Assembly: GCF_964019625.1 (NCBI RefSeq)
Contig: NZ_OZ026458.1
Span: 744,001-808,000 of the forward strand
Origin: Spiroplasma endosymbiont of Diplazon laetatorius
Lineage (GTDB): Bacteria; Bacillota_I; Bacilli_A; Mycoplasmatales; Mycoplasmataceae
Length of the DNA: 64,000 bases
Direction: 5' to 3'
The notes under the pieces were generated by a model. The model was not told the origin of the DNA and searched no databases. It saw only the letters and a list, made by a program, of their open reading frames with translations. This document shows positions 1 to 64,000 of this stretch, piece by piece (positions within the stretch are counted from its first letter, which is position 1; each line of letters starts with the position of its first letter). A program made the position numbers and the translations under genes.

Positions 1-1283
<1,283 letters not shown>

Positions 1284-1434
1284 TTTAATCAATGTGAAAA
1301 TTTTGATTCATGACTATATCTTGATTCTCAAATAATTGAACTTGTATAAATTGTACAAATTAATTGGTTGTTGTTGTTCTATCTAGTTTTCAAAGATCGT
1401 TTACGTTAGTTTTTCACAACCAACGACATATAAA

Positions 1435-1463
1435 AATATATATGATTTAAAACCAATAAGCAA
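1435..1463 (-). promoter_or_regulatory. Candidate rRNA operon promoter
   Basis: On the minus strand TTGCTT (1458-1463) and TATATT (1435-1440) are separated by 17 bases. Downstream, before the 16S start, lies the ATCTTTGAAAACTAGAT element (about 1380-1400), common in rRNA leaders of Firmicutes and Mollicutes, which usually forms part of the processing stem. The rest of 1284-1656 is A/T-rich leader and spacer with no gene seen. Confidence 0.5.
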
Positions 1464-1624
1464 TACTTTTTTAATTTTTTTTTAAAATTTTTTATACTAT
1501 TTCGACATTTTTTTAAACATTAATCTATTTCTGAAAAAAAACGCTAATTTGGAATAAAACCCTTTAAAAATGGGTATTTCTCATTGACAAGAAAGATAAT
1601 AACATATTAAAAACTAAAAAACAT

Positions 1625-1653
1625 AAAAAAAATAAAAAAGTTTAAACTTTTTT
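1625..1653 (-). terminator. Intrinsic terminator after the 1657-2880 gene
   Basis: A perfect inverted repeat (AAAAAAGTTTAAACTTTTTT, 1634-1653) is followed on the minus strand by a run of T. It lies four bases past the stop codon of the upstream gene and separates it from the rRNA operon. Confidence 0.7.
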
Positions 1654-1656
1654 ATT

Positions 1657-2880
1657 TTAATCATCTCAATCGATTGTTGGTGTGAAATCTTCATCATTTT
1701 GGTCATTTACTGGGTCCAAAATCTTGTCTATATCTATTTCCATGGTTTGAGTTTTCTCTTTTTGTAAGCTATTTACTATATTTGATTTACTTACTAAATG
1801 ATCTGTTTTAGGAGCTTTAGGAGCTAATCTTCTTTCTTGTTTTTTCATAGCTTCTCAGATTCTGTCTGAATCTCCTAAGAATACTTTTCCTTGGTAGTTT
1901 TCATCTACTCTAGGAGTTTTTCTTTCAACTCTTTCAACATATAAAGGTTTAACAACATTACCAATTGGCTTGTCAAAATCACCTGCTCTTTGAGCCGATC
2001 TTCTTGGAACAATAGTTTGTTTATAAGGGTCCTTAGGCTCTGTAATAGGTGGTAACTCATCTAACTTAGGAATATTATTAACAGGAGCAACTCTGTCCAT
2101 TACGGGCTCTGACGGCTCTTGTTGACCTTGTAGAGGTTCAAATTGACCATAATCATCATGCTCTAAAGTTTGAGTTTTTGTTTCATCATCTCAATCTATT
2201 ACATGTGTTGAAGTTAGGTTTTCTTGTTCTTTATCGAAACTTACTGTATCTTCAGTTTCCTCTTCAGTTGATTCTTCATGGAATTTATTGTTATTAATAT
2301 CTTCTTTTAATTGAGCCAATTTATCTGACATATTAAATGTCTCTTCATTTGGTGTTGAAGTGAATTCAGGATTGAATTCAGGAACTTCACTTGGATTTTC
2401 TCTTAACACCATTGGTTTAAATGGTTCATTTGTATTTGTAGTTGCTGTAGTTTTTTGTCTAACCACTTTTGTTTGTGATCCTGATGACATTTTAAGCATA
2501 GGGATAATTGAAAGTAATGCAGTTGCAGATGCTATTGGCAACATAATTATGTTTGCCATAATGTCTATTCCGACAAATGATGTTTCTGCTTGTTTTAAAA
2601 GTATTAAAAATGCAATATTAACACCAGCTAAAGTAACACCTAATAAAGTGTATAAAATAACTAATGCTTTAACGTTTGATTTTGCCATTCTAGCAACACC
2701 CATTACAAATAACAATGAAATTACTATAACTATTGCTATTTGTAAAATATTAAATATTGAATTTTCTTGTGGGAAGTTGAATGCATAAAAATTGCTTCCC
2801 CCAATTAAAAAGCTCCCTAGAAAACTTAAAATTAGCGTTGATAATCAAAGTAAAACGCCAAAAAATAAACCTTTTTTCAT
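1657..2880 (-). CDS. Membrane protein with four predicted TM helices and long acidic cytoplasmic tail, unknown function
   Basis: The product has 407 residues, with in-frame TGA (Trp) codons. The first 165 or so residues contain about four hydrophobic helices (near 5-28, 42-62, 72-93 and 105-127). The rest is hydrophilic, rich in Glu, Asp, Pro, Thr and Gln, and looks disordered. The tail has the motif IDWDD twice, once at about 229-233 and again as the last residues before the stop. The ATG at 2880 is preceded by TAGGGG at a suitable distance. The gene is a single unit between its own promoter and terminator, directly upstream of the rRNA operon. I do not recognise the family. A membrane-anchored scaffold is one possibility, but that is a guess. 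Confidence 0.85.
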
Positions 2881-2921
2881 ATATTTGCCCCTATCTTGTA
2901 TAGCCCTAAAAATACATAGAT

Positions 2922-2950
2922 ATTTTAGCACCAAAAAAAAGTAAAGACAA
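2922..2950 (-). promoter_or_regulatory. Sigma-70-type promoter of the 1657-2880 membrane gene
   Basis: TTGTCT (2945-2950) and TAAAAT (2922-2927) on the minus strand are separated by exactly 17 bases, about 40 bases upstream of the start codon. Confidence 0.65.
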
Positions 2951-2962
2951 GTATTATTGAAA

Positions 2963-2988
2963 TAAAAAAAACACCTTTATAGGTGTTT
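2963..2988 (-). terminator. Intrinsic terminator of the PAP2 gene
   Basis: Stem AAACACCT/AGGTGTTT (2969-2988) with a TTAT/ATAA loop, followed on the minus strand by eight T. It lies just past the stop codon of the 2997-4127 gene. Confidence 0.8.
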
Positions 2989-2996
2989 CTTTTGTG

Positions 2997-4127
2997 TTAT
3001 TTTGTATTTGTTTTATTCAGATTTTTATTTCTAAATCAATCTATAATTTTTCCGTTAAAGATAATAACTATTAAACTAAGAATTATCGAAAAAGAAGTGT
3101 CAGAAATTCAATGTGTTCTAGAAATGATTTGTGTATATTGCATTGTATTTATATGTAAAAATCAAATACCTATTATTGATCATAATTTTCAATTTAACTT
3201 TCTATTTTTCTTTTCACCCAAAAAGAAATAAGCAGTATACAACATTGTAAAACAAGAGATCATATGACCAGATGGAAAATCCATATTTCACCAACCAGCC
3301 TTACCTGTACCTAGAGGTTTAAATATATCTGTAAAGTTTCCAAAAAAATCATTAATTTGTCACCAAGGAAGATAATCTACTCCCATAACTCTATCTATTT
3401 CGACATCATAAATACCTCATGATTTGATTTTATGACCTGTTGTTATTCAATATGTTTTTCATTCATCTGTTACTCTATCTGAATAAAATATATTTTCAAA
3501 GTCAACACTGTAAAAGTAAGGTCTTCCAAACACAACCTTCATTATATAAACAATCAAGCTAGTTGTTAAAAAAGCACTAAAAGCTTTAATAGCATCAACC
3601 TTATAACCAGATGAAAGAATATCGCTTCTCCTAACAAATTTAAATCTTATATAATAAAAAACTAGCGACATAGCAGTTGTTTCTAACAAAAATAAAACTA
3701 TCAATATTATTTGTCTTATTTTGTAAGAATCTAAGAATCAACCACTTATTCCAGGTCCATATCCATCATCTATTTTAGTTGTTGTAATTATTCAATAAAG
3801 ATTTGCAGTAAATCAAAACACAAAAACGGCTCCGTAAAAAATCCAAATTGCTAAGTTTCAAATTTTACTTTCTTTATTTTCTATTCTTTTTATTTCTAAA
3901 TATATTGATATAAAAAGAAATATGAATAAATACGATTGAGTCATACCAAGTTCTTCATATACTCAGACAAATATTTTTAGACCATAAATATCCATACCCT
4001 TTGCAAAAAACTTATTTATTTGTAAATCATATATACTAGATAAAATAAATGATAAAAATGTAAAAAGAAAAAACACTATAAATAATATTTTTAAAATTTT
4101 GTATTGTTTATTACTTTTAAAAAACAT
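2997..4127 (-). CDS. PAP2-superfamily membrane phosphatase
   Basis: A 376-residue polytopic membrane protein. The phosphatase signature is in order: KVVFGRP (motif 1), PSGHM (motif 2, catalytic His) and SRTHWISD (motif 3, compact form). This is the acid-phosphatase/lipid phosphate phosphatase fold, which removes phosphate from lipid phosphates at the membrane, for example phosphatidic acid or undecaprenyl pyrophosphate. Mollicutes lack a wall, so a phospholipid substrate is more likely, but the sequence does not show which. The start is the ATG at 4127, giving a hydrophobic N-terminal helix. It stands alone, between its own terminator and that of gapN. Confidence 0.88.
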
Positions 4128-4138
4128 ATTATTCCCTT

Positions 4139-4187
4139 AAAAAACAATTAACAAGAAGGTCATTTTTAAATGCTCTCCTTGTTAATT
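4139..4187 (-). terminator. Intrinsic terminator of gapN
   Basis: Long imperfect stem AATTAACAAG(AAGG) / CTTGTTAATT at 4146-4187 around a loop that can itself pair, followed on the minus strand by GTTTTTTAA. It begins six bases after the gapN stop. Confidence 0.75.
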
Positions 4188-4192
4188 TTCTA

Positions 4193-5608
4193 TTAATAAT
4201 TAATAATCATTCCTTGGTATCTTGTCATACTTAATAATGATTCTCTAATTCCTTGAACACCTTCTCCAGAATCTTTTATTCCTAAGAATGGGAAGCTGTC
4301 AGGTCCTCGTTGTGGTCTTGAATTAATATTAACTGTTCCAGTTTTAATTCTTTTTGCAGTCAATATAGCTTTTGAAATATCTTGGCAAAATACACTAGCT
4401 TGTAATCCAAATTGTGATTCATTTGCAATTTTAATCATTTCATCTAATGAATCAATTCTAATAACTGGCAATACAGGACCAAAAGGTTCTTCTCAAGCAA
4501 CTTTCATATCAACTGTTACATTATCAATTAATGTTGGTCACATTAAGTTTTTTTCTCTTTTATCTCCACTTACAATTGTGGCACCTTTATCTTTTGCATC
4601 ATCAATTAAGCCTTGAATAAATTCTGCAGATCTTTCATCGATAACTGGTGTAATGAATGCATTATCTTGAGGCATTCCAACACTTAAAGATTCTACTTTT
4701 GTTTTTAAAATAGGTACTAATTTATCAGCTATTTGATTACTTACAAGAACTCTCTTAACAGCAGTACATCTTTGTCCTGAGTAACCAAATGCTCCATTTA
4801 TTATTTCATCTGCATATTTTTCTAAGTTTAAATCATCTAAAACAAGAGCAGGATCTTTTCCACCTAATTCAAGAACTAAATCTGTAGAACTTCCCATTTT
4901 TCTTATTTGATTACCAATTCCAACACTTCCTGTAAATGAAATCATGTCTATTTCAGGATTTGAAGTAATAATATCTCCAATTTCTCTCCCTCTACCTGTA
5001 ACTATATTAAATATTCCTTTTGGAAAACCTGCTTCAATTACAAGTTTTGACATGTAAGCACCAACTAAACTTCCTGCTGTAGCTGGTTTAAAAACAACTG
5101 AGTTTCCCATTACTAAAGCTGGTATTATTTTTGCTAAAGCTAAGTTGAATGGGTAGTTGAATGGAGAAATTGCTAAAACAACTCCTTTTGCAACTCTTGA
5201 AAATACTCCAAGTTTATTTTTTGCACCCATTCCTTCACCAGTTAAAGCTAAAGGTTCCATTCTTTTAGCTTCTTCAAAAGTATAATCAATAATTTCGATT
5301 GTTCTTACAACTTCTGCAAGTGATTCTTTAAGGTTTTTTGCTATTTCTTCAGACATAACTTGAGCTATTTCATCTTTATTGATTTCGATTAAATCTCTAA
5401 ATTTCTTTAAAGTAGCTATTCTATCTAAAAGACTAACTTCTTCTCATGCTTGTTGTGAAGTTCTTGCAGCAGAAAACGCTTTATTAATATCTTCTGGAGA
5501 TAAAGCACTTACTTTACCTGCAACAGTTAAAGTTGCTGGGTTCATTATTTCTAATCATTGACCATTATCAATAAGTTCGTTGTTAATTAATGCATTATAT
5601 TGTCTCAT
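4193..5608 (-). CDS. gapN: NADP-dependent non-phosphorylating glyceraldehyde-3-phosphate dehydrogenase
   Basis: A 471-residue aldehyde dehydrogenase. It oxidises glyceraldehyde 3-phosphate directly to 3-phosphoglycerate and makes NADPH, bypassing the ATP-forming glycolytic step. The general base Glu is in LELGGKDP (about residue 247) and the catalytic Cys in GQRCTA (about residue 281), nearly the spacing of streptococcal GapN. The C-terminal block RPQRGPDSFPFLG followed by GEGVQGI is typical of GapN rather than other aldehyde dehydrogenases. The ATG at 5608 follows AAGAAGGG. In cells without a full oxidative pentose pathway this enzyme is a likely main NADPH source (inference). Confidence 0.93.
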
Positions 5609-5627
5609 TATTAAATTCCCTTCTTTT

Positions 5628-6365
5628 TTATTCCATAGAATAAATGTTGTTCATAATTATTGACCCTGCAATTGCAACATTTAAACTTTCCAAATCTGGA
5701 TTAGTTTTTATTTTAATGTTTTTATCAATTGCTTTAGAAACTTCTTGAGATATTCCTTGACCTTCATTTCCAAGAACAAGAGCTACTTGTTTATCTTTTA
5801 TTTCTTTTAAAGAGCAACTTTCTTCTCTTAGTAAAGTCCCTAGAACTATTATATTCTTTTGCTTTAATTTATCTATTAAATTTATTAAATCTTCATTTTT
5901 TAAATTTAAATCAAAGTGATTTGATTGCGTTGCTCTTAAAACTTTTGGATTATAAAAACTAACACAATCATTTGAACAAATAACGTTATTGAAACCAAAA
6001 GCAAAAGCACTTCTAATTAAAGTTCCTAGGTTACCTGGATCTTGAACACCATCAAGAATTAGATAGTTTCCATCTTGAAAGTCTTTCTCTTCTATTCTGC
6101 AAACGGCAAAAACTTTTTGATTTGTTTTTAAATCACTTATTTTTTTAGAAATGTTATCGCTAATTTCAATAACATTTTCAAAACTTTTATATTTATCAAG
6201 CAATTGTTCTTCAACAAGAATCATATCAACAACACCTTTTTGAACAGCAAGATCTACCATCTTTACTCCTTCAATAATGTATTTATTTAATTCTTTTTGA
6301 ACTTTAGTTTCTTTGTATGAAAGAACTTCTTCAATTAAATTGTTATTAACAGATGTAATTTTCAT
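5628..6365 (-). CDS. SpoU/TrmH-family RNA 2'-O-ribose methyltransferase
   Basis: A 245-residue SPOUT enzyme that methylates a ribose 2'-OH in rRNA or tRNA using S-adenosylmethionine. The three family motifs are visible: LDGVQDPGNLGTLIRSA (motif 1), LVLGNEGQGIS (motif 2) and LNVAIAGSIIM (motif 3, knotted SAM site). An N-terminal substrate-binding region precedes them. The start was set at the ATG at 6365, one base after the upstream stop, implying translational coupling; an in-frame ATG six codons earlier overlaps the upstream gene. The target nucleoside cannot be told from sequence. Confidence 0.9.
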   Translation of the reverse strand: MKITSVNNNLIEEVLSYKETKVQKELNKYIIEGVKMVDLAVQKGVVDMILVEEQLLDKYKSFENVIEISDNISKKISDLKTNQKVFAVCRIEEKDFQDGNYLILDGVQDPGNLGTLIRSAFAFGFNNVICSNDCVSFYNPKVLRATQSNHFDLNLKNEDLINLIDKLKQKNIIVLGTLLREESCSLKEIKDKQVALVLGNEGQGISQEVSKAIDKNIKIKTNPDLESLNVAIAGSIIMNNIYSME

Positions 6366-6366
6366 T

Positions 6367-7515
6367 TTATTCAGTAAGTGCAAAACCTATTTCATATAAT
6401 TTATTTTCTGGGTTTGCAAAGTCCTTTCCTTTATAGTTTGGATCTTTAACTGGATAACCAAATATTAATGATGCTCTACGTGGCGGTTCAAGTAATTTAG
6501 CTTGAATTGTAGACATTGCAGAAAGTGGTTCACCAGATTTTCTTTTCATTTTGTTTTCTTCCATTAAGTCTTCAATATCCTTAACTTTAGCTTGTTTAAC
6601 TAATATTCAAATTTTATTTTCTCTATATCATTTAACTATTTTTTTGTATTCAGTATAAGTGAATTGAGTTGCTTCATCTCCAGCATAAAATCTATTTTTT
6701 TGTTTGTTTCAACCAGTAACAAAATCTCTTCAAATAACATTTCCAGTTTTACCTTTTGTCATCATATTTATTGTTTGAGCAATTGTTTCATCAAAATCAT
6801 GATATCCATATCCTGTAAATGAGTTACCAGATCAAAGGTTTACATAATTATTTTTTTTAGGGTCTCAAACTTCTTCAAAACAACTTGCAGCAACTCAATA
6901 TCTTTTATCAGAAGAGTTTCTGTAAATTTCAAAACCATATTTACTATTTTTTAAAACTACTTCTTTTTGAGTTAATTTTACAACTTTGCTTCTAAAAGTT
7001 TCTAGTATTTTCTTAATTTCTTTTTCAGTAAGTTTTAATCTAACTTCACCACGACTGTTTTTTATTATTTCTTTAGTTCTACTAAACTCTTCCATTGCTC
7101 TATATTTTTTATTTGCAAATGCATTAAAAATATTTAGCTCAGAAGTTGGATCTGGCATAACAAATTCATTTGTTACAAGTTCATCTCCACTTTTTTCAAC
7201 TGTGTTTAGTGTGTTTGAAAGTTCGCTTAAACCTCTAATTTTTGCAATAACACTTGTTGCATTTTGTTTGTTATCTTCTAAACCTTCAAGAAGAACTTCT
7301 GATTTTTCTTCTTTTAATTTTGTTTGTTTTTTAGGTTTTTCTTTTACTTCTTGAGCAGCATTTGGATTAATGCTTGATTCAAAGTAAAATTCACTATCAT
7401 CTAAAGAACTTCCAAACTCACTGTCTGAAGTTCTTTCTAATGATGGCATTTTAGGATCATTAGGATTAGAAGGTCTATATTCATAAATGCTTTTTAAATC
7501 TTTTTTTGCAGCCAT
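6367..7515 (-). CDS. Unrecognised protein with disordered N-terminus and Trp/Tyr-rich C-terminal domain
   Basis: A 382-residue soluble protein. Residues 1-110 are low-complexity and charged (Lys, Glu, Ser, Asn). A charged helical part follows, and residues 195-380 form a compact, aromatic-rich domain read through several TGA(Trp) codons. No signal peptide, membrane helix or catalytic motif is evident. It starts at ATG 7515 after GAGGGT, lies 23 bases after dut, and its stop is one base from the methyltransferase start, so the three genes probably form one operon. I do not recognise a family. Confidence 0.8.
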
Positions 7516-7538
7516 AAATTTACCCTCTATTTCTATTT

Positions 7539-8042
7539 TTAATATCCACTATCTTGTCTATTAAAGTTTATTTCATTTTTTTTGTTATATACACTTAGAA
7601 TTTCATCAGTTGTTATATCTAAAATATAAGTAATTGATAAGAATTCATCTAATAAATCATCATATGATTGAGCATCAAACTTATCTTCAAATACTAATGC
7701 TTTTCTATAAACATTAATACTTCAAGCATCAATATCATCTGCTTGTTTAATTTTATTATTAAATTCAGAAAAGTCAAAATTAACATTTGTTCCTAAACTA
7801 ATTATAAAGTGTAAACAATCTATTAGTTCTTCAAGAATAACAGATTTTTCGCTAGGACCTTTATTTGATCAATATTTAAAAGATCTATATTCGTTTATGA
7901 ATTCAGAAACTTCAACTAAGAAAGCTATTATTTTCTTTTTAATTATTTGTTTATCTATAACTATACCTTTTGATTCCATAATATAGTTATCTAAAATTAT
8001 TTGTTTATCTTTTAAGTAGATTAAATTATCTTTATTTAACAT
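7539..8042 (-). CDS. dut: Dimeric dUTPase (all-alpha NTP pyrophosphatase)
   Basis: A 167-residue protein of the dimeric dUTPase type (DUTPase_2), unrelated to the trimeric beta dUTPase. It would split dUTP into dUMP and pyrophosphate, keeping uracil out of DNA. The metal site is recognisable: EVSEFINE (ExxxE-type helix) and, after WSNKG, the helix EELIDCLHF (EExxD). A third acidic pair lies near DDLLDEFL. The ATG at 8042 is preceded by GGGAGAG. It is first of an apparent operon with the 6367-7515 and SpoU genes. The exact nucleotide preference is inferred from the family. Confidence 0.85.
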
Positions 8043-8073
8043 ATTTTTCTCTCCCTTAACCTAATTTTAGTTT

Positions 8074-8106
8074 AAAAAAATGATAGTTTCCTATCATTTT
8101 TTTATT
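8074..8106 (-). terminator. Intrinsic terminator of the S1-domain/pgi operon
   Basis: Stem AATGATAG/CTATCATT around a four-base loop, with A and T runs on both sides. It lies three bases after the pgi stop on the minus strand. Confidence 0.85.
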
Positions 8107-8108
8107 TT

Positions 8109-9389
8109 TTAGAATCCAGGTTTTCTTAGTAATTTAAACATGTTTGTTTTATAAACTTCAACTCCAGGTTGATTGAATGGATTTATTTCTAATAAATATC
8201 CACTCATAGCACAAGATTTCATGAATCAGTATGCAGCATAACCAAACATTTCAGCATCCATTTTTTCAAATTCTAATACAATGTTTGGAACATTTCCTGT
8301 ATTTGCATGAGCATCAACAACACCTTCAAGTGCAACTTTATTAATTTCATGGAATGACTTGCTTGTTAAGTAGTTTAATCCATCAAGATCATCGTTATTT
8401 GTAGGTACATTTAAATCAAGATTAGGTTTTTTAACATCTATTATTGTTTCAAATAATACATTTTTTGTACCTTCTTGAATAAATTGTCCAAGTGAGTGAA
8501 GATCAGTTGAAAATACACAACTTGTTGGGAAAAGACCTTTTCCATCTTTACCTTCTGATTCACCAAATAATTGTTTTCATCATTCAGTAAATGTTTGCAT
8601 TTGTAATTCATAACCCACTAAAGTTTCTGCTTTAAAGTTTTTTTCAGTATGTAAAATATGTCTAGCCACAGCATATTTATAAGCTTCATTATCTAATTTT
8701 TTAGTATCTTCCATAGCTTTTTTAGCTCCTGTAAAGATATCATCTACATTAACTCCAGCAACTAATAATGGGAAAATCCCAACAGATGTAAATACTGAAA
8801 ATCTACCACCAATATCGTCTGGAATTGTAAAAGTTTCATAACCTTCTGCTGTTGCTAATTGTTTTAAAGCACCTTTTGATTTATCAGTAACTGCAACAAT
8901 TAATTCTTTTGCAGCTTCTTTACCTTTTAAATCCACTAAAAGTTTTTCAAAAACTCTAAATGCAATACCAGGTTCTGTTGTAGTTCCTGATTTTGAAATA
9001 TTTACAATACCAAATTCTTTATCTTTCACATAATCAACAACTTGTTGAGTATATGTAGAAGAAATGGTATTTCCGATGTATATTAATTCAACTTTATCGT
9101 TTGAATATAAACCTCTGATCATTTCATCAGCTGCTCTTGCTCCTAAATAACTTCCCCCAATACCAACAACTAATAAAACATTAATTTTTGATCTTAAGTT
9201 CTTAGCAACTTGTTTCATTTTACTTAACTCATCTTTATCAAATTCAACTGGTCAGTTTACTCAACCAAGGAAATCACTACCTTCTCCAGTTTTATTTTCA
9301 ATCATATCATGTACTTCTTTTATTTTTGCTTCACTGAATTTTGAAATTTCATTTTCAATTTGTGAATTTTTAAAACTTGTTTTTATCAT
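8109..9389 (-). CDS. pgi: Glucose-6-phosphate isomerase
   Basis: A 426-residue phosphoglucose isomerase linking glucose 6-phosphate and fructose 6-phosphate in glycolysis. Sugar-isomerase motifs are seen: [24 protein letters not shown] (phosphate-binding Ser/Thr) and [11 protein letters not shown]. The length fits the short Firmicutes/Mollicutes form (about 430). The ATG at 9389 follows AAGGGG. It is 20 bases downstream of the S1-domain gene, with a strong terminator after it, so the two are likely co-transcribed. Confidence 0.95.
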
Positions 9390-9409
9390 ATTACTATTTC
9401 CCCTTGTTA

Positions 9410-9736
9410 CTATTTTGATTCTACGCTACTTTTTAAGTTATCAAATCCACTTTTTGTTTCTTTTATTTTTGTTTCTGGTGTTTTTAATAACTCTGGCCTA
9501 ATTGATTTATAGCTTAATTTAACTTGGTTTTTATCTTGTAGAAGTTCTATAACTTCAACTTCATATTCTTCATTCAAATTTAAGAATTCATCAACACTTT
9601 TTACGAAAAAGTCTGATATTTCTGAAATATGAATTAACCCTTTGATTATTTCGTCTTGGTCTGTTACTTCACAAAAAGCACCATAGTTTACAATAGCTGT
9701 AATTTTAGCCTTAACTTTTTGTCCTTTGTTCAACAT
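9410..9736 (-). CDS. S1 RNA-binding domain protein (YugI/CvfD/GSP13 type)
   Basis: A 108-residue single-domain protein. Residues 1-75 form an S1 OB-fold with the usual GxVxxxxxxGAF pattern (KVKAKITAIVNYGAFCEV), followed by GLIHISEIS and a short Lys/Glu-rich tail. Proteins of this size and layout (B. subtilis YugI, streptococcal CvfD) bind RNA and associate with ribosomes. The start ATG has a strong AAGGAGAG site. It is first in an operon with pgi and diverges from nfu across an inverted repeat. Confidence 0.88.
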   Translation of the reverse strand: MLNKGQKVKAKITAIVNYGAFCEVTDQDEIIKGLIHISEISDFFVKSVDEFLNLNEEYEVEVIELLQDKNQVKLSYKSIRPELLKTPETKIKETKSGFDNLKSSVESK

Positions 9737-9751
9737 CCTATTGCTCTCCTT

Positions 9752-9777
9752 ACAAATTAATTATAAACTTAATTTGT
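9752..9777. promoter_or_regulatory. Perfect 9-bp inverted repeat in the divergent nfu / S1-pgi promoter region
   Basis: ACAAATTAA (9752-9760) and TTAATTTGT (9769-9777) are exact complements around an eight-base spacer. The minus-strand hexamer TATAAT (9760-9765), a likely -10 for the S1-pgi operon, overlaps it. There is no T run next to it, so it is not an obvious terminator. An operator is possible; so is chance in A/T-rich DNA. Confidence 0.35.
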
Positions 9778-9824
9778 ATTATGAATAACAAATTTGAAAA
9801 AATTTTTAAAAAGAAGGTGAAATT

Positions 9825-10064
9825 TTGGAAAAAAATAATTTAGAAGAAAAAGTAAAGGCTACATTGGAACAATTAAGAATGTACATAACTCAAGATGGTG
9901 GAGATATGGAATTTGTTGCAATAAAAGACAAACTTGTTTACATAAGACTTAAGGGTAATTGTGTTGGTTGTGGTTTAACAGAACTGACTTTTAAAGAAGG
10001 TGTTGAAGGAGTTCTTATAGAAGAATTCCCATATGACATCGATGGCGTAGAACTTGTAATGTAA
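9825..10064 (+). CDS. nfu: Nfu-type Fe-S carrier (NifU C-terminal domain)
   Basis: A 79-residue protein with the NifU C-terminal domain, which holds a [4Fe-4S] cluster between two subunits and passes it to target enzymes. The cluster motif is NCVGCGLTE (CxxC), preceded by the typical TQDGGDMEFV block. The start is TTG at 9825, supported by AAGAAGGTG just upstream and by the domain beginning at once. It lies next to the suf operon (convergent), consistent with a cluster-delivery role. A 149-residue Cys-containing gene follows 23 bases later. Confidence 0.9.
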   Translation: MEKNNLEEKVKATLEQLRMYITQDGGDMEFVAIKDKLVYIRLKGNCVGCGLTELTFKEGVEGVLIEEFPYDIDGVELVM

Positions 10065-10087
10065 TTTTTAAATTAGGAGACTTATAT

Positions 10088-10537
10088 ATGTTTTTTTCAC
10101 AAACTACAGATATTATAAATACTATACTTAGTGCCGTTTCAACAATAACTGTTTTTGTAGCATCACTATTGATTCCATATTTAGTTAAAAAATATAATGA
10201 CAAGAAACAAAAAGTTGATGCAGCAGAAAATTCTTTATTGGATGCGTTTGATAAATATTTTTCAGATGATTATCCTAAAAACGATTTTGAATGATATTTA
10301 GCAGAAGTAAGTGCTATTATCAAAAAATATGAGATCAAAACAATTAGTTGTGCAAACTGTAAAAAGAAATGTACAGCACAAAAATATATGAAATGGTTTA
10401 CAACAGTTGATAAAGTAATTCCAGAAGTAAATAACTTTACTTTTAAAGTTGGAAAAGTAGGTTTTGCAATAAATCTAAACTCTTTATACTGTTATAAATG
10501 CTCAAACAAAAAAGTAACAAAAAAAGCAATTAAATAA
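10088..10537 (+). CDS. Small membrane protein with Cys pairs, unknown
   Basis: A 149-residue protein with one hydrophobic N-terminal helix (about 8-31), a charged middle, then CANCKKKC (about residue 85) and, near the end, CYKC. This CxxC...CxxC layout suggests a zinc-ribbon-like or cluster-binding site on the cytoplasmic side. Reading passes through one TGA(Trp). The ATG at 10088 follows TTAGGAGA. It probably shares a transcript with nfu and ends in a bidirectional terminator facing sufB. The family is not recognised, and any link to Fe-S assembly rests only on neighbours. Confidence 0.75.
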
Positions 10538-10549
10538 TTGCTTTTTTTT
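10521..10549. terminator. Bidirectional terminator between the nfu operon and sufB
   Basis: Stem AAAGCAATT/AATTGCTTT (10523-10544) with A and T runs on opposite sides, working for both converging transcripts. The TAA stop of the 10088 gene lies inside the hairpin. Confidence 0.85.
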
Positions 10550-10550
10550 A

Positions 10551-11963
10551 TTATCCAACAGAACCTTCCATGTCCATTTTGATTAGTTGATTTAACTCAA
10601 CTGCATATTCTAATGGCAATTCTTTTGTAAATGGTTCTAAGAATCCCATAACAATAATTTCTAAAGCTTCTTGTTCGTCAAGTCCTCTACTCATTAAGTA
10701 GAATAATTGTTCTTCACTTACTTTTGAAACTGTAGCTTCGTGTTCTATTTGAGATTGATTATTGTGAACCTTGTTTTGAGGAATTGTATCTGAATGTGAT
10801 TGGTTATCTAAGATTAAAGTATCACATTCAACTCTTGCTTTTGAGTTGATTGCATCAGGTCCAATGTAGGCTAAACCTCTATAGTTTGCTGTTCCACCTT
10901 GGAAAGTAATTGATTTTGAGACTATTTTAGATTTTGTTTCTTTTCCTAAATGAATCATTTTACTTCCAGCATCTTGATAAACACCTTTTTTAGCAACAGC
11001 TATCGAGATTGTATCTCCTTGTGCTCTGTCACCTTTTAAGATACATGAAGGATACTTCATATTTACTTTTGAACCGATGTTTCCATCAATTCATTCCATT
11101 CTTCCATCTTCTTCAACTATACTTCTTTTTGTAACTAAGTTTAAAACGTTATCACTTCAGTTTTGCACTGTTGTATATCTAACACTTGCTCTTTTACCAA
11201 CAAAGATTTCAACAATAGCTGCGTGTAAGTTGTTTTCTGAATAGATTGGAGCAGTACATCCTTCAATGTAGTGTAGTTCTGCATCATCTTCTACAACAAT
11301 CAAAGTTCTTTCAAACTGTCCTGATGATTGATAGTTAATTCTAAAGTAAGCTTGAAGTGGTTTTTCTAACTTAACTCCACTAGGAACATAAATAAATGTT
11401 CCCCCTGATCAAACAGCTGCATTTAATGCTGCATATTTGTTATCATCGTTTTTAACTAATTGACCAAAGTATTTTTTAAATAAATCTGGATGTTTTCTTA
11501 AAGCTGTATCACAGTCAGTAAAAATAACTCCTTGTTTTTCTAACTCTTCGTTCATTCTTTCATAAACTGGACGAGCATCTCATTGAGCATTAATACCTGC
11601 TAAAAAGTTTTTTTCAGCTTCAGGTATTCCTAAACGATCAAAAGTTCTTTTAATGTTATCTGGTATTTCATCTCAAGTTTTTACTGTTTTACCAGCACCT
11701 TCAGTATAGTAATAATAATCATTAAAATCTACTCAGTTTAAATCTGGACCAAAACTTGGTTGAGGTTTTTGATCAAAAACCTTTAAACTTTCTAATCTAT
11801 AATCTAGCATTCATTGAGGTTCTTCTTTATGTTTAGAAATCTCTCTTACAACATCTTCATTAAGTCCTTTTTGTACTTTATATGTAGAAACTTCACCTTC
11901 ATTAAAACCATATTTATAGTCAGATATTTGTTTAATTTCCTCTTCTTGTTTCAATTTTTTCAT
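10551..11963 (-). CDS. sufB: Fe-S assembly scaffold subunit SufB
   Basis: A 470-residue SufB. With SufC and SufD it forms the SufBC2D complex on which Fe-S clusters are built. The C-terminal block with SRGLDEQEA and the FLEPF turn matches SufB/SufD, and the core beta-helix region (for example [17 protein letters not shown]) is typical of SufB. The ATG at 11963 has a near-perfect AAGGAGGTG site. It is last in sufCDSUB, three bases after the sufU stop, ahead of the bidirectional terminator. Confidence 0.96.
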
Positions 11964-11966
11964 TAT

Positions 11967-12401
11967 CTACACCTCCTTATTTAAAATAGATTTAAATCCA
12001 TCTGCTCCTAATAGAGCACAGTTTATTCTATTTCCTTGTTTGTTTATTTCTCAAAATGCTATCAATTCATCCAACATTGACTCATCATATTCATTTCCAG
12101 AAATCATATTATAGTAGTTTACAAGTTGCTTTTGAGCTTCTTGTACTTCTAAACCTATTAATTTAGAACACATTATATCTGTTGAAGCAGTTGATATTGC
12201 ACAAGCATTACCATCAAATCTTGCTTCAACTATTTTTTTTTGTTCAATTAATAATTGAACATTTATTTCATCACTACATGTTGGAGAATCTTGAAATTTG
12301 ATAATTGATTTATCATTTTCAATCAAACCCTTGTAGTCTGGCTGAGTATAATGTTCCATTATTATTTGTCTTAATTGAATTTTGTCTTCTTTATCAAACA
12401 T
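11967..12401 (-). CDS. sufU: SufU, sulfur-transfer/scaffold protein for Fe-S assembly
   Basis: A 144-residue IscU-like protein of the SufU type. The three conserved Cys are present: SPTCSDEI, GNACAIS and, near the C-terminus after a TGA(Trp), INCALLGADGF. In Firmicutes SufU is a zinc protein that accepts sulfur from SufS and relays it to SufBCD. The start ATG at 12401 has GGAGG upstream, inside the 12-base gap after sufS. Confidence 0.94.
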
Positions 12402-12413
12402 TATAAAGCCTCC

Positions 12414-13628
12414 TTAAATTATTTCATTAATTCAGTTATCACAATCTTTTAAAGCTTCTATAAAAACATCAATATCTTCTTTTGTGTTATAGATTGAAAA
12501 ACTAGCTCTTATTGTTGAACTTATTTTAAAAACATCAGTTGCCAATCTAGCACAATGTTTTCCAACCCTAACTGAGATATTGTACTTTTTGTTTAAAAAA
12601 GCACCAAAGTCTTGTGAATTAACATTTTTTAAATTAAATAAAACCATTGGTTGATTATTTTCTAAGTTATAGAATTCAAACTTATCTTGATCTATTTCGT
12701 TCAACTTACTTCTGAAGTATTTTTTTAATTCTTCTTCATAAGCAATTAGATTATCCAGTTTTAAATCATTTATCATATCTAAACATATACTAAAAGCATA
12801 TATTGCAGATAAATTTAATGTTCCTGCTTCAAATTTTTCAGGGATAGGAGCTAACTTATAGTTATCAACACTAATATTTGTGTTGTTCCCTCCCCCGTAA
12901 AAGATTGGTTTAAGTCATTTTAATATTTCTTTTCTAGCTCAAAGAACTCCCAAACCAAAAGGTCCATAAAGTTTATGAGTTGAAAAAGCAACACAATCAA
13001 CATCTAAATCAGTTACATCGATTTTGTTATGTGCAATTGATTGAGCAAGATCCAATATAACAATCACTTTTTCATTTATGCTTCTAATTTTTGAAACTAT
13101 TTCTTTTACTGAATTTAATCCAGCAGTGGTATTTGAATTCATAGCAAATGATACAACTTTTGTTTTATCATTAACTTTTTCACTTATTTTAGAAATATCA
13201 ATTAAAAAGTTTTCATCTAATTCTAAATAATCTATTTTAAGATTTTCTTCTTCTGCCAAAACCATTCATGGCAATAAATTTGAAGAGTGTTCCATCTTTG
13301 TGACAAGTATTTCATCACCTTTATTTAAATAATTTCTCATACCAAAAGCTAATTGATTTAAAGAATGAGTAGTTCCGCTTGTGAAAATAACTTCATCTTT
13401 ATCTTTAGCCCCAATAAAATTTGCTATTTTAACTCTTGTTTCTGACAAGATTTGATTTGCTTTATAAGCATTATCAAATAAGTTATTGTGAGAGTTTGCA
13501 GCTATTTTTAAGTCATATTCTCCTTGCGCTTCAATGACTCTATCAAATTTAATTGAAGTAGCTGCAGAGTCAAAATAGATTTCCTTTGCATTATTTTTAA
13601 AATATGAGAATTTATCTTTAAAGTTCAT
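12414..13628 (-). CDS. sufS: Cysteine desulfurase SufS
   Basis: A 404-residue PLP enzyme that takes sulfur from L-cysteine as persulfide for cluster assembly. The PLP Lys is in FSTHKLYGP, and the Cys that carries the persulfide is in RVGKHCARL, the group II (SufS) pattern. Three TGA(Trp) codons are read through. Its ATG overlaps the sufD stop as TAATG, so translation is coupled. Confidence 0.95.
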
Positions 13629-14398
13629 TAGATCATTTCCTTTAATTGTTCTTTTAAGTAATTTAATAATTCTTCTTCAAGAATTTCTTGGAATACTGGT
13701 TCAAAGTATCCATTGATAATTAATTCTTGAGCTTGTGTTTCATTTAATCCTCTTGATAAAAGATAAAACACTTGGTCTGGATCAAGCATACCAATTGCAT
13801 TGGCATGACTTGCAACAATATCATTTTCATCAATTAATAAAACTGGATCTGAATCCGCTTTCGCTTCTTTATCAAGTACTAATAATCTTAATTCTTGGTG
13901 AGCTTCTGCTTGATTTGAACCTTTTTTAATATCACTAATACATCTTATAAACCCTTTTGAAGTATCTTTAAGTACTTCATAAGTTCTTATATTTGAATAA
14001 GAGTTTCTTGCATTGTGAACTGATTTTATAATTGAGTTCTTTTTGATATTTTTATTAATAATTGTTGAATTATAAAATTCAACTGAAGTATTTTCTTCAT
14101 TTAAGTTAATTGTAAAATTATCATCACAATCATAATTTGCTATATTAGATATTTTTAAGTCTAATCTTGAATTTTTCTTTAAATTAAAATTAATATTAAA
14201 CTCTTTTTTAGCACTATCTTTTGAAGGTAAAAACAAAATAATTACTTTCATCTCTACATCTTGTTCAAGATTCAAATCAATAGTTCCAAATTTGTTTTCT
14301 AACAATATTATTTTATTTTCACTATTATCAAATGTAAAACTTGAAGGTAAGTTCTCTCTAAAATCTATGTATGACTCATTTAATTTTAAATTAGTCAT
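13628..14398 (-). CDS. sufD: Fe-S assembly protein SufD
   Basis: A 256-residue protein, shorter than many SufD (about 430 in Firmicutes), with a weakly conserved N-terminal half. The C-terminus is diagnostic: LDPDQVFYLLSRGLNETQAQELI and a GYFEPV turn. A conserved His lies in DIVASHANAIG. Its position between sufC and sufS with TAATG overlaps on both sides supports the assignment. Confidence 0.92.
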   Translation of the reverse strand: MTNLKLNESYIDFRENLPSSFTFDNSENKIILLENKFGTIDLNLEQDVEMKVIILFLPSKDSAKKEFNINFNLKKNSRLDLKISNIANYDCDDNFTINLNEENTSVEFYNSTIINKNIKKNSIIKSVHNARNSYSNIRTYEVLKDTSKGFIRCISDIKKGSNQAEAHQELRLLVLDKEAKADSDPVLLIDENDIVASHANAIGMLDPDQVFYLLSRGLNETQAQELIINGYFEPVFQEILEEELLNYLKEQLKEMI

Positions 14399-15141
14399 TA
14401 TTTAGCTAGTTCCTTTGCTCAAGCATAACCTTCTGTGTTGATTCTTTCAACAATTTCGTTTCCACCACTTGTAATAATTTTCCCATCAATAATAACGTGA
14501 GCATGTGTTGGTTTAACTTTTTTAAAGAATCTATCGTAATGTGAAACAATAACCATTGCATTTGTTGATAAATCAACTTCGTTTAAGTTTTTTGAAACAA
14601 CTTCTAAAGCATCAACATCTAATCCTGAATCAATTTCATCAATTAAACTGAAGATTGGATTTAACATTTTTAGTTGTAAGATTTCATTTTTTTTCTTTTC
14701 TCCACCACTAAAACCATCATTTACAAATCTTTTTAACATATTTAAGTCAAAGTCCAATTCTCCTGCACCTTGTTTAATATCTTTAAAGATTTCTTGTAGT
14801 TTTTTCTTTTCATCACTGTGAGCATTTACTATATATTTTAAAAACTCTAAGTTTGAAACACCTGGAATAGTTTGGGGGTTTTGCATAGCTAAAAATAACC
14901 CTGCTTTACTTCTTTCATCAACACTCATTTCTAAGATTGATTCTCCATCTACTAAAATATCTCCTGCTGTTATTTCATATTTTGGGTGTCCCATAATAGC
15001 CATAAGTAATGTTGATTTTCCATTACCATTAGGCCCCATAAGAGCATGTATTTCTCCTGAATTAACAGTTAAATTTACTCCTTTTAAAATTTCTTTATCT
15101 TCTATACTTACGTATAGATCTTTTACTTCTAATTTATGCAT
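14398..15141 (-). CDS. sufC: Fe-S assembly ATPase SufC
   Basis: A 247-residue soluble ABC ATPase that powers the SufBCD complex. Walker A GPNGNGKST (about 36), the signature FSGGEKKKNEI and the Walker B region SLIDEIDSGLD are seen; the KKKNE extension of the signature is typical of SufC. It is first in the operon, with a GCAAGGAG site before the ATG. Confidence 0.97.
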
Positions 15142-15164
15142 TTAAAAAAACTCCTTGCTCTATT

Positions 15165-15193
15165 ATTATAGATACTTATGAGTGAAAATAAAA
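15165..15193 (-). promoter_or_regulatory. Candidate suf operon promoter
   Basis: A perfect TATAAT (minus strand, 15165-15170) lies about 24 bases upstream of the sufC ATG. The -35 position 17 bases away (TTTTAT) is weak. The region is shared with the divergent lipoprotein operon. Confidence 0.45.
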
Positions 15194-15259
15194 ATCTATT
15201 TGAAATGAGTTTTAAATTAATTAAAAACTTTATTTTATTTAGTTTTAATTGTAATTTAA

Positions 15260-15288
15260 TGTCATTTTGCCTTATTTTTCTTTATAAT
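15260..15288 (+). promoter_or_regulatory. Candidate promoter of the lipoprotein pair
   Basis: TATAAT at 15283-15288 with a poor -35 (TGTCAT, 15260-15265) 17 bases upstream; the lipoprotein start codon is about 33 bases downstream. Confidence 0.4.
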
Positions 15289-15320
15289 TATTTTGATATA
15301 CAAACCAAGGAGTGAATGGT

Positions 15321-17603
15321 GTGAAAAAATTATTAACACTGTTAGGAAGTGTTAGTTTAATAACAACAACAGCACAAATGGCTGTTGCTTGTAGTCCAAA
15401 CTACGATCAAAAAGATAAAGACGGAAACTCAATTCTTATTCAATTTTTACAATCAATAGATGGTACAGCAAAAATTAGTACAAACGATGTTCTTGCTAAA
15501 TTAATTAATAAAGATGGTCCAAAAAATAAGGAAAAACTTACTTTAGACCTTTTAAAAATGATCAACCTTTCAATATTATCTAATGCAAAAGATAATAAAG
15601 ATATGATCAAGGAAGAAAGTATTTATACAAACGATGGTTTATCAGACATTTTAGTTAAAAAATGAGATGAACTAAGCTCTGCTGTTGATAGACAAATCAC
15701 AACAGAAAAAGATAAATACAAAAAAGAACACGGTAAAAAATGAGAAAAAGAATGAAATAAAATGCTTGTAAATAAATACAGCGTTTATCAAGATGACGTT
15801 AAATCTATGGATAAAGATTTCCTAGAAAACAAATATAAAGCAGATATCTTATTATCTGATTCAAATAATAATGCTTCAAAAACATTATTAGATGTTTTAC
15901 TTAAAACTGATCAAATGGGAGTTGAATGAATAACTCCAGATCAAGTTATTAGAAAATATAACGCACTATCTAAAGTAATTCGTGATGCTGGAGATAATGA
16001 CCAAATAATTGCAAATTACTTAAGATCAGATTTAGATCAAATAGCTCAAATAAAAAACTCAACTGTTAAAACAGGCGAAGAAAGTAAATGAGAAAATACA
16101 TCTTTAACTGCAGATAAATCTGATAAAGAACTTGCAGATGCAGCTAGAGAAGTTATTAAAACAAGCGTAAACGATATTAAATATGATGCCCCTGTTTCAT
16201 TAAATGAATTTACAATTAGTGGTAATAAAACAAGAGCTGGTTTCTTAAGTAATTCACAAAGATTCTTTTTAGATAAGTGATATAGTAACCAAGCTCCACT
16301 TGCAATAAGTGAAGTTGTAATACCTTTCTCTGAAGGTGGTTCTTTTGATAAAGGATTCACACAAGAAAGCTTTAAATCTAAAGATCAAAAAGATCAAACT
16401 AACTCAAACAATGTATTAGGTAGTGTAGAGGACGAGAAAGTTTGAAGTATGTGAATGAGATCAAACAAAGTTGATCAAAGAGAAGATGCTACAGTTAAGC
16501 ACTACGATAAACTTATGACTTTAAGTAATTCAACTGACTTTACTCAAGATATGAGAACAGTTGTTTATGATTATGTTTTAGGAAAAGATGCTTCATCTCA
16601 AATAGCAGGTGATGAAGATAAAAAAGGTATTAAAATTGAAACAGCTGACCTTAAAATTGAAACATTAATAGATAAAATAACAAGAACAAAAGACAAAAAC
16701 TTTTATGCATATAATGATAAGGGTCAAGTTTTCTATGTAGATTCAACTGGTCTTCACATCGTGAAGATAGATGGATATAAACTTCTAAAAGAAGGACAAA
16801 CTTCTAAAAATGGAAAAAAACAAGAAGGTATTGTTGAAAACAAAATAAATAATGAAACTTCTAAGGAATTAAACACTTTTAAAGAATTTAATAAATTAGA
16901 TGCAAATGCAAAAGTAGAAGCTCTTCAAAGTGATGGAGACATGAATAATGTTACATCAAACAAATACTACAAAGGTATGAACACAACTGTAACTAATGAA
17001 TATTTACATTATTTAGTTAATGTTTCTATGCTTAAAGGTTTACAAGGATCAGCTTCAAGCTTTGATATAATGGCAGAAGTTAAAAATTGAGCTCAAGTTA
17101 GTTCAGCTTCAGATTCTTCTTCAACATATTGAGCAACATGTGTTTTTGATTACTTCTTTAAAATATCAAAAACTATTTCTAATCAAAATGAATTTATTGA
17201 AAAATATATAACATTTGAAAAAAGCGATAACGAAACAACACAAGAAACTATTGATAGTACAAAAGAGTGATTTAACACTCAATTAAAAACTAAACAAGAT
17301 TGAATTGGACAAAGTTCATCAAGAGCATTTTATAATGCAAATACAAAATGAGCAGATGAAATAGAATCCAAAACAGTTGCAAGTAACTATCCAAGACAAG
17401 TTATTAGAAACTCATGATATGACGGAAAAATGGTTGAAAAAGTCGAAGGTCTTTGATGATCACCAACAGATGCTGGTGCTGGTCAAACAACTACAATGAC
17501 AAATCAATTTGTAAACGATTCAATAATTAGAAAAAATTATAATCTTGTTTACGGAAACATTGGGAACTATTATGATTTTTATAAAAATGGAGGTGCAAGA
17601 TAA
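15321..17603 (+). CDS. Large surface lipoprotein, P80-like (first of a pair upstream of hinT)
   Basis: A 760-residue lipoprotein read through many TGA(Trp) codons. The signal peptide starts MKKLLTLLGSVSL and ends in a lipobox AVAC, so the mature protein is lipid-anchored on the cell surface. The start chosen is GTG 15321, eight bases after AAGGAG (15307-15312); the GTG three codons earlier sits on that ribosome site. The mature part is Lys/Asn/Asp-rich and mainly helical, with no enzyme motif. It overlaps the next lipoprotein as TAATG, and a HIT gene follows. Size and order recall the P80 and P60 membrane proteins of Mycoplasma hominis, whose genes neighbour hinT. That homology is inferred from context, not alignment. 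Confidence 0.85.
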
Positions 17604-19345
17604 TGAAAAAACTACTAGGTATGCTGGGTGCTGTTTCATTAACAGTTGCTTCCCCTTCTCTTGTTGTTGCTTGTGGTACTAATCAAAGAATTACTAGTCC
17701 TAAGTTAAACAAAGATCTTGCAAAACAATTATTAGTTTCTATTTCTGGAAATAAAGACTTAGCAAATATAGACTTTGGTTCAATGTTTACAGATGCTGAA
17801 ATAGAATCAGTTATTGTAAATATGGTTAATGAACTATTATCATTACAATATTCATTTGATTCAACAAACGCAATGTATGAAAAATTAGGTTTTAAAAATA
17901 AATATACTTCTAACACAGAAACAGGAATTGAAGATGCCTTTAAACAAAGATATAGTTTAGAGTCAAGAACAGTTGCTGAAAACAAGTTATTTGAAGAATA
18001 TACAAAATCAATTAAAGGTGATCGTTTAGATTACTGAAGTGTTCAAAACAACTATAGTTTAAACATTAAAAAAGATACAACTGTAAAATCATTCGATGGT
18101 AAGGAAGATATTAAAGTAAGTAAAAAGTATTCTTCTATTTACTTTGGTGGTACAGGTGCTTCAAATATTTGAAGATTTACAAATGAATTAGCAAATAACA
18201 AAAATGCTAATTTACCTGAAATAACAGATTTAACAAAGGAATATTCAGGAGAAAAAAAAGCAAACTTTTATGTACAAGTGGGCGAAAATGATTTTAAAGA
18301 AATATCTTCTAAAACAGCTTTATATTTAAGATTTCAAGACTACTTCAATTCTAAATTACTTGAAGATATCAACGAAAACTTATTAACAAGCGCTTATTTA
18401 AAAACAAATATGTTTGACATTAAAAAAAGCAAAGATGAAAACAAAGGAGACAGTCCTTACATCAACCCTTCATCAGCTATTTTCAACAAAACTCAAACAT
18501 TGAATGATAAAGATGCTTGAAAAACAAATGTTAAAATGGTTTGAACAATGAGGTTTGATAATACAGATCCTAAGGTTGAAGTTGCAGTTTCAGATGCAAT
18601 TAGAGAACTAAACACTAAAATTGATAGTGCTACAGGTGCATTTAAATTTGATGACAACGGAAAAGGCAACACTGTTTCAGATGTTATGGATTCTATAACA
18701 CAAAAAGTTAGTGGAAAAGCAACTATAGTAAATGATACAAAAGCTGGATACGATTCATACTTTGGATTAAAAGGTTATCAAGGATTAACAATTTACAATG
18801 GAGACACTTCTTTAGGTGATAGCCCTATTTCAGGAAAAGCTTATGAAGCAAATATAAAAGCTTGAAATAAAGGAGCTGGAATTGTAAAAAGTGATAGAGG
18901 TTTCTTAACAAAAGATGCAGAAGACTCAAACTATGCTGACTTAGTATTTGTATTGCCAATTTATATGATTGAATTGTTAGGTGGATCAGATACAACAAGC
19001 ACATATAAAGTAAAAGGTAAAACAGTTGAAGGCAAAGAACCCGAAACTAAAGAAATGATTTTCAGTAATACAACTGGAGATGATAATATTTACATCGATA
19101 GATGAAATAGTATTAAAAACAAAGAATTACACACAGAAGATGTAAAAACTTTAGCGAAAAAACCAACATCACAAGAAGCTTTATTAAACGAAATCATGTA
19201 TGCAGTTTCAAAAGATACATCATCAAGCGATTTAGCTAAAACAGTTATCTATTCTAAATATTTAGATAAAGATGAAGTTTATTATGCAGGTCTTTGAGAT
19301 AAAATTGGAACTTACATCAAAAGTGAAGATGATAAAGACGATTAA
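17603..19345 (+). CDS. Surface lipoprotein, P60-like (second of the pair)
   Basis: A 580-residue lipoprotein with signal peptide MKKLLGMLGAVSL and lipobox VVAC. Translation is coupled to the upstream lipoprotein through TAATG. The two share a general layout: a helical N-terminal part, a block ending in a W-x-M-R-F/S-type segment (residues near 310, compare near 375 in the first), then a short beta-like segment with a GL-x-I core (compare TGLHIVKIDGY with QGLTIYNGD). They may be distant paralogues. A terminator separates this gene from hinT, but the order lipoprotein-lipoprotein-HIT is kept. Confidence 0.85.
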
Positions 19346-19350
19346 AAATA

Positions 19351-19380
19351 AAATAAACCTGATTTAGGGTTTATTTTTTT
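19351..19380 (+). terminator. Terminator after the lipoprotein pair
   Basis: Stem AAATAAACC/GGTTTATTT (19351-19376) followed by a T run, between the second lipoprotein and hinT. Confidence 0.8.
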
Positions 19381-19409
19381 ATACAATATTTACGAAAAGA
19401 GGTTTTTAT

Positions 19410-19811
19410 ATGGATTGTATATTTTGTAAAATGGTAAACAAGGAAATGGATGCAAAAGTAATATATGAAAATGAATACACAATGGCATTTTTAGATATAT
19501 TTCCAAATAGTGATGGTCATTCTCTTGTAATACCAAAAAAACACTTTGAAAATTATGAACAAACAGATGACTTCTATCTTCAAGAAGTTGCCAAAACAAA
19601 GAAAATTGTAGCTAAAATGTTGAGAGAAAAACTTGATGCAAAAGGTATAAATTACGTTTCTAATCAAGGCTCTGAAGCATTTCAAATGGTATTTCACTAC
19701 CATGAGCATATAGTTCCAAAATACATTAAAGAAAAAGGATATACTTTTAAAATTAATGTTGAACCTGGAGAGTTATCAGATATAAACGATATTTATAATA
19801 AATTAAAATAA
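19410..19811 (+). CDS. hinT: HIT-family nucleotide phosphoramidase (HinT)
   Basis: A 133-residue histidine-triad protein. The triad is FHYHEHIVP (HxHxH), and the N-terminal DCIFC (CxxC) suggests a zinc site shared by many bacterial HIT proteins. It would hydrolyse AMP-lysine-type phosphoramidates, with a likely housekeeping or signalling role. The ATG at 19410 follows AAAGAGG. It directly follows the two lipoproteins; in M. hominis HinT interacts with the P60/P80 surface complex. Confidence 0.93.
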   Translation: MDCIFCKMVNKEMDAKVIYENEYTMAFLDIFPNSDGHSLVIPKKHFENYEQTDDFYLQEVAKTKKIVAKMLREKLDAKGINYVSNQGSEAFQMVFHYHEHIVPKYIKEKGYTFKINVEPGELSDINDIYNKLK

Positions 19812-19841
19812 AAAAGGAAACTAATTAGTTTCCTTTTTTTC
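19812..19841. terminator. Bidirectional terminator between hinT and yhaM
   Basis: Stem GGAAACTAA/TTAGTTTCC with A and T runs on opposite sides. The last codons and stop of yhaM, on the other strand, lie inside the hairpin, so both converging genes share it. Confidence 0.85.
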
Positions 19842-20789
19842 ATAATGATTTAGATAACTTCTACCCTCTTCAGAAAGTATTCTTCCTGTTCAAGCACCTT
19901 TTTCAACTTTAGCAAGTTCATCATTTATCTTATAAATTCTTGCATCTAAAGCATCTAAAGATGAAATAATAACACCTTCTAATAAGTTTGGCTCAACTGG
20001 TGATCCATATTCATTTTTACCATGACTTGCAAGTATTACATGTTGTAGTTTTAAAACATCTCTATTGTTTTTTAAACCAAGCTCAATAGCTTTGTTTGAA
20101 ACAAAAGCATTACCTATTGAAATATGACCTAATAATCTTCCTTCATCAGTATATTCTGAAGCATTTTTTCCTGCCATTTCAACTACTTTTCCTATGTCGT
20201 GAAGAATAGTTCCACAATAAACTAATTCTCAATCCACATCAGCATATTTATAAACTTCTTTTATAGCTTTTGCACCCATCAACAATGAGTAACTATGTCA
20301 AAACAGTCCCCCTATTACGTTATGGTGAATACTTACAGCTGCTGGATATGATTTAAATTGTTCTTCATATTCTTTTATTATTGATAGTGTAATTTTTTTA
20401 TAAACTTCATTTGAAATAGAGTTTATAAATTCAACAAGTTTTTCATAGTTAGATTCAACATTTATAGGAGCACTTATACTAAACATTTCTTCTTTGATGT
20501 TGTGTTTTGCAAAATCCTCTTCTTTAATAACTTCATAAGAGTTAACTTTTAATTGTAATTGTTGTCTGTAAACATTTGTTGCAGCATCTATTTTTACAAT
20601 TACTCCATTTTTTAATTCTTCAACATCTTTATCAGTTGAATTTCAAAGTCTAGCCTCTATTCTTCCTGACATATCAACTAAGTTAATAATCAAATAATTT
20701 GATCCATTATTACCAGTTGATAATATAGTTTTCTCTATTCTAGCTATTAAAGTTACTAGTTTGCTATCTGCGTTAATTTGATTGATCAT
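19821..20789 (-). CDS. yhaM: 3'-5' exoribonuclease of the YhaM family
   Basis: A 322-residue protein with an N-terminal OB-fold (about 1-100, nucleic-acid binding) and a C-terminal HD domain. HD residues are seen in SIHHNVIGG, then WHSYSLL, then GTILHDIGKV (the HD pair), with a further HGKNEYG block. This layout matches B. subtilis YhaM, a 3'-5' exonuclease on RNA and single-stranded DNA. Start ATG 20789 follows GAGGAG. It is a single gene between terminators. Confidence 0.9.
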
Positions 20790-20821
20790 ATTCGTTCTCC
20801 TCAAAGATAAGTTAATTTTAA

Positions 20822-20846
20822 CAAAAAAAACACTATAAATAGTGCT
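20822..20846 (-). terminator. Terminator of the 20856-22901 gene
   Basis: Stem CACTAT/ATAGTG (20831-20844) followed on the minus strand by eight T, ten bases past the stop codon. Confidence 0.85.
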
Positions 20847-20855
20847 TATTTCTTA

Positions 20856-22901
20856 TTATATTAAAAATCCAGGATTTTTTAATATACTTATAAATTCTTT
20901 ACCAAACATTATTGCATCTTCTGGTTCCAACATATTTTGATTGAAAGCAAAGTTTACTTTTACAAAATTTGATAAGTTACCATCTTCTTTAAATGAGTTT
21001 GATATTGTTGAAATATATATTGAAACTATTGAGTCTTTTGATAATCCAAAACTTGCATTATCAAGACCTAAGTTTGATAAGTCATAAATGGTTACTTTTA
21101 AATCTTGATTATCAAACTTAATGTCTTTTGATATTTCTTTTGTTATATTTAAAATACTTGAATCTTCATTTACTTCAACAACTGTATCACTAATTGTAGC
21201 ATCATCTGCTTTAATCAATCTTACAAGTGATTGATTAAAATCTAATTCATTAAACTTAACAAGAGTCTTTTTAAGTGCTTTTACATAAAATGAATTTAAT
21301 TCTAAGTCGACTCCACTTTCCCTTAATGGTTCAACCATTAAAGTATGTAAACTAATAAGTGCTGTTATATCTAATTTGAAAGAGAAAGTACCAACATTAG
21401 TTTTATCAACTACCACAGTTTTTTCAGTAACATTAGAGTTATCTTTTGATTTATTTAAAGGCATTGATGAAACTTCTTTGATTTTGTCATCAAGATTTTT
21501 TATTTTTTCATCAACTCTTGCTAATAGCGAAGATATAGTTTTAGAACTTTCTTCTTTAGTATTAGTTATAAAGTTTGATACTTTTTCACTAACTTCTTTA
21601 AATTTGTTTTCGAATTGTTCCACACCAACTTCTTTATTTGAGTTTTCTAATTCTTCTTTTAATTTATTACTAAATTGACTAATTCTTGAATCAATGTCTT
21701 TTATTTTAAATTCAAGTTCTTCTTTTTGATTCTCAATATTATGGAATTTGTTTTCTAATTCTTCACTATTTTTTAAGATTTTTTCAAGTTTTTCATCATC
21801 AAATTCATGTAAGTAATCAAATTTAGGACCTTCATGGTTAAATCCTTCTTTATCTGCTTCCACTTTTTTTTCTAATTCTTTTTTCTCTTTATCAATTTCT
21901 GCTTTAACTTCATCAATAACTTCTTGATTTTCCTTAATTTTTAACTCTTCTTGTTCCTTATTTTCAGTCTCTAAAACTTCGTCTTCCATTTCTTTACCTT
22001 CAGATTCTGGTGTAAATTTAGATAAGAATTTTTGATTTGATACTTTTTCTAGAACTTGAGTTTCAGAAACCTTTGGATCATGATTTGAAAAGATTTCTAT
22101 ATCTTTTTCATCTTCAAATACTAAAGCATGATTTAAAGCCAATTCTTCTGTTATAGAATCTGCAACTGTTAATGGTTTTATATCCAAATGAACTATTGCT
22201 GTATCTGTTTTTTCATAAACTGGTGCTTCAAATACTTCAACTTTATTTTCTTGTTCTTTTTCGACAATGAAATCTTCAACTATTTTATCCATTGATTGTG
22301 TTTCACTTATTTCTTGTGCATTGTTAACGCTTAAGTAATCTAGACTTGATAATTCTTCAGTTAAAGAATCAGCAACTTCAATGTATTTTCTATCATCAAC
22401 TTTTTTAGTTATAATTTCTTCTTTTACATCAACTTTAAAGTCTTCGTTAATTTGATCTATAGAAACAGTTACTCCTACTTCTTCATATTCACCATCATTT
22501 AGGTGTTCAAGATCAGCTAATTCTTTTGTTAAAGAATCTGATGCATCTACAACTTTTTCCTCTGATTGTGTATCTTCATTTATTAGTTTTTCTAAGTAAC
22601 CAAACTCATTTAATCCTTCTTTTAAAGTATCATTAATGTTTGTTGGTTTTTTAAGTAAGCTATTTATCTCTTTATCTGAAAAAATATCAAAAACAGTGTC
22701 ACCGTGTGAAACTATTAATGATTCAATTACATATATATTTCTAATTACACCTTCAATTGTAGATGTTATTTCAAACTTCTCTAATTGAGTTGAAATTAAA
22801 GCAAGAACATCATCTTTTTTTACTGGTTGTCCTTCTTTAACAAAAACTTTTTCTACAATACCCTTATATTTTTTAGGATTTTTAAATTTGATTTTCTCCA
22901 T
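20856..22901 (-). CDS. Degenerate dihydrolipoamide acyltransferase-like protein with acidic repeats and coiled coil
   Basis: A 681-residue protein of unusual build. Residues 1-75 resemble a biotinyl/lipoyl domain, with LEKFEITSTIEG where lipoyl domains carry the DK turn. Residues 115-300 are acidic and contain a motif of the form ADSLTEEL three times (about 123, 178, 248). Residues 310-480 are a long heptad-rich coiled coil. Residues 500-681 look like the E2 catalytic domain: TFSFKLDITALISLH at the start, an end of the form ISILKNPGFLI. The catalytic HRxxDG is replaced by QNMLEP, so acyltransferase activity is unlikely. No pyruvate dehydrogenase genes are adjacent. It may be a structural relative of E2; its function is unknown. 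Confidence 0.75.
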   Translation of the reverse strand: MEKIKFKNPKKYKGIVEKVFVKEGQPVKKDDVLALISTQLEKFEITSTIEGVIRNIYVIESLIVSHGDTVFDIFSDKEINSLLKKPTNINDTLKEGLNEFGYLEKLINEDTQSEEKVVDASDSLTKELADLEHLNDGEYEEVGVTVSIDQINEDFKVDVKEEIITKKVDDRKYIEVADSLTEELSSLDYLSVNNAQEISETQSMDKIVEDFIVEKEQENKVEVFEAPVYEKTDTAIVHLDIKPLTVADSITEELALNHALVFEDEKDIEIFSNHDPKVSETQVLEKVSNQKFLSKFTPESEGKEMEDEVLETENKEQEELKIKENQEVIDEVKAEIDKEKKELEKKVEADKEGFNHEGPKFDYLHEFDDEKLEKILKNSEELENKFHNIENQKEELEFKIKDIDSRISQFSNKLKEELENSNKEVGVEQFENKFKEVSEKVSNFITNTKEESSKTISSLLARVDEKIKNLDDKIKEVSSMPLNKSKDNSNVTEKTVVVDKTNVGTFSFKLDITALISLHTLMVEPLRESGVDLELNSFYVKALKKTLVKFNELDFNQSLVRLIKADDATISDTVVEVNEDSSILNITKEISKDIKFDNQDLKVTIYDLSNLGLDNASFGLSKDSIVSIYISTISNSFKEDGNLSNFVKVNFAFNQNMLEPEDAIMFGKEFISILKNPGFLI

Positions 22902-22920
22902 AAAATAGCCCTTTCAGAAT

Positions 22921-22938
22921 TAGTGTGCCCAAACACTA
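22921..22938. promoter_or_regulatory. Short inverted repeat upstream of the acyltransferase-like gene
   Basis: TAGTGT (22921-22926) and ACACTA (22933-22938) are exact complements six bases apart, about 20 bases upstream of the ATG. On the minus strand it overlaps TATAGT, a possible -10. It could be an operator; the evidence is slight. Confidence 0.25.
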
Positions 22939-22982
22939 TACTTTTTTATTTTACACTACTTTATGAAAGTATTAAAATTTTT

Positions 22983-23705
22983 TTAAATGGCATCTAGTAT
23001 CATTTTATTGTTTTCAGATATATCTAAAAGTCTTTTAAAACACTTATCAAAATTATTAGTTCTATTATAGTGCTCAATAGGTAAACCTTTACAACTTTCC
23101 AGCAATCCAACAGACAGTTTGCAAAAATCTAATAATTCACCTTTATAAGTTGGTAATATTGGCCCAAAACCTCTATATAAAAGCATTGAGTTAGCTATTA
23201 TGCTTAAAAAAGGTATTGTATATACACCTAATGGTTTTTCAATTGCGAAATAAATATATGTAATTAGTAAGTCCTCAATAAAGGCTTCAAGACTAGCTTC
23301 TTCGATTAAACTTTCTTCAAAAAAAATTATCATCTCTATTGTTTTGTTTTTACCAGTGGCCATATTTAAAAATACATGTTCATATTCTCCAGAAGAATCT
23401 AGCAACATATATACTTCTCTATAATTATTTACATCAAAAGATCACTTGTGTTCTCCTTCGTTTCTAAAAGTTTCTTTAGATTCTATTATTTTTAATCTTA
23501 TTAACTCTCAAATCCTTAGAAAGTTAATCAACTCTTTCCCATAAACCTCTATCGAATCATCAAGGAGGTATTGATCATCTGCTATTAATTCAAAAACTTC
23601 ATCTTCAGAAAATTCAAAATCTTTATAATAAGACATACTTGATACTAGTTTTGCTCCAATAGTGGATCACAATTCCTTATTTCTGTACAAAAAAATTACT
23701 TCCAT
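22983..23705 (-). CDS. Hypothetical protein, last gene of the metK cluster
   Basis: A 240-residue protein with no clear signal peptide and a moderately hydrophobic central part (about 145-185, around IEKPLGVYTIPFLSIIANSMLLY). It begins ATG GAA GTA at 23705, 23 bases after the trmFO stop, without a strong ribosome site, so it depends on the upstream genes or has another start. The N-terminal half is acidic. Two TGA(Trp) codons are read through. No family is recognised. Confidence 0.75.
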
Positions 23706-23728
23706 ATAAGGTAATTTTATATTTTAAA

Positions 23729-25018
23729 CTAGATAAAGCTTTTTAATAATTCTAAAGAATTTTTACATATATATGTGTTTTTTTCTTCTTTAGAATCAAA
23801 TTTTAAACTGTTATCGAACTTCACAATACCCATATTAGACTTCATAGGCTTTAATTTTTTATGTTTTGGATTAGTTATATAACTAATCAAACTTCCTAGT
23901 ACAGTGTCCTCTGGAAGTGGTATAAATTTCTTATTATTTATAACACTTAATATCCCTCTAGCAGCGACCAAACCAGAAGCAAAAGATTCAATATAACCTT
24001 CTACACCAGTTATTTGACCTGCAAAAAATATGTTTTTCTTTCTCATCATTTGAAGTTTTTTGTTAAGTATCTTAGGGGAATTTATAAAGTTATTTTTATG
24101 CATAACACCAAATCTTCTGAAAACAACTTTTTCTAAACCAGGAAGAGTTGAAAATATTCTTTTTTGTTCTTTTCAAGTTAAATTTGTTTGAAAACCCACA
24201 ATATTATATAGGTTATCAATTGCATCATCTCTTCTAAGTTGAACTGCAGAATATGGTTGAATACCATCTTCATTTTCAAGACCATTTGGAGACATAGCCG
24301 ATCTTAAGAGTATTTTTTTAGATGTTTTTGCCAATTGTTCAATTGGTTGGCAACCCTTAAAGAATATTTCTTGTTCAAAATCTTTCAATTTAACTTGTTC
24401 TGCATTTACAAGTTCATTGTGAAAATCGTTAAATTGTTTTTCGTCTAAAGGAATGCAAATATAACTATTGTCATTTTTATGTCTAGATTTGTAGTAAACC
24501 TTTGTAAAATCTATTGATTGCTTTTCTAAAATCGGAGCAGATGCATCTAAATAGAATAACTTTTGTTTACCCAGTAACTGCTCTAATTTAATTTTAAATT
24601 CGTCAGAACAAAGAGGACCTGTTGCAATTAAAACTATTTCTTCTGTATCTATGTCTAAAAATTCTTCTTCAAATACTTTAATATTTTCATGTTCTCTTAT
24701 TCTTTTATCAACCATATTAGAAAACAATTCTCTATCAACTGCCAAAGCATCATCAGATGGTATTTGTGTTTTATAAGCACAATCTAAAATAAAGGAACCT
24801 AGTATTTCAAGTTCCTTTTTTAATATCCCTACTGCATTTTGTGTTGAAACACTTCTAAAAGTATTTGAACAAACTAATTCAGCAAAGGTTTCTAGTGTTT
24901 GTATTTCATTTTTATGAATTTTCTTTTTTTCATATAAATGTACTTCTACACCATTTTCTGCAAGTTGTCATGCAGCTTCACACCCCGCTAAACCAGCTCC
25001 GATTATTGTAACTTTCAT
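23729..25018 (-). CDS. trmFO: Folate/FAD-dependent tRNA uridine-54 C5-methyltransferase TrmFO (or 23S rRNA homologue)
   Basis: A 429-residue GidA-related flavoprotein. The FAD-binding GxGxxG is [12 protein letters not shown] at the N-terminus, and [17 protein letters not shown] near the C-terminus is a TrmFO hallmark. It methylates U54 in the T-loop of tRNA using methylenetetrahydrofolate; in some Mollicutes a paralogue (RlmFO) acts on 23S rRNA instead, and sequence alone does not decide. It follows cutC by two bases, with GGAGAA inside the end of cutC. Confidence 0.9.
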
Positions 25019-25020
25019 AA

Positions 25021-25680
25021 TTATTTCTCCAATAATTCATTTATCTTTTCAGCACTTGATAGTTCATCTCAACTTGAGTTATTTCTAACACATGATCCAA
25101 CGTGAATATTGTCAGATATTTGTTTTAATTCTAAGAAGTTATCTTGATTAACTCCTCCTCCGATTAAAACCTTTGTGTCAAGATTCATTGAAACTAATTC
25201 TTTTAAAGTTTCCATACCATCTTTAATGTTTTTACCACCACTTGTAAGAACATTATTTATTTTTAATTCATTTAAAATAGCATAAGATTTTTTAAAATCT
25301 TTAACTTCATCAAAAGCCTTGTGAAATGTTACTTCTAAATCACCTTTAATTTCAATGACTTGTTTTAAAAAATCAGTGTCTATTGTTAAATCTTTATTTA
25401 AAGCACCAATTACTATACCGTTGGCTTTAGTATTTTTAATAGCTTTTATTTGTTCAATCATTTCTTTCTTTTCTTCATCACTGTAGAAAAAGTCTCTTTC
25501 TGTATTTCTAACTATTACATTTACTGGCAATACAGAATAAGAACAACATTCAATAACATCTTCTAAAAAAGGTGTTAGTCCACCTATTTTTAATTCTCTA
25601 CAAAACTCAATTCTATTTGCATTTGAGTTATTGATTATTTTTATATCCTTTAAATCTTTAGCAATCACTTCTAATAACAT
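25021..25680 (-). CDS. cutC: CutC-family TIM-barrel protein
   Basis: A 219-residue protein of the CutC family. Features are the N-terminal ANRIEFCRELKIGGLTP, VNVIVRNTERDF, TFHKAFDE and VLTSGGKN, ending with LIGGGV. CutC was named for copper tolerance in E. coli, but that role is disputed and its enzymatic activity is unknown. It starts directly after the metK stop (TAA G ATG), so it belongs to the SAM-riboswitch operon. Confidence 0.9.
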
Positions 25681-25681
25681 C

Positions 25682-26815
25682 TTATAAATATGCCTCTAAT
25701 TCTCTAATTTTATCTAGTTTTTCTCAGTTGAATTCTTTTTTACCAAAATGTCCGTATTTACTTGTTCTGAAGTAAACTGGAGATTTTAAATCTAAATTTT
25801 CAATTAAAGAGCTAACTTTAAAGTCAAAGTTTTCTCTTAAAGCTTTATATAAAATATCCATTGATACTTTGTTTGTTCCAAAAGCTTCTATAAATACAGA
25901 AACAGGTTCTGATTTACCAATTGCATAACTAACTTGAATTTCTAGTTTATCTGCTAGTTTTGCTGCAACCATATTTTTTGCAGCATATCTACACATATAA
26001 GCAGCACTTCTATCCACTTTACTTGGATCTTTTCCTGAGAAAGCCCCTCCACCGTGACGTGAGTATCCACCATAAGTATCTACTATTATTTTTCTTCCTG
26101 TAAGACCAGTATCTCCTTTTGGTCCTCCAATAACGAATCTACCAGTAGGATTTATTAAAACATTGAAATCAGTGTTTAAATTATATCTTTTTGCAATTAC
26201 ATCCATAATGTTTGATTTAACAAATTTTTCAAATTCTTCTTTGTTGTAATCAGCATCATGTTGAATTGACATTAAAATAGTTTCAATTCTTGGGTTATTT
26301 TCATTTGTGTAATCCATTGTAACTTGTGATTTCATATCTGGTTGAGCTCACTTGAAAGCTCCAACTTTTCTTAACTTTGAAGCTATGTGAACTAAGTCAT
26401 GAGCAACTTGGATTGAATAAGGCATATAAGTAGATGTTTCATTATTTGCATAACCAAACATAATTCCTTGGTCTCCAGCTCCCATTTCTTCTTGTTCAAC
26501 ACCCATAGCAATATCAGGTGATTGTGTATTTATTTTAACTACAATCTCACATGTTTTTGGATCTATACCAGTTTCTTGGTTATCGTAACCAACTCTTTCT
26601 AAAACTCATTTTGCAATTGCTGCATAATCAACTTTAGCTTTAGTTGTTATTTCCCCTCCAATTAATAAGTAGTTTTCTGTAACAAAAGTTTCACATGCCA
26701 CTTTTGAATTTGGATCTTGTCTTAAACATTCATCAAGTATTGCGTCACTTATTTGATCACAAATCTTATCTGGATGTCCTTCTGAAACTGATTCACTTGT
26801 AAATAATCTTCTCAT
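25682..26815 (-). CDS. metK: S-adenosylmethionine synthetase
   Basis: A 377-residue enzyme making S-adenosylmethionine from methionine and ATP. Motifs: [19 protein letters not shown] at the N-terminus, [11 protein letters not shown] (read across the TGA-containing middle), and the P-loop-like [18 protein letters not shown]. The ATG at 26815 is preceded by AGAGGAG. It heads metK-cutC-trmFO-hypothetical and is led by a SAM-I-type riboswitch and terminator. Confidence 0.97.
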
Positions 26816-26851
26816 TGTTTTTTTCTCCTCTTGTAAATAAAATCGTAAAAT

Positions 26852-26885
26852 AAAAAAACTTCCCCAACAAAAGAGAAGTTTTTAA
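26852..26885 (-). terminator. Regulated terminator (riboswitch expression platform) before metK
   Basis: On the minus strand AAAAACTTC and GAAGTTTTT pair across a 12-base loop and are followed by a T run, between the aptamer and the metK ribosome site. The 3' strand of aptamer stem P1 (GATGAG) could pair with part of the terminator stem (CTTCTC), a plausible antiterminator. Confidence 0.7.
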
Positions 26886-26889
26886 TAGC

Positions 26890-26981
26890 CTCATCGTTGG
26901 TTTCCCCTTAATTTAAGCACCTTCATAAAATGGGTTGCTACCACATCAACGAGTTGTTTTCTCTCAGTGGTTCTTAATAAG
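26890..26981 (-). ncRNA. SAM-I (S-box) family riboswitch, divergent
   Basis: The minus strand reads CTTATTAAGAA, then a stem ACCAC/GTGGT with a TGA/GA kink-turn, then AGCAACC, a short stem, GGTGCTTAAATT, a small hairpin, and GATGAGG. This order matches SAM-I aptamers: P1 (CTTATT pairs with GATGAG), P2 with k-turn, the conserved GCAACC, P3, then GGTGCTAAWTT. The usual GGTGGAGGGA of P2 is replaced, with the k-turn strands seemingly swapped. Position before metK fits feedback by SAM. The class is by eye; a covariance search would confirm it. Confidence 0.75.
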
Positions 26982-27018
26982 AATTATTTAGTTTTTCTAA
27001 AGTAATAATAACAAATAT

Positions 27019-27984
27019 TTATATATTTTTAATTATTAATTCAAATATTTGTTCTGAATTTTTTGTATTTAAGAAATAATGCTTAAATCCTTTAACTGTT
27101 TCTAAATTATATTTATCTTTCTCTAATTTTGAAATGTATTTTACTGTATTTTTAGAGTTACAGTAAAAGTCTGTGTTTGACATTATTAGTGTAAATTTGC
27201 TTTTTGAATTATTTATATTCTTAACACTAACTTTGTTTGCTTTTTTTCATAAATAATAATCTCTTGTATTCATTGAGTTCTTAGTTGTATTTTCATCTTC
27301 TATTACTTTTGCAAAATTAGAATCATCTGTTAAATCTGAACCATTTAAAGGTAAAGCTAACCTAGCATTTGCTTTAAATAATGTTCCTCATCAAAGTTTT
27401 AAATAAAAGCCAAAAGTCTTTTTGTATACATTATTAAGTCTCATTGAAGAACATATTATGCTGTGAATTTTTTCATCTTGTGATAAAAATGAAGCTATAG
27501 TCGATCCAAATCCATCTCCCAATAAGATTATTTTTAAACTAGGGTATTTTTCACCTATCTCTTCTACTATTTCTCTTAAATCAGATATCGTAGTTCCAAA
27601 GTGGTATTGGTTATCAACTATATTTTCACCACAATTTCTTTGATCAAAAGAAACTAAAGAATATTTATCTTTATGAGTTTTTCTCAACCATAATTCTAAC
27701 TTATCAAAATCTTTTCTATTTCTAAACATATCATGAATACCAATTATTATATATTCACTTTTTTGATCAATTTCACCAAATCATCTAAGCTCATATCCAT
27801 CACTTGTTTTGAACATTTTCTTCTTAATAAGTTCACTTTTAACTATTTGGTCTTTTTTAAATTTAAGCTTATTAAACTTAACTATTCTAGCTATTAAAGC
27901 TAGAATGAAAATTAAAGCAAAAGTACCTAAAACAGCATAAACAATAACACTTAATAAATCTCAAACTGCATTTCATATTCCCAT
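27019..27984 (-). CDS. Membrane-anchored alpha/beta-hydrolase-like protein lacking the serine nucleophile
   Basis: A 321-residue protein with one N-terminal membrane helix (about 8-35) and a cytoplasmic alpha/beta-hydrolase domain. SFDQRNCGEN fits the DxRGxG turn after strand 4, and the nucleophile elbow appears as LLGDGFGSTIAS, where GxSxG is expected. Gly takes the place of Ser (about residue 158). A late His (KGFKHYF) could be the triad His. So either the enzyme is inactive or a neighbouring residue acts. Start ATG 27984 follows GAAAGGTG. It is a single gene upstream of, and on the same strand as, the metK riboswitch. Confidence 0.78.
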
Positions 27985-28011
27985 AAAATCACCTTTCTTA
28001 ATTATAAATAA

Positions 28012-28035
28012 AAAAAACACTTTTGAAAGTGTTTG
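28012..28035 (-). terminator. Terminator of the 28052-28417 gene
   Basis: Stem AAACACTTT/AAAGTGTTT, followed on the minus strand by eight T; about 17 bases past the stop. Confidence 0.85.
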
Positions 28036-28051
28036 TTATTGTAAATGTATA

Positions 28052-28417
28052 TTAGTCTCCGTGTGATAAATCTAATGCGTAAACATCAAATTGTCCCATA
28101 AATCAGAATGCGAAGATAACGTTTTGTTTTCTAATAATGAACTCATCGTTACCCATAACGTTAATTGCTTCATATATAACGTTACCAGCATCTTGCTCAA
28201 GGTTAATTCTCATACGTTCGAAGTCATAAATTGTTGATCTACCATACATTTCGTTTTTACGTTCGAATTCAACTTCAGTTAAAATTCTTTCATATGTATC
28301 TCTGTATTTTGCAGCTGTTTTAAGTCTTTGTTCTAAACCTCTACAAACGTTTTTAACTTCTTTATCTAAAGCGAATAATGCTTCGTGTAAATTTCTAAGC
28401 TTATCATGTCTTTTCAT
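28052..28417 (-). CDS. Small conserved-looking hypothetical protein
   Basis: A 121-residue, mostly helical, charged protein with a strong TAGGAGATG site before the ATG. Codon choice (CGT/CGC-like arginine, GTT, TTC) looks like that of a well-expressed gene compared with neighbours. The N-terminal 70 residues are rich in Arg, Lys and Glu with heptad-like spacing; the C-terminus is more hydrophobic. Its -10 is probably TATAAT near 28462. No family is recognised. Confidence 0.8.
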
Positions 28418-28532
28418 GTCGTCATCTCCTATAAGGTTATTTCTTTAATAACAATATTATACACAAATTTTCTCAAAAATACTATAATAAGTGGATTATT
28501 TGCCAATTCGATATTTTTGAAAATTTTTTAAA

Positions 28533-29297
28533 CTAAATAATTTGTAATCTTTTAATTGATTTAACTAGATTTTTTTCATCAATTGATATTATAACACCAC
28601 ATAACATTCCTTCATTTTCTGATGGTATGAACTTTGTTGGTAATCCAGTTTTTTCTTTAAAGATAACTTCATCTGGATTTGCTCCGATTATAGAGTTTAT
28701 AGGTCCTGTCATACCTAAATCTGTTATAAAAGCAGTTCCTTTAGGAAGTATTCTTTCGTCAGCTGTTTGAACGTGAGTGTGTGTTCCAACTAAAGCAGAT
28801 ATTTTACCGTCATAATTTCATGCAAAAGCTAGTTTTTCAGCACTTGCTTCAGCGTGAAAATCAACTATATGAATGTCTGAATTATCTTCTTTTATTATGT
28901 TATCCATAACCTCATAAGGATTGTTAACATGTTCCATAAAACTTTTACCCATTAAGTTAGTAACTCTTACTTTTTTACCTTGAAAGTCATAAACATTTGT
29001 TCCAATTCCTATGTTGTATGAATTCATGTTTGCCGGTCTTAAAAGATCATCAACTTTTTCAATAAAATCAAAAGTTTCCTTTACTTTAAATACATGATTA
29101 CCTGTAGTTATTACATTTACACCGAGTTGTTTTAAAAAATCATAATGATTCTTATTGATACCTTTACCGTGACTTATATTTTCTCCATTAACAATTGTGA
29201 AATCAATTTTATTTTCTTCAATAATTGATTTAATATGTTTTTCTAAAACATCTCTTCCTGATTTTGAATATACATCTCCTATAATTAAAAAGTTCAT
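28533..29297 (-). CDS. ymdB: YmdB-family metallophosphoesterase (2',3'-cyclic nucleotide phosphodiesterase)
   Basis: A 254-residue calcineurin-like phosphoesterase. Metal-binding motifs appear in order: IIGDVYSKSGR (D near the N-terminus), VNGENISHGKG, TTGNHVF, DFHAEASAEK and VGTHTHVQTAD. This is the YmdB/TIGR00282 pattern; B. subtilis YmdB acts on 2',3'-cyclic nucleotides and affects RNA turnover. It overlaps the ylxM stop by one base (TAATG) and is the third gene after ftsY and ylxM. Confidence 0.95.
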
Positions 29298-29620
29298 TAT
29301 AAATTTTTCTCCACTTCTACTATCAATTCATCAATTGATACATTGTTGGTTTTTGCTTTATCTAAAATATCTTTTATTTTAGAGTTTTTAGCTTTCAAAT
29401 TTAATTTTTCTTCTAAATCTAATAAAGATGAAGATGTTTTGTTTATGCTGTCATAAACGGCATTTCTAGAAACACCAAATTCCTCCGCAATTTCTTGTAA
29501 AGTAAGGTCTTCGAAAAAATATAATTCAAAATATTGTGATTGTTTTTCAGTTAATAAATTTTTGTAATAGTCATATAGTTCAGCTAAGTTGGCAGTTTTT
29601 TGTATATCTTGGTTTATCAT
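29297..29620 (-). CDS. ylxM: YlxM/p13-family helix-turn-helix protein
   Basis: A 107-residue protein of the UPF0122 family. It has a sigma-70 region-4-like helix-turn-helix (LQEIAEEFGVSRNAVYDSI, about 39-57). YlxM is usually encoded beside ffh or ftsY and is thought to assist the signal recognition particle in Gram-positive bacteria. Here it lies one base past the ftsY stop region and overlaps ymdB. Confidence 0.92.
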   Translation of the reverse strand: MINQDIQKTANLAELYDYYKNLLTEKQSQYFELYFFEDLTLQEIAEEFGVSRNAVYDSINKTSSSLLDLEEKLNLKAKNSKIKDILDKAKTNNVSIDELIVEVEKNL

Positions 29621-29621
29621 A

Positions 29622-30599
29622 CTATTTGTTTTCCATAAAATCAGATGTTAAATCTCAAATATAATTATCAACATCAAATTCTTCTATATCATCTACAGTT
29701 TCGCCGGTTCCGATTAATTTAACAGGTATATTTAAAATATCTTTAATAGCAAGTGCTATTCCACCCTTGCTTGTTCCATCCATTTTTGTAAGAACTATTC
29801 CACTTACATTTGTTGTTTCAGCAAAAACTTTTGCTTGGCTTATACCATTTTGTCCTGTTTGAGCGTCAATAACTAGTAATCTTTCATGAGGACCATCTGT
29901 CACACTTTTTTGTATGATTTTTGTCATCTTTTCAAGTTCTTTCATTAAGTTATCTTTGTTTTGAAGTCTTCCAGCAGTATCTATTAATAATAAGTCATAT
30001 TTTTCTTCACTTGCTTTTTTAATACCATCAAAAACTACACTTGCAGGATCTTTTGATCCATTTGTGGATTTAATTAAATCAACATTTTTCAGTCTTTTAT
30101 CGCATCATTCTTGTAACTGCTCAACAGCACCAGCTCTAAAAGTATCTGCTGCTGCAATAAGAACTTTTTTACCCATATTTGAATAATAGTTTGCTATTTT
30201 AGCTATACTTGTTGTTTTACCAACCCCGTTAACACCAACCATTATAAATACATTTAATCTATTATCTTTATAGTTTAATTCAGTCTTGAACTTACCACTA
30301 TCTGTATATGTTTCATAAATTTCTTCAACCAATATTTCTTTTATTTCTTCAAAAGAATGTTTTGGCTTAGATTTTTTTTGCACTCTATTTGATATTTCAA
30401 GAACCATTTTCATACCCATATCTGTTTTAATAAGTATATTTTCTAATTCTTCAAAAAAATCTGAATTTGGTTCTTTGTAACTTTTACTTAGTTTTTTAAT
30501 ATCATTTGAAAAAGTTAGTGTATTTTTGTGGTCCTTTTTATGTTTTTTTTGTATTTTTTTAACTTCTCTTCTTTGTTTTAAATTATTTCAAAATCCCAT
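29622..30599 (-). CDS. ftsY: Signal recognition particle receptor FtsY
   Basis: A 325-residue SRP GTPase that docks SRP-ribosome complexes at the membrane. Motifs: GVNGVGKTT (G1), DTFRAGAVEQL (G2-insertion), DTAGR (G3), TKMDG (G4) and GTGE (G5). The N-terminus is short and very basic, as in other Mollicutes, standing in for the long acidic A-domain of E. coli. The ATG at 30599 follows TGAGGAA. First of ftsY-ylxM-ymdB. Confidence 0.97.
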
Positions 30600-30677
30600 A
30601 AAAGTTCCTCATTTCTCTTTATTAATTGTATAATAATTTTAATATATTATACATATATTAATGTGTGAGGGATAATT

Positions 30678-31562
30678 ATGAAGAAGATGTTAACAGTTTG
30701 ACTTTCATTAGGACTAACTGTATCAGCAGGAGTTGGATCAACTCTTAAGAATGAAAGCAAAAATACTAATAAATACTCTAGGTATTTAACTTCAATGGAT
30801 GATTTTTTATATTTAAAAACAGATGTTGGTTTAGACATAAAAGAATTAGATGAAAAACATATAGAGAAAGCTTTAAGAGATTCTTTTAATAGTGATAAAT
30901 TAGGAAAAGAAGTTTTTGAAAATGTTGATTACGAAGTAATTAGTAGTGATAATGGTGAATTAACAGTTTTATTCAAAGATAAAAAGGGAATGAATTTGTT
31001 AAAAGAAAAAATAATATTAAAATTCAATATGGTTTTATTTAATTATGACAAGATTAAAGAATTTGTTTATGTAATGGATAACTATATAGTTACTAACCCA
31101 TTAATTTTGAATAAAAATAAATACTTACAAATAGAAATTGAAGATCTATTGAAGTTCAAATTCAAAAATCTATTCGATAGATATGCGGCATCAGTTTTAT
31201 ATTTAGATAACATTAAAGAGTTTTGAGAGTTTGTTGATTTAGAAGATATTTCAAATCAAAAAAATGAAACTATAAAAGCTAAATTCTTGAATGATAGTAG
31301 ATTGAATTTCAAAATACTTAGAAGTTCAGAGTCATTCGGAAATGATGAATTTGATAAATATATAAATTTTTCTGTTAACGAAAATATATTCAAAAAAGAA
31401 ATTTTCAATTGAATAAAAAAATATGCTTTCTTTAATGGCGATTTAAAAGATTATAATAATTTATTTGAAATAGAGTTTAAAGATGAAAAGACAGTTACAA
31501 TTTCACTTTCAGATAAATTATTTACAAACTCAAAATTAATAACTTTAAATAAAATAAAATAA
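30678..31562 (+). CDS. Secreted or membrane-anchored protein without lipobox, unknown
   Basis: A 294-residue protein that starts MKKMLTVWLSLGLTVSAG, a Mollicutes-style signal peptide, but no Cys follows within the first 100 residues, so it is not a normal lipoprotein. The mature part is rich in Lys, Asp, Phe and Asn with no known domain. The start ATG at 30678 is preceded by GAGGGAT. It diverges from ftsY; a candidate promoter TTGTAT-16-TATACA lies near 30628-30655. It ends in a bidirectional terminator facing phoU. Confidence 0.75.
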
Positions 31563-31590
31563 AAAAAGAACTTTAAAGTTCTTTTTTTAT
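31562..31590. terminator. Bidirectional terminator between the secreted-protein gene and phoU
   Basis: Stem AAAAGAACTTTAAAGTTCTTTT flanked by A and T runs; it overlaps both stop codons. Confidence 0.85.
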
Positions 31591-32276
31591 TTATTTGGTT
31601 CTAAATTGTTAATTATAGTTTCTTGAAGTTCTTCAAACTTACCAGTTCTAATAAATTGTAATGTTTCTTCAATATTAATTAAACACTCCCCTGCTCTTTC
31701 AAGGTTTTTTAATTGTCTAACAATAGTGATAATTTTTTTAGACTCTGTTTGATTTTTAGCTTCAAAGTTTCTTGCAGCTAAAGTATTTGATAAATTTGAA
31801 AACTCGATACTTAATTGTTCTTCTGTTTTTAAAACTTTTTGATGTTGATCGTTGTCGTAGTTTTCAATCAATGATGAAACTATGTTTAACATTGTATTTA
31901 CTAAATCAAACATTTTTGAAATATATTCAATTTCAATTGGTTCTGGATTATATTTTAATGTAAATGCACAAATGTGTTTTGCAACGTCAGCAATTCTTTC
32001 AATTTCACGACTTATTAAAACTCCCCCAACAGCTAATCTTAAGTCTCCAGCAACCATTTGTTGCTTTGCAATTTTTCATAAAGCCATTTTAGTAAAACTA
32101 TTTTGTAGGTCGTTTATTTTTAAATCTCCATCAACTACTTCTTTAGCTAATTCTAAATTTTGTGATTTAAGAGATTCGAATGTATTTGCATATTGAGACT
32201 TTGTTGATTCAACTAATCTTATCAATTCACGTTTAATACTTTTGATATCATTATCTAATATTTTATTGTATGACAT
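31587..32276 (-). CDS. phoU: Phosphate transport regulator PhoU
   Basis: A 229-residue all-helical PhoU with two repeats, each with the E/DxxxD-type metal-binding turns (REIERIADVAKHI in the first, RQLKNLERAGECLINI in the second). It limits phosphate uptake by the Pst transporter. Read through one TGA(Trp). It lies 12 bases after pstB at the end of the pst operon. Confidence 0.95.
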
Positions 32277-32288
32277 TTCCGTTTCCCC

Positions 32289-33158
32289 CTATCCGAATCT
32301 TCCTGAAATGTAGTCTTCTGTTTTTTGATTTTTTGGATTTGTAAATATTTTCTTAGTTCTGTCGTGTTCGATTAATTCTCCTTGTAAGAAGAATGCAGTA
32401 TAGTCACTTACTCTTGTGGCTTGTGCCATTGAGTGAGTTACTATTACTATTGTATATTCGTTTTTAAGTTTTAAAATAAGTTCTTCAACTTTCAATGTTG
32501 CAATTGGATCTAATGCACTAGTTGGCTCATCCATTAACAAAATTTTTGGTCTCATAGCAATAGCTCTTGCTATACATAACCTTTGTTGTTGTCCTCCACT
32601 TAAACCTAGCGCTGAATCTCTTAAGTATTCTTTTACATCATCTCAAAGAGCTGCTTTTTTAAGTGAATCTTCAACTATTTGATTTAAAGCATTCTTATCA
32701 GTGATTCCTTGGTTTCTTGGACCGAATGCAACGTTGTCATAGATTGACATAGGGAATGGATTCGCTTTTTGGAAAACCATTCCTACTTCTGTTCTTAATT
32801 TAACAACATCAGTTCCTTTTTCGTAAACATCTTTACCGTGTACTTTTATTGCTCCATCGATTGCAATATTATCAACTAGATCATTCATTCTGTTGATTGA
32901 TCTTAATAAAGTTGATTTACCACAACCAGAAGGACCAATAAATGCAGTAACTGTATTTTCTTTAACATTCATGTTTATATCAAACAATGCTTGTTTAGAA
33001 CCACCGTTATAATAGAAATTAAAATCTTCAACTTCTATTACATTAGGTCTTTGTTTTAAAGGTAATTTTTTAGGTTTTTGAAATATCTTTTCTTCAGTTA
33101 GAAGCTCAAGCTCACCTGTAGTTGAAATTTCATTATCTATTGTTTTATCTATTCCCAT
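32289..33158 (-). CDS. pstB: Phosphate ABC transporter ATP-binding protein PstB
   Basis: A 289-residue ATPase for phosphate import. Walker [10 protein letters not shown], signature [14 protein letters not shown] and Walker [13 protein letters not shown] are present. A 40-residue N-terminal extension (Lys/Glu-rich) precedes the usual PstB start. The ATG at 33158 has AAGGAGGAC, within the four bases after the pstCA stop. Confidence 0.97.
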
Positions 33159-33161
33159 GTT

Positions 33162-35291
33162 CTAGTCCTCCTTTTCATTAACTTTTACTTTAATTTCTTG
33201 TTTTGTTTTGTTTTTTGCTTCAGTTTTAATTGTTTTTATAACATTATTTCGTGTTTTAGCATTTTTAAAATGTATTTTCATTTTCTTAAAGTTGAATATA
33301 GAAATTCATTTTTTGTAGATCGATATAGTATCCTTCTTAGTTTTTTTAGCAACTTTTTTAATATTTGTTCAAGCAAATAAACCAATTCAAGCCTTAAACT
33401 TAACTTTAAATGGTATTTTTTTATGTATTGGATTTAGTTTAACTCCAATGTATTTACTTAAGAAGTTTAATCCTAAAACAAGGAATATAGTTACTAGCGC
33501 TATTTGATAAGCTACCCCAAGTGTGTGTGGATTATTTCCTTCTGATGCCATCATATAGATTTGTGTAGTTAAAGTTGCTCCTGATGAGAAGAAACCTTCA
33601 CTTGGCATTCTAACAGATGTTCCCAGTGTTAGATAAACTGGAGCTGATTCTCCAATAATTCTAGCAACAGATAAAATAGTTCCAGTAACAAGACCTTTTG
33701 TGGCATTTGGTATAACAACTTTAAACAGAACTCCTGTTTTTGTCATACCCATTCCATAAGCAGCTTCTTTATATAAAGAAGGAACTGAAGTTATTGAATC
33801 TTCAAATGAGGTAATCATTGAAGGCATTATAACCATTGTCATTGTTAAACTTGCTGCAAAAACAGACATAGGAATACCCATAGCAACAACAAATAAACTT
33901 AGACCAAATACCCCAAATACAATACTTGGTGTTGATGCTAAAACATTAATTGCAAATCTTATTACTTTTGCAAACTTACTATCTTTATGTGCATATTCAG
34001 CTAAATATATAGCAACAGTTAAAGCTAAAGGTATTGCAAAAATTATAGTTGCCATAACAAGTAATATTGTTGTAAATATTAATGCAAAAATACCACTTCT
34101 TTGACCTTCAATTTCAACAAATGCTGTGGCATCAAATCCACCAATACCTTTTATTGTAACCGTTAATAAAATTCAACTTGTAAATCCAATTATTATTGCA
34201 GTTGAAGATATCATAAAGAAGTTTAAAATTGCACTTTCAACTTTTTTACCAAATCTTTTTTCAGTATATGTTTGAACTAAAATATTTAAATTATGACTAT
34301 CATATTCATAATCATTATTTCTAATTTTTAATTTTTTATGTTTTATGTTTTTTATTGATTTTGTTTTCTTTTTATTAATATTTCCTACAGCTATTATCAA
34401 TAAGTTAATAACTATAACAATAATAAATAGAACTAAACCAATAGCATATAAAGCCGATTCATGAGTAGTTCCATGATTTTCTAGCATCTCCAAACCAATT
34501 GTTCCTGCTAGAGTTCTAATTGAAGAGAAAATAAATCCAAAAAATCCATCATCTGTATTCAATCCTTTTGTAGAGTTACCAGCAATTAAAATAACTGCCA
34601 TAGTTTCTCCAATTATTCTTGCAACACCTGTAATTATTGCTGTAATAATTTTTGGCATAGCAGAAACTAGCACTACTCCAAAAGTAGTTTTTTCTTTTGT
34701 CATACCTAAACCTAAAGAAGCATATCTATGCCCTTCAGGAACGGCTTCAATAGCATTAATTGATAAAGTAATCATTGTTGGTAAAGCCATAAAAGCAAGA
34801 GTAAAACTTGCTGTCATCATATTACCACTTGACGGAGCTCCCATTGCAACAAATATTGGCCCTATTTGATCTAATGCAAATAAACCAAATACAACAGAAG
34901 GAATACCGGCTAACAATTGAATAACTGTAACAACGAATTTTTTTGTTTTGTTTTTTAGATATTCAGTTATAAATAAAGAACTAAATATTGTTAAAGGTAT
35001 TGCAAATAACAATGTTATAAACATCATCATTAGAGTTGATAATATTATTTTACCAAGCCCATAACTTGCAGTTTGACTTTCATCTTTTCCTGGAGATCAA
35101 TCTCCTGAGAATAAAAATTTGAAGAATGAAAATTCACTAAATAGAGGAACAGATTTATATAAAATGAATCCTACTAATATAGCTAAAATTAACAATACAA
35201 CAGTAGTAATAAAGATAATTGAAAACTTTGTGGTTAAATCCATTTTAGAAGCCTTTGCTTTAGGGAGGCTTTTTGCGTTAGTTTTAAGCAT
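33162..35291 (-). CDS. pstA: Fused phosphate permease PstC-PstA
   Basis: A 709-residue permease in which the two membrane subunits of the Pst transporter are one polypeptide. The first half (about 1-380) is PstC-like (GIPSVVFGLFAL, ARIIGETMAVIL), the second (about 413-635) PstA-like (TPSIVFGVFGLSLF, ARIIGESAPVYL); each carries its own EAA-type loop. A Lys-rich tail (635-709) follows. TGA(Trp) codons in both halves and the linker are in one frame. The start is ATG 35291, after GGAGGTG; it overlaps the pstS end. Similar fusions are known in some mycoplasmas annotated simply as PstA. Confidence 0.93.
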
Positions 35292-36492
35292 AAGCACCTC
35301 CATCAAGACTTTGATAATTCATGTCTTTTACAAGACCTTCACTTTCAAAGACTTCATTAGATTTATCACTATTCATAAAATCAAATAATTTCATTAATTC
35401 TTCAATTTTTTTAGTATGAGTATTAAAAATTGCTATAAAAGGTCTTTTGAAGGTATAATCAGTTTTAATAAAATCCTCAGTTTCTATTTCCATTTTTTCC
35501 CATTCATGAGTTTCATCTTTTCATTCTTGAGGTTTATTACCTTTACCAATAGGCAATTTATATTCATCTATTCCAGCTAATTTTATAGGTCCATCATCAT
35601 TTAATTGAGTTAAAAATGCATTAGATACATAACCAAGACTTGGAGCTCTTTGCATATTTTCTATCATTGAACCATTTGAGTTAACAACATTAGAAGATGA
35701 CATATCTTTTACACCAGTTAGGTCACTAAAAGCAGATCTTGTTCCTGATCCATCTTCTCTTGTGAATGTCACTAATTTAATTCCTGGTTGTTTATTAATC
35801 AATTGAGTGAAACCATTGTATATTTGTTGATCAAATTCACCTTCGCCATTATTATATGGAGATATTAAAACTGTAGCTATCTCTTTTCATTGTTTTTTAC
35901 CACTATAAATTTCAGCAAGTAATTTTTTACCATCTACTTTATTTTTATCTGAAGTTTTTATATTGAAATTAGCTATATCATTTAATGTTATTGATTTTTC
36001 ATCATTAACACCATATTTGACCGGTTCATCTCAATAAGCAGGAGCATTATAAATTATACCTATTGCATCTATTGCGAATTCTAAAGCAACATATGAATCT
36101 TTTCTTAGATTTTCACTGTGTGGTATTTCACCACTTGTATAAGCACATTTTTTTATACCATTATTTGGCTCTGTTTGTTTATCATTACACATATCCAAAA
36201 AAGTGTTACCTTTTGTTAAAGTACCACTATTAATGTCTTTAGAAATGAATCCAGCTGAATACATATCTTTTTCTACTCCTCCAACACCAGCTTGACTACC
36301 TGTTGAGTTGTAGATAAAGTCTTTACCTTCATCAGTATCATAATATTTTTTTGTAAGTTTTTGCATGAACGGGTTCACACTTGTACTGCCACCTAAAATT
36401 ATTGAGTTTTTAGGTACTGCAATACTTCATATTCATAGACCTAATATTGTTGATAAAAAAACCAATAATATTATGCTTATTTTCTTACTCAT
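35284..36492 (-). CDS. pstS: Phosphate-binding protein PstS, membrane-anchored
   Basis: A 402-residue substrate-binding protein that captures phosphate outside the membrane. Binding-site motifs are GGSTSVNPF (near residue 35) and TREDGSGTRSAF (near 235). Instead of a lipobox it has an uncleaved-looking N-terminal helix (SIILLVFLSTILGLWIWSIA), so it is tethered by a membrane segment. The ATG at 36492 follows TAGGAG, 20 bases past the smc stop. It heads pstS-pstCA-pstB-phoU. Confidence 0.93.
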
Positions 36493-36512
36493 AATTTTCT
36501 CCTAGCTAGATG

Positions 36513-39464
36513 CTAATTTGTGTTTGATAATTTTTTTGCTTCCACAAGTTTGATTTGAACAAGTTTGGTAATACCTTTTTGTTCCATTGTTGCACCAAAT
36601 AATGTATCACAATTTTCCATTGTTCCCATTCTGTGAGTAACAATCATAAATTGTGTACTTGTTGTAAATGTTTTAATGTATTTTGCAAAACGTTCAACGT
36701 TAGCAATATCTAGAGGTGCTTCAACCTCATCTAAAATTACTAATGGTATTGGTTTTACTTTTAGTATTGAGAATAACACCGAAAGAGCAACCATTGATTT
36801 TTCCCCACCACTTAATAGGTTAAGGTTTGCAATTTTTTTACCTGGAGGAGACATTTTTAAATCTATACCAGTATTTAAAATATCATCTGGATTTGTATAG
36901 ATTATTGATGCAGTTCCCCCACCAAATAATGTTGCAAATGTATCTGGTAATACAGCATTAACTTCTTTGATAATTTTTTTGAATTGAATTATCATTTGTT
37001 GATCCATGTCACCAATTGCATCTTTTAAGTTTTTGATTGATTCAATTACATCTTGTGTTTGCTCAACATATGTTTGATATCTAGCATTTTCTTCTTCATA
37101 TTCTTCAATTGAATCTAAGTTAACATTACCTAAAGAATTAATTTCTTTTCTTAGGTAATTAATTCTATCTCTAACTTCGTTTTCTGTTTCAGATAAATTA
37201 GTATTTAATTCTAAAGCAGCTTCAAATGTTAAGTTATAGTTTTGTGCTAATCTTGCTGTGGCATTTGATTGTTTTTCAAACATCAAAGTTCCATCAGAAT
37301 TCAAGTTAGAATACTTATCTTTTAATGATGACAACATTCCTCTGTCCTCATTTATAATTGAGTTCAAGTTGTTTTGTCTTTCATTAGATTTATCTTTAAG
37401 AGATCTAATAACATTGATTTGTTGTTGTACTTCATCTTTTTTAGTCTCTTGTTCAGATATTTCGGAAATGATTTTAATGATTTGCTCATCCACTGATTGG
37501 AATTCTTGCTCTCCACCATTTAATTCTTTTCCTGTTATAACTCTAAATTCTTCTTTAACTTCATTTGCTTCTTTTTCAATTAACTCTGAAGAGTGTCTTG
37601 AAGCTCCAATTGCAGTTTGAATTTCTGCAAGTTCTTCACGTAAAACTTCAATTTGATCACTTAATGTTTTAACTTGTTTAGAAATTGTACCTTCTTTATC
37701 ATCAAGTTCTTTTTTTCTGTTTTCAAGTTCTTGAATTTGATTTGAATCATTCAATAAAACACTTTTGTTTTTTCTACTTCCCCCAACAATAGCTCCATGT
37801 GGCAATATCCTTTGACCATCTAAAGTTACTATGTGGAATTTTTGATTAGTTAATTTTGAAAGCTCTAAAGCATTGTCATAATTTTCAACTACTAAGTAGT
37901 TTGAAAGTAAGTAATCTAGAACTATTTGATATTTTTTCTCTATTTTTACAAGTTCATTTCCAAAACCAATAAATCCATTTGCTTTTTGAATAATGAATCT
38001 TGTTTCGTTATTTATAAAACTTGGTTTTAAGTTATCTAATGGTAAGAATGTTGCATAACCAGCTTTGTTGTTTTTTAAGAATTCAATTGCTAATTTAACA
38101 TCAGCTGCTGATTTAACAACTATGTTTTGTAATCCGTTTTGAATTACAGTTGATATTGCAACTTCATATTCTTTATCTACATTAATAAGTTCTTGAACTG
38201 TTCCAAGTATTCCAGATAATGTATTTTTGTTTTCTAAGATGTTTTTAACACCTTCAAACAAGTTATCTAAAGAGTTTTTTCTTGATAATAAAGTTTCCAA
38301 ACTTGATTCTGTTTTAGCTAATTGTTTTCTTATACCATCTAATTCTTGGTTTAATTTAAAACGTTCACCACTAGCTAAATCAAGTTTTTCTCTTTTTTCA
38401 ACTTTATCTCCAAGCAATTTAGCAAGTTTTTGTTCTTCAGCTTCTAATCTAATTTCAAGTTCTTTTGATTTGTTTTTTAAATCAGATGATTTAAATTCTT
38501 TATCATCAATATCCACTTTGCTTTTCTTAGATTCTAAAGTAATTCTAGAAACTTTTAATTCACTTATTCTTTCAACTATTTTAGTAAAGTCTTTATTTAA
38601 CTTAGATAGTTCTTTTTCACTATTATAGTTTGATTGTGAAATGTCATTAAATTCTTCACTCTTCTTACTTATTTCTTTTTCTAAAGAACTAATTTGAATT
38701 TTCAATTCAGTTTTTTGTTCATTTAACTCAATAATCTTTTGTTTATAAAGTTTAATGTCATTAACAAGAACTGAAACTTCAATGTTTTTTAGTTCATCAA
38801 ATAATTCTTTATAAGAAGCAGCCTTTTTAGACTGTCTTTTTAAAGTTGGTAATTTTCTTTCAATTTCATTTATTATGTCGTTTAATCTGTCTAGATTTTC
38901 TTGAGATCTTACAAGTTTTCTAATTGCTTCTTCTTTTCTTTTTTTATAACGAGCAACCCCAGCTGCTTCATCAAAAAGTCTTCTTCTATCTTCTGGTTTT
39001 GATTCAACAAAGTTACTAATTGAACCCTGAGAAATAATAGCTAAACTTGATTTAGTTAAACCAGTTTCTAAAGCAACATCTTGGATATCTTTAAGACGCA
39101 CTCTACTTCCGTTGATAAAATATTCAGATTCTTTAGTTAATCTAAAGAATTTTCTTGTAATTGATACTTCATTATAATCTAATGAGCTAAAAGCTCTATT
39201 GCTATTGTCGAATACAAGGGTAACTTCTGCCATATTCAATGGTTTCTTTTCACTACTTCCAGAAAACACAATGTCATCCATTGAGTCTCCACGCAGTGAT
39301 TTATATGATTGTTCTCCAAGAGCTCACATGATAGCGTCATTTATATTAGACTTACCACTACCATTTGGACCTACGATCCCAGTCATTGAAAAATCAAAAT
39401 TTAAAGTTGTTGGTTCAGCAAATGACTTGAACCCATACGCTTCAATTTTTTTTAAGAATATCAT
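36513..39464 (-). CDS. smc: Chromosome segregation SMC ATPase
   Basis: A 983-residue SMC, shorter than most (about 1190) because of shorter coiled-coil arms, as usual in Mollicutes. Walker A GPNGSGKSN is near residue 32, the hinge near 420-530, the ABC signature LLSGGEKSMVAL near 880 and Walker B VILDEVEAPLD near 905. It loads on and organises the chromosome. The ATG at 39464 follows GAGGTA. It has its own promoter and probably shares a transcript with the pst operon, since only 20 bases and no hairpin separate them. Confidence 0.97.
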
Positions 39465-39514
39465 TGTTTTTTTACCTCGTGTAATCGTATATAGCCGTCC
39501 TATATAACAAAATC

Positions 39515-39543
39515 ATTATATAGATTTTAGCTCGTTTGTACAA
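39515..39543 (-). promoter_or_regulatory. smc promoter
   Basis: TTGTAC (39538-39543) and TATAAT (39515-39520) on the minus strand with a 17-base spacer, about 50 bases upstream of the smc ATG and just past the rnc terminator. Confidence 0.65.
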
Positions 39544-39562
39544 TTTTTTGTCAATATTAAAA

Positions 39563-39594
39563 ATGAAAAAAACCCTTTATTGATAGGGTTTTGA
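39563..39594 (-). terminator. Terminator of plsX-rnc
   Basis: Stem AAAACCCT/AGGGTTTT followed on the minus strand by T-rich DNA, a few bases past the rnc stop. Confidence 0.85.
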
Positions 39595-39599
39595 TGCTT

Positions 39600-40292
39600 T
39601 TATTTATTTTTTTTAATTTTAGATAAAGCGCTCTTTGCAGCCTCTTGTTCAGCTTGTTTTTTATTACTTCCCTCACCTGTTCCAAACACCATTCCATCTA
39701 GAACTGCATTCATTGTAAATAAAGTTGTATTATTATCAAACTTTTTGCAAGAAACTAGAACATATTTAAGTTCGCTTCTCATCTCTAATTGTATTAATTC
39801 TTGTAACTCAGATTTATAATCATGAGATTTATCAAGAAATTGGTTTATTACATAGTCACTGAATATTGTTTTTTGAAGTCATTTATTTAAAACCTCTTCT
39901 TCTTGATCTAAAAAGATAGCTGCTGTAATTGATTCAAAAACATCAGATAATATTGAGTCTTTTTCATAACCTTTTGACTCAAGTTCCCCTACTCCAAGTC
40001 TTATAAATTTTCCTAAACCTATTTTTCTTGAAATCTCTGCTAATGTTGATTGTTTTACTATTGAACTTCTATATTTTGTAAGCAAACCCTCATTTGATTT
40101 AGGGAATAACTTATATAAATATTCACTAACTTTCATTTGTAAGACGGCATCTCCTAAAAACTCAAGTCTTTGGTAGTTTTTAGCTAATCTATTTTCATTT
40201 GAAAAAGAGTTGTGTGTTAAAGCTTCATAGTAGTGATTTTTATCATTAATTTTTATTGAAAATTCTTTGAATATAAAATCTTTTATATCCAT
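39600..40292 (-). CDS. rnc: Ribonuclease III
   Basis: A 230-residue double-strand-specific endoribonuclease for rRNA processing and mRNA decay. The catalytic signature is RLEFLGDAVL (about 42-51), with a second acidic patch SDVFESITAAIFLD. A double-stranded-RNA-binding domain follows in the C-terminal 70 residues (KYVLVSCKKF, ending GTGEGSNKKQAEQEAAKSAL). Read through one TGA(Trp). Overlaps the plsX stop by one base (TAATG). Confidence 0.96.
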
Positions 40293-41296
40293 TATTCAGC
40301 TAAGGCCTTTTTAACTTTATTAACTACATCATTTTTAATTGCATTGTAAGTCATTTTTAAAGTTGCATAGAAAGCTATTTTATCACTTGATCCATGTGAT
40401 TTGAAAGCAATACTATTTGCACCCAAAAGAATTGCTCCTGCGTGATTTTTGTAATCGAATTTCGCAGCAACTTCTTTAAATGCTTTTTTCAATCTTAATG
40501 CAGCCAATTTTCTAAATAGTGTTTTTGTAATTGATGATTTGATTTCGTTAAGTAATGCTTTACCAATACCTTCAACAGCTTTTAAAGCTATATTTCCAGT
40601 GTATCCATCAGTTACAATTATATCCACTATACCATTTGCTAAATATCTTGATTCAATATTTCCAACAAAATTAACATCTTTGTTCTCTTCTAATAATTTA
40701 TAAGCTTCTTTATGAAGTTCTAAACCTTTTGTTTTTTCTTCACCAATATTTAATAATGCAACTTCAGGGTTTTCAATACCATTAACAGCTTTTGAATAAG
40801 CTGTTGCCATAATTGCAAAATTAACTAAATCTTCTGGGTCACATTCTAGGTTTGCTCCAACATCAAGTAAAAGAGTAATTTTTCCCTTTACATTAGTTGG
40901 AATAACTGGCATAAATCCAGGTCTTTCGATACCATCTATTTTTTTAATTATGAAATGACAACCAGCAATAAATGGAGCAGTGGCTCCTCCAGTAGTTATA
41001 CCGTCAGCCTTTCCATCTCTTACCAATTCAAGTGCTCTAACCATACTTGAATCTTTTTTTCTTCTAATATCCATAATACCATCAATCATTTCAATAACTT
41101 CAGTTGTGTTTACTATTTCAACTTGATCAGGATTGTGTTTTCTAGATGAAAGTTCTTTTTTTAAAACTTCCCCATCTCCAACAAAGATTATTTTTAAATC
41201 TTTTTGCTCACCTAATAGTTTAATAGCAGCATCTACTGCTGGAATTAAACCATTATCCGAACCCATAACGTCAAACGCTATTACTTTATATTCCAT
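40292..41296 (-). CDS. plsX: Phosphate acyltransferase PlsX
   Basis: A 334-residue enzyme that makes acyl-phosphate from acyl-ACP, feeding PlsY in phospholipid synthesis. Motifs: FDVMGSDNG at the N-terminus, ITTGGATAPF, LLLDVGAN, and KSHGSSD near the end. It starts at ATG 41296 after ACAGGAGA. In the window it pairs functionally with FakA (fatty-acid phosphorylation), another source of acyl-phosphate. Confidence 0.95.
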   Translation of the reverse strand: MEYKVIAFDVMGSDNGLIPAVDAAIKLLGEQKDLKIIFVGDGEVLKKELSSRKHNPDQVEIVNTTEVIEMIDGIMDIRRKKDSSMVRALELVRDGKADGITTGGATAPFIAGCHFIIKKIDGIERPGFMPVIPTNVKGKITLLLDVGANLECDPEDLVNFAIMATAYSKAVNGIENPEVALLNIGEEKTKGLELHKEAYKLLEENKDVNFVGNIESRYLANGIVDIIVTDGYTGNIALKAVEGIGKALLNEIKSSITKTLFRKLAALRLKKAFKEVAAKFDYKNHAGAILLGANSIAFKSHGSSDKIAFYATLKMTYNAIKNDVVNKVKKALAE

Positions 41297-41319
41297 AGTT
41301 TATCTCCTGTCCAATAGTG

Positions 41320-41348
41320 ATTATATAGGCAATTGCTAGTTAAAGCAA
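41320..41348 (-). promoter_or_regulatory. plsX-rnc promoter
   Basis: TTGCTT (41343-41348) and TATAAT (41320-41325) on the minus strand with a 17-base spacer. The -35 sits in the T run of the preceding terminator. Confidence 0.65.
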
Positions 41349-41378
41349 AAAAAATAAAACATTTTTATGTTTTATTTT
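41345..41378 (-). terminator. Terminator of the Cys-rich gene
   Basis: Stem AATAAAACAT/ATGTTTTATT (41353-41376) followed by a T run on the minus strand; the stop codon of the Cys-rich gene is inside the stem. Confidence 0.85.
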
Positions 41379-41590
41379 TTATATTTAGCTTTGTTTTCTT
41401 GTTGTCTTGCGCTTCCTTTATCACAACAAGGACATTGTTTTGATAAACAAACTTGACAACCTATACATTTTAAACAGCTTTGGCATCCATGGAATGAACC
41501 ACTACATACTCTACAAGTGTAACAGTTATGTGCTCCTCCAGGACAACAAACATCTCCAGATGCTTGATTATTTTGTTTTGGTAATGGCAT
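41372..41590 (-). CDS. Cysteine-rich mini-protein with chained CxxC motifs
   Basis: A 72-residue protein with 13 Cys. They lie at 15-16, 23, 26, 29, 36, 39, 42, 45, 48, 53, 55 and 56, giving CxxCxxC and then CxxCxxCxxCxxC with period three. There is no signal peptide and no TGA codon; the tail is basic (KAKYKK). The spacing suggests binding of metal ions or clusters, like a metallothionein or a very small zinc-ribbon protein. The gene has a strong ribosome site (GGGGG), its own promoter and terminator, so it is a real single-gene unit. No family is recognised. Confidence 0.85.
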   Translation of the reverse strand: MPLPKQNNQASGDVCCPGGAHNCYTCRVCSGSFHGCQSCLKCIGCQVCLSKQCPCCDKGSARQQENKAKYKK

Positions 41591-41616
41591 ACTTATACCC
41601 CCTTATGTATAAAAAT

Positions 41617-41645
41617 ATTATACCCAATTACTAGCTCACTAGCAA
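41617..41645 (-). promoter_or_regulatory. Promoter of the Cys-rich gene
   Basis: TTGCTA (41640-41645) and TATAAT (41617-41622), spacer 17, on the minus strand. The -35 lies inside the last codons of the upstream permease gene. Confidence 0.65.
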
Positions 41646-44600
41646 TGTTAGAGGACGTTTTTTGATTTGTAGCATAGCTGCCATTCATCCAATATAAAGG
41701 ATTGCTCCTAAAATTAATGCAGACACAAATGGTATTCATGGCAATGATGGTAACGCAATCAGTACAGTGAATTTTGATCAAACAAATGATTGAATGAATT
41801 TTCAAACACCAACTGAAGCAATGAAAGCGAATATATAACTTATTGCAGCTCCACTAACATATTTACCCATAACCATTCAATTTATTTGACCATTTGTATA
41901 TCCAAGCGATCTCATAATTGTAATTACATTTATTGAATCTGTAATAATAATGTTCATAATTACGATTAGTAAAATTATCAATAGTACAACATCAATTAAA
42001 ATATACATTAACATAGCGCTTGTCATTTTTCCAAGAACTTGATCAATAACTGATTTTAGTATTGGTAAAGTTATAACCTGAGAATTCATAAAGAAATTTG
42101 TTGCCTTAGGGCTTTCAGGATTCATAATTGAAGGAGTAACAATGCTATCTAATCATTTTGTATTTTTTGAAGAAGCAATTGTATATGTGTCCCTAGAATA
42201 AATGAATGAATTTATTGATGCAGCAGGATTTGCTAAATCAACTGTACCTTCACTTGCATATTTTGTACTTACCAATGTATTGAACATTAAGTTTTTTTCA
42301 TTAAAACTACCATTAACTTTAGTTATAACAGTTTCATAGTCAGCATAAATGTCTTGCATTAATGTATCGTTTTCATTGATTGCCGCTACTTTAATAGTTA
42401 AAGGTATATTTTTACCAACAACAATATCAAAAGTATCTCCTATATTTTTATTTAAAACTTTTGATAATCTGTAAGAAATTATTGCATTTACAGAATCTGG
42501 ATTTATTTCTCTCAATTGATTTAATTGAGCTTCATTTACAGAATCTAGATTAACAACACTTCTTACATCTCCACCATATTCATTTGTTGTATCAATCAAT
42601 TTTATTACTGAGTGATCAATATCAACTTCACTATTATTTTCAATATGGTATGAAAGGAAAGTTTGTAAAGATTCTTTTTTACCATTGAAAATAATGTCAT
42701 TTACACTTATGAAAGAATTTACATTTTCTTTCATTTTTGCAAATGTACTTAGTAAAGAAAAGAAATGTGAACTTGGTGGGAAAAAGTTTTGATTACCAGC
42801 TTTTAAATTATTTTCACCAGACATAGCTGACAATAATTTTAATAAATATGATTTAAACTCTTCTGTGTCAGAACAACTACCCAAATATGGGTTAACCACT
42901 CCAAGTCCTGCACCAAAAGGAGAAATACAAGCCATTTTTCCAAAATCATTTAAAAATATTCCACCCATATTCTCTGGTGTTACTTGTCTTAGAGTTGTTA
43001 ATTCTTTATTTAATGGAGCCTTTTCTATTAATAAACTATAAGCTTTGAATGAATTTTCCATAATTTCGTTTGATGACGCATTAGGGTTTAATTCAATTCA
43101 CTTATCTCTAACAATAGAAGCTGCATCCAACACTTTTGTTAAATTAACTGTTGTTTGATATTTAGAACCCTCTTCTTGCGCTGCTTTTTTAATATAATTT
43201 TCAACAGTTTGTGAGTTTTCTATATCAATATTAGTAAATGAAATTCCATAATCTTCTTTTGTAACATCTTTTACAATTTTATCTTTTGATTTCAAAGGGA
43301 TTACTTTACTTAGATCGTAAGTGTGGTTAACCTCTTTTGTATAGATGTTATAACCACCTTCAATCATATTTTTAATAACAGGCATAGCTCTTAATTGTAA
43401 TGTAAATAAGAATGAACTGAAAACAAACAGTCCCATAATAAGTGCAAACTTACCTTTTCCAGCAGAAACAAAGGCGTGTTGCATTCTAAATGTAAATCCT
43501 TTATTTCTTTTTCTTAAAATAGTTAAAGTTATTCAATTTATTAAAGAATAAATAAGAGCTGGGAAGAATATTATTTTTAATATCAGCACTAAACCATCAA
43601 CTTTAGATTTTTTAGGTCCAACAGTCAATAAAGATAAAGCTCCTTCATTTAAGAATTTAAATATTATTAAATAACTTAAACCAGCAAATAATAATGGCAC
43701 TATTAAAATTAATACAGTTAAGAATAGTGGTGAAGCATATATAGTTTGATAATCAAAAACGACAAATGAGTTAAATTGTTTTGTAGCTGAATCTATTTGG
43801 AATGGGAAAGATAATAAATAACCTATCCCAATCCCGATAATCATTGTTAAAAATGTTTTTAAAGAGAACACTCATGTCAGCTCTTTTGTTGTATAACCCA
43901 ATGATTTGAATACCCCAAGTTGTTTTCTTGTGTTATTAATTTCTTTTTTAAGAACAAATAATATAAACATGAATCCTAAAGTAAATAATATTGATCCGAT
44001 AACAACATATATTCAAGTAATTATGTATAGACTAGTTAATTTATCTATTACACTATGAGCTTTAGGTTCTCTAAACATAGTTGTACCAGGAGTCATTATA
44101 GTTAATTTTTGATTATTTTTAGTATTTTGTTGTTCGTAAGATTCTAAACTTAAATTAGAGAATATTTCATTTAATTTATAGTTGTTATCATTTTTACTTA
44201 TGAAAACCTCAGTTCTTTTATCAAATTGAAACCCAGTTGAAGCTTCAACCTTGAAATAATCAGTTTGAAGTAATTCTTCATATAAATTATCTTTTTCATC
44301 AGAAAAGAAAGTATCACTTACAAAGATCTGTCCATAATCCTTTATAGAGTCAGTAAAACTACTGAATCCTATTGGTGTTAAAGTAGAATATTTTAAACCT
44401 ATTCCAACAATAGTAAATTCACCTGTTTTTAAATCAGAAGAACCTTCATATGGAGTGTCAACTCCCAATAAAACCTTGTCTCCTATTTTTTTATTTTGAT
44501 TTTTAGCATATGAGTCACTTACTATGATCTCATTATTTTTTAAAGGCATTCTACCTTTTTGCAAAATAACATTATTAATATTTAAATTGTCATCTCCACT

Positions 44601-45338
44601 TAAAGAAGTTGCATTTGAAATGTTATAAACAAAATGCTCAGAGCTTGTGTTGCTTTTTTTCATTTTGATATTAGCATTCATAAATTTTTCATATTTAAAT
44701 GCACCTTTTGATTCAATTTCTATTTGGTCCAATATTGAATAAACTATGTAATTTTTAACACTTCTGTTTGTAAATGAAAAAGTTTCTTTGTTGTTTATTT
44801 CATCCATTGCTTCTTTGGTGAAAATATTACCAACTTCTAATTCAACATTATCGTTCTGTTCAGTTGCAAAAAATTTAGTTTTAACTTTATCACCATAGTT
44901 TTCATAAAATCATAAAAGATTTTTTACTGCAGAAATAGTTTCTTGTTTTTTTAATTCTTCAATATTCTCTTGTGTTTTTTGATCTTCAAGAATATCATCT
45001 ACATATTGATTTACTATTGATTTAGTTTCTGGTGTTATTCATGAACCTTGTGGTCCAGCAAACTTCAAATCCATGCTTTCATAATTAAATTTAAAATCTT
45101 TATCTTCTCAAATGTAAGAATATAAAAATTCTTCTTCAAGTTTACCTCCACCTTGTCATTGTTCTTGTCAAAAGTTTGTTTCTTTTTTAATAGAAGAAGC
45201 TTTAAATGACAACTGCAATGGTGTAGATAACATACCAAATATAAGCATAGTAAATATCATTAGAAACACAATTGTTCCCAAAGTTTCTACTCAAGCCTTA
45301 ATAAAGGCTTTCATATAAGATTTAAAAATGTTTTTCAT
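41631..45338 (-). CDS. FtsX/MacB-like ABC transporter permease, very large
   Basis: A 1235-residue membrane protein read through many TGA(Trp) codons. Layout: N-terminal helix (about 15-37), a large external domain (40-440), a three-helix group (443-600) with the FtsX-type loop FKSLGYTTKEL, another helix (631-650), a second external domain (660-1095), then helices from 1110 to the end with IMRSLGYTNGQI. Duplicated FtsX domains with big external loops are typical of Mollicutes permeases of this class, which may handle lipids, lipoproteins or surface proteins. No ATPase gene lies beside it. ATG 45338 follows AAAGGAAT. Confidence 0.88.
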
Positions 45339-45365
45339 TTTTTTATTCCTTTCTAGTTAAAATTT

Positions 45366-46118
45366 TTAAAAAAATGAAATAACTGGTGGACATTCCCCTT
45401 TTAGTTCTATATTTAAAAAATTACTTCTTTTAATAGAAATTATATTTTTTTGATCTAAATCATATGAATGCATTCTTATTATTTTTGTTTTATAAAAATT
45501 TAAAATTATTTCTTTAACTTGAGAAAATTTTATTGATAAGTAATTGATGAATTTAATAAATATGAAATAAAGTTTTGAACTTAATTTAGCAACACTTATC
45601 TTTCCTAGTTTAGTTTTTCTAACTAATTTAAGTATTGCAAATATAACTATAACACTGACAAATTCAAAAGCAGCAAAAGTAATTAAAGATAAAATCATTT
45701 TTCTGATAACAACAATTTTATTCATTTCAAAATCAGCTTCAACACCATTTGAAGCAAGACAAACAAATATCATAAAGGCAGATATTCCCAATACCAAGTA
45801 AGTTGTTGGGTTCAATTCTACCTTAATTTTATTTATTAATTCATCAAATAGTTCTTTATTTATTTGGCTCAGTTTTACTCTTTTTAAGTAATTTAAAGTT
45901 GAGATGTAATTTATTAATTTATAAAAATATACAAACATAACAAAAAAACCTATATCAAATAAACCAAAAGTTATTAAGTAGTTAGATATAGCAATATCAT
46001 TTGTTATACAAAACTTAATTATTGCCATAGAACAGAAAATAGAAAGCATTGTTATTATTAAGTTAACAACAACATAAAAAACCGCTCTATCTTTGTTGTT
46101 TTTGGCTAAAAACCTCAT
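45366..46118 (-). CDS. Polytopic membrane protein, unknown
   Basis: A 250-residue protein with about four or five hydrophobic helices (near 13-36, 44-70, 104-126, 138-166) and basic loops. The last 40 residues include HSYDLDQKN and end in PPVISFF. It starts at ATG 46118 after GAGGAAAG and lies 27 bases upstream of the FtsX-like permease, so the two are probably co-transcribed. I do not recognise the family; a partner of the permease is a reasonable guess from position only. Confidence 0.75.
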   Translation of the reverse strand: MRFLAKNNKDRAVFYVVVNLIITMLSIFCSMAIIKFCITNDIAISNYLITFGLFDIGFFVMFVYFYKLINYISTLNYLKRVKLSQINKELFDELINKIKVELNPTTYLVLGISAFMIFVCLASNGVEADFEMNKIVVIRKMILSLITFAAFEFVSVIVIFAILKLVRKTKLGKISVAKLSSKLYFIFIKFINYLSIKFSQVKEIILNFYKTKIIRMHSYDLDQKNIISIKRSNFLNIELKGECPPVISFF

Positions 46119-46164
46119 ATGCTTTCCTCTTTTCTAAAATCATTTTTAATTATAACTCATTAAT

Positions 46165-46196
46165 AATAAAAAAATGATTCACTAGGAATCATTTTT
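46165..46196 (-). terminator. Terminator of fakA
   Basis: Stem AAATGATTC/GAATCATTT (46172-46194) followed on the minus strand by a T run, three bases past the fakA stop. Confidence 0.85.
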
Positions 46197-46198
46197 AA

Positions 46199-47842
46199 TT
46201 ATTCTATACCAATAATAAATGAGTATACTTCTTGTTGTCCATCAATTACTTCATACTCAACATCGTGGTTTTCATCTAAGTATTTACGTAAGTCACTGAT
46301 ATCTTTAAATGATGCATCTTGTCCAGTAAATATTGTTAAAATTTCAGTTTTTGATGTAATGAATTTTGACAATGATTTTGTAAAGACATCATTAAGTGTT
46401 TTTGCAGATATTGTGATTTTTTTATCAGCTGTCATCATATATTCGCCAGTTTTAATGTTAATTCCATCAAGAGTTGCATCTCTTGCTGCTTTGTTAATTG
46501 AAACAGAAACAACGTTTTTCAATGCTTTAGCGATATTTGATTCATTTCTTTTTGCACTTTCATCAGTGTCTAAGTTTAAGTATGCTGTCATACCTTGTGG
46601 TATTGTTTTTGTTTCAATAACAACCACTTTAGACATTTTTTCTAAATCTTTTGCTTGTTTTGCAGCTAATAATACGTTTGAATCGTTAGGGAATAAGTAA
46701 ACTGTTTTAGCATCAACTGCTTCAATAGCTTTAATAAAGTCTTTTGTTGAAGGGTTCATTTTTGCCCCTCCATCAATAACATAGTCAAAACTCAATTCAT
46801 TTTTGAAGTAGTCTTGCATCCCTTTTGATCTAACAACAGCAATTGTAGCAACTTCATTTTTCAATGTACGTTGTTTTTGAGCTGTTGATCTAGCTGATGA
46901 TTCATCAGCAGTGTTAGCAACATGCTTGTCAGCTTGTAATGTCATGTTTTCAGCTTTAATAGTTCTGAACTCACCGAATTGTTGCAAGTATGATAATACT
47001 TGTCCTGGCATCAATGCATGAGTATGTATTTTTAAAATATCTCCATCGACAACCGCAACGATTGATGTATTACCATATTGTTCGAATGTATTTCTTACTG
47101 TATCTACTTGTAATTTATCGATATATTCTTCATTAAGCATAACGATAGCTTCAGTACAGTAACCAAATTCATCTTCAATGGCCATTTCAATATTAGCCCC
47201 TGTATTTTCTTCAAGTTTTTTTAATTTAGCGATAGGTTTTAATTTTTGAATGTAGTATTGCATTCCTTCGAAAAACTTAACTAAACCATAACCACCACTA
47301 TCAACAACACCAACCTCTTTTAAAGCAGGTAATAATTCTGGTGTTCTTTCTAATGATTGATTAGCAGCCACTACTACTTTATCTCAGAAATCATCTGGAG
47401 TTAGTTCTTCGTTAATAGTACTTACAAATTCGCTTGTTTCACGAATAACAGTTAAAATAGTTCCTTCAACTGGCTTCATAACAGCTGCATATGCAACTTC
47501 TTTAGCCATTGCAAAAGATACTTTTCAAGTTTCTAGATCCAAGTTTTCTTTGTCTTTCATACCATTTGAAAAACCTTTGATAATTTGAGAGAAGATAACA
47601 CCCGAGTTTCCACGAGCCCCCATAATCAGACCTCTAGAAAATTTACTCATTAATGAGCCAACTTTTTCAAAATCTTCATTTTCAATTTCCGCATATCCAT
47701 TGGTACAAGTTAAATTCATGTTTGTTCCTGTATCACCATCTGGTACAGGGAAAACGTTCAACTTATCTATGTGTGGATAATTATTGTATAAATTATTAAC
47801 CCCACTAGTTATCATACCCTTTAAAATTTGTGCGTCTTTCAT
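46199..47842 (-). CDS. fakA: Fatty acid kinase subunit FakA (DAK2-domain protein, YloV)
   Basis: A 547-residue protein with an N-terminal DAK2 (DhaL-like) kinase domain: FPVPDGDTGTNMNLT, GARGNSGVIFSQI and DSGGYGLV bind ADP-Mg. A middle region and a C-terminal FakA domain follow. With a FakB partner (not seen here) it phosphorylates exogenous fatty acids to acyl-phosphate for PlsY. The start was set at ATG 47842 after GAGGGTG, not the ATG 13 codons upstream. The partner Asp23-like gene lies just upstream, as in B. subtilis yloU-yloV. Confidence 0.94.
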
Positions 47843-47895
47843 AGTATTGTCACCCTCTAAACTATATTGTTTCCTTATCATTTAAAATAAAAAAA

Positions 47896-47923
47896 TGATA
47901 AAAAATTGCAAATCTATATTTGC
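47896..47923 (-). terminator. Terminator between the Asp23 gene and fakA
   Basis: Minus strand stem GCAAAT/ATTTGC (47908-47923) followed by AATTTTTT. It may only partly stop transcription into fakA, as the two genes usually go together. Confidence 0.6.
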
Positions 47924-47960
47924 CAGATCATAAGCTGATGCCTAAAAATAAAAATATTGC

Positions 47961-48272
47961 CTAAAGAACAATAAGATCATCTACAGTAACATCAACAATA
48001 TAATTTCGCACGAATTGTGAAAGTTTTTCCAACTCGTACTTTACACGTATTTGAACTTCCTTGACAACGTCACGTATATTAACTCCATTGATTAGAATAA
48101 TGTGCACTTTAACACTATCAGTGATATCAGCTGATGTTAACTCAACCGCTTTTGAAATATCTTCTGTTTTTAATTCAGACTCTGTTTTAGCTGCAAAGTT
48201 TGCAAAAGAAGCAACACCAGGTACTGTAACAACAGCATTTGAAATTGATTCTAAAATAGCTTTATCTATCAT
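47961..48272 (-). CDS. Asp23/Gls24 family protein (YloU-like)
   Basis: A 103-residue alkaline-shock-protein family member. The pattern begins with ISNAVVTVPGVASFA and continues with HIILINGVNIRDVVKEVQIRVKYEL, as in YloU. Such proteins coat or anchor to the membrane; the partner gene is fakA. The start was set at ATG 48272, six bases after GGAGG, not the upstream ATG which lies on the ribosome site. Confidence 0.88.
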   Translation of the reverse strand: MIDKAILESISNAVVTVPGVASFANFAAKTESELKTEDISKAVELTSADITDSVKVHIILINGVNIRDVVKEVQIRVKYELEKLSQFVRNYIVDVTVDDLIVL

Positions 48273-48446
48273 AAGGTCCTCCATTAAAAATTAATATATT
48301 AGTGCTTTTATCTAATTCAGGCAACACGTTGATCATGATGTCACGTTTCAAACTAGTACAAAATTATTTTACACTAATACAAATAATAATTAAACTAATA
48401 ACATATAAAAGTTAAAATATTTCCAAATAATAATTTCAATATTTTG

Positions 48447-48475
48447 TTGTATTTTCAATTGAATTATTATATTAT
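48447..48475 (+). promoter_or_regulatory. rpmB promoter
   Basis: TTGTAT (48447-48452) and TATTAT (48470-48475), spacer 17, about 22 bases before the rpmB ATG. The rest of 48273-48497 is A/T-rich divergent promoter DNA with a partial palindrome around ATCATGAT (about 48331) and nothing else I can name. Confidence 0.5.
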
Positions 48476-48497
48476 TTATAAGTCTGAGGTGAAAAAT

Positions 48498-48698
48498 ATG
48501 GCAAGAAAAGACGGTTTAACAGGTAAAGGTCCTTTGTCAGGTAATTCAAGATCACATGCTATGAATGCCAACAAAAGAAAATGAAACCTTAACTTACAGA
48601 AAGTTCAAGTTATGGATGAAAATGGTAAAGTTATGACTTTAAAAGTTTCAGCCAGAACACTTAGAACTTTGAAAAAAAACAATCAGTTAGCAAAATAA
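48498..48698 (+). CDS. rpmB: Ribosomal protein bL28
   Basis: A 66-residue basic protein. [19 protein letters not shown] matches the L28 N-terminal core, followed by [10 protein letters not shown] and the C-terminal [11 protein letters not shown]. Read through one TGA(Trp). Start ATG 48498 after GAGGTG. A single-gene unit between its promoter and a hairpin terminator. Confidence 0.97.
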
Positions 48699-48711
48699 AC
48701 TACAATAAATC

Positions 48712-48738
48712 AAGAAACTCATAGAAGTTTCTTTTTTT
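48712..48738 (+). terminator. rpmB terminator
   Basis: Stem AGAAACT/AGTTTCT (48713-48732) followed by seven T. Confidence 0.85.
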
Positions 48739-48762
48739 GTATATATAATTAAAAGTGGTTAT

Positions 48763-48845
48763 GCCCTCTTGGCGGAATTGGTAGACGCAGCAGACTCAAA
48801 ATCTGCCGAGAAATCGTATCGGTTCGACTCCGATAGAGGGCACCA
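48763..48845 (+). tRNA. tRNA-Leu (anticodon CAA)
   Basis: Acceptor strands GCCCTCT and AGAGGGC, D-arm with GGTAGACGCAG, anticodon loop CTCAAAA (anticodon CAA, reading UUG), a long class II variable arm and T-loop GTTCGACTC, with discriminator A and an encoded CCA. A TATAAT at 48744-48749 lies about 14 bases upstream. A strong hairpin terminator follows. Confidence 0.95.
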
Positions 48846-48854
48846 ATAAGAAAT

Positions 48855-48890
48855 AAAAACAGGATACTTTTGGTATCCTGTTTTTATTTT
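48855..48890. terminator. Strong terminator after tRNA-Leu, also facing thiN
   Basis: 13-bp stem AAAAACAGGATAC/GTATCCTGTTTTT with a five-base loop and T-rich flank; the A-rich upstream arm allows it to work for thiN on the minus strand too. Confidence 0.85.
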
Positions 48891-49501
48891 GTCATTATTA
48901 TTATTGTCTCTTCTTTTACTTTTATTTTTCCATTTACATAAGGTATAAATTGGTTTGAGTAAGCAAATGAGTTAAAAGCTTCTAACTTGACGTTTTCTAC
49001 TTCATATTTCATATCTTTTACACTTATTTCATTATCCTTTAAACAGAATAGAGATATATAAGTAAAATCTTGATACTTATCAAATTCAATTTCGTTTTCA
49101 CCTATATTTAATTTGAATATTACAGAATCATCATTAATGATTCTTACATTATTTTTAAAAACATATTCAATTATAGTAAGGTTCATATCATATCTTTTTG
49201 TAGGTTTAACAACCATTGTTATGTCTTTATAGTTTTTTTCTCTTAAATAATTAATAGTTGCAATTCCATCTAAATAATCTTTTTCTGGATTGAATTGAAT
49301 AAATTCCTTTGTTTTTGACTTAATTAAATTTAATTCTTCGTCTGTTACTTGATCAAAATCAGACATAGCAATATCAATTTGTATCTCCTTATTTATTAAA
49401 TCCAAACATCCTCTTTCAACACCGATAATTGTGTGATTTTCAACAAAAGGTTTTAGATTTAATTCTGTGCTAGAAATTACAATTAAAGCTTTATCCTTCA
49501 A
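48884..49501 (-). CDS. thiN: Thiamine pyrophosphokinase
   Basis: A 205-residue thiamine diphosphokinase that makes thiamine pyrophosphate from thiamine and ATP. The family pattern is present but diverged: GVERGCLDL, then IAMSDFDQV (usually GDFDS), then PEKDYLDG (usually EKDxTD). Overlaps the rpe stop by 11 bases; last gene of kinase-rsgA-rpe-thiN. Confidence 0.87.
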   Translation of the reverse strand: MKDKALIVISSTELNLKPFVENHTIIGVERGCLDLINKEIQIDIAMSDFDQVTDEELNLIKSKTKEFIQFNPEKDYLDGIATINYLREKNYKDITMVVKPTKRYDMNLTIIEYVFKNNVRIINDDSVIFKLNIGENEIEFDKYQDFTYISLFCLKDNEISVKDMKYEVENVKLEAFNSFAYSNQFIPYVNGKIKVKEETIIIMTK

Positions 49502-50165
49502 GTTTTAAAACCCTCTCTTCAATATCTAAAACATTTTTACCAACTAAATAACTTCCAGCAACAATCATATCAACACCAGCCTTTTGTACAAGTTTGTATG
49601 TTTCTTCATTTATTCCACCATCGACTTGAATTAAATAATTGTAGTTATTTTTTTCTCTTAATTCTTTTAGTTTAATTATCTTGTCTAAAGAACTTTCTAT
49701 AAAACTTTGTCCCCCAAATCCCGGATGAACACTCATAACTAAAACATTTTGAATTTTATTAAGATATTTTTCTATTTTAGAAACTTCAGTATCTGGATTA
49801 ATAGATAAAGAACATTTTAAATCATTGCTTTTACAAAATTCTATAAATTCCTCTATTTGATTTTCATCAAGAGCCTCATAGTGCATTGTTATTTGTTCAA
49901 CATTTTTCATAACAAAAGGTTTCAAATAGTCGTTAATACTAAAACCTATAACTTTAACCATTAAGTGTAGGTCCATTTTGAAATCATACTCACTTACTAT
50001 GTCAGACAATATTTTTGGTCCAAAAGACAAGTTTGGTACAAAGTTATAATCCATAACATCATAGTGAATTCATTCTATTTTTGCATCTTTTAACTTATCC
50101 AAGTCAGATTTTAAATTAAGAAAATCAGCTGTAAGTATGCTTGGAGCAACTATATATTTTTTCAT
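49491..50165 (-). CDS. rpe: Ribulose-phosphate 3-epimerase
   Basis: A 224-residue TIM-barrel enzyme of the pentose phosphate pathway, converting ribulose 5-phosphate and xylulose 5-phosphate. APSILTADF, MDYNFVPNLSFGP, VMSVHPGFGGQSF and QVDGGINEET carry the metal and phosphate ligands. Read through one TGA(Trp). Start ATG 50165, coupled to the rsgA stop (TAATG). Confidence 0.96.
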
Positions 50166-51055
50166 TAATATTTTCTCCTTTTGTTTTGTTCTTCAATTTC
50201 TGCTTGTACTTTTACATAATCGTTATATATGAAATCTGGAAATTCTTTATTTTCTACAGCTTTTACAACTTGACAACCAGGTGTGTTATTTATATGTAAA
50301 CAATTATTAAATTTACAGTTGACTTCTTTAAAGAAGAACATGCTTGAAGCAATATCTTCAGCACTTATTTCTTTGTATTCAAATGATGAAAACCCTGGAG
50401 TATCACCAATTAAAGCATCTTTGTACATAAATAATTCATTTTTAGTTGTTGTATGTTTACCCCTATTCAATGCCTTTGATATTTCTTGAGTTTTTTCAAA
50501 TAAATCAGGAATTATATGATTTAAAGTTGTTGATTTACCAGCTCCAGTTTGACCTGTAAATACAGATGTTTTAGATTCTAAACACTTAAGAAAAGCCATT
50601 CATTCTTTGTCGGTTTCAATCATGTTATTTATCAAATAAGTTTCATAACCCAAATCTTTATAAGATTTAGCCTTTACCAATTCTTCATCATCTTTGTTTG
50701 TTAAGTCAACTTTAGTAAACGCCAAAACAGGCTTTATTCCTAAAGACTCTACAAAAAATAAATATTTATTCAAAGTGTAAGTGTTTAATAAAGGGTCTCT
50801 AAGAGATGTAATTATAACAACTTGATCAATATTTGAAATTCTGGGTCTATAAAGTTCATTAGTTCTTTCTAAAATGTTGGTCAAAGAACCTTTAAAGTTT
50901 TCTTGATCAATTATTTCAAACTCAACATAGTCTCCAGTTGTTGGTTTATTATTACTGTGTCTTATTTTTCCTGTAGCTTTACATTCATACAAGTTTTCTT
51001 CAAACAAAACATAAGCATATTCACTTAAGATTTTTAAAATAATACCTTTATTCAT
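50165..51055 (-). CDS. rsgA: Ribosome small-subunit GTPase RsgA
   Basis: A 296-residue circularly permuted GTPase for late 30S maturation. N-terminal OB-fold (about 1-75), then TKVDL (G4), TGQTGAGKSTTLN (G1), a G2 TTK region, DTPGFSSF (G3), and a C-terminal zinc domain with C-x-n-CLHxxxxxxC (FNNCLHINNTPGCQV). It neighbours kinase, phosphatase, rpe and thiN as in Firmicutes. Confidence 0.96.
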
Positions 51056-51056
51056 C

Positions 51057-52067
51057 TTATAACACCATAACCAATACTAAAGTGACAATCAAAGCCACAA
51101 ATATAGACAAGAATCAAGCAAAGAACATAGTTCTAGCTCTTGAAGGTAACTTATCATAAGCTGTTCCTACTTTAATTGTTTTTTGACCATCATTCATATT
51201 TATAGTTACTTTTTTGTGATAAATATAAGGTTTTGGATTATCTGTACTTTTTATTTTTAAAAGTTCTCTTTTAACTTCATCCACAGATTCAAATCTATTC
51301 ATAGGTTCTTTTTCAATCATTTTTAATATTAGATTTTCTAGACTTTGAGGAATTGCTGGATTTATCAATCGAGGACTTGTAGGAGTTTCTTTTAAGTGTT
51401 TTGCTGCAATTTTTGGTGCTTCTTTTGCAATAAAAGGTGCAGTACCAGTTGCAAATTCATATAACATTATACCTAATGAATAAATATCACTTTGTGGTGA
51501 TGGAGATTGTGCTGCAATTATTTCTGGAGGCATGTACTTAGGAGTACCAATAGCTTTATTTGTTTCAGTAGACTTACCTTCCATTACAGAGATACCAAAG
51601 TCTCCTAATTTAACTTCTCCAGATTGAGTAAGCAAAACATTATCAGGCTTAATATCTCTGTGAATTATTCTTAATTTGTGAGCCTCTGATAAGGCATCAC
51701 ATATTCTTGAAAAATAATATTTCAATTCTTTTAAAGTCATTGAACCAAATTCTTGGTATTTATCTTTTAATGTTCCACCCTCAACACACTCAAGAATAAT
51801 AAATCATTCTTCTCCTTGTTGGATAATATCAAATAGCTTTACCACATAAGGATTTGATCCTAATTTAGCAAAAGCTTCTTTTTCTATTTCAAATCTTTCT
51901 TGACCAACTGGTTTAATAACAATTTCTGGAGCAACAACTTTTACAGCAACAATGGTTTTTGTGAATAAGTCATATGCTTTGAAAACAGATGCCATACCAC
52001 CTTTACCAAGCTGATTTATAACTTCATATCTGTCATTTATTAATGATCCTGGTTCATAATTACTCAT
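51057..52067 (-). CDS. prkC: Membrane-anchored Ser/Thr protein kinase (PrkC/StkP type, no PASTA)
   Basis: A 336-residue Hanks-type kinase. Gly-rich loop LGKGGMASVF, catalytic Lys in VAVKVV, HRDIKPDN, DFG and the APE-equivalent PPE are seen; the kinase domain covers about 10-280. One membrane helix lies at the C-terminus (about 315-335), and there is no extracellular PASTA domain, fitting a wall-less cell. It is separated from the phosphatase gene by a terminator and 50 bases, and the ATG has AAGGAG. Confidence 0.95.
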
Positions 52068-52098
52068 ATAGTTTGCTCCTTTAACAATAATATAATAA

Positions 52099-52128
52099 CA
52101 AAAAAAGCAGAGTTAAATTACTCTGCTT
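52099..52128 (-). terminator. Terminator between the PP2C phosphatase and kinase genes
   Basis: Stem AGCAGAGT/ACTCTGCT (52106-52127) followed on the minus strand by seven T; the phosphatase stop codon is in the hairpin. The partners are thus not in one simple transcript unless there is read-through. Confidence 0.8.
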
Positions 52129-52876
52129 CAATAATTAGAATTGATAAGTTGTCAGTTGAAATGTTATCTTTAGCATCCTCAACAATTAAATGTGCTTTGT
52201 CTTTTAATTTAACTTTTGGGTTACTTAATGTTGAAGCTGTTATTTCTTCATCCATGTAATCGTGAACTCCATCAGTTGTTAACATATAGATACCTTCTTG
52301 GTTTTCAATGAAGTATGTATCTATTCTTAAAGTTTTTTGTGGTCCTAATGCACTTGTAAGAACTTTTCAAAATGTGAAGTCGTTTGCTTTTTCGTAAACT
52401 CCTGACATTTGAATGTCTTTTCTTTCTGCTTCAGGTGTTGAGTTTCATAGGTTTTGGTCTTGAGTAATTTGGAATAAACCATCATTTACAAGTTTGTAAG
52501 TTCTTGAATCTCCAACATTAATAACAAATCCACCAACACTTGTGAATAGTATTGCTGTTAATGTTGTTCCCATATCTCTTGTTTCAAATCTTTCGTTTGA
52601 ATATTCAACCATTTCTGTAAGAATGTTATTTACACAACTTCTTAATCATCTGTTAACTTCTTTTTGATTTAAGTTTGAAAAATCTTGCTCATTGAAATAT
52701 TCAATAAATTTTTCAACAGCTATTTTTGAAGCAACTTCACCATAGGCGTGTCCACCCATACCATCACAAACAACTCCAAGAGCTTCTCCTGATTTTTTTG
52801 TTGCAAAATCAAGATTATCTTGGTTTGATTTTCTATAGTTACCTATATCTGTAAGTATTGCACTTTTAAATTTCAT
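52118..52876 (-). CDS. prpC: PP2C-family protein phosphatase (PrpC/Stp)
   Basis: A 252-residue metal-dependent Ser/Thr phosphatase, opposing the adjacent kinase. Motifs: RKSNQDN (metal Asp), CDGMGGHAYGEVAS, and further on GDSRTYK and a TTDGVHD-type block. Read through several TGA(Trp). Overlaps the rlmN stop by 11 bases, so it is coupled to rlmN. Confidence 0.94.
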
Positions 52877-53939
52877 TTTTTATGACACCTTCCCTTTTGG
52901 CTCTTAATTGTCCGCAAGCGGCATCAATGTCTGCACCAAATTCTTTTCTAACTATTGCATTAATACCTTGTTTTTTCAAAATCTTAAAGAATTCATCTAT
53001 TCTTGTAGATTTTTTATAAGGGTTTTCTTCAACTTCATTGTAAGGAATTAGGTTAACATAACCATTAATTCCTCTTATTATTTTTGCTAGTTCATTTGCA
53101 TGTTCTGGTCTATCATTGACATTATCTATCAAGATATATTCAAAGGTAACTCTTCTGTTTGTTTGATCAACATAATATCTAACTGAGTCTAATAGTTTTT
53201 CAATTGGATAAGCTTTGTTGATTGGCATCATTTGATTTCTAACTTCATTATTTGATGCATGAAGAGATATAGCCAAGTTTATTTGTGTTTTAAAATCAGC
53301 AAATTCTCTAATTTTTGGAACTATACCACAAGTTGATATTGTGATGTGTCTTGCTCCAATTTCAAACCCTCTTTTGTCATTTATTATTTTGACAAACTTT
53401 AGTACATTATCATAGTTATCGAAAGGTTCTCCTATACCCATAACAACAATATGACTTACTCTTGATCTTTTGTTGTCTGGATCATTTTTATATTTTTCTT
53501 TTAAATACAAGTTCATTGTATATATTTGTCTGACAATTTCATCAACAGAAAGATTTCTTTCTGTTTTTATTAATCCTGAGGCACAGAATTTACAAGACAT
53601 TTTACATCCAACTTGTGTAGTAACACAAACTGATTGTCCATATTTCTGTGGCATTAAAACAGTTTCTATAGTTTTTTTATCATCAAGCATAAATAAGATT
53701 TTGATTGTACCGTCTTTTGATTCTTCAGTAACTAAATCTTTTAGTAAGTTTGTAGTGAATCTTTCTTTAATAAATTCTCTCAATTCTTTACTTAAGTTAG
53801 TCATGTTATCAAAGTTGGTTTCCATCTTGATATAAACTCAATCATAGATTTGCTTAGCAGAAAACTTTTTAAATCCATTTTCTACAAGAATATCTTCTAA
53901 TTCTTCAATTGTGTACCTAAATATACTTGTTTGTTCCAT
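52866..53939 (-). CDS. rlmN: Radical-SAM rRNA/tRNA adenine-C2 methyltransferase RlmN
   Basis: A 357-residue enzyme that methylates A2503 of 23S rRNA (and A37 of some tRNAs). The radical-SAM cluster motif is CKMSCKFC (CxxxCxxC), and the mechanistic C-terminal Cys is in DAACGQL. An N-terminal helix-turn region (about 1-60) precedes it. The first TGA(Trp) is near residue 33. ATG 53939 follows TTGGAG. Confidence 0.96.
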
Positions 53940-54004
53940 AAAATTTAACTCCAAAATATATTTTAACACACTAATAATTGTTTAATTTAAAGACTTGTTA
54001 TATT

Positions 54005-56461
54005 TTAGGACTTTTTGACTCCTTTTTTAAAAGCTATAAATATCAATATTGATATCCCCAATGTTATAGAAGCTAAAGATCAAGCTACGATGCTTTTTAA
54101 TTTACCTTTATCTTTTTGCTCAACATTATTTTGCCCTTCTTTATTTTCATCATCTTTGTTATTTTCAGAAATACTATTATCTTCTTTTAATTTTTTCATT
54201 GTTACTTTATAGATACATCCTTGATAGTCGATCATTTCAAAATATCCATTTGTATTTTTATCAATTAAAAATAAATTTAAACCATCACTTTCTTTAGAAA
54301 TTTTTATATTTTCATTAAAGTTTAATAAGTTAAATTCTGTTCTAAAGATTCTAACTTCCTGACTTTCTATTTCTTTAATTGATTCAGAATAATTTTCAAT
54401 ACAGTTTATTTTTAATTTTTTATTATCATTTTTATAAATTATATTTATTTCATATTCTCCAATTTCTTTTGCATAGAAAACAATAGAATTTTTGTTTCTT
54501 GAAAAAATAATATTTGAAGAACTCGAAGAAATCTGAATTTTATTTTCTTCTAAACAATCATAATTAGAAATTGAAAATTCATTTCTTTCATCAACCTTAG
54601 TAACTACAAAATCGTAATCCAATTCTGGTTGTACATTATTTTCTATTACCTCTAAATTAACAACAGAGACTTCTTTTGTTATATTAGACATTATTTCAAC
54701 ATCAAAACAATCTAAATGAGATGAAGATACTTTTAATTTATTATCTTCTATAAAAGCTTTTACATTTTTATTTTTATTTATAACAACAAGTTCATTTAAG
54801 TTATCAGATAATATATCTAAAGTTCCTTGTTCGCCTTTTTTTATTTTTAAATTATTTTCAGCTAATTCAAAATAACCAAACTCTTTTTCAATATTTATGT
54901 TTATAGTTTTTTTGTATTTTGCTTCAATAGAATCTATTTCTATTATTCCAGATCCGTAACTCAAACCTGTAATTCTTATAATATTTTTTTCAATTATTTC
55001 ATATTCAATATTTTTAGAAACTTTAATTTGAATATCAAAAAACTCTTCTGCATTTAAAACGAAAATGTCGACACTCTCATTTTTTCTTAAAGATAATTGG
55101 CTATCTGATAATTTTATTTCTTTGAAACTAATCTCATTGCCCAGTATTTCACCCTCACTTATAACTCTTGATTCATCAACATCATAATTTTTATTTGTAG
55201 AGAAGAAATTAACATTTGTTCAATCAGACATAACAACATTCTCTTCAAATTTTTTATACGTGTGTGAAATATTTACATATATAGTAAGGATTCCACCTTT
55301 TGGTTTTTTAAAGTCATATTTAAAAGTTGTAAATTTTTGAGAATGAAATTTTTTAATAGCACTTGAATTATCTATATCAGACTTATCAAATATTATTTCG
55401 TCTACTGGTATTAAATAATTCTTCGAAATATATTCTTTTATTTTTTCATCAGTAACATCTAAATTTTTGAAACGACTTTGATATTGAATATAAGTAAACT
55501 CATCTTCTTGGTTAACATCTTTCCCTACAAACACAACCTTTACATTATCAGCAACACAAATTGATCCTTGATATAAATCTATAGTACCAATGAAAGTCCC
55601 CTTACCAAATGGATCAACTGGCATTATAGTTTTAACTATTAGATTGTGAGTGCTAACTTTTTCAATTCCTAAGAATTTATAAAAATTATCGTCATACATC
55701 AATTTGTTTTCAAAAACATTTCTTGAATATAAATAATTTTTATCACTTCCTGTATGGTGAGTGTAAACTGACTCTTCAACATCTTTAAAACTATTTTTTC
55801 TAGAAGTGAAATTACATGATAAGTTTGTTAAAACAAGTCCACCACTTAATGGTCTTGCAAAATGAACTCTTGAATCGTTTTTATCAAAAACATTTCTATC
55901 TTTAAAAATTTCTTCTTGAACAAATCCTCTAACAGATAAACCTTCAGCTCCTTTGGTATAAATTTTCTTAAACTCTAAATTAAGTTTAGTGTAAATAAAA
56001 ACATCATTTCATTTATCGTGATAACTAAACTCTTTTTCAATAGTTTTAGATTCTTGACGTTTGTCTAAACTTATTTGTAAATCATAACTTCTTTCTGTTA
56101 AGTTGGGAATTGTGACTCCATTATTTTCTAATTTAGAATCTCTCTCAAGGATATTACTAAAATTTAATTCTATGTCTGAAAAAAATCAATAATCCTTCAT
56201 GTGATCTAAATGCAATTGTTTTAAAGTAATAAACTCATTCACTTCAAATTTAAAAATTGTTGAGTCTGGTTGATAATTAATATCAACATTTTTGTTATAT
56301 AAACTAGATGACTCTAATAAATAATATGGTTCTTTTTTCAACTCATGATTTTCAATAGAGAAACCATTTTCTAATAAATTAATAATTTCTGGTTGAATAA
56401 CTAAAGCTGCACTTGAATTCAATCCAGAAACTGCAAATAATAATTTTAATATTTTTAGCAT
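54005..56461 (-). CDS. Large type-I surface protein with Ig/Big2-like repeats
   Basis: An 818-residue protein: N-terminal signal helix (MLKILKLLFAVSGLN), a 740-residue external region, a charged linker (Glu/Asn/Gln/Lys, about 735-785), one C-terminal helix (VAWSLASITLGISILIFIAF) and a basic KKGVKKS tail. In the external part, LSLRKNESVDIFV with VSKNIEYEI and ITGLSYGSG looks like a bacterial Ig-like group 2 domain, followed by a second, KIKKGEQGTLDI. It would be a cell-surface adhesin-like protein, but no ligand can be named. Start ATG 56461 has GGAGGT six bases upstream. Confidence 0.8.
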
Positions 56462-56510
56462 CAATACCTCCACAAGGAAACAATCGACACACCTGATAAT
56501 TAAAATAAAA

Positions 56511-56544
56511 AAAATGAAAAAGAAAATTATTTCTTTTTCATTTT
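56511..56544 (-). terminator. rsmB terminator
   Basis: 15-bp perfect stem (AAAATGAAAAAGAAA and its complement, 56511-56544), then T-rich DNA on the minus strand. The last codons and stop of rsmB lie within it. Confidence 0.85.
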
Positions 56545-57779
56545 ACATATATAAAATCCGTCATTATCATACTCTTCACCAAAAAATATTTTTTCGTAAA
56601 TTATTTCAACATCTTTATATTTGTTTAAAAATTTATTTATTTGATTTTCATTTTCATCTTTATTGATTGTACAAGTTGAATAAACTATTTCAGTTCCCTT
56701 CTTCATACATTTATAAGCTTTGTCCAAAAGTTTTTCTTGTAAATCTATTAATTCTAAATTTTCTTGATCAGAGTGTTTCTTTAATTTTATTTCTGGTTTT
56801 TGTCTTATTACACCATATCCAGAACACGGAGCATCTAAAAGAATATAATCATATTCTTTTTCTTCTATGTCTAAAGCATTTTGACATTTTAAACTTACAT
56901 TTTTAACATCTAGTCTAGATAAGTTTTCGATTATTAATTTTATTTTATTTTCTTGTAACTCATAAGCATCAATAGTTCCAGAGTTTTTCATTATCTGTGA
57001 TAAGTGAGTTAGTTTTCCTCCCGGTGCACAACACATATCCAAAACTTTTGAATCTAATTTTGGATTAAGTATGTGAGAAGCTAAACCACTTGTCTGATCT
57101 TGTATTGTTACAAGTCCTTTTTTAAAAATTTCTTCATTAACAATATTGTTCTTAGATAAATAAAAATAATCTATCAACTTAGATTTTTCTAAATCAAATT
57201 CTTCTAAATATTTTTTTCAAATTCTTCTTTACTTATTTTTAATGTATTTAATCTTAAACTTATTTTACTTTCTTTATTAGAGTGCAAAATAAATTCACAA
57301 GCTTTTTCTTTTGAATAATCATTTTCAATTTTTTTAAATAATCAAAAAGGAAATCCATTTTCTAAAGCAAAAATATTTTGTTTATTTTTTATTTTTACTT
57401 CCCATAAATTTTCATTAACTAATTCCTTAGAAACTTTATTAACTAATCCTCCATAGTTTTTATTTATAGATTTAGCAACTTCAACTGACTCATTTATTAC
57501 ATAGTAAGGTTTTGATTTTAAAAACTTTAACTGGTATAAATTCATTCATAACAGTATTTGAATTTTATAATCAGTTTTTTCTGGATCAATTACTTTATTA
57601 ACTACATATTCCAAATATATTTTGTATTGAATGGTTCCATATACCAATTTAAAAATAAAAGCTATGTCCTGTTTTGACATAGCTTCTTTTTTTATAAGAT
57701 TGTTAAGTAATTTATTTGAAAACTTATTATTGTTTAATACTTCAAATAAAATATCTAACGCTTCTTTTCTAGATCTCAT
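56527..57779 (-). pseudogene. rsmB: 16S rRNA m5C methyltransferase RsmB, frameshifted
   Basis: RsmB methylates C967 of 16S rRNA. The first half (57204-57779) carries a NusB-like domain and ends KEEFEKNI then TAG. The second half, in another frame (56527 to 57231), resumes KYLEEFDLEKS and has the catalytic domain: DMCCAPGGKLTHL, DAPCSGYGV (PCxx Cys) and STCTINKDE. Adding one A to the run of seven A on the minus strand (57211-57217) restores a continuous protein of about 417 residues. So the gene is broken by one base, by sequencing error, slippage or real loss. It overlaps gmk as TAATG. Confidence 0.85.
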
Positions 57780-58666
57780 TATTTTTTGAATTCTTTTTGT
57801 TCAATACTGAAGAAGTTAACATCAATCATGAAGTGTTCTACGATTGTTTCAATGAACTCTGAGTTGTCAAGAATATTTAAATCTTCACTTGCCAATACGT
57901 GAGCGTAAGTTTTGTCTGTTAATAATTCTACTAAGTAGTTTTTGAAATCAAAACTTGCATCGATTTTTTCTCCACCAACTTTTTGAACATTTTCTCTTCA
58001 ATTATTTACGAAGAACTCATATTGTTCACTTACGATTTGAGCTACTTTATCTTTTAATTTAAAGTATTTACTTTCAGAAGGATCTACACTTAATGTATTT
58101 TCTTTTGCTAAAACTTCTTTAACTTTTGCAACTGCGTTTTCAACACTATCAATTTCAATAATGTATTGGTATTTGTGTTTTAACGGAATTTCTAATAAAG
58201 CTTTGTCTAATCTTTGTTTAATGATTTCTTCTTTTTCAGTACCACGTTTTCTTAGTCTTTGTTCTAAGGCTTTTAAGCTTGGTGGCATTAAGAAAATAGA
58301 AACTAAATTTTCTGGTTTTTCTTTTTTAAGAACTTGGGTTGCACCAACAACTTCGATTTCTAAAATAACATTTTCACCTTTTGCGATTTTGTCATATACA
58401 GTTTTTCTTGGTGTTCCATAAAAATTATCAATGAATTCAGCATATTCGATTAATTCATTGTGTTGAATAGAATCTTTAAAAGTTTCTTTATCAACGAAAA
58501 AGTAGTTAACTCCATCAACTTCTCCAGGTCTTGGAGCACGTGTTGTCATAGAGATTGATTGAACTAAGTTTAATGATTTATCTTGTGCTAATTCTTTATT
58601 AATTGTACCTTTACCAACACCTGAAGGTCCTGATAAAATAATTATTTTACCTTGTTTATTCATCAT
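57779..58666 (-). CDS. gmk: Guanylate kinase with C-terminal extension
   Basis: A 295-residue protein; guanylate kinase usually has about 205. The kinase part has LSGPSGVGKGTI (P-loop), TTRAPRPGEVDGVNYFFV and EYAEFIDNFYGTP. About 95 extra residues follow, without a known domain, starting near KLKDKVAQIVSEQY and read through a TGA(Trp). It phosphorylates GMP to GDP. Of two adjacent ATGs the first (58666) fits GGAGACC better. It overlaps rsmD by 11 bases and rsmB by one. Confidence 0.93.
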
Positions 58667-59231
58667 TTAGGTCTCCTTTTTCTAGTCTTAAAATATATAA
58701 ATGCTTATTTTTGAAATCCTTATATTTCAAAGTATTCAGAATTGCTATTTTGGACATATCCAGTGGCAATTCTGATTCCATTATTAATATACCATAATTA
58801 TTTAATAATTCATTGTCATATATATATTTAAAAAATTCATAGTAATATTCAACTTTTGCAAATGGAGGGTCAAAAAATATTAAATCCATTTTTTTGTTTA
58901 AGTTTGATAAATAATCTAACATTCTTTTGTAATCTAGATTGAATAGTTCATATTCATCTTTATCTAAACCCCTAAAGTTTTCTTTTATTATTTCTAAAGC
59001 AGGTTTATAGTGATCGTTTACATATGCAAAACCAATACCCCTTGAAAGTGCTTCTAAAGAAAGAGCTCCACTACCACCAAAAAGATCTAAACAGACCTTA
59101 TTTTCAAAAACAAAATAGTTATTCAAGACATTGAACATATCTTCTTTAACTCTTGTTATGGTTGGTCTGGTATTCATACCCTCTAATGTAGCTAATTTTC
59201 TTCCTCTGAAACGTCCACTTATAACTCTCAT
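58656..59231 (-). CDS. rsmD: 16S rRNA guanine-966 N2-methyltransferase RsmD
   Basis: A 191-residue Rossmann-fold methyltransferase. RVISGRFRGRKL at the N-terminus, TRPTITRVKEDMFNVL, DLFGGSGALSLEAL (SAM binding) and DPPF (catalytic) are the RsmD hallmarks. First of rsmD-gmk-rsmB; diverges from def. Confidence 0.95.
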   Translation of the reverse strand: MRVISGRFRGRKLATLEGMNTRPTITRVKEDMFNVLNNYFVFENKVCLDLFGGSGALSLEALSRGIGFAYVNDHYKPALEIIKENFRGLDKDEYELFNLDYKRMLDYLSNLNKKMDLIFFDPPFAKVEYYYEFFKYIYDNELLNNYGILIMESELPLDMSKIAILNTLKYKDFKNKHLYILRLEKGDLNDE

Positions 59232-59302
59232 AGTATTATTTCCTTTGCTTTTATATTATACAAAAAATATTTAATATATAATCAAAGTTGAGGTATTGAT
59301 TT

Positions 59303-59911
59303 ATGAAATTAGATTTAACAAAAGACTTACTACAAAAGGAAATTCCAACAAACAAATGATTATGAAAAGACACTCAACCAGAGGTTATTAGAAACAAATC
59401 AGTTGATGTGGAGTTACCTCTAAGCAGTGAAAATGAATTGGTAATGAACAAATTAATTGATTTTGTAAGATATAGCCAAGATCCAGATTTGAATAAAAAA
59501 GAAAACGAAGACTATTTAAGACCAGCTGTTGGTTTAGCAGCTCCCCAAATAGGAAGCAACACAAATATGTTCTTTACTAGATTTGAATGAGATTTAGAAG
59601 GAAATGATGTAGAAGAATTTGCAATGGTTAATGCAAAAATAGTTGCAAAAAGCGATCAAATAGGATGTTTAAGTGATGGAGAAGGTTGTTTAAGTGTGGA
59701 CAAAGACCACAAAGGTATAGTTCCAAGAAGTTATAAAATACAAGTTCAAGGTTATGATTGATTAACAAAAGAAGAAGTTGATTTAACTTTAAGAGGATAT
59801 CATGCAATTGTTTTCCAACACGAGTTAGAACACAATCAAGGTAACCTATATTACGATAGAATCAATCAAGAAGATCCTAACTTTAAAGATGAAAGCTGAA
59901 TAGTAATTTAA
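59303..59911 (+). CDS. def: Peptide deformylase
   Basis: A 202-residue metallo-hydrolase that removes the formyl group from new proteins. Three motifs: GLAAPQIG (motif 1), EGCLSV (metal Cys) and QHELEHNQG (HExxH). Read through several TGA(Trp). ATG 59303 follows GAGG. Candidate -10 TATAAT at 59277-59282. Confidence 0.96.
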
Positions 59912-59936
59912 AAAGCATTTTAATTGCTTTTTTTTA
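59911..59936 (+). terminator. def terminator
   Basis: Stem AAAAGCA/TGCTTTT around a seven-base loop, followed by T-rich DNA; overlaps the last base of the def stop codon. Confidence 0.75.
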
Positions 59937-59978
59937 TTTTTTTTATCACTTTTTTGTTTATTTATCTGTGTTTTTTGC

Positions 59979-59984
59979 TAAAAT
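59979..59984 (+). promoter_or_regulatory. RNase J promoter (extended -10)
   Basis: TGCTAAAAT: TAAAAT at 59979-59984 with TG one base upstream, about 108 bases before the ATG. TTGTTT lies 19 bases upstream as a weak -35. The long leader has no recognised riboswitch. Confidence 0.45.
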
Positions 59985-60091
59985 ACTAGTAACTATGACT
60001 TTTTAAATTATTTGGAAACGATAATACAATTTAAATACTATTAAAGTATCTTTTTACAAATTTTTACAATTAAATACAAGGAGTTGATAAT

Positions 60092-61891
60092 ATGGAAGAC
60101 AAAAAACAAGAGTCTCTACAACAGGTAAAAAGCGTAGTTGCAGATTTAGAGAAAAAAATTGAAATTAAAAAATTGGCAGATAACATAGATCCGCCAAAGA
60201 AAAAATTACCACAAGCACCTTTCCCTACTAAAGTTTACGCTTTAGGTGGATTAGAAGAAGTTGGTAAAAACACTTATTGTATCGAATATAATGACGAAAT
60301 CATAATGATAGATGCCGGAGTTAAGTTCCCTGACGCTACACAATTGGGTGTAAGTGCAGTAATACCTGACTTTAGTTACTTAGTAGAAAATAATTCAAAA
60401 TTAAAAGGATTATTTATTACTCACGGTCACGAAGACCACATTGGAGGTATTCCTTACCTTCTACAACAAGTAGATGTACCTGTAATTTATGCTCCAGCTT
60501 TAGCTGCTGCTTTAATTAGAGATAGATTGAAAGAATACAAATTACAAAACAAAACCGTTGTTAAAGAATATGTAGAAAATGATGTTTATTCAACAAAGAA
60601 CTTTACAATTCAATTTGCAGCAGTTAACCACTCAATACCAGATGCATTTGGTATTCACGTTCAAACACCTAATGGTGCAATCTTCTCAACAGGAGATTAC
60701 AAATTTGACTGAACACCATTAGGTCATGACGCTAACGTACAAAGATTAGCTTCATGAGGAAATGATGGAATCGAATTGTTAATGGCAGATTCAACTAACG
60801 CAGAGGTTGAAGGATATACAATTGGTGAAAGAAAAGTTATTCAAAACATTGATACACATTTCTTAAAATCAAAAGGAAGAATTATTATTGCTTCATTTGC
60901 ATCAAACGTACACAGACTTCAACATATTATTGAATTAGCTAACAAGTATGGTAGAAGAATTGTTGTTATAGGTAGAAGTATTGAAAGAATTATTAAAATA
61001 ATTAGACAAATGGGTCACTTAAATATCAATGACAAAATGTTTATTAAACCAAATGAAATTGATAACTTCCCAAAAAATCAAATAATGATTTTATGTACAG
61101 GAAGTCAAGGAGAACCTATGGCTGCTCTATCTAGAATTTCTAGAATGGAACACCAAACAATTAAAATAATTCCTGGAGATACAGTAATTATGTCTTCATC
61201 ACCTATTCCAGGTAATAGAGCTGATGTTGAAAATGTAATTAATAAATTAACAAGAATTGGTGCTAATGTTATTGAAAATAGTGCTGATAATAAAATCCAT
61301 ACTTCAGGGCATGCCAGCCAAGAAGAACAAAAACTATTATTCACTTTATTAAAACCAAGATGTTTTATGCCAATGCACGGTGAATATAGAATGTTAAAAA
61401 TTCATGGTGAAACAGCAACAAAAGTTAATGTTAAACCACATAATGTATTTGTTGTGGCCAATGGAGATCAAATCGAATTACATAACGGTGTTGGTCAGGT
61501 AGGAAAAAGAGTTCCTGCTGAAGCAGTCTTCATTGACGGAAAAGATATGACAGGAAAAGCAAGTAACGTTATTAGAGAAAGAAACATATTGAGTAAAGAT
61601 GGTTTAATGGCTGTAATTATCTCAATAGATTCACAAGCTAATAAGTTATCTGCCCCTCCAAGAATTGTTTCAAGGGGAAGTTTCTATGTAAGAGATAGCG
61701 GTAACGTTATTGCTGAATCAATCAACATAGTAACAAATGCAGTACAAGAAGTTCTTAAATCACAAAAACCAACATTTGGTGCGATTAAGAATGCGATAAA
61801 GGAATCATTATCACCTTTCATCTTTAGATATAAAAGAAGAAATCCGCTAATCATTCCAGTAATTTTAAACAAAAAAGTAGAGGTAAAATAG
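60092..61891 (+). CDS. rnj: Ribonuclease J
   Basis: A 599-residue metallo-beta-lactamase RNase with endo- and 5'-3' exonuclease activity in RNA decay and rRNA maturation. HGHEDHIGG (metal site), STGDYKFD, the MADSTNAE turn, and the beta-CASP motifs GSQGEP and SGHASQEEQ are present. About 40 extra N-terminal residues (Lys/Gln/Glu-rich) precede the usual start KVYALGGLEEVG. ATG 60092 follows AAGGAG. Confidence 0.95.
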
Positions 61892-61895
61892 AATA

Positions 61896-63533
61896 ATGAA
61901 AACGAAAAAGGAGCAATTAGGCCTATTTTCAATAATTTGAATTGGGTTTACATTTATTGCTGGAATTACATTCACAGCAAGTTTTGCAGACATAGTACTT
62001 TCTTCTCCCGACGCTAACGGGGAAAGATCAGGTGTTGGTCTTAATATTATATGAATATTTGTATTAGAAGGTTTCATAGCATTTATGTGTGCTTGAGCTT
62101 TTGCTAAATTAGTTAAATACCATCCACAAGCAAATGGTGGAGGAAGTCAATATTCAAGAACTGCTTTTGGTAAGTTCTGAGGTTTATTGATGGGATTCTT
62201 TAACTATTCAGTTATTCCAGTTATTGGTATGGCTTTAATAGTTACAATGGTTAGAGCGAACTTTAATGACGCTTGAGGAAATTGAGGTCATTTATACCTT
62301 GACCTTATTGCTTTTGCACTTTATATGTTTGCTGCAACTATTATATTTTTTGGAATTAAAAAATATAAATATGTTGGTTTAATAATAGGTTATATGACTT
62401 GAGGAATAACAGTGTTATTAATGATCTTTGGATTAACAGCAGGATTTATGAATTTAAGTGTAAATAAAAATCCGTTTGAAGAATATGCAGAAGCAAAACT
62501 TACATTGGACGGATTCACAAAGGCATTTACAACATGTTTCTTTGCTTTTGGTGGTATAGAAACATTTATAACAACAGGTAAAAATATAAAAAATAGAGGT
62601 AGAAATATGCCAATTGCAATCGTAATAATTATGATTGCAACAACAGCTTTTTACATAGTATTCTCATTAATAACTATGTTTGCAGTTGGTGGGGTACCAT
62701 TTAGTTCAAACCCAAATACTCAATTATTCCCGGATAATAACTTCTTAAAGAGTTTTGGTCCAATATTAATTATTATTTGTACTATACTAATGAGATTTAA
62801 CTCTTCATTACAAATTACAATGTTTGGTGGTTCAACTTTAGAACCTTTATCAAGTCAAGGATATATTTCACCAGTATTTAAAAAAGAAAACAAAGAAAAT
62901 ATTCCTGTGGCTGGAGTTGTTTCAACAATAATTTTATTTGTAATATGTGCAATAATATTTTTATTCATACCAGATATTATTAGAGGAGCTACAGGACAAT
63001 CTTCACCATTAAACTATGCAACAATTGCTAGTTGTGCTTCAATTTTATTGATAGCAATATATGGAACAATAATACCAACTGTAATCGTACAAGGTATTAG
63101 AAAAAATGTTAAAGTTAGAATTTGAGAATATATAGCATGAAGTATTACAGCACTGTTCTTATTATTTGTATTAGGTAGTTACTTTGCAACTTCATTATTA
63201 ACTCCATTTATAAGTCCAGAAGGTGGAAAAGTAGGATCTTCAGACAACTTACAAGCACTTATAAGTAGTATTTTCCAAATTGTTTACTTTATTGGTGTGG
63301 TTGTATGAGCGGTATTACAATACCACTTATACTACAAACCAAAAATGGCTGCTATGGATCCAAAATCAGAAAGAGTTAAAGAAATTGCTGAATATGAAAA
63401 ATTAATCAGACTTCTAACTCCTGAAGAAATGGAAAAAATAGCTTTAGAACAAAAAAAAGAAGATGAAGAAGATAGACAATATCGTATTCAACTAAAAGAA
63501 CAAAAAGCTAAAAATAAAGCAGTTTCAAAATAG
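61896..63533 (+). CDS. Amino-acid permease, APC superfamily
   Basis: A 545-residue transporter with about twelve helices. The N-terminal helix has the APC pattern (LFSIIWIGFTFIAGITF) and a GGGSQYSRTAFG loop follows. The C-terminal 60 residues are a charged cytoplasmic tail (Glu/Lys-rich). Reading passes many TGA(Trp). ATG 61896 is four bases after the RNase J stop, with a weak ribosome site (AGAGGT at 14 bases), so translation is probably coupled. The substrate cannot be told from sequence. Confidence 0.88.
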
Positions 63534-63557
63534 TCCAATTAGGACTATTTTTTTATA
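63529..63557 (+). terminator. Terminator of rnj-permease
   Basis: Stem ATAGTCC/GGACTAT around AATT, followed by seven T; overlaps the permease stop codon. Confidence 0.85.
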
Positions 63558-63588
63558 TTATAATTAGATTAATTATGGAGGGATAAGA

Positions 63589-64000
63589 ATGAAAAAGCTA
63601 TTAGGTATTTTAAGTGTATCTGCTTTAACTGTAGGTTCTACAGCACCAATTATAAATTATGCATTATTTGCCCCTTCTCAAACTGTAATAAAGAACTTTA
63701 AATATAGTTATGATTTTAAAAATTTAAATTGAAATGATATAAAATGAGAAAATAAAAACGGTATTAAGGTAGCTGAACTTTCATCAGATGAATTTACAAA
63801 ATCTTTAACAGATTGTATTCAATTAATGTTTGATTCTATACCAGAGAGAGACTCAAACATTTATAAAATAAATATGATTTCAACAACTTTTACTGGATTT
63901 ACAGAATCTGCAAACAATAACGTTGAGGTCTTTAGCAAAGAATTTGTAGATGCAAAAAAAGACTTGAATAAAATGGATGTTCAAAACCACAGACTTGTTA
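63589..64000 (+). CDS. Secreted or membrane-anchored protein, partial (runs off window)
   Basis: At least 137 residues. It starts MKKLLGILSVSALTVGSTAP, a Mollicutes lipoprotein-like signal, but no Cys follows near the expected site; the mature part would start after LFAPSQ. It has a TATAAT (63559-63564) and GGAGGGAT just upstream. The visible mature part is Asn/Lys/Ser-rich with TGA(Trp) codons. It resembles the 30678-31562 protein in its missing lipobox. Its C-terminus is outside the window. Confidence 0.78.

Follow-up and report, generated by a model that had tools for sequence, protein, structure and literature searches.

An E2 acyltransferase paralogue lacking its catalytic residues in Spiroplasma, a possible oligomeric scaffold of the cell architecture

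Gene locus and genomic context

The 64,000-nucleotide stretch of DNA analyzed here (the window) comes from a genome of Spiroplasma type, 979,438 bp long, in which TGA encodes tryptophan. Its minus strand carries, at positions 20856 to 22901, the gene of a 681-aa protein, exactly where a first-pass annotation had placed it, with no internal stops under either translation table 4 or 11. The reading frame, its orthologues and a dN/dS of 0.16 identify the gene as that of a dead paralogue of E2 acyltransferase. The protein is named pseudo-E2-S here, and a 946-aa paralogue encoded outside the window is named pseudo-E2-L.

A yhaM-like gene on the same strand (19821 to 20804; OB-fold and HD domains by Pfam) adjoins pseudo-E2-S, and it does so next to the orthologues nearly everywhere, across clades. 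This conserved neighbor supports the orthology of pseudo-E2-S, which is secure even where sequence similarity is weak, but no functional link between the two genes is claimed. Upstream of pseudo-E2-S lies the gene of a 240-aa protein (22983 to 23705, minus strand), which is a neighbor in part of the genus only and gave no matches in a Pfam scan. The region at 15312 to 19345 encodes two large predicted lipoproteins side by side, adjoining the HIT and yhaM-like genes, as in most genomes of the genus. In the citri-type clade, genes for 558-aa proteins are located upstream of both pseudo-E2s; their products are similar in length but unrelated.

Domain architecture and loss of catalytic features

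The N-terminal domain of pseudo-E2-S (residues 1 to 78; 22668 to 22901, minus strand) is lipoyl/biotinyl-like, as originally proposed. Pfam Biotin_lipoyl (PF00364) matches residues 13 to 73 with 31.2 bits (cut-off, 22.1), profile-profile alignment with the lipoyl domains of true E2s gives an E value of 4e-15 (hhalign), and a PDB search with the profile of this head returned lipoyl and biotinyl domains. The lipoyl lysine is replaced by Leu40 (codon at 22782 to 22784, minus strand), which is aligned without a gap in the profile alignment and in the sequence alignment. Lysine is found in this column in none of 35 aligned sequences, and the lysine hairpin of the lipoyl domain has given way to an STQ-containing stretch. 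The E1/E3-binding domain (PF02817) is absent from pseudo-E2-S; across 60 genomes of the family it occurs at most once per genome and always within the true E2.

The C-terminal domain (residues 501 to 681; 20859 to 21401, minus strand) is E2-core-like. Profiles were needed for its recognition, because the core was missed by single-protein Pfam and NCBIfam scans, as well as by a search of its own genome with PF00198. A core profile built from 16 orthologues aligned with the true E2 cores of the family over 177 columns with 97% probability and an E value of 3e-11 (hhalign), compared with 0.1% for an unrelated control. With the same profile, hmmsearch of all PDB chains gave an E2 core as the best match (E = 8e-9), and 10 of the 12 matches were E2-type proteins, including E3BP. 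Furthermore, Pfam itself detects the core of pseudo-E2-S in the citri-type clade (148.8 bits).

A structural model of the core predicted with five homologous rows had a pLDDT of 83 and a pTM of 0.84, although these rows were E2-type sequences and the model is thus not independent of the alignment; prediction without homologous rows gave a pLDDT of 38. E2 cores ranked first when the model was searched with Foldseek, and a structural aligner superimposed it on E2 cores over all 181 residues (Z = 21.6; root mean square deviation, 2.5 Å), with the human E3BP core among the structural matches. The lipoyl-like and E2-like domains suggested in the first-pass annotation are borne out by profile searches, in which the head was found by Pfam and the core by the orthologue profile, and, for the core, by structure prediction. 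Pseudo-E2-S is descended from an E2 acyltransferase.

The site of the catalytic HRxxDG motif is occupied by QNMLEP (residues 655 to 660; 20922 to 20939, minus strand) in sequence and profile alignments. The DHKVIDG of true E2s pairs with N654-Q655-N656-M657-L658-E659-P660 in the profile alignment, reproducing the replacement already noticed by eye and placing Q655 and E659 at the positions of the catalytic His and Asp. An intact motif elsewhere in the protein would have contradicted this assignment, but a scan of complete pseudo-E2-S for HxxxDG found no occurrence. E2 chemistry is not expected of a protein that has neither the HRxxDG motif nor a lipoyl lysine and is devoid of an E1/E3-binding domain. 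Among the most invariant segments is the C-terminal NPGxLI, which lies near the contact site between trimers in known E2 cages.

Head and core are separated by a linker (residues 79 to 500; 21402 to 22667, minus strand), originally described as an acidic coiled coil with acidic repeats. Its acidity is clear (26% D+E versus 14% K+R), whereas support for a coiled coil is moderate: the best heptad-like stretch, at residues 368 to 409, was equalled by 2 of 60 shuffles. The repeats correspond to three copies of DS[LI]T[EK]EL, compared with 0.0004 in shuffles, found by motif search on the minus strand: DSLTKEL (residues 122 to 128; 22518 to 22538), DSLTEEL (residues 178 to 184; 22350 to 22370) and DSITEEL (residues 248 to 254; 22140 to 22160). 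A relaxed, DSxTxEL-type motif is present in 15 of the 20 orthologues of the genus (0.2 in shuffles). The persistence of so short a motif in an otherwise poorly aligning linker suggests that it is a putative docking site.

Conservation and selection

Within the genus, a single pseudo-E2-S orthologue is present in all 20 genomes, and the gene is also found in three further genera of the family (g3, g5 and g9). Orthologues range in length from 479 to 856 aa. The catalytic His and the lipoyl Lys are lost in every aligned orthologue, and the catalytic Asp is lost in the clade of the source genome. In comparisons with two relatives, dN/dS was 0.05 for the head, which is the most conserved part of the protein, 0.17 for the linker and 0.15 to 0.20 for the core. 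Judged by these ratios, pseudo-E2-S is under strong purifying selection. Such constraint already contradicts the reading of pseudo-E2-S as a decaying relic without function, for which there is next to no probability: the linker does evolve fast, and the gene is broken in one genome, but single-copy orthologues occur across the genus with conserved synteny.

True E2 and a second pseudo-E2 family

The first-pass annotation had called for a check that the genome encodes a second, intact E2, and one is present. This true E2 (439 aa, at approximately 901.3 to 902.6 kb of the genome) has retained both the DHKVIDG motif and the lipoyl lysine, and its gene is adjacent to that for lipoamide dehydrogenase. 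In one genome of the genus (G012), the true E2 (L098) resembles those of a genus lacking MreB (g2) far more than the E2s of related genomes, a pattern suggestive of horizontal transfer.

Pseudo-E2-L (approximately 843072 to 845912 in the genome; L078:5072-7912) accounts for the second match to PF00198 and likewise seems not to be an enzyme. It combines a lipoyl-like head that lacks the lysine with a long linker and an E2 core, in which VDQRTIDA replaces DHRVIDG (HRxxDG to QRTIDA); the catalytic His is replaced by Q in all 21 members examined. The heads of the two pseudo-E2s are related (hhalign, 95.9%; E = 6.5e-9), and the pseudo-E2-L core, with a mean column identity of 79%, is far less diverged than that of pseudo-E2-S. 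In a tree of core sequences, true E2s, pseudo-E2-L and pseudo-E2-S each formed one supported group, and the monophyly of both pseudo-E2 families indicates that both are old.

A predicted membrane protein of 417 to 440 aa (L078:8078-9349; homologues in L109-L121, L162 and L163), for which no Pfam family was matched, usually adjoins pseudo-E2-L. It is conserved and present also in the reduced genus g10, whose pseudo-E2-L proteins are headless (656 and 533 aa; L162:2043-4013 and L163:2454-4055); these genomes of 0.7 to 0.8 Mb retain MreB and a diverged Fib.

Inheritance relative to pyruvate dehydrogenase

No pyruvate dehydrogenase (PDH) genes had been noticed near pseudo-E2-S. This holds in the source genome but does not extend to the citri-type clade, where the orthologue is located just upstream of the PDH operon. 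Proximity to PDH genes, the nature of the protein as an inactive E2 paralogue, and the presence of the human E3BP core among its structural matches would all fit an accessory PDH subunit, similar to E3-binding protein, that is incorporated in the E2 core or attached to it. The distribution of the genes across the family provides a comparison with this possibility.

Four genomes, all of the citri-type clade (G123, G149, G173 and G189, the last being S. phoeniceum P40), lack the true E2 and with it the E1/E3-binding domain. A good match to E1-alpha is absent from three of them and truncated in the fourth. Nevertheless, pseudo-E2-L is kept in all four and pseudo-E2-S is intact in three; in G173, where pseudo-E2-L is intact, pseudo-E2-S has been reduced to a remnant (L160:794-1697) with its N-terminal part gone and its core frameshifted. 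Conversely, neither pseudo-E2 is found in any of the 18 genomes without a strong MreB set, yet 16 of these encode an E2 core. Persistence without the true E2 and absence from 16 E2-bearing genomes lacking the MreB set argue that pseudo-E2-S probably does not belong to the pyruvate dehydrogenase complex. The missing lipoyl lysine and the confinement of E1/E3-binding domains to true E2s also argue against an accessory subunit, which we consider improbable.

The same distribution bears on a regulatory role in which pseudo-E2-S would bind lipoate-protein ligase, acyl-CoA or lipoylated proteins as a decoy, with no turnover. Retention of the lipoyl-like domain as the most strongly constrained part of the protein and the position near PDH genes in the citri-type clade would fit such a role, but the protein is kept where PDH has been lost and the hairpin that would present the lysine is replaced. 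A decoy ranks as very improbable, below an accessory subunit.

Drosophila-associated strains of the Citri clade have been reported to contain a pseudogenized pdhA and to lack pdhB and pdhD, while pdhC was "complete" (PMC12453411). Annotators should be aware that a gene labelled "pdhC" in Spiroplasma may in fact encode a dead paralogue, and these strains would fit such a case.

Association with MreB and cell shape

All 42 genomes of the family with a strong MreB set contain pseudo-E2-L, the two from genus g10 in the shortened, headless form. Pseudo-E2-S is intact in 37 of the 42, broken in 1 and not found in 4, one of which is incomplete; it is thus not indispensable in MreB-bearing genomes. 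In an RpoB tree, every genome of the family that lacks MreB falls into a single clade (support, 99/99), and the association of the pseudo-E2s with the MreB set therefore amounts to a single co-loss event and is suggestive only. The pseudo-E2s do not follow Fib: in two genomes (G010 and G083) a break divides the fibril gene into two reading frames (L150:1288-2828 and L151:784-2346), while the MreB set is kept and both pseudo-E2s are intact.

Published lists of proteins from isolated ribbons and from the Triton-insoluble fraction of S. eriocheiris name neither pseudo-E2 and show no E2-like protein (PMC9582952, PMC5289999), and the latter report assigns no protein to the core of the tip dumbbell. 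The mass of SPE-1201, a ribbon protein of S. eriocheiris labelled "hypothetical", made it a candidate orthologue, but it was rejected because its published description gives 769 aa and two transmembrane segments.

A possible scaffold in the cell architecture

The first-pass annotation had proposed that the protein kept the E2 fold for a structural role. Independent tests back its E2 ancestry, its dead site and the presence of a further, intact E2 in the genome. Among the readings a structural role has the most support, because the protein is conserved although its catalytic residues are gone, is kept without PDH and is absent where MreB has been lost. Pseudo-E2-S is an E2 paralogue that lost its catalytic features and its E1/E3-binding domain but retained, by prediction, the E2-core fold. 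The core may still assemble in the E2 manner, as trimers or as a larger cage, and the acidic and in part coiled-coil arms, with their putative DSxTxEL docking motif, would project from it together with the lipoyl-like heads. Such an assembly could gather partner proteins as a multivalent hub and form part of the MreB- and Fibril-based architecture of the helical, wall-less Spiroplasma cell. We regard the chances as evenly balanced that a dead E2 core has been re-used in this way, as an oligomeric scaffold in the cell architecture.

The same anatomy predicts a hub whatever its cargo, and pseudo-E2-S could instead be a scaffold or adaptor for another process, such as cell division, chromosome partition, membrane attachment or metabolic clustering. 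The membrane protein often encoded beside pseudo-E2-L could point to the membrane. Co-loss with MreB, albeit in one event only, and conservation across Spiroplasma favor the cell architecture, and a scaffold for another process seems to us distinctly less likely, though a good deal less remote than an accessory PDH subunit.

A more specific version of the architectural scaffold includes both paralogues: two duplicated PDH cores would have become structural hubs, alone or together forming E2-type assemblies that organize the MreB/Fibril ribbon or the core of the tip dumbbell. At this level of detail the proposal is speculative and rather unlikely to hold in full. If the pseudo-E2s form trimers or cages, the tip dumbbell and the ribbon anchoring of the swimming machine would gain concrete candidate genes.

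Comparison with known systems

No published description of a Spiroplasma pseudo-E2 was found in a literature search that had most subscription literature outside its scope. E2 acyltransferases (PF00198 core, PF00364 lipoyl domain and PF02817) and pseudo-E2-S share the order of lipoyl-like domain, linker and core, and the same core fold. Pseudo-E2-S differs in that the His/Asp motif is gone, as are the lipoyl lysine and any E1/E3-binding domain; its linker of approximately 400 residues is acidic and contains motif repeats. Pseudo-E2-L and pseudo-E2-S both have a lysine-less lipoyl-like head, a long linker and a core in which the His is replaced, but pseudo-E2-L is a separate old family with a less diverged core and is often found beside a membrane protein.

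To our knowledge, the inactive E2 paralogues described so far, exemplified by E3BP, are subunits of their parent complex. Pseudo-E2-S and the eukaryotic E3BP are both E2 paralogues with an inactive core and an E2-like topology. E3BP, also called PDHX or protein X and belonging to the PDH of mammals and fungi, has an E3-specific binding domain among its criteria (PMC10156792). It functions inside PDH, whereas the bacterial pseudo-E2-S has no such domain and outlives PDH. By these tests, pseudo-E2-S appears not to be an active E2 enzyme, nor does it appear to be an E3BP. Spiroplasma, a bacterium, contains two old families of dead E2 paralogues, whose inheritance is uncoupled from the parent complex and which persist where that complex has been lost.

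A parallel in use is the Spiroplasma Fibril protein (Fib), which likewise goes back to a metabolic enzyme (a nucleosidase) and now serves in the cytoskeleton. The folds are unrelated, and Fib filaments are directly evidenced, whereas pseudo-E2-S is known here from sequence and a structural model. If pseudo-E2 trimers or cages do form, they would represent a second metabolic enzyme, after Fibril, to have been turned into Spiroplasma cell architecture.

Follow-up and report, generated by a model that had tools for sequence, protein, structure and literature searches.

The metK leader of this genome raises the question of whether a divergent SAM riboswitch lies upstream of metK-cutC-trmFO, as a sequence-only reading had claimed, by which mechanism such an element would act, and where its divergence resides. 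We addressed this question computationally in the window, i.e., the whole stretch of DNA analysed (64,000 nucleotides), and in related genomes.

Identification of a SAM-I aptamer in the metK leader

An Rfam covariance search of the whole 64 kb window on both strands returned a match to RF00162 (SAM-I) on the minus strand at 26983-26888, which covered the full model (E = 2e-7) and, at 46.3 bits, exceeded the gathering score of 44.4 by only 1.9 bits. Since it was one of three gathering-level Rfam matches in the 64 kb window and the sole RF00162 match in the 979,438-base genome, where it is the metK-leader copy, the match goes beyond chance. The search with the SAM-I model that the sequence-only reading had proposed as a check thus gave a score above threshold, in support of its SAM riboswitch upstream of metK-cutC-trmFO. 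The clade model R1 scored the window copy, a member of that model's own alignment, at 94.6 bits. The single-sequence fold of the window aptamer was no more stable than shuffles (z -0.86), and single-strand minimum free energy was dropped as support for the aptamer. The metK start was located 72 nt downstream of the aptamer end, with a 12-bp terminator in between.

26888-26983, minus strand: SAM-I-type aptamer with P1-P4 four-way junction (RF00162, 46.3 bits; R1, 94.6 bits)
26976-26983, minus strand: P1 5' strand UUCUUAUU (alignment of 18 sequences, pair counts)
26940-26971, minus strand: P2 with canonical kink-turn (sequence, Rfam alignment)
26917-26938, minus strand: P3 with the SAM-pocket motifs GCAACC and GGUGC (Rfam alignment; little or no variation among 18 sequences)
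26907-26916, minus strand: J3/4 UUAAAUUAAG, without the CC that pairs with the GG of L2 in standard SAM-I
26899-26906, minus strand: reduced P4, GG-GAAA-CC (both pairs unchanged in 18/18 sequences)
26888-26895, minus strand: P1 3' strand GAUGAGGC, the switching strand (alignment; alternative-fold partner of the terminator 5' arm and loop)

The window aptamer has the P1-P4 four-way junction of SAM-I, with a P4 of just 2 bp. Hand mapping showed that 22 of the 23 highly conserved SAM-I positions listed in the available part of PMC3764141 were retained, or 23/23 when a one-base insertion in J3/4 is allowed, and that the ligand-contact bases in P1, J1/2 and P3, at the positions given in that same part, were all kept. 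In the Rfam alignment, P1, the kink-turn P2, GCAACC and GGUGC were all present in SAM-I order, as had been described from the letters.

P2 reads, from 5' to 3', ACCAC-U-GA-GAG-AAAACAA-CUC-GUU-GA-U-GUGGU, and comprises the helix ACCAC/GUGGU, the C helix GAG/CUC, two facing GA steps, of which the 3'-strand one is preceded by a 3-nt bulge (GUU), and an A-rich L2 loop, AAAACAA (26960-26954). The tandem G.A and the 3'-strand bulge form a canonical kink-turn, whose columns 19, 20, 37 and 38 were invariant in 18 sequences. A swapped kink-turn, as the sequence-only reading had it, was rejected: the bulge and GA sit on the 3' strand in the canonical SAM-I orientation, and P2 follows the standard order of Rfam, with which it aligned without rearrangement. 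The same reading had reported GGTGGAGGGA as missing, which holds for the literal string; the homologous CUGAGAGA is present, however, and retains, besides the kink-turn GA, the C-helix G and the A that follows it. P4 (GG-GAAA-CC) did not vary within the genus; a third base pair is possible in L139. P4 stretches resembling GGGGGAAACCC also occur elsewhere in the class (L177, L189, from other families), which suggests that the short P4 is old in the lineage.

At the level of sequence, the aptamer family, the canonical kink-turn, the intact SAM-contact positions and the metK context are established. By the Rfam threshold and by its anatomy, the element is very probably a SAM-I riboswitch that works like other SAM-I transcription switches.

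Genes downstream and upstream of the aptamer

25682-26815, minus strand: metK, methionine adenosyltransferase (TIGR01034, 544 bits; cut-off 309)
25021-25680, minus strand: cutC family gene, 1 nt after metK (PF03932, 144 bits; cut-off 23)
23729-25018, minus strand: trmFO, folate-dependent tRNA m5U54 methyltransferase, 2 nt after cutC (TIGR00137, 472 bits; cut-off 429)

The cutC family gene scored below the NCBIfam equivalog cut-off. Among 20 genus genomes, the order metK-cutC-trmFO was found in 13 and metK-trmFO in 3, and in the remaining 4 only cutC was found in the flank searched. A terminator scan of the region found no strong terminator at the metK, cutC and trmFO junctions, and together with the gaps of 1-2 nt this makes cotranscription likely. 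Judged from this gene spacing, cutC and trmFO probably share SAM control with metK. TrmFO uses folate rather than SAM, so that its inclusion may reflect cotranscription alone.

Upstream, a serine aminopeptidase S33-like (alpha/beta hydrolase) gene (27019-27984, minus strand) stops about 35 nt short of the aptamer and immediately before a putative -10 element. It is preceded by a gene for a 121-aa protein (28052-28417, minus strand) with no Pfam or NCBIfam match, which was present in one copy in 20/20 genus genomes and one further genome (21/60 in the family). The identities of this protein fell into two groups (88-99% and 71-79%) that did not track MetK identity, and its gene was possibly replaced or exchanged between species.

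Terminator, predicted alternative pairing and likely promoter

26852-26883, minus strand: intrinsic terminator, 12-bp hairpin (stem 26883-26854) and 7-U run (folding, terminator scan)
26889-26900, minus strand: antiterminator 5' strand CCAACGAUGAGG, i.e., P4 3' strand, J4/1 and P1 3' strand (predicted fold, in which the terminator 3' arm is incomplete)
26864-26876, minus strand: antiterminator 3' strand UCUC...UUGUUGG, overlapping the terminator 5' arm, loop and first 3'-arm bases (predicted fold)
27005-27013, minus strand: likely promoter with an extended -10 element, TG-n-TATTAT, situated about 20 nt before the aptamer (consensus match, weak alone)

The terminator that had been read directly after the aptamer was recovered as a 12-bp stem followed by a 7-U run to 26852. 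Within 23000-27200, 5 terminator-like sites were detected against 0.9 in shuffles, and the one in the leader had the longest stem. A hairpin before a T run was present in 21/21 leaders (17 from the genus, 4 others), with energies of -5.8 to -14.0 kcal/mol.

In the predicted alternative fold, CCAACGA.GAGG (26900-26889) pairs with UCUC (26876-26873) and UUGUUGG (26870-26864), a pairing that would disrupt P1, P4 and the terminator together. Folded with an incomplete terminator 3' arm, 15/17 genus leaders were predicted to pair the P1 3' strand downstream; in L127, where the upstream strand is CCAGCAAUGAGAG, the pairing was retained with an altered downstream sequence. L120 and L124 showed no such pairing when folded, and in L114, L115, L116 and L118 the best fold had the P1 competitor alongside the terminator. 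The antiterminator energies were modest (mean z about -2.4 over 17 leaders; P = 0.13 for the window copy). These predictions point to an attenuation platform, i.e., a terminator and, mutually exclusive with it, an antiterminator formed with the P1 3' strand, and agree with the transcription switch that the sequence-only reading had considered likely.

Promoter consensus matches in the region were not above chance (19 versus 22.8 expected); by eye, a similar -10-like sequence occurred at the same place upstream of most relatives' aptamers. The metK ribosome-binding site, GAGGAG (26830-26825), lies outside both the aptamer and the terminator.

In the proposed mechanism, RNA polymerase would start just upstream and transcribe the aptamer. 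With SAM bound, P1 would stay closed, neither its 3' strand nor the CC of P4 would be available, and the terminator (26883-26852) would form ahead of metK. When SAM is scarce, CCAACGAUGAGG would instead pair with UCUC...UUGUUGG within the terminator (5' arm and loop), and the polymerase would read through into metK and then, almost without a gap, into cutC and trmFO. Because the P1 3' strand is predicted to be able to pair with the terminator 5' arm and loop instead, SAM-off control of metK by premature transcription termination would be the best reading and, by anatomy, the best-supported mechanism; SAM binding and the direction of the switch are what we infer from it.

Conservation and distribution of the element

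Across the genus, the Spiroplasma Apis clade, RF00162 matched 17/20 genomes at E <= 1, and 15/20 exceeded the cut-off. The same limit gave matches in 33/60 genomes of the family, with that of G077 weak; a stricter limit of E <= 0.001 gave 55/320 genomes of the order and 177/395 genomes of the class. In all 31 loci read (17 from the genus, 14 from the family), metK began 52-118 nt downstream of the aptamer; these loci and the statements on metK cover the matches other than the weak G077 match (E 0.007) and the second of the G251 matches (E 0.5).

Alignment of 18 sequences showed 95.1% of cells paired and two-sided changes in 7 pairs, compared with a shuffled mean of 2.8, and 0/500 shuffles reached 7; as the sequences are related and the count took in two putative pseudoknot pairs, the shuffle figures are not probabilities. 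Compensatory changes in homologues, whose absence the sequence-only reading would have taken as refuting it, are present, including two-sided changes in 3/5 pairs of P2a. The outermost P1 pair was unpaired in 11/18 sequences.

The clade model added three aptamers, in G376, G407 and G419, with scores of 67-87 bits, all of them below the Rfam cut-off. Those of G376 and G419 precede metK, and that of G407 (L217 1536-3324) heads a gene for a 532-aa amino-acid permease (PF13520), a candidate methionine importer, with metK next. Methionine or SAM sensing fits this arrangement.

In three genus genomes, G397 (L154), G327 (L155) and G244 (L157), neither an aptamer nor a terminator was found between the promoter-like TTTGnTATTATTA and the metK ribosome-binding site. 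The clade model gave no more than chance-level matches in these genomes (E 0.26 in G327; E 2 in L154), and a hidden divergent aptamer in the genus genomes without an RF00162 match was rejected on this basis. Judging from the sequences, it is as if aptamer and terminator had been lost as one unit. In the same three genomes, trmFO was not found beside cutC in the flank searched. A separate observation concerns G502, a genome of about 0.8 Mb in the same order, where three RF00162 matches (one of them covered by L194) lie within about 10 kb (C1:368461-378791).

Reduction of the L2-J3/4 pseudoknot

In standard SAM-I, according to the available part of PMC3764141, the P2 loop pairs with J3/4 through GG:CC (G27G28:C65C66), a contact important for ligand binding. 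The covariance model scores nested pairs only and so omits this pseudoknot, which we judged by sequence. The GG:CC pseudoknot was not found in the window aptamer, an absence that the sequence-only reading had overlooked. CC in J3/4 occurred in 0/23 Apis-clade-type sequences (22 parsed by script; L139, the one locus that dropped out by its coordinates, by eye), compared with 52/57 named metK leaders with a recognised core pattern. The named control set comprised 80 of 589 metK-related loci, mainly from distant Firmicutes; lack of the core pattern removed 23 of these 80 and 18 of the 60 class loci from the count.

The Apis clade and its near relatives have an A-rich P2 loop and a J3/4 that is mostly U-n-AAAU. 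At most AA:UU is possible, with columns 29-74 pairing in 15/18 and columns 30-73 in 17/18 sequences, and no compensatory change was found in these pairs among the 18 sequences, as every departure breaks the pair. A loop A is invariant at alignment columns 24, 29 and 30, as is the AAA of J3/4. An A-rich loop with UUAAAUU was also present in one genome of another family (L179).

We applied a second criterion, namely at least 4 Watson-Crick pairs, of which 2 G-C. It was reached in 11/12 aptamers of g5 (the other Spiroplasma genus), 4/4 of family f31, 28/42 of the other class families and 42/57 named leaders, and in 3/22 of the Apis-type set versus 5.2 expected from shuffles. The three Apis-type matches (L116, L120 and L219) were rejected as pseudoknots, as were wider L2-region matches such as CTC:GGG, since they involve the C helix or a P2 strand and lie outside the loop. 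The chance rate of this criterion is high in GC-richer sets (22.1/57 named leaders), so that standard leaders are better judged by the CC count. The g5 and f31 aptamers have no CC in J3/4, yet carry a strong pseudoknot of different sequence.

The window aptamer diverges in its 2-bp P4 and in its reduced pseudoknot, the latter being a clade-wide variant and the real oddity of the element. We tentatively suggest, while considering it rather doubtful, that in Apis-clade spiroplasmas and close relatives the SAM-I aptamer may fold and bind SAM without a Watson-Crick L2-J3/4 pseudoknot, its A-rich loop docking instead on the J3/4 AAA or on the minor groove of P2b/P4, a replacement tertiary contact by which the switch would be adjusted to an AT-rich cell. 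The matches listed in our literature search included no paper on SAM-I without the pseudoknot.

Alternative explanations

A divergent aptamer leaves room for a variant that has switched its ligand from SAM to spermidine or to a different SAM-related compound. SAM-I variants that respond to spermidine are known, and one of those tested was taken from a metK leader (available part of PMC10853860), so gene context alone is no proof of SAM. For these variants, the figure legend of the same source assigns the altered specificity, the exact bases aside, to J1/2 and the internal loop of P3. At these sites the window aptamer retains the standard SAM-I bases: the G and A of J1/2 and the A, A, U and G of P3 (columns 11, 12, 48, 49, 65 and 66) were invariant in 18/18 sequences. 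The gene partners were metK and, once, an amino-acid permease, with no polyamine genes, and a change of ligand is accordingly highly improbable. A decaying relic, whose similarity persists while SAM binding has become too weak to regulate after loss of the pseudoknot and shrinkage of P4, would fit the absence of CC in J3/4 from all 23 clade sequences and the complete loss of the element from 3/20 genus genomes. Against such decay, the helices are maintained by compensatory changes, the pocket bases are invariant across species with MetK identity down to 71%, and the terminator and alternative pairing, features that a relic would lose, persist; we give this explanation minimal weight.

It is also very unlikely that the switch acts mainly on translation or RNA stability and that the hairpin is no working terminator. 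Some SAM-I switches that act on translation are known (available part of PMC2258182), and the terminator is a predicted one in this bacterium. Nevertheless, GAGGAG lies clear of the aptamer and the terminator, the hairpin and T run recur in 21/21 leaders, and the alternative pairing overlaps the terminator. Premature transcription termination by a SAM-I riboswitch remains our preferred reading.

Literature context and significance

Among the matches listed in our search of a partial literature collection, there was no description of a SAM riboswitch in Spiroplasma or Mollicutes. In PMC5138195, which deals with promoters in S. melliferum and two other Mollicutes, the main text contains neither 'riboswitch' nor 'metK', and the words Mycoplasma, Mollicute, Mesoplasma and Spiroplasma are absent from PMC2258182. 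The remark of the sequence-only reading that SAM riboswitches are not commonly noted in Mollicutes therefore holds for the literature searched but not for the genomes, in which they are not rare (17/20 in the genus, 33/60 in the family, 55/320 in the order). Copies above the cut-off should be picked up by automatic Rfam annotation, and in other respects the element is a routine family member that Rfam finds unaided.

Spiroplasma-type bacteria are genome-reduced and wall-less and have few transcription factors. If SAM is bound, such bacteria would keep RNA feedback on SAM synthesis, and this feedback may be coupled to a SAM-independent, folate-dependent tRNA methyltransferase, TrmFO. SAM binding would also reveal to what extent the best-studied SAM riboswitch tolerates reduction of its pseudoknot in nature. 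Apis-clade copies without the pseudoknot, the sister genus with a re-sequenced one and species without the whole element form a natural comparison set.

Comparison with known systems

The window element resembles the SAM-I (S-box) riboswitches of Bacillus metK leaders in its four-way junction, canonical P2 kink-turn, SAM-pocket bases, metK context and a predicted terminator/antiterminator platform built on the P1 3' strand. Unlike these, its pseudoknot lacks GG:CC and has AA:UU at most, its P4 is reduced to 2 bp, and a variable base stands where A61 of J3/4 is expected, unless a one-base insertion is allowed. The g5 metK aptamers (S. chrysopicola, S. syrphidicola and relatives) share the bacterial family, the gene and the riboswitch class with it, but keep a strong pseudoknot of another sequence, GCUAA:UUAGC (11/12 by the second criterion above); in addition, their P4 region is longer and their terminator lies further downstream. 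With the spermidine riboswitch, a SAM-I variant described in the available part of PMC10853860, the window element has in common the SAM-I fold, altered conserved positions and, in one example, a location before metK; according to that part, the changes of the spermidine riboswitch lie in the ligand pocket, whereas in the window element the pocket is unchanged and the change affects a distal tertiary contact.
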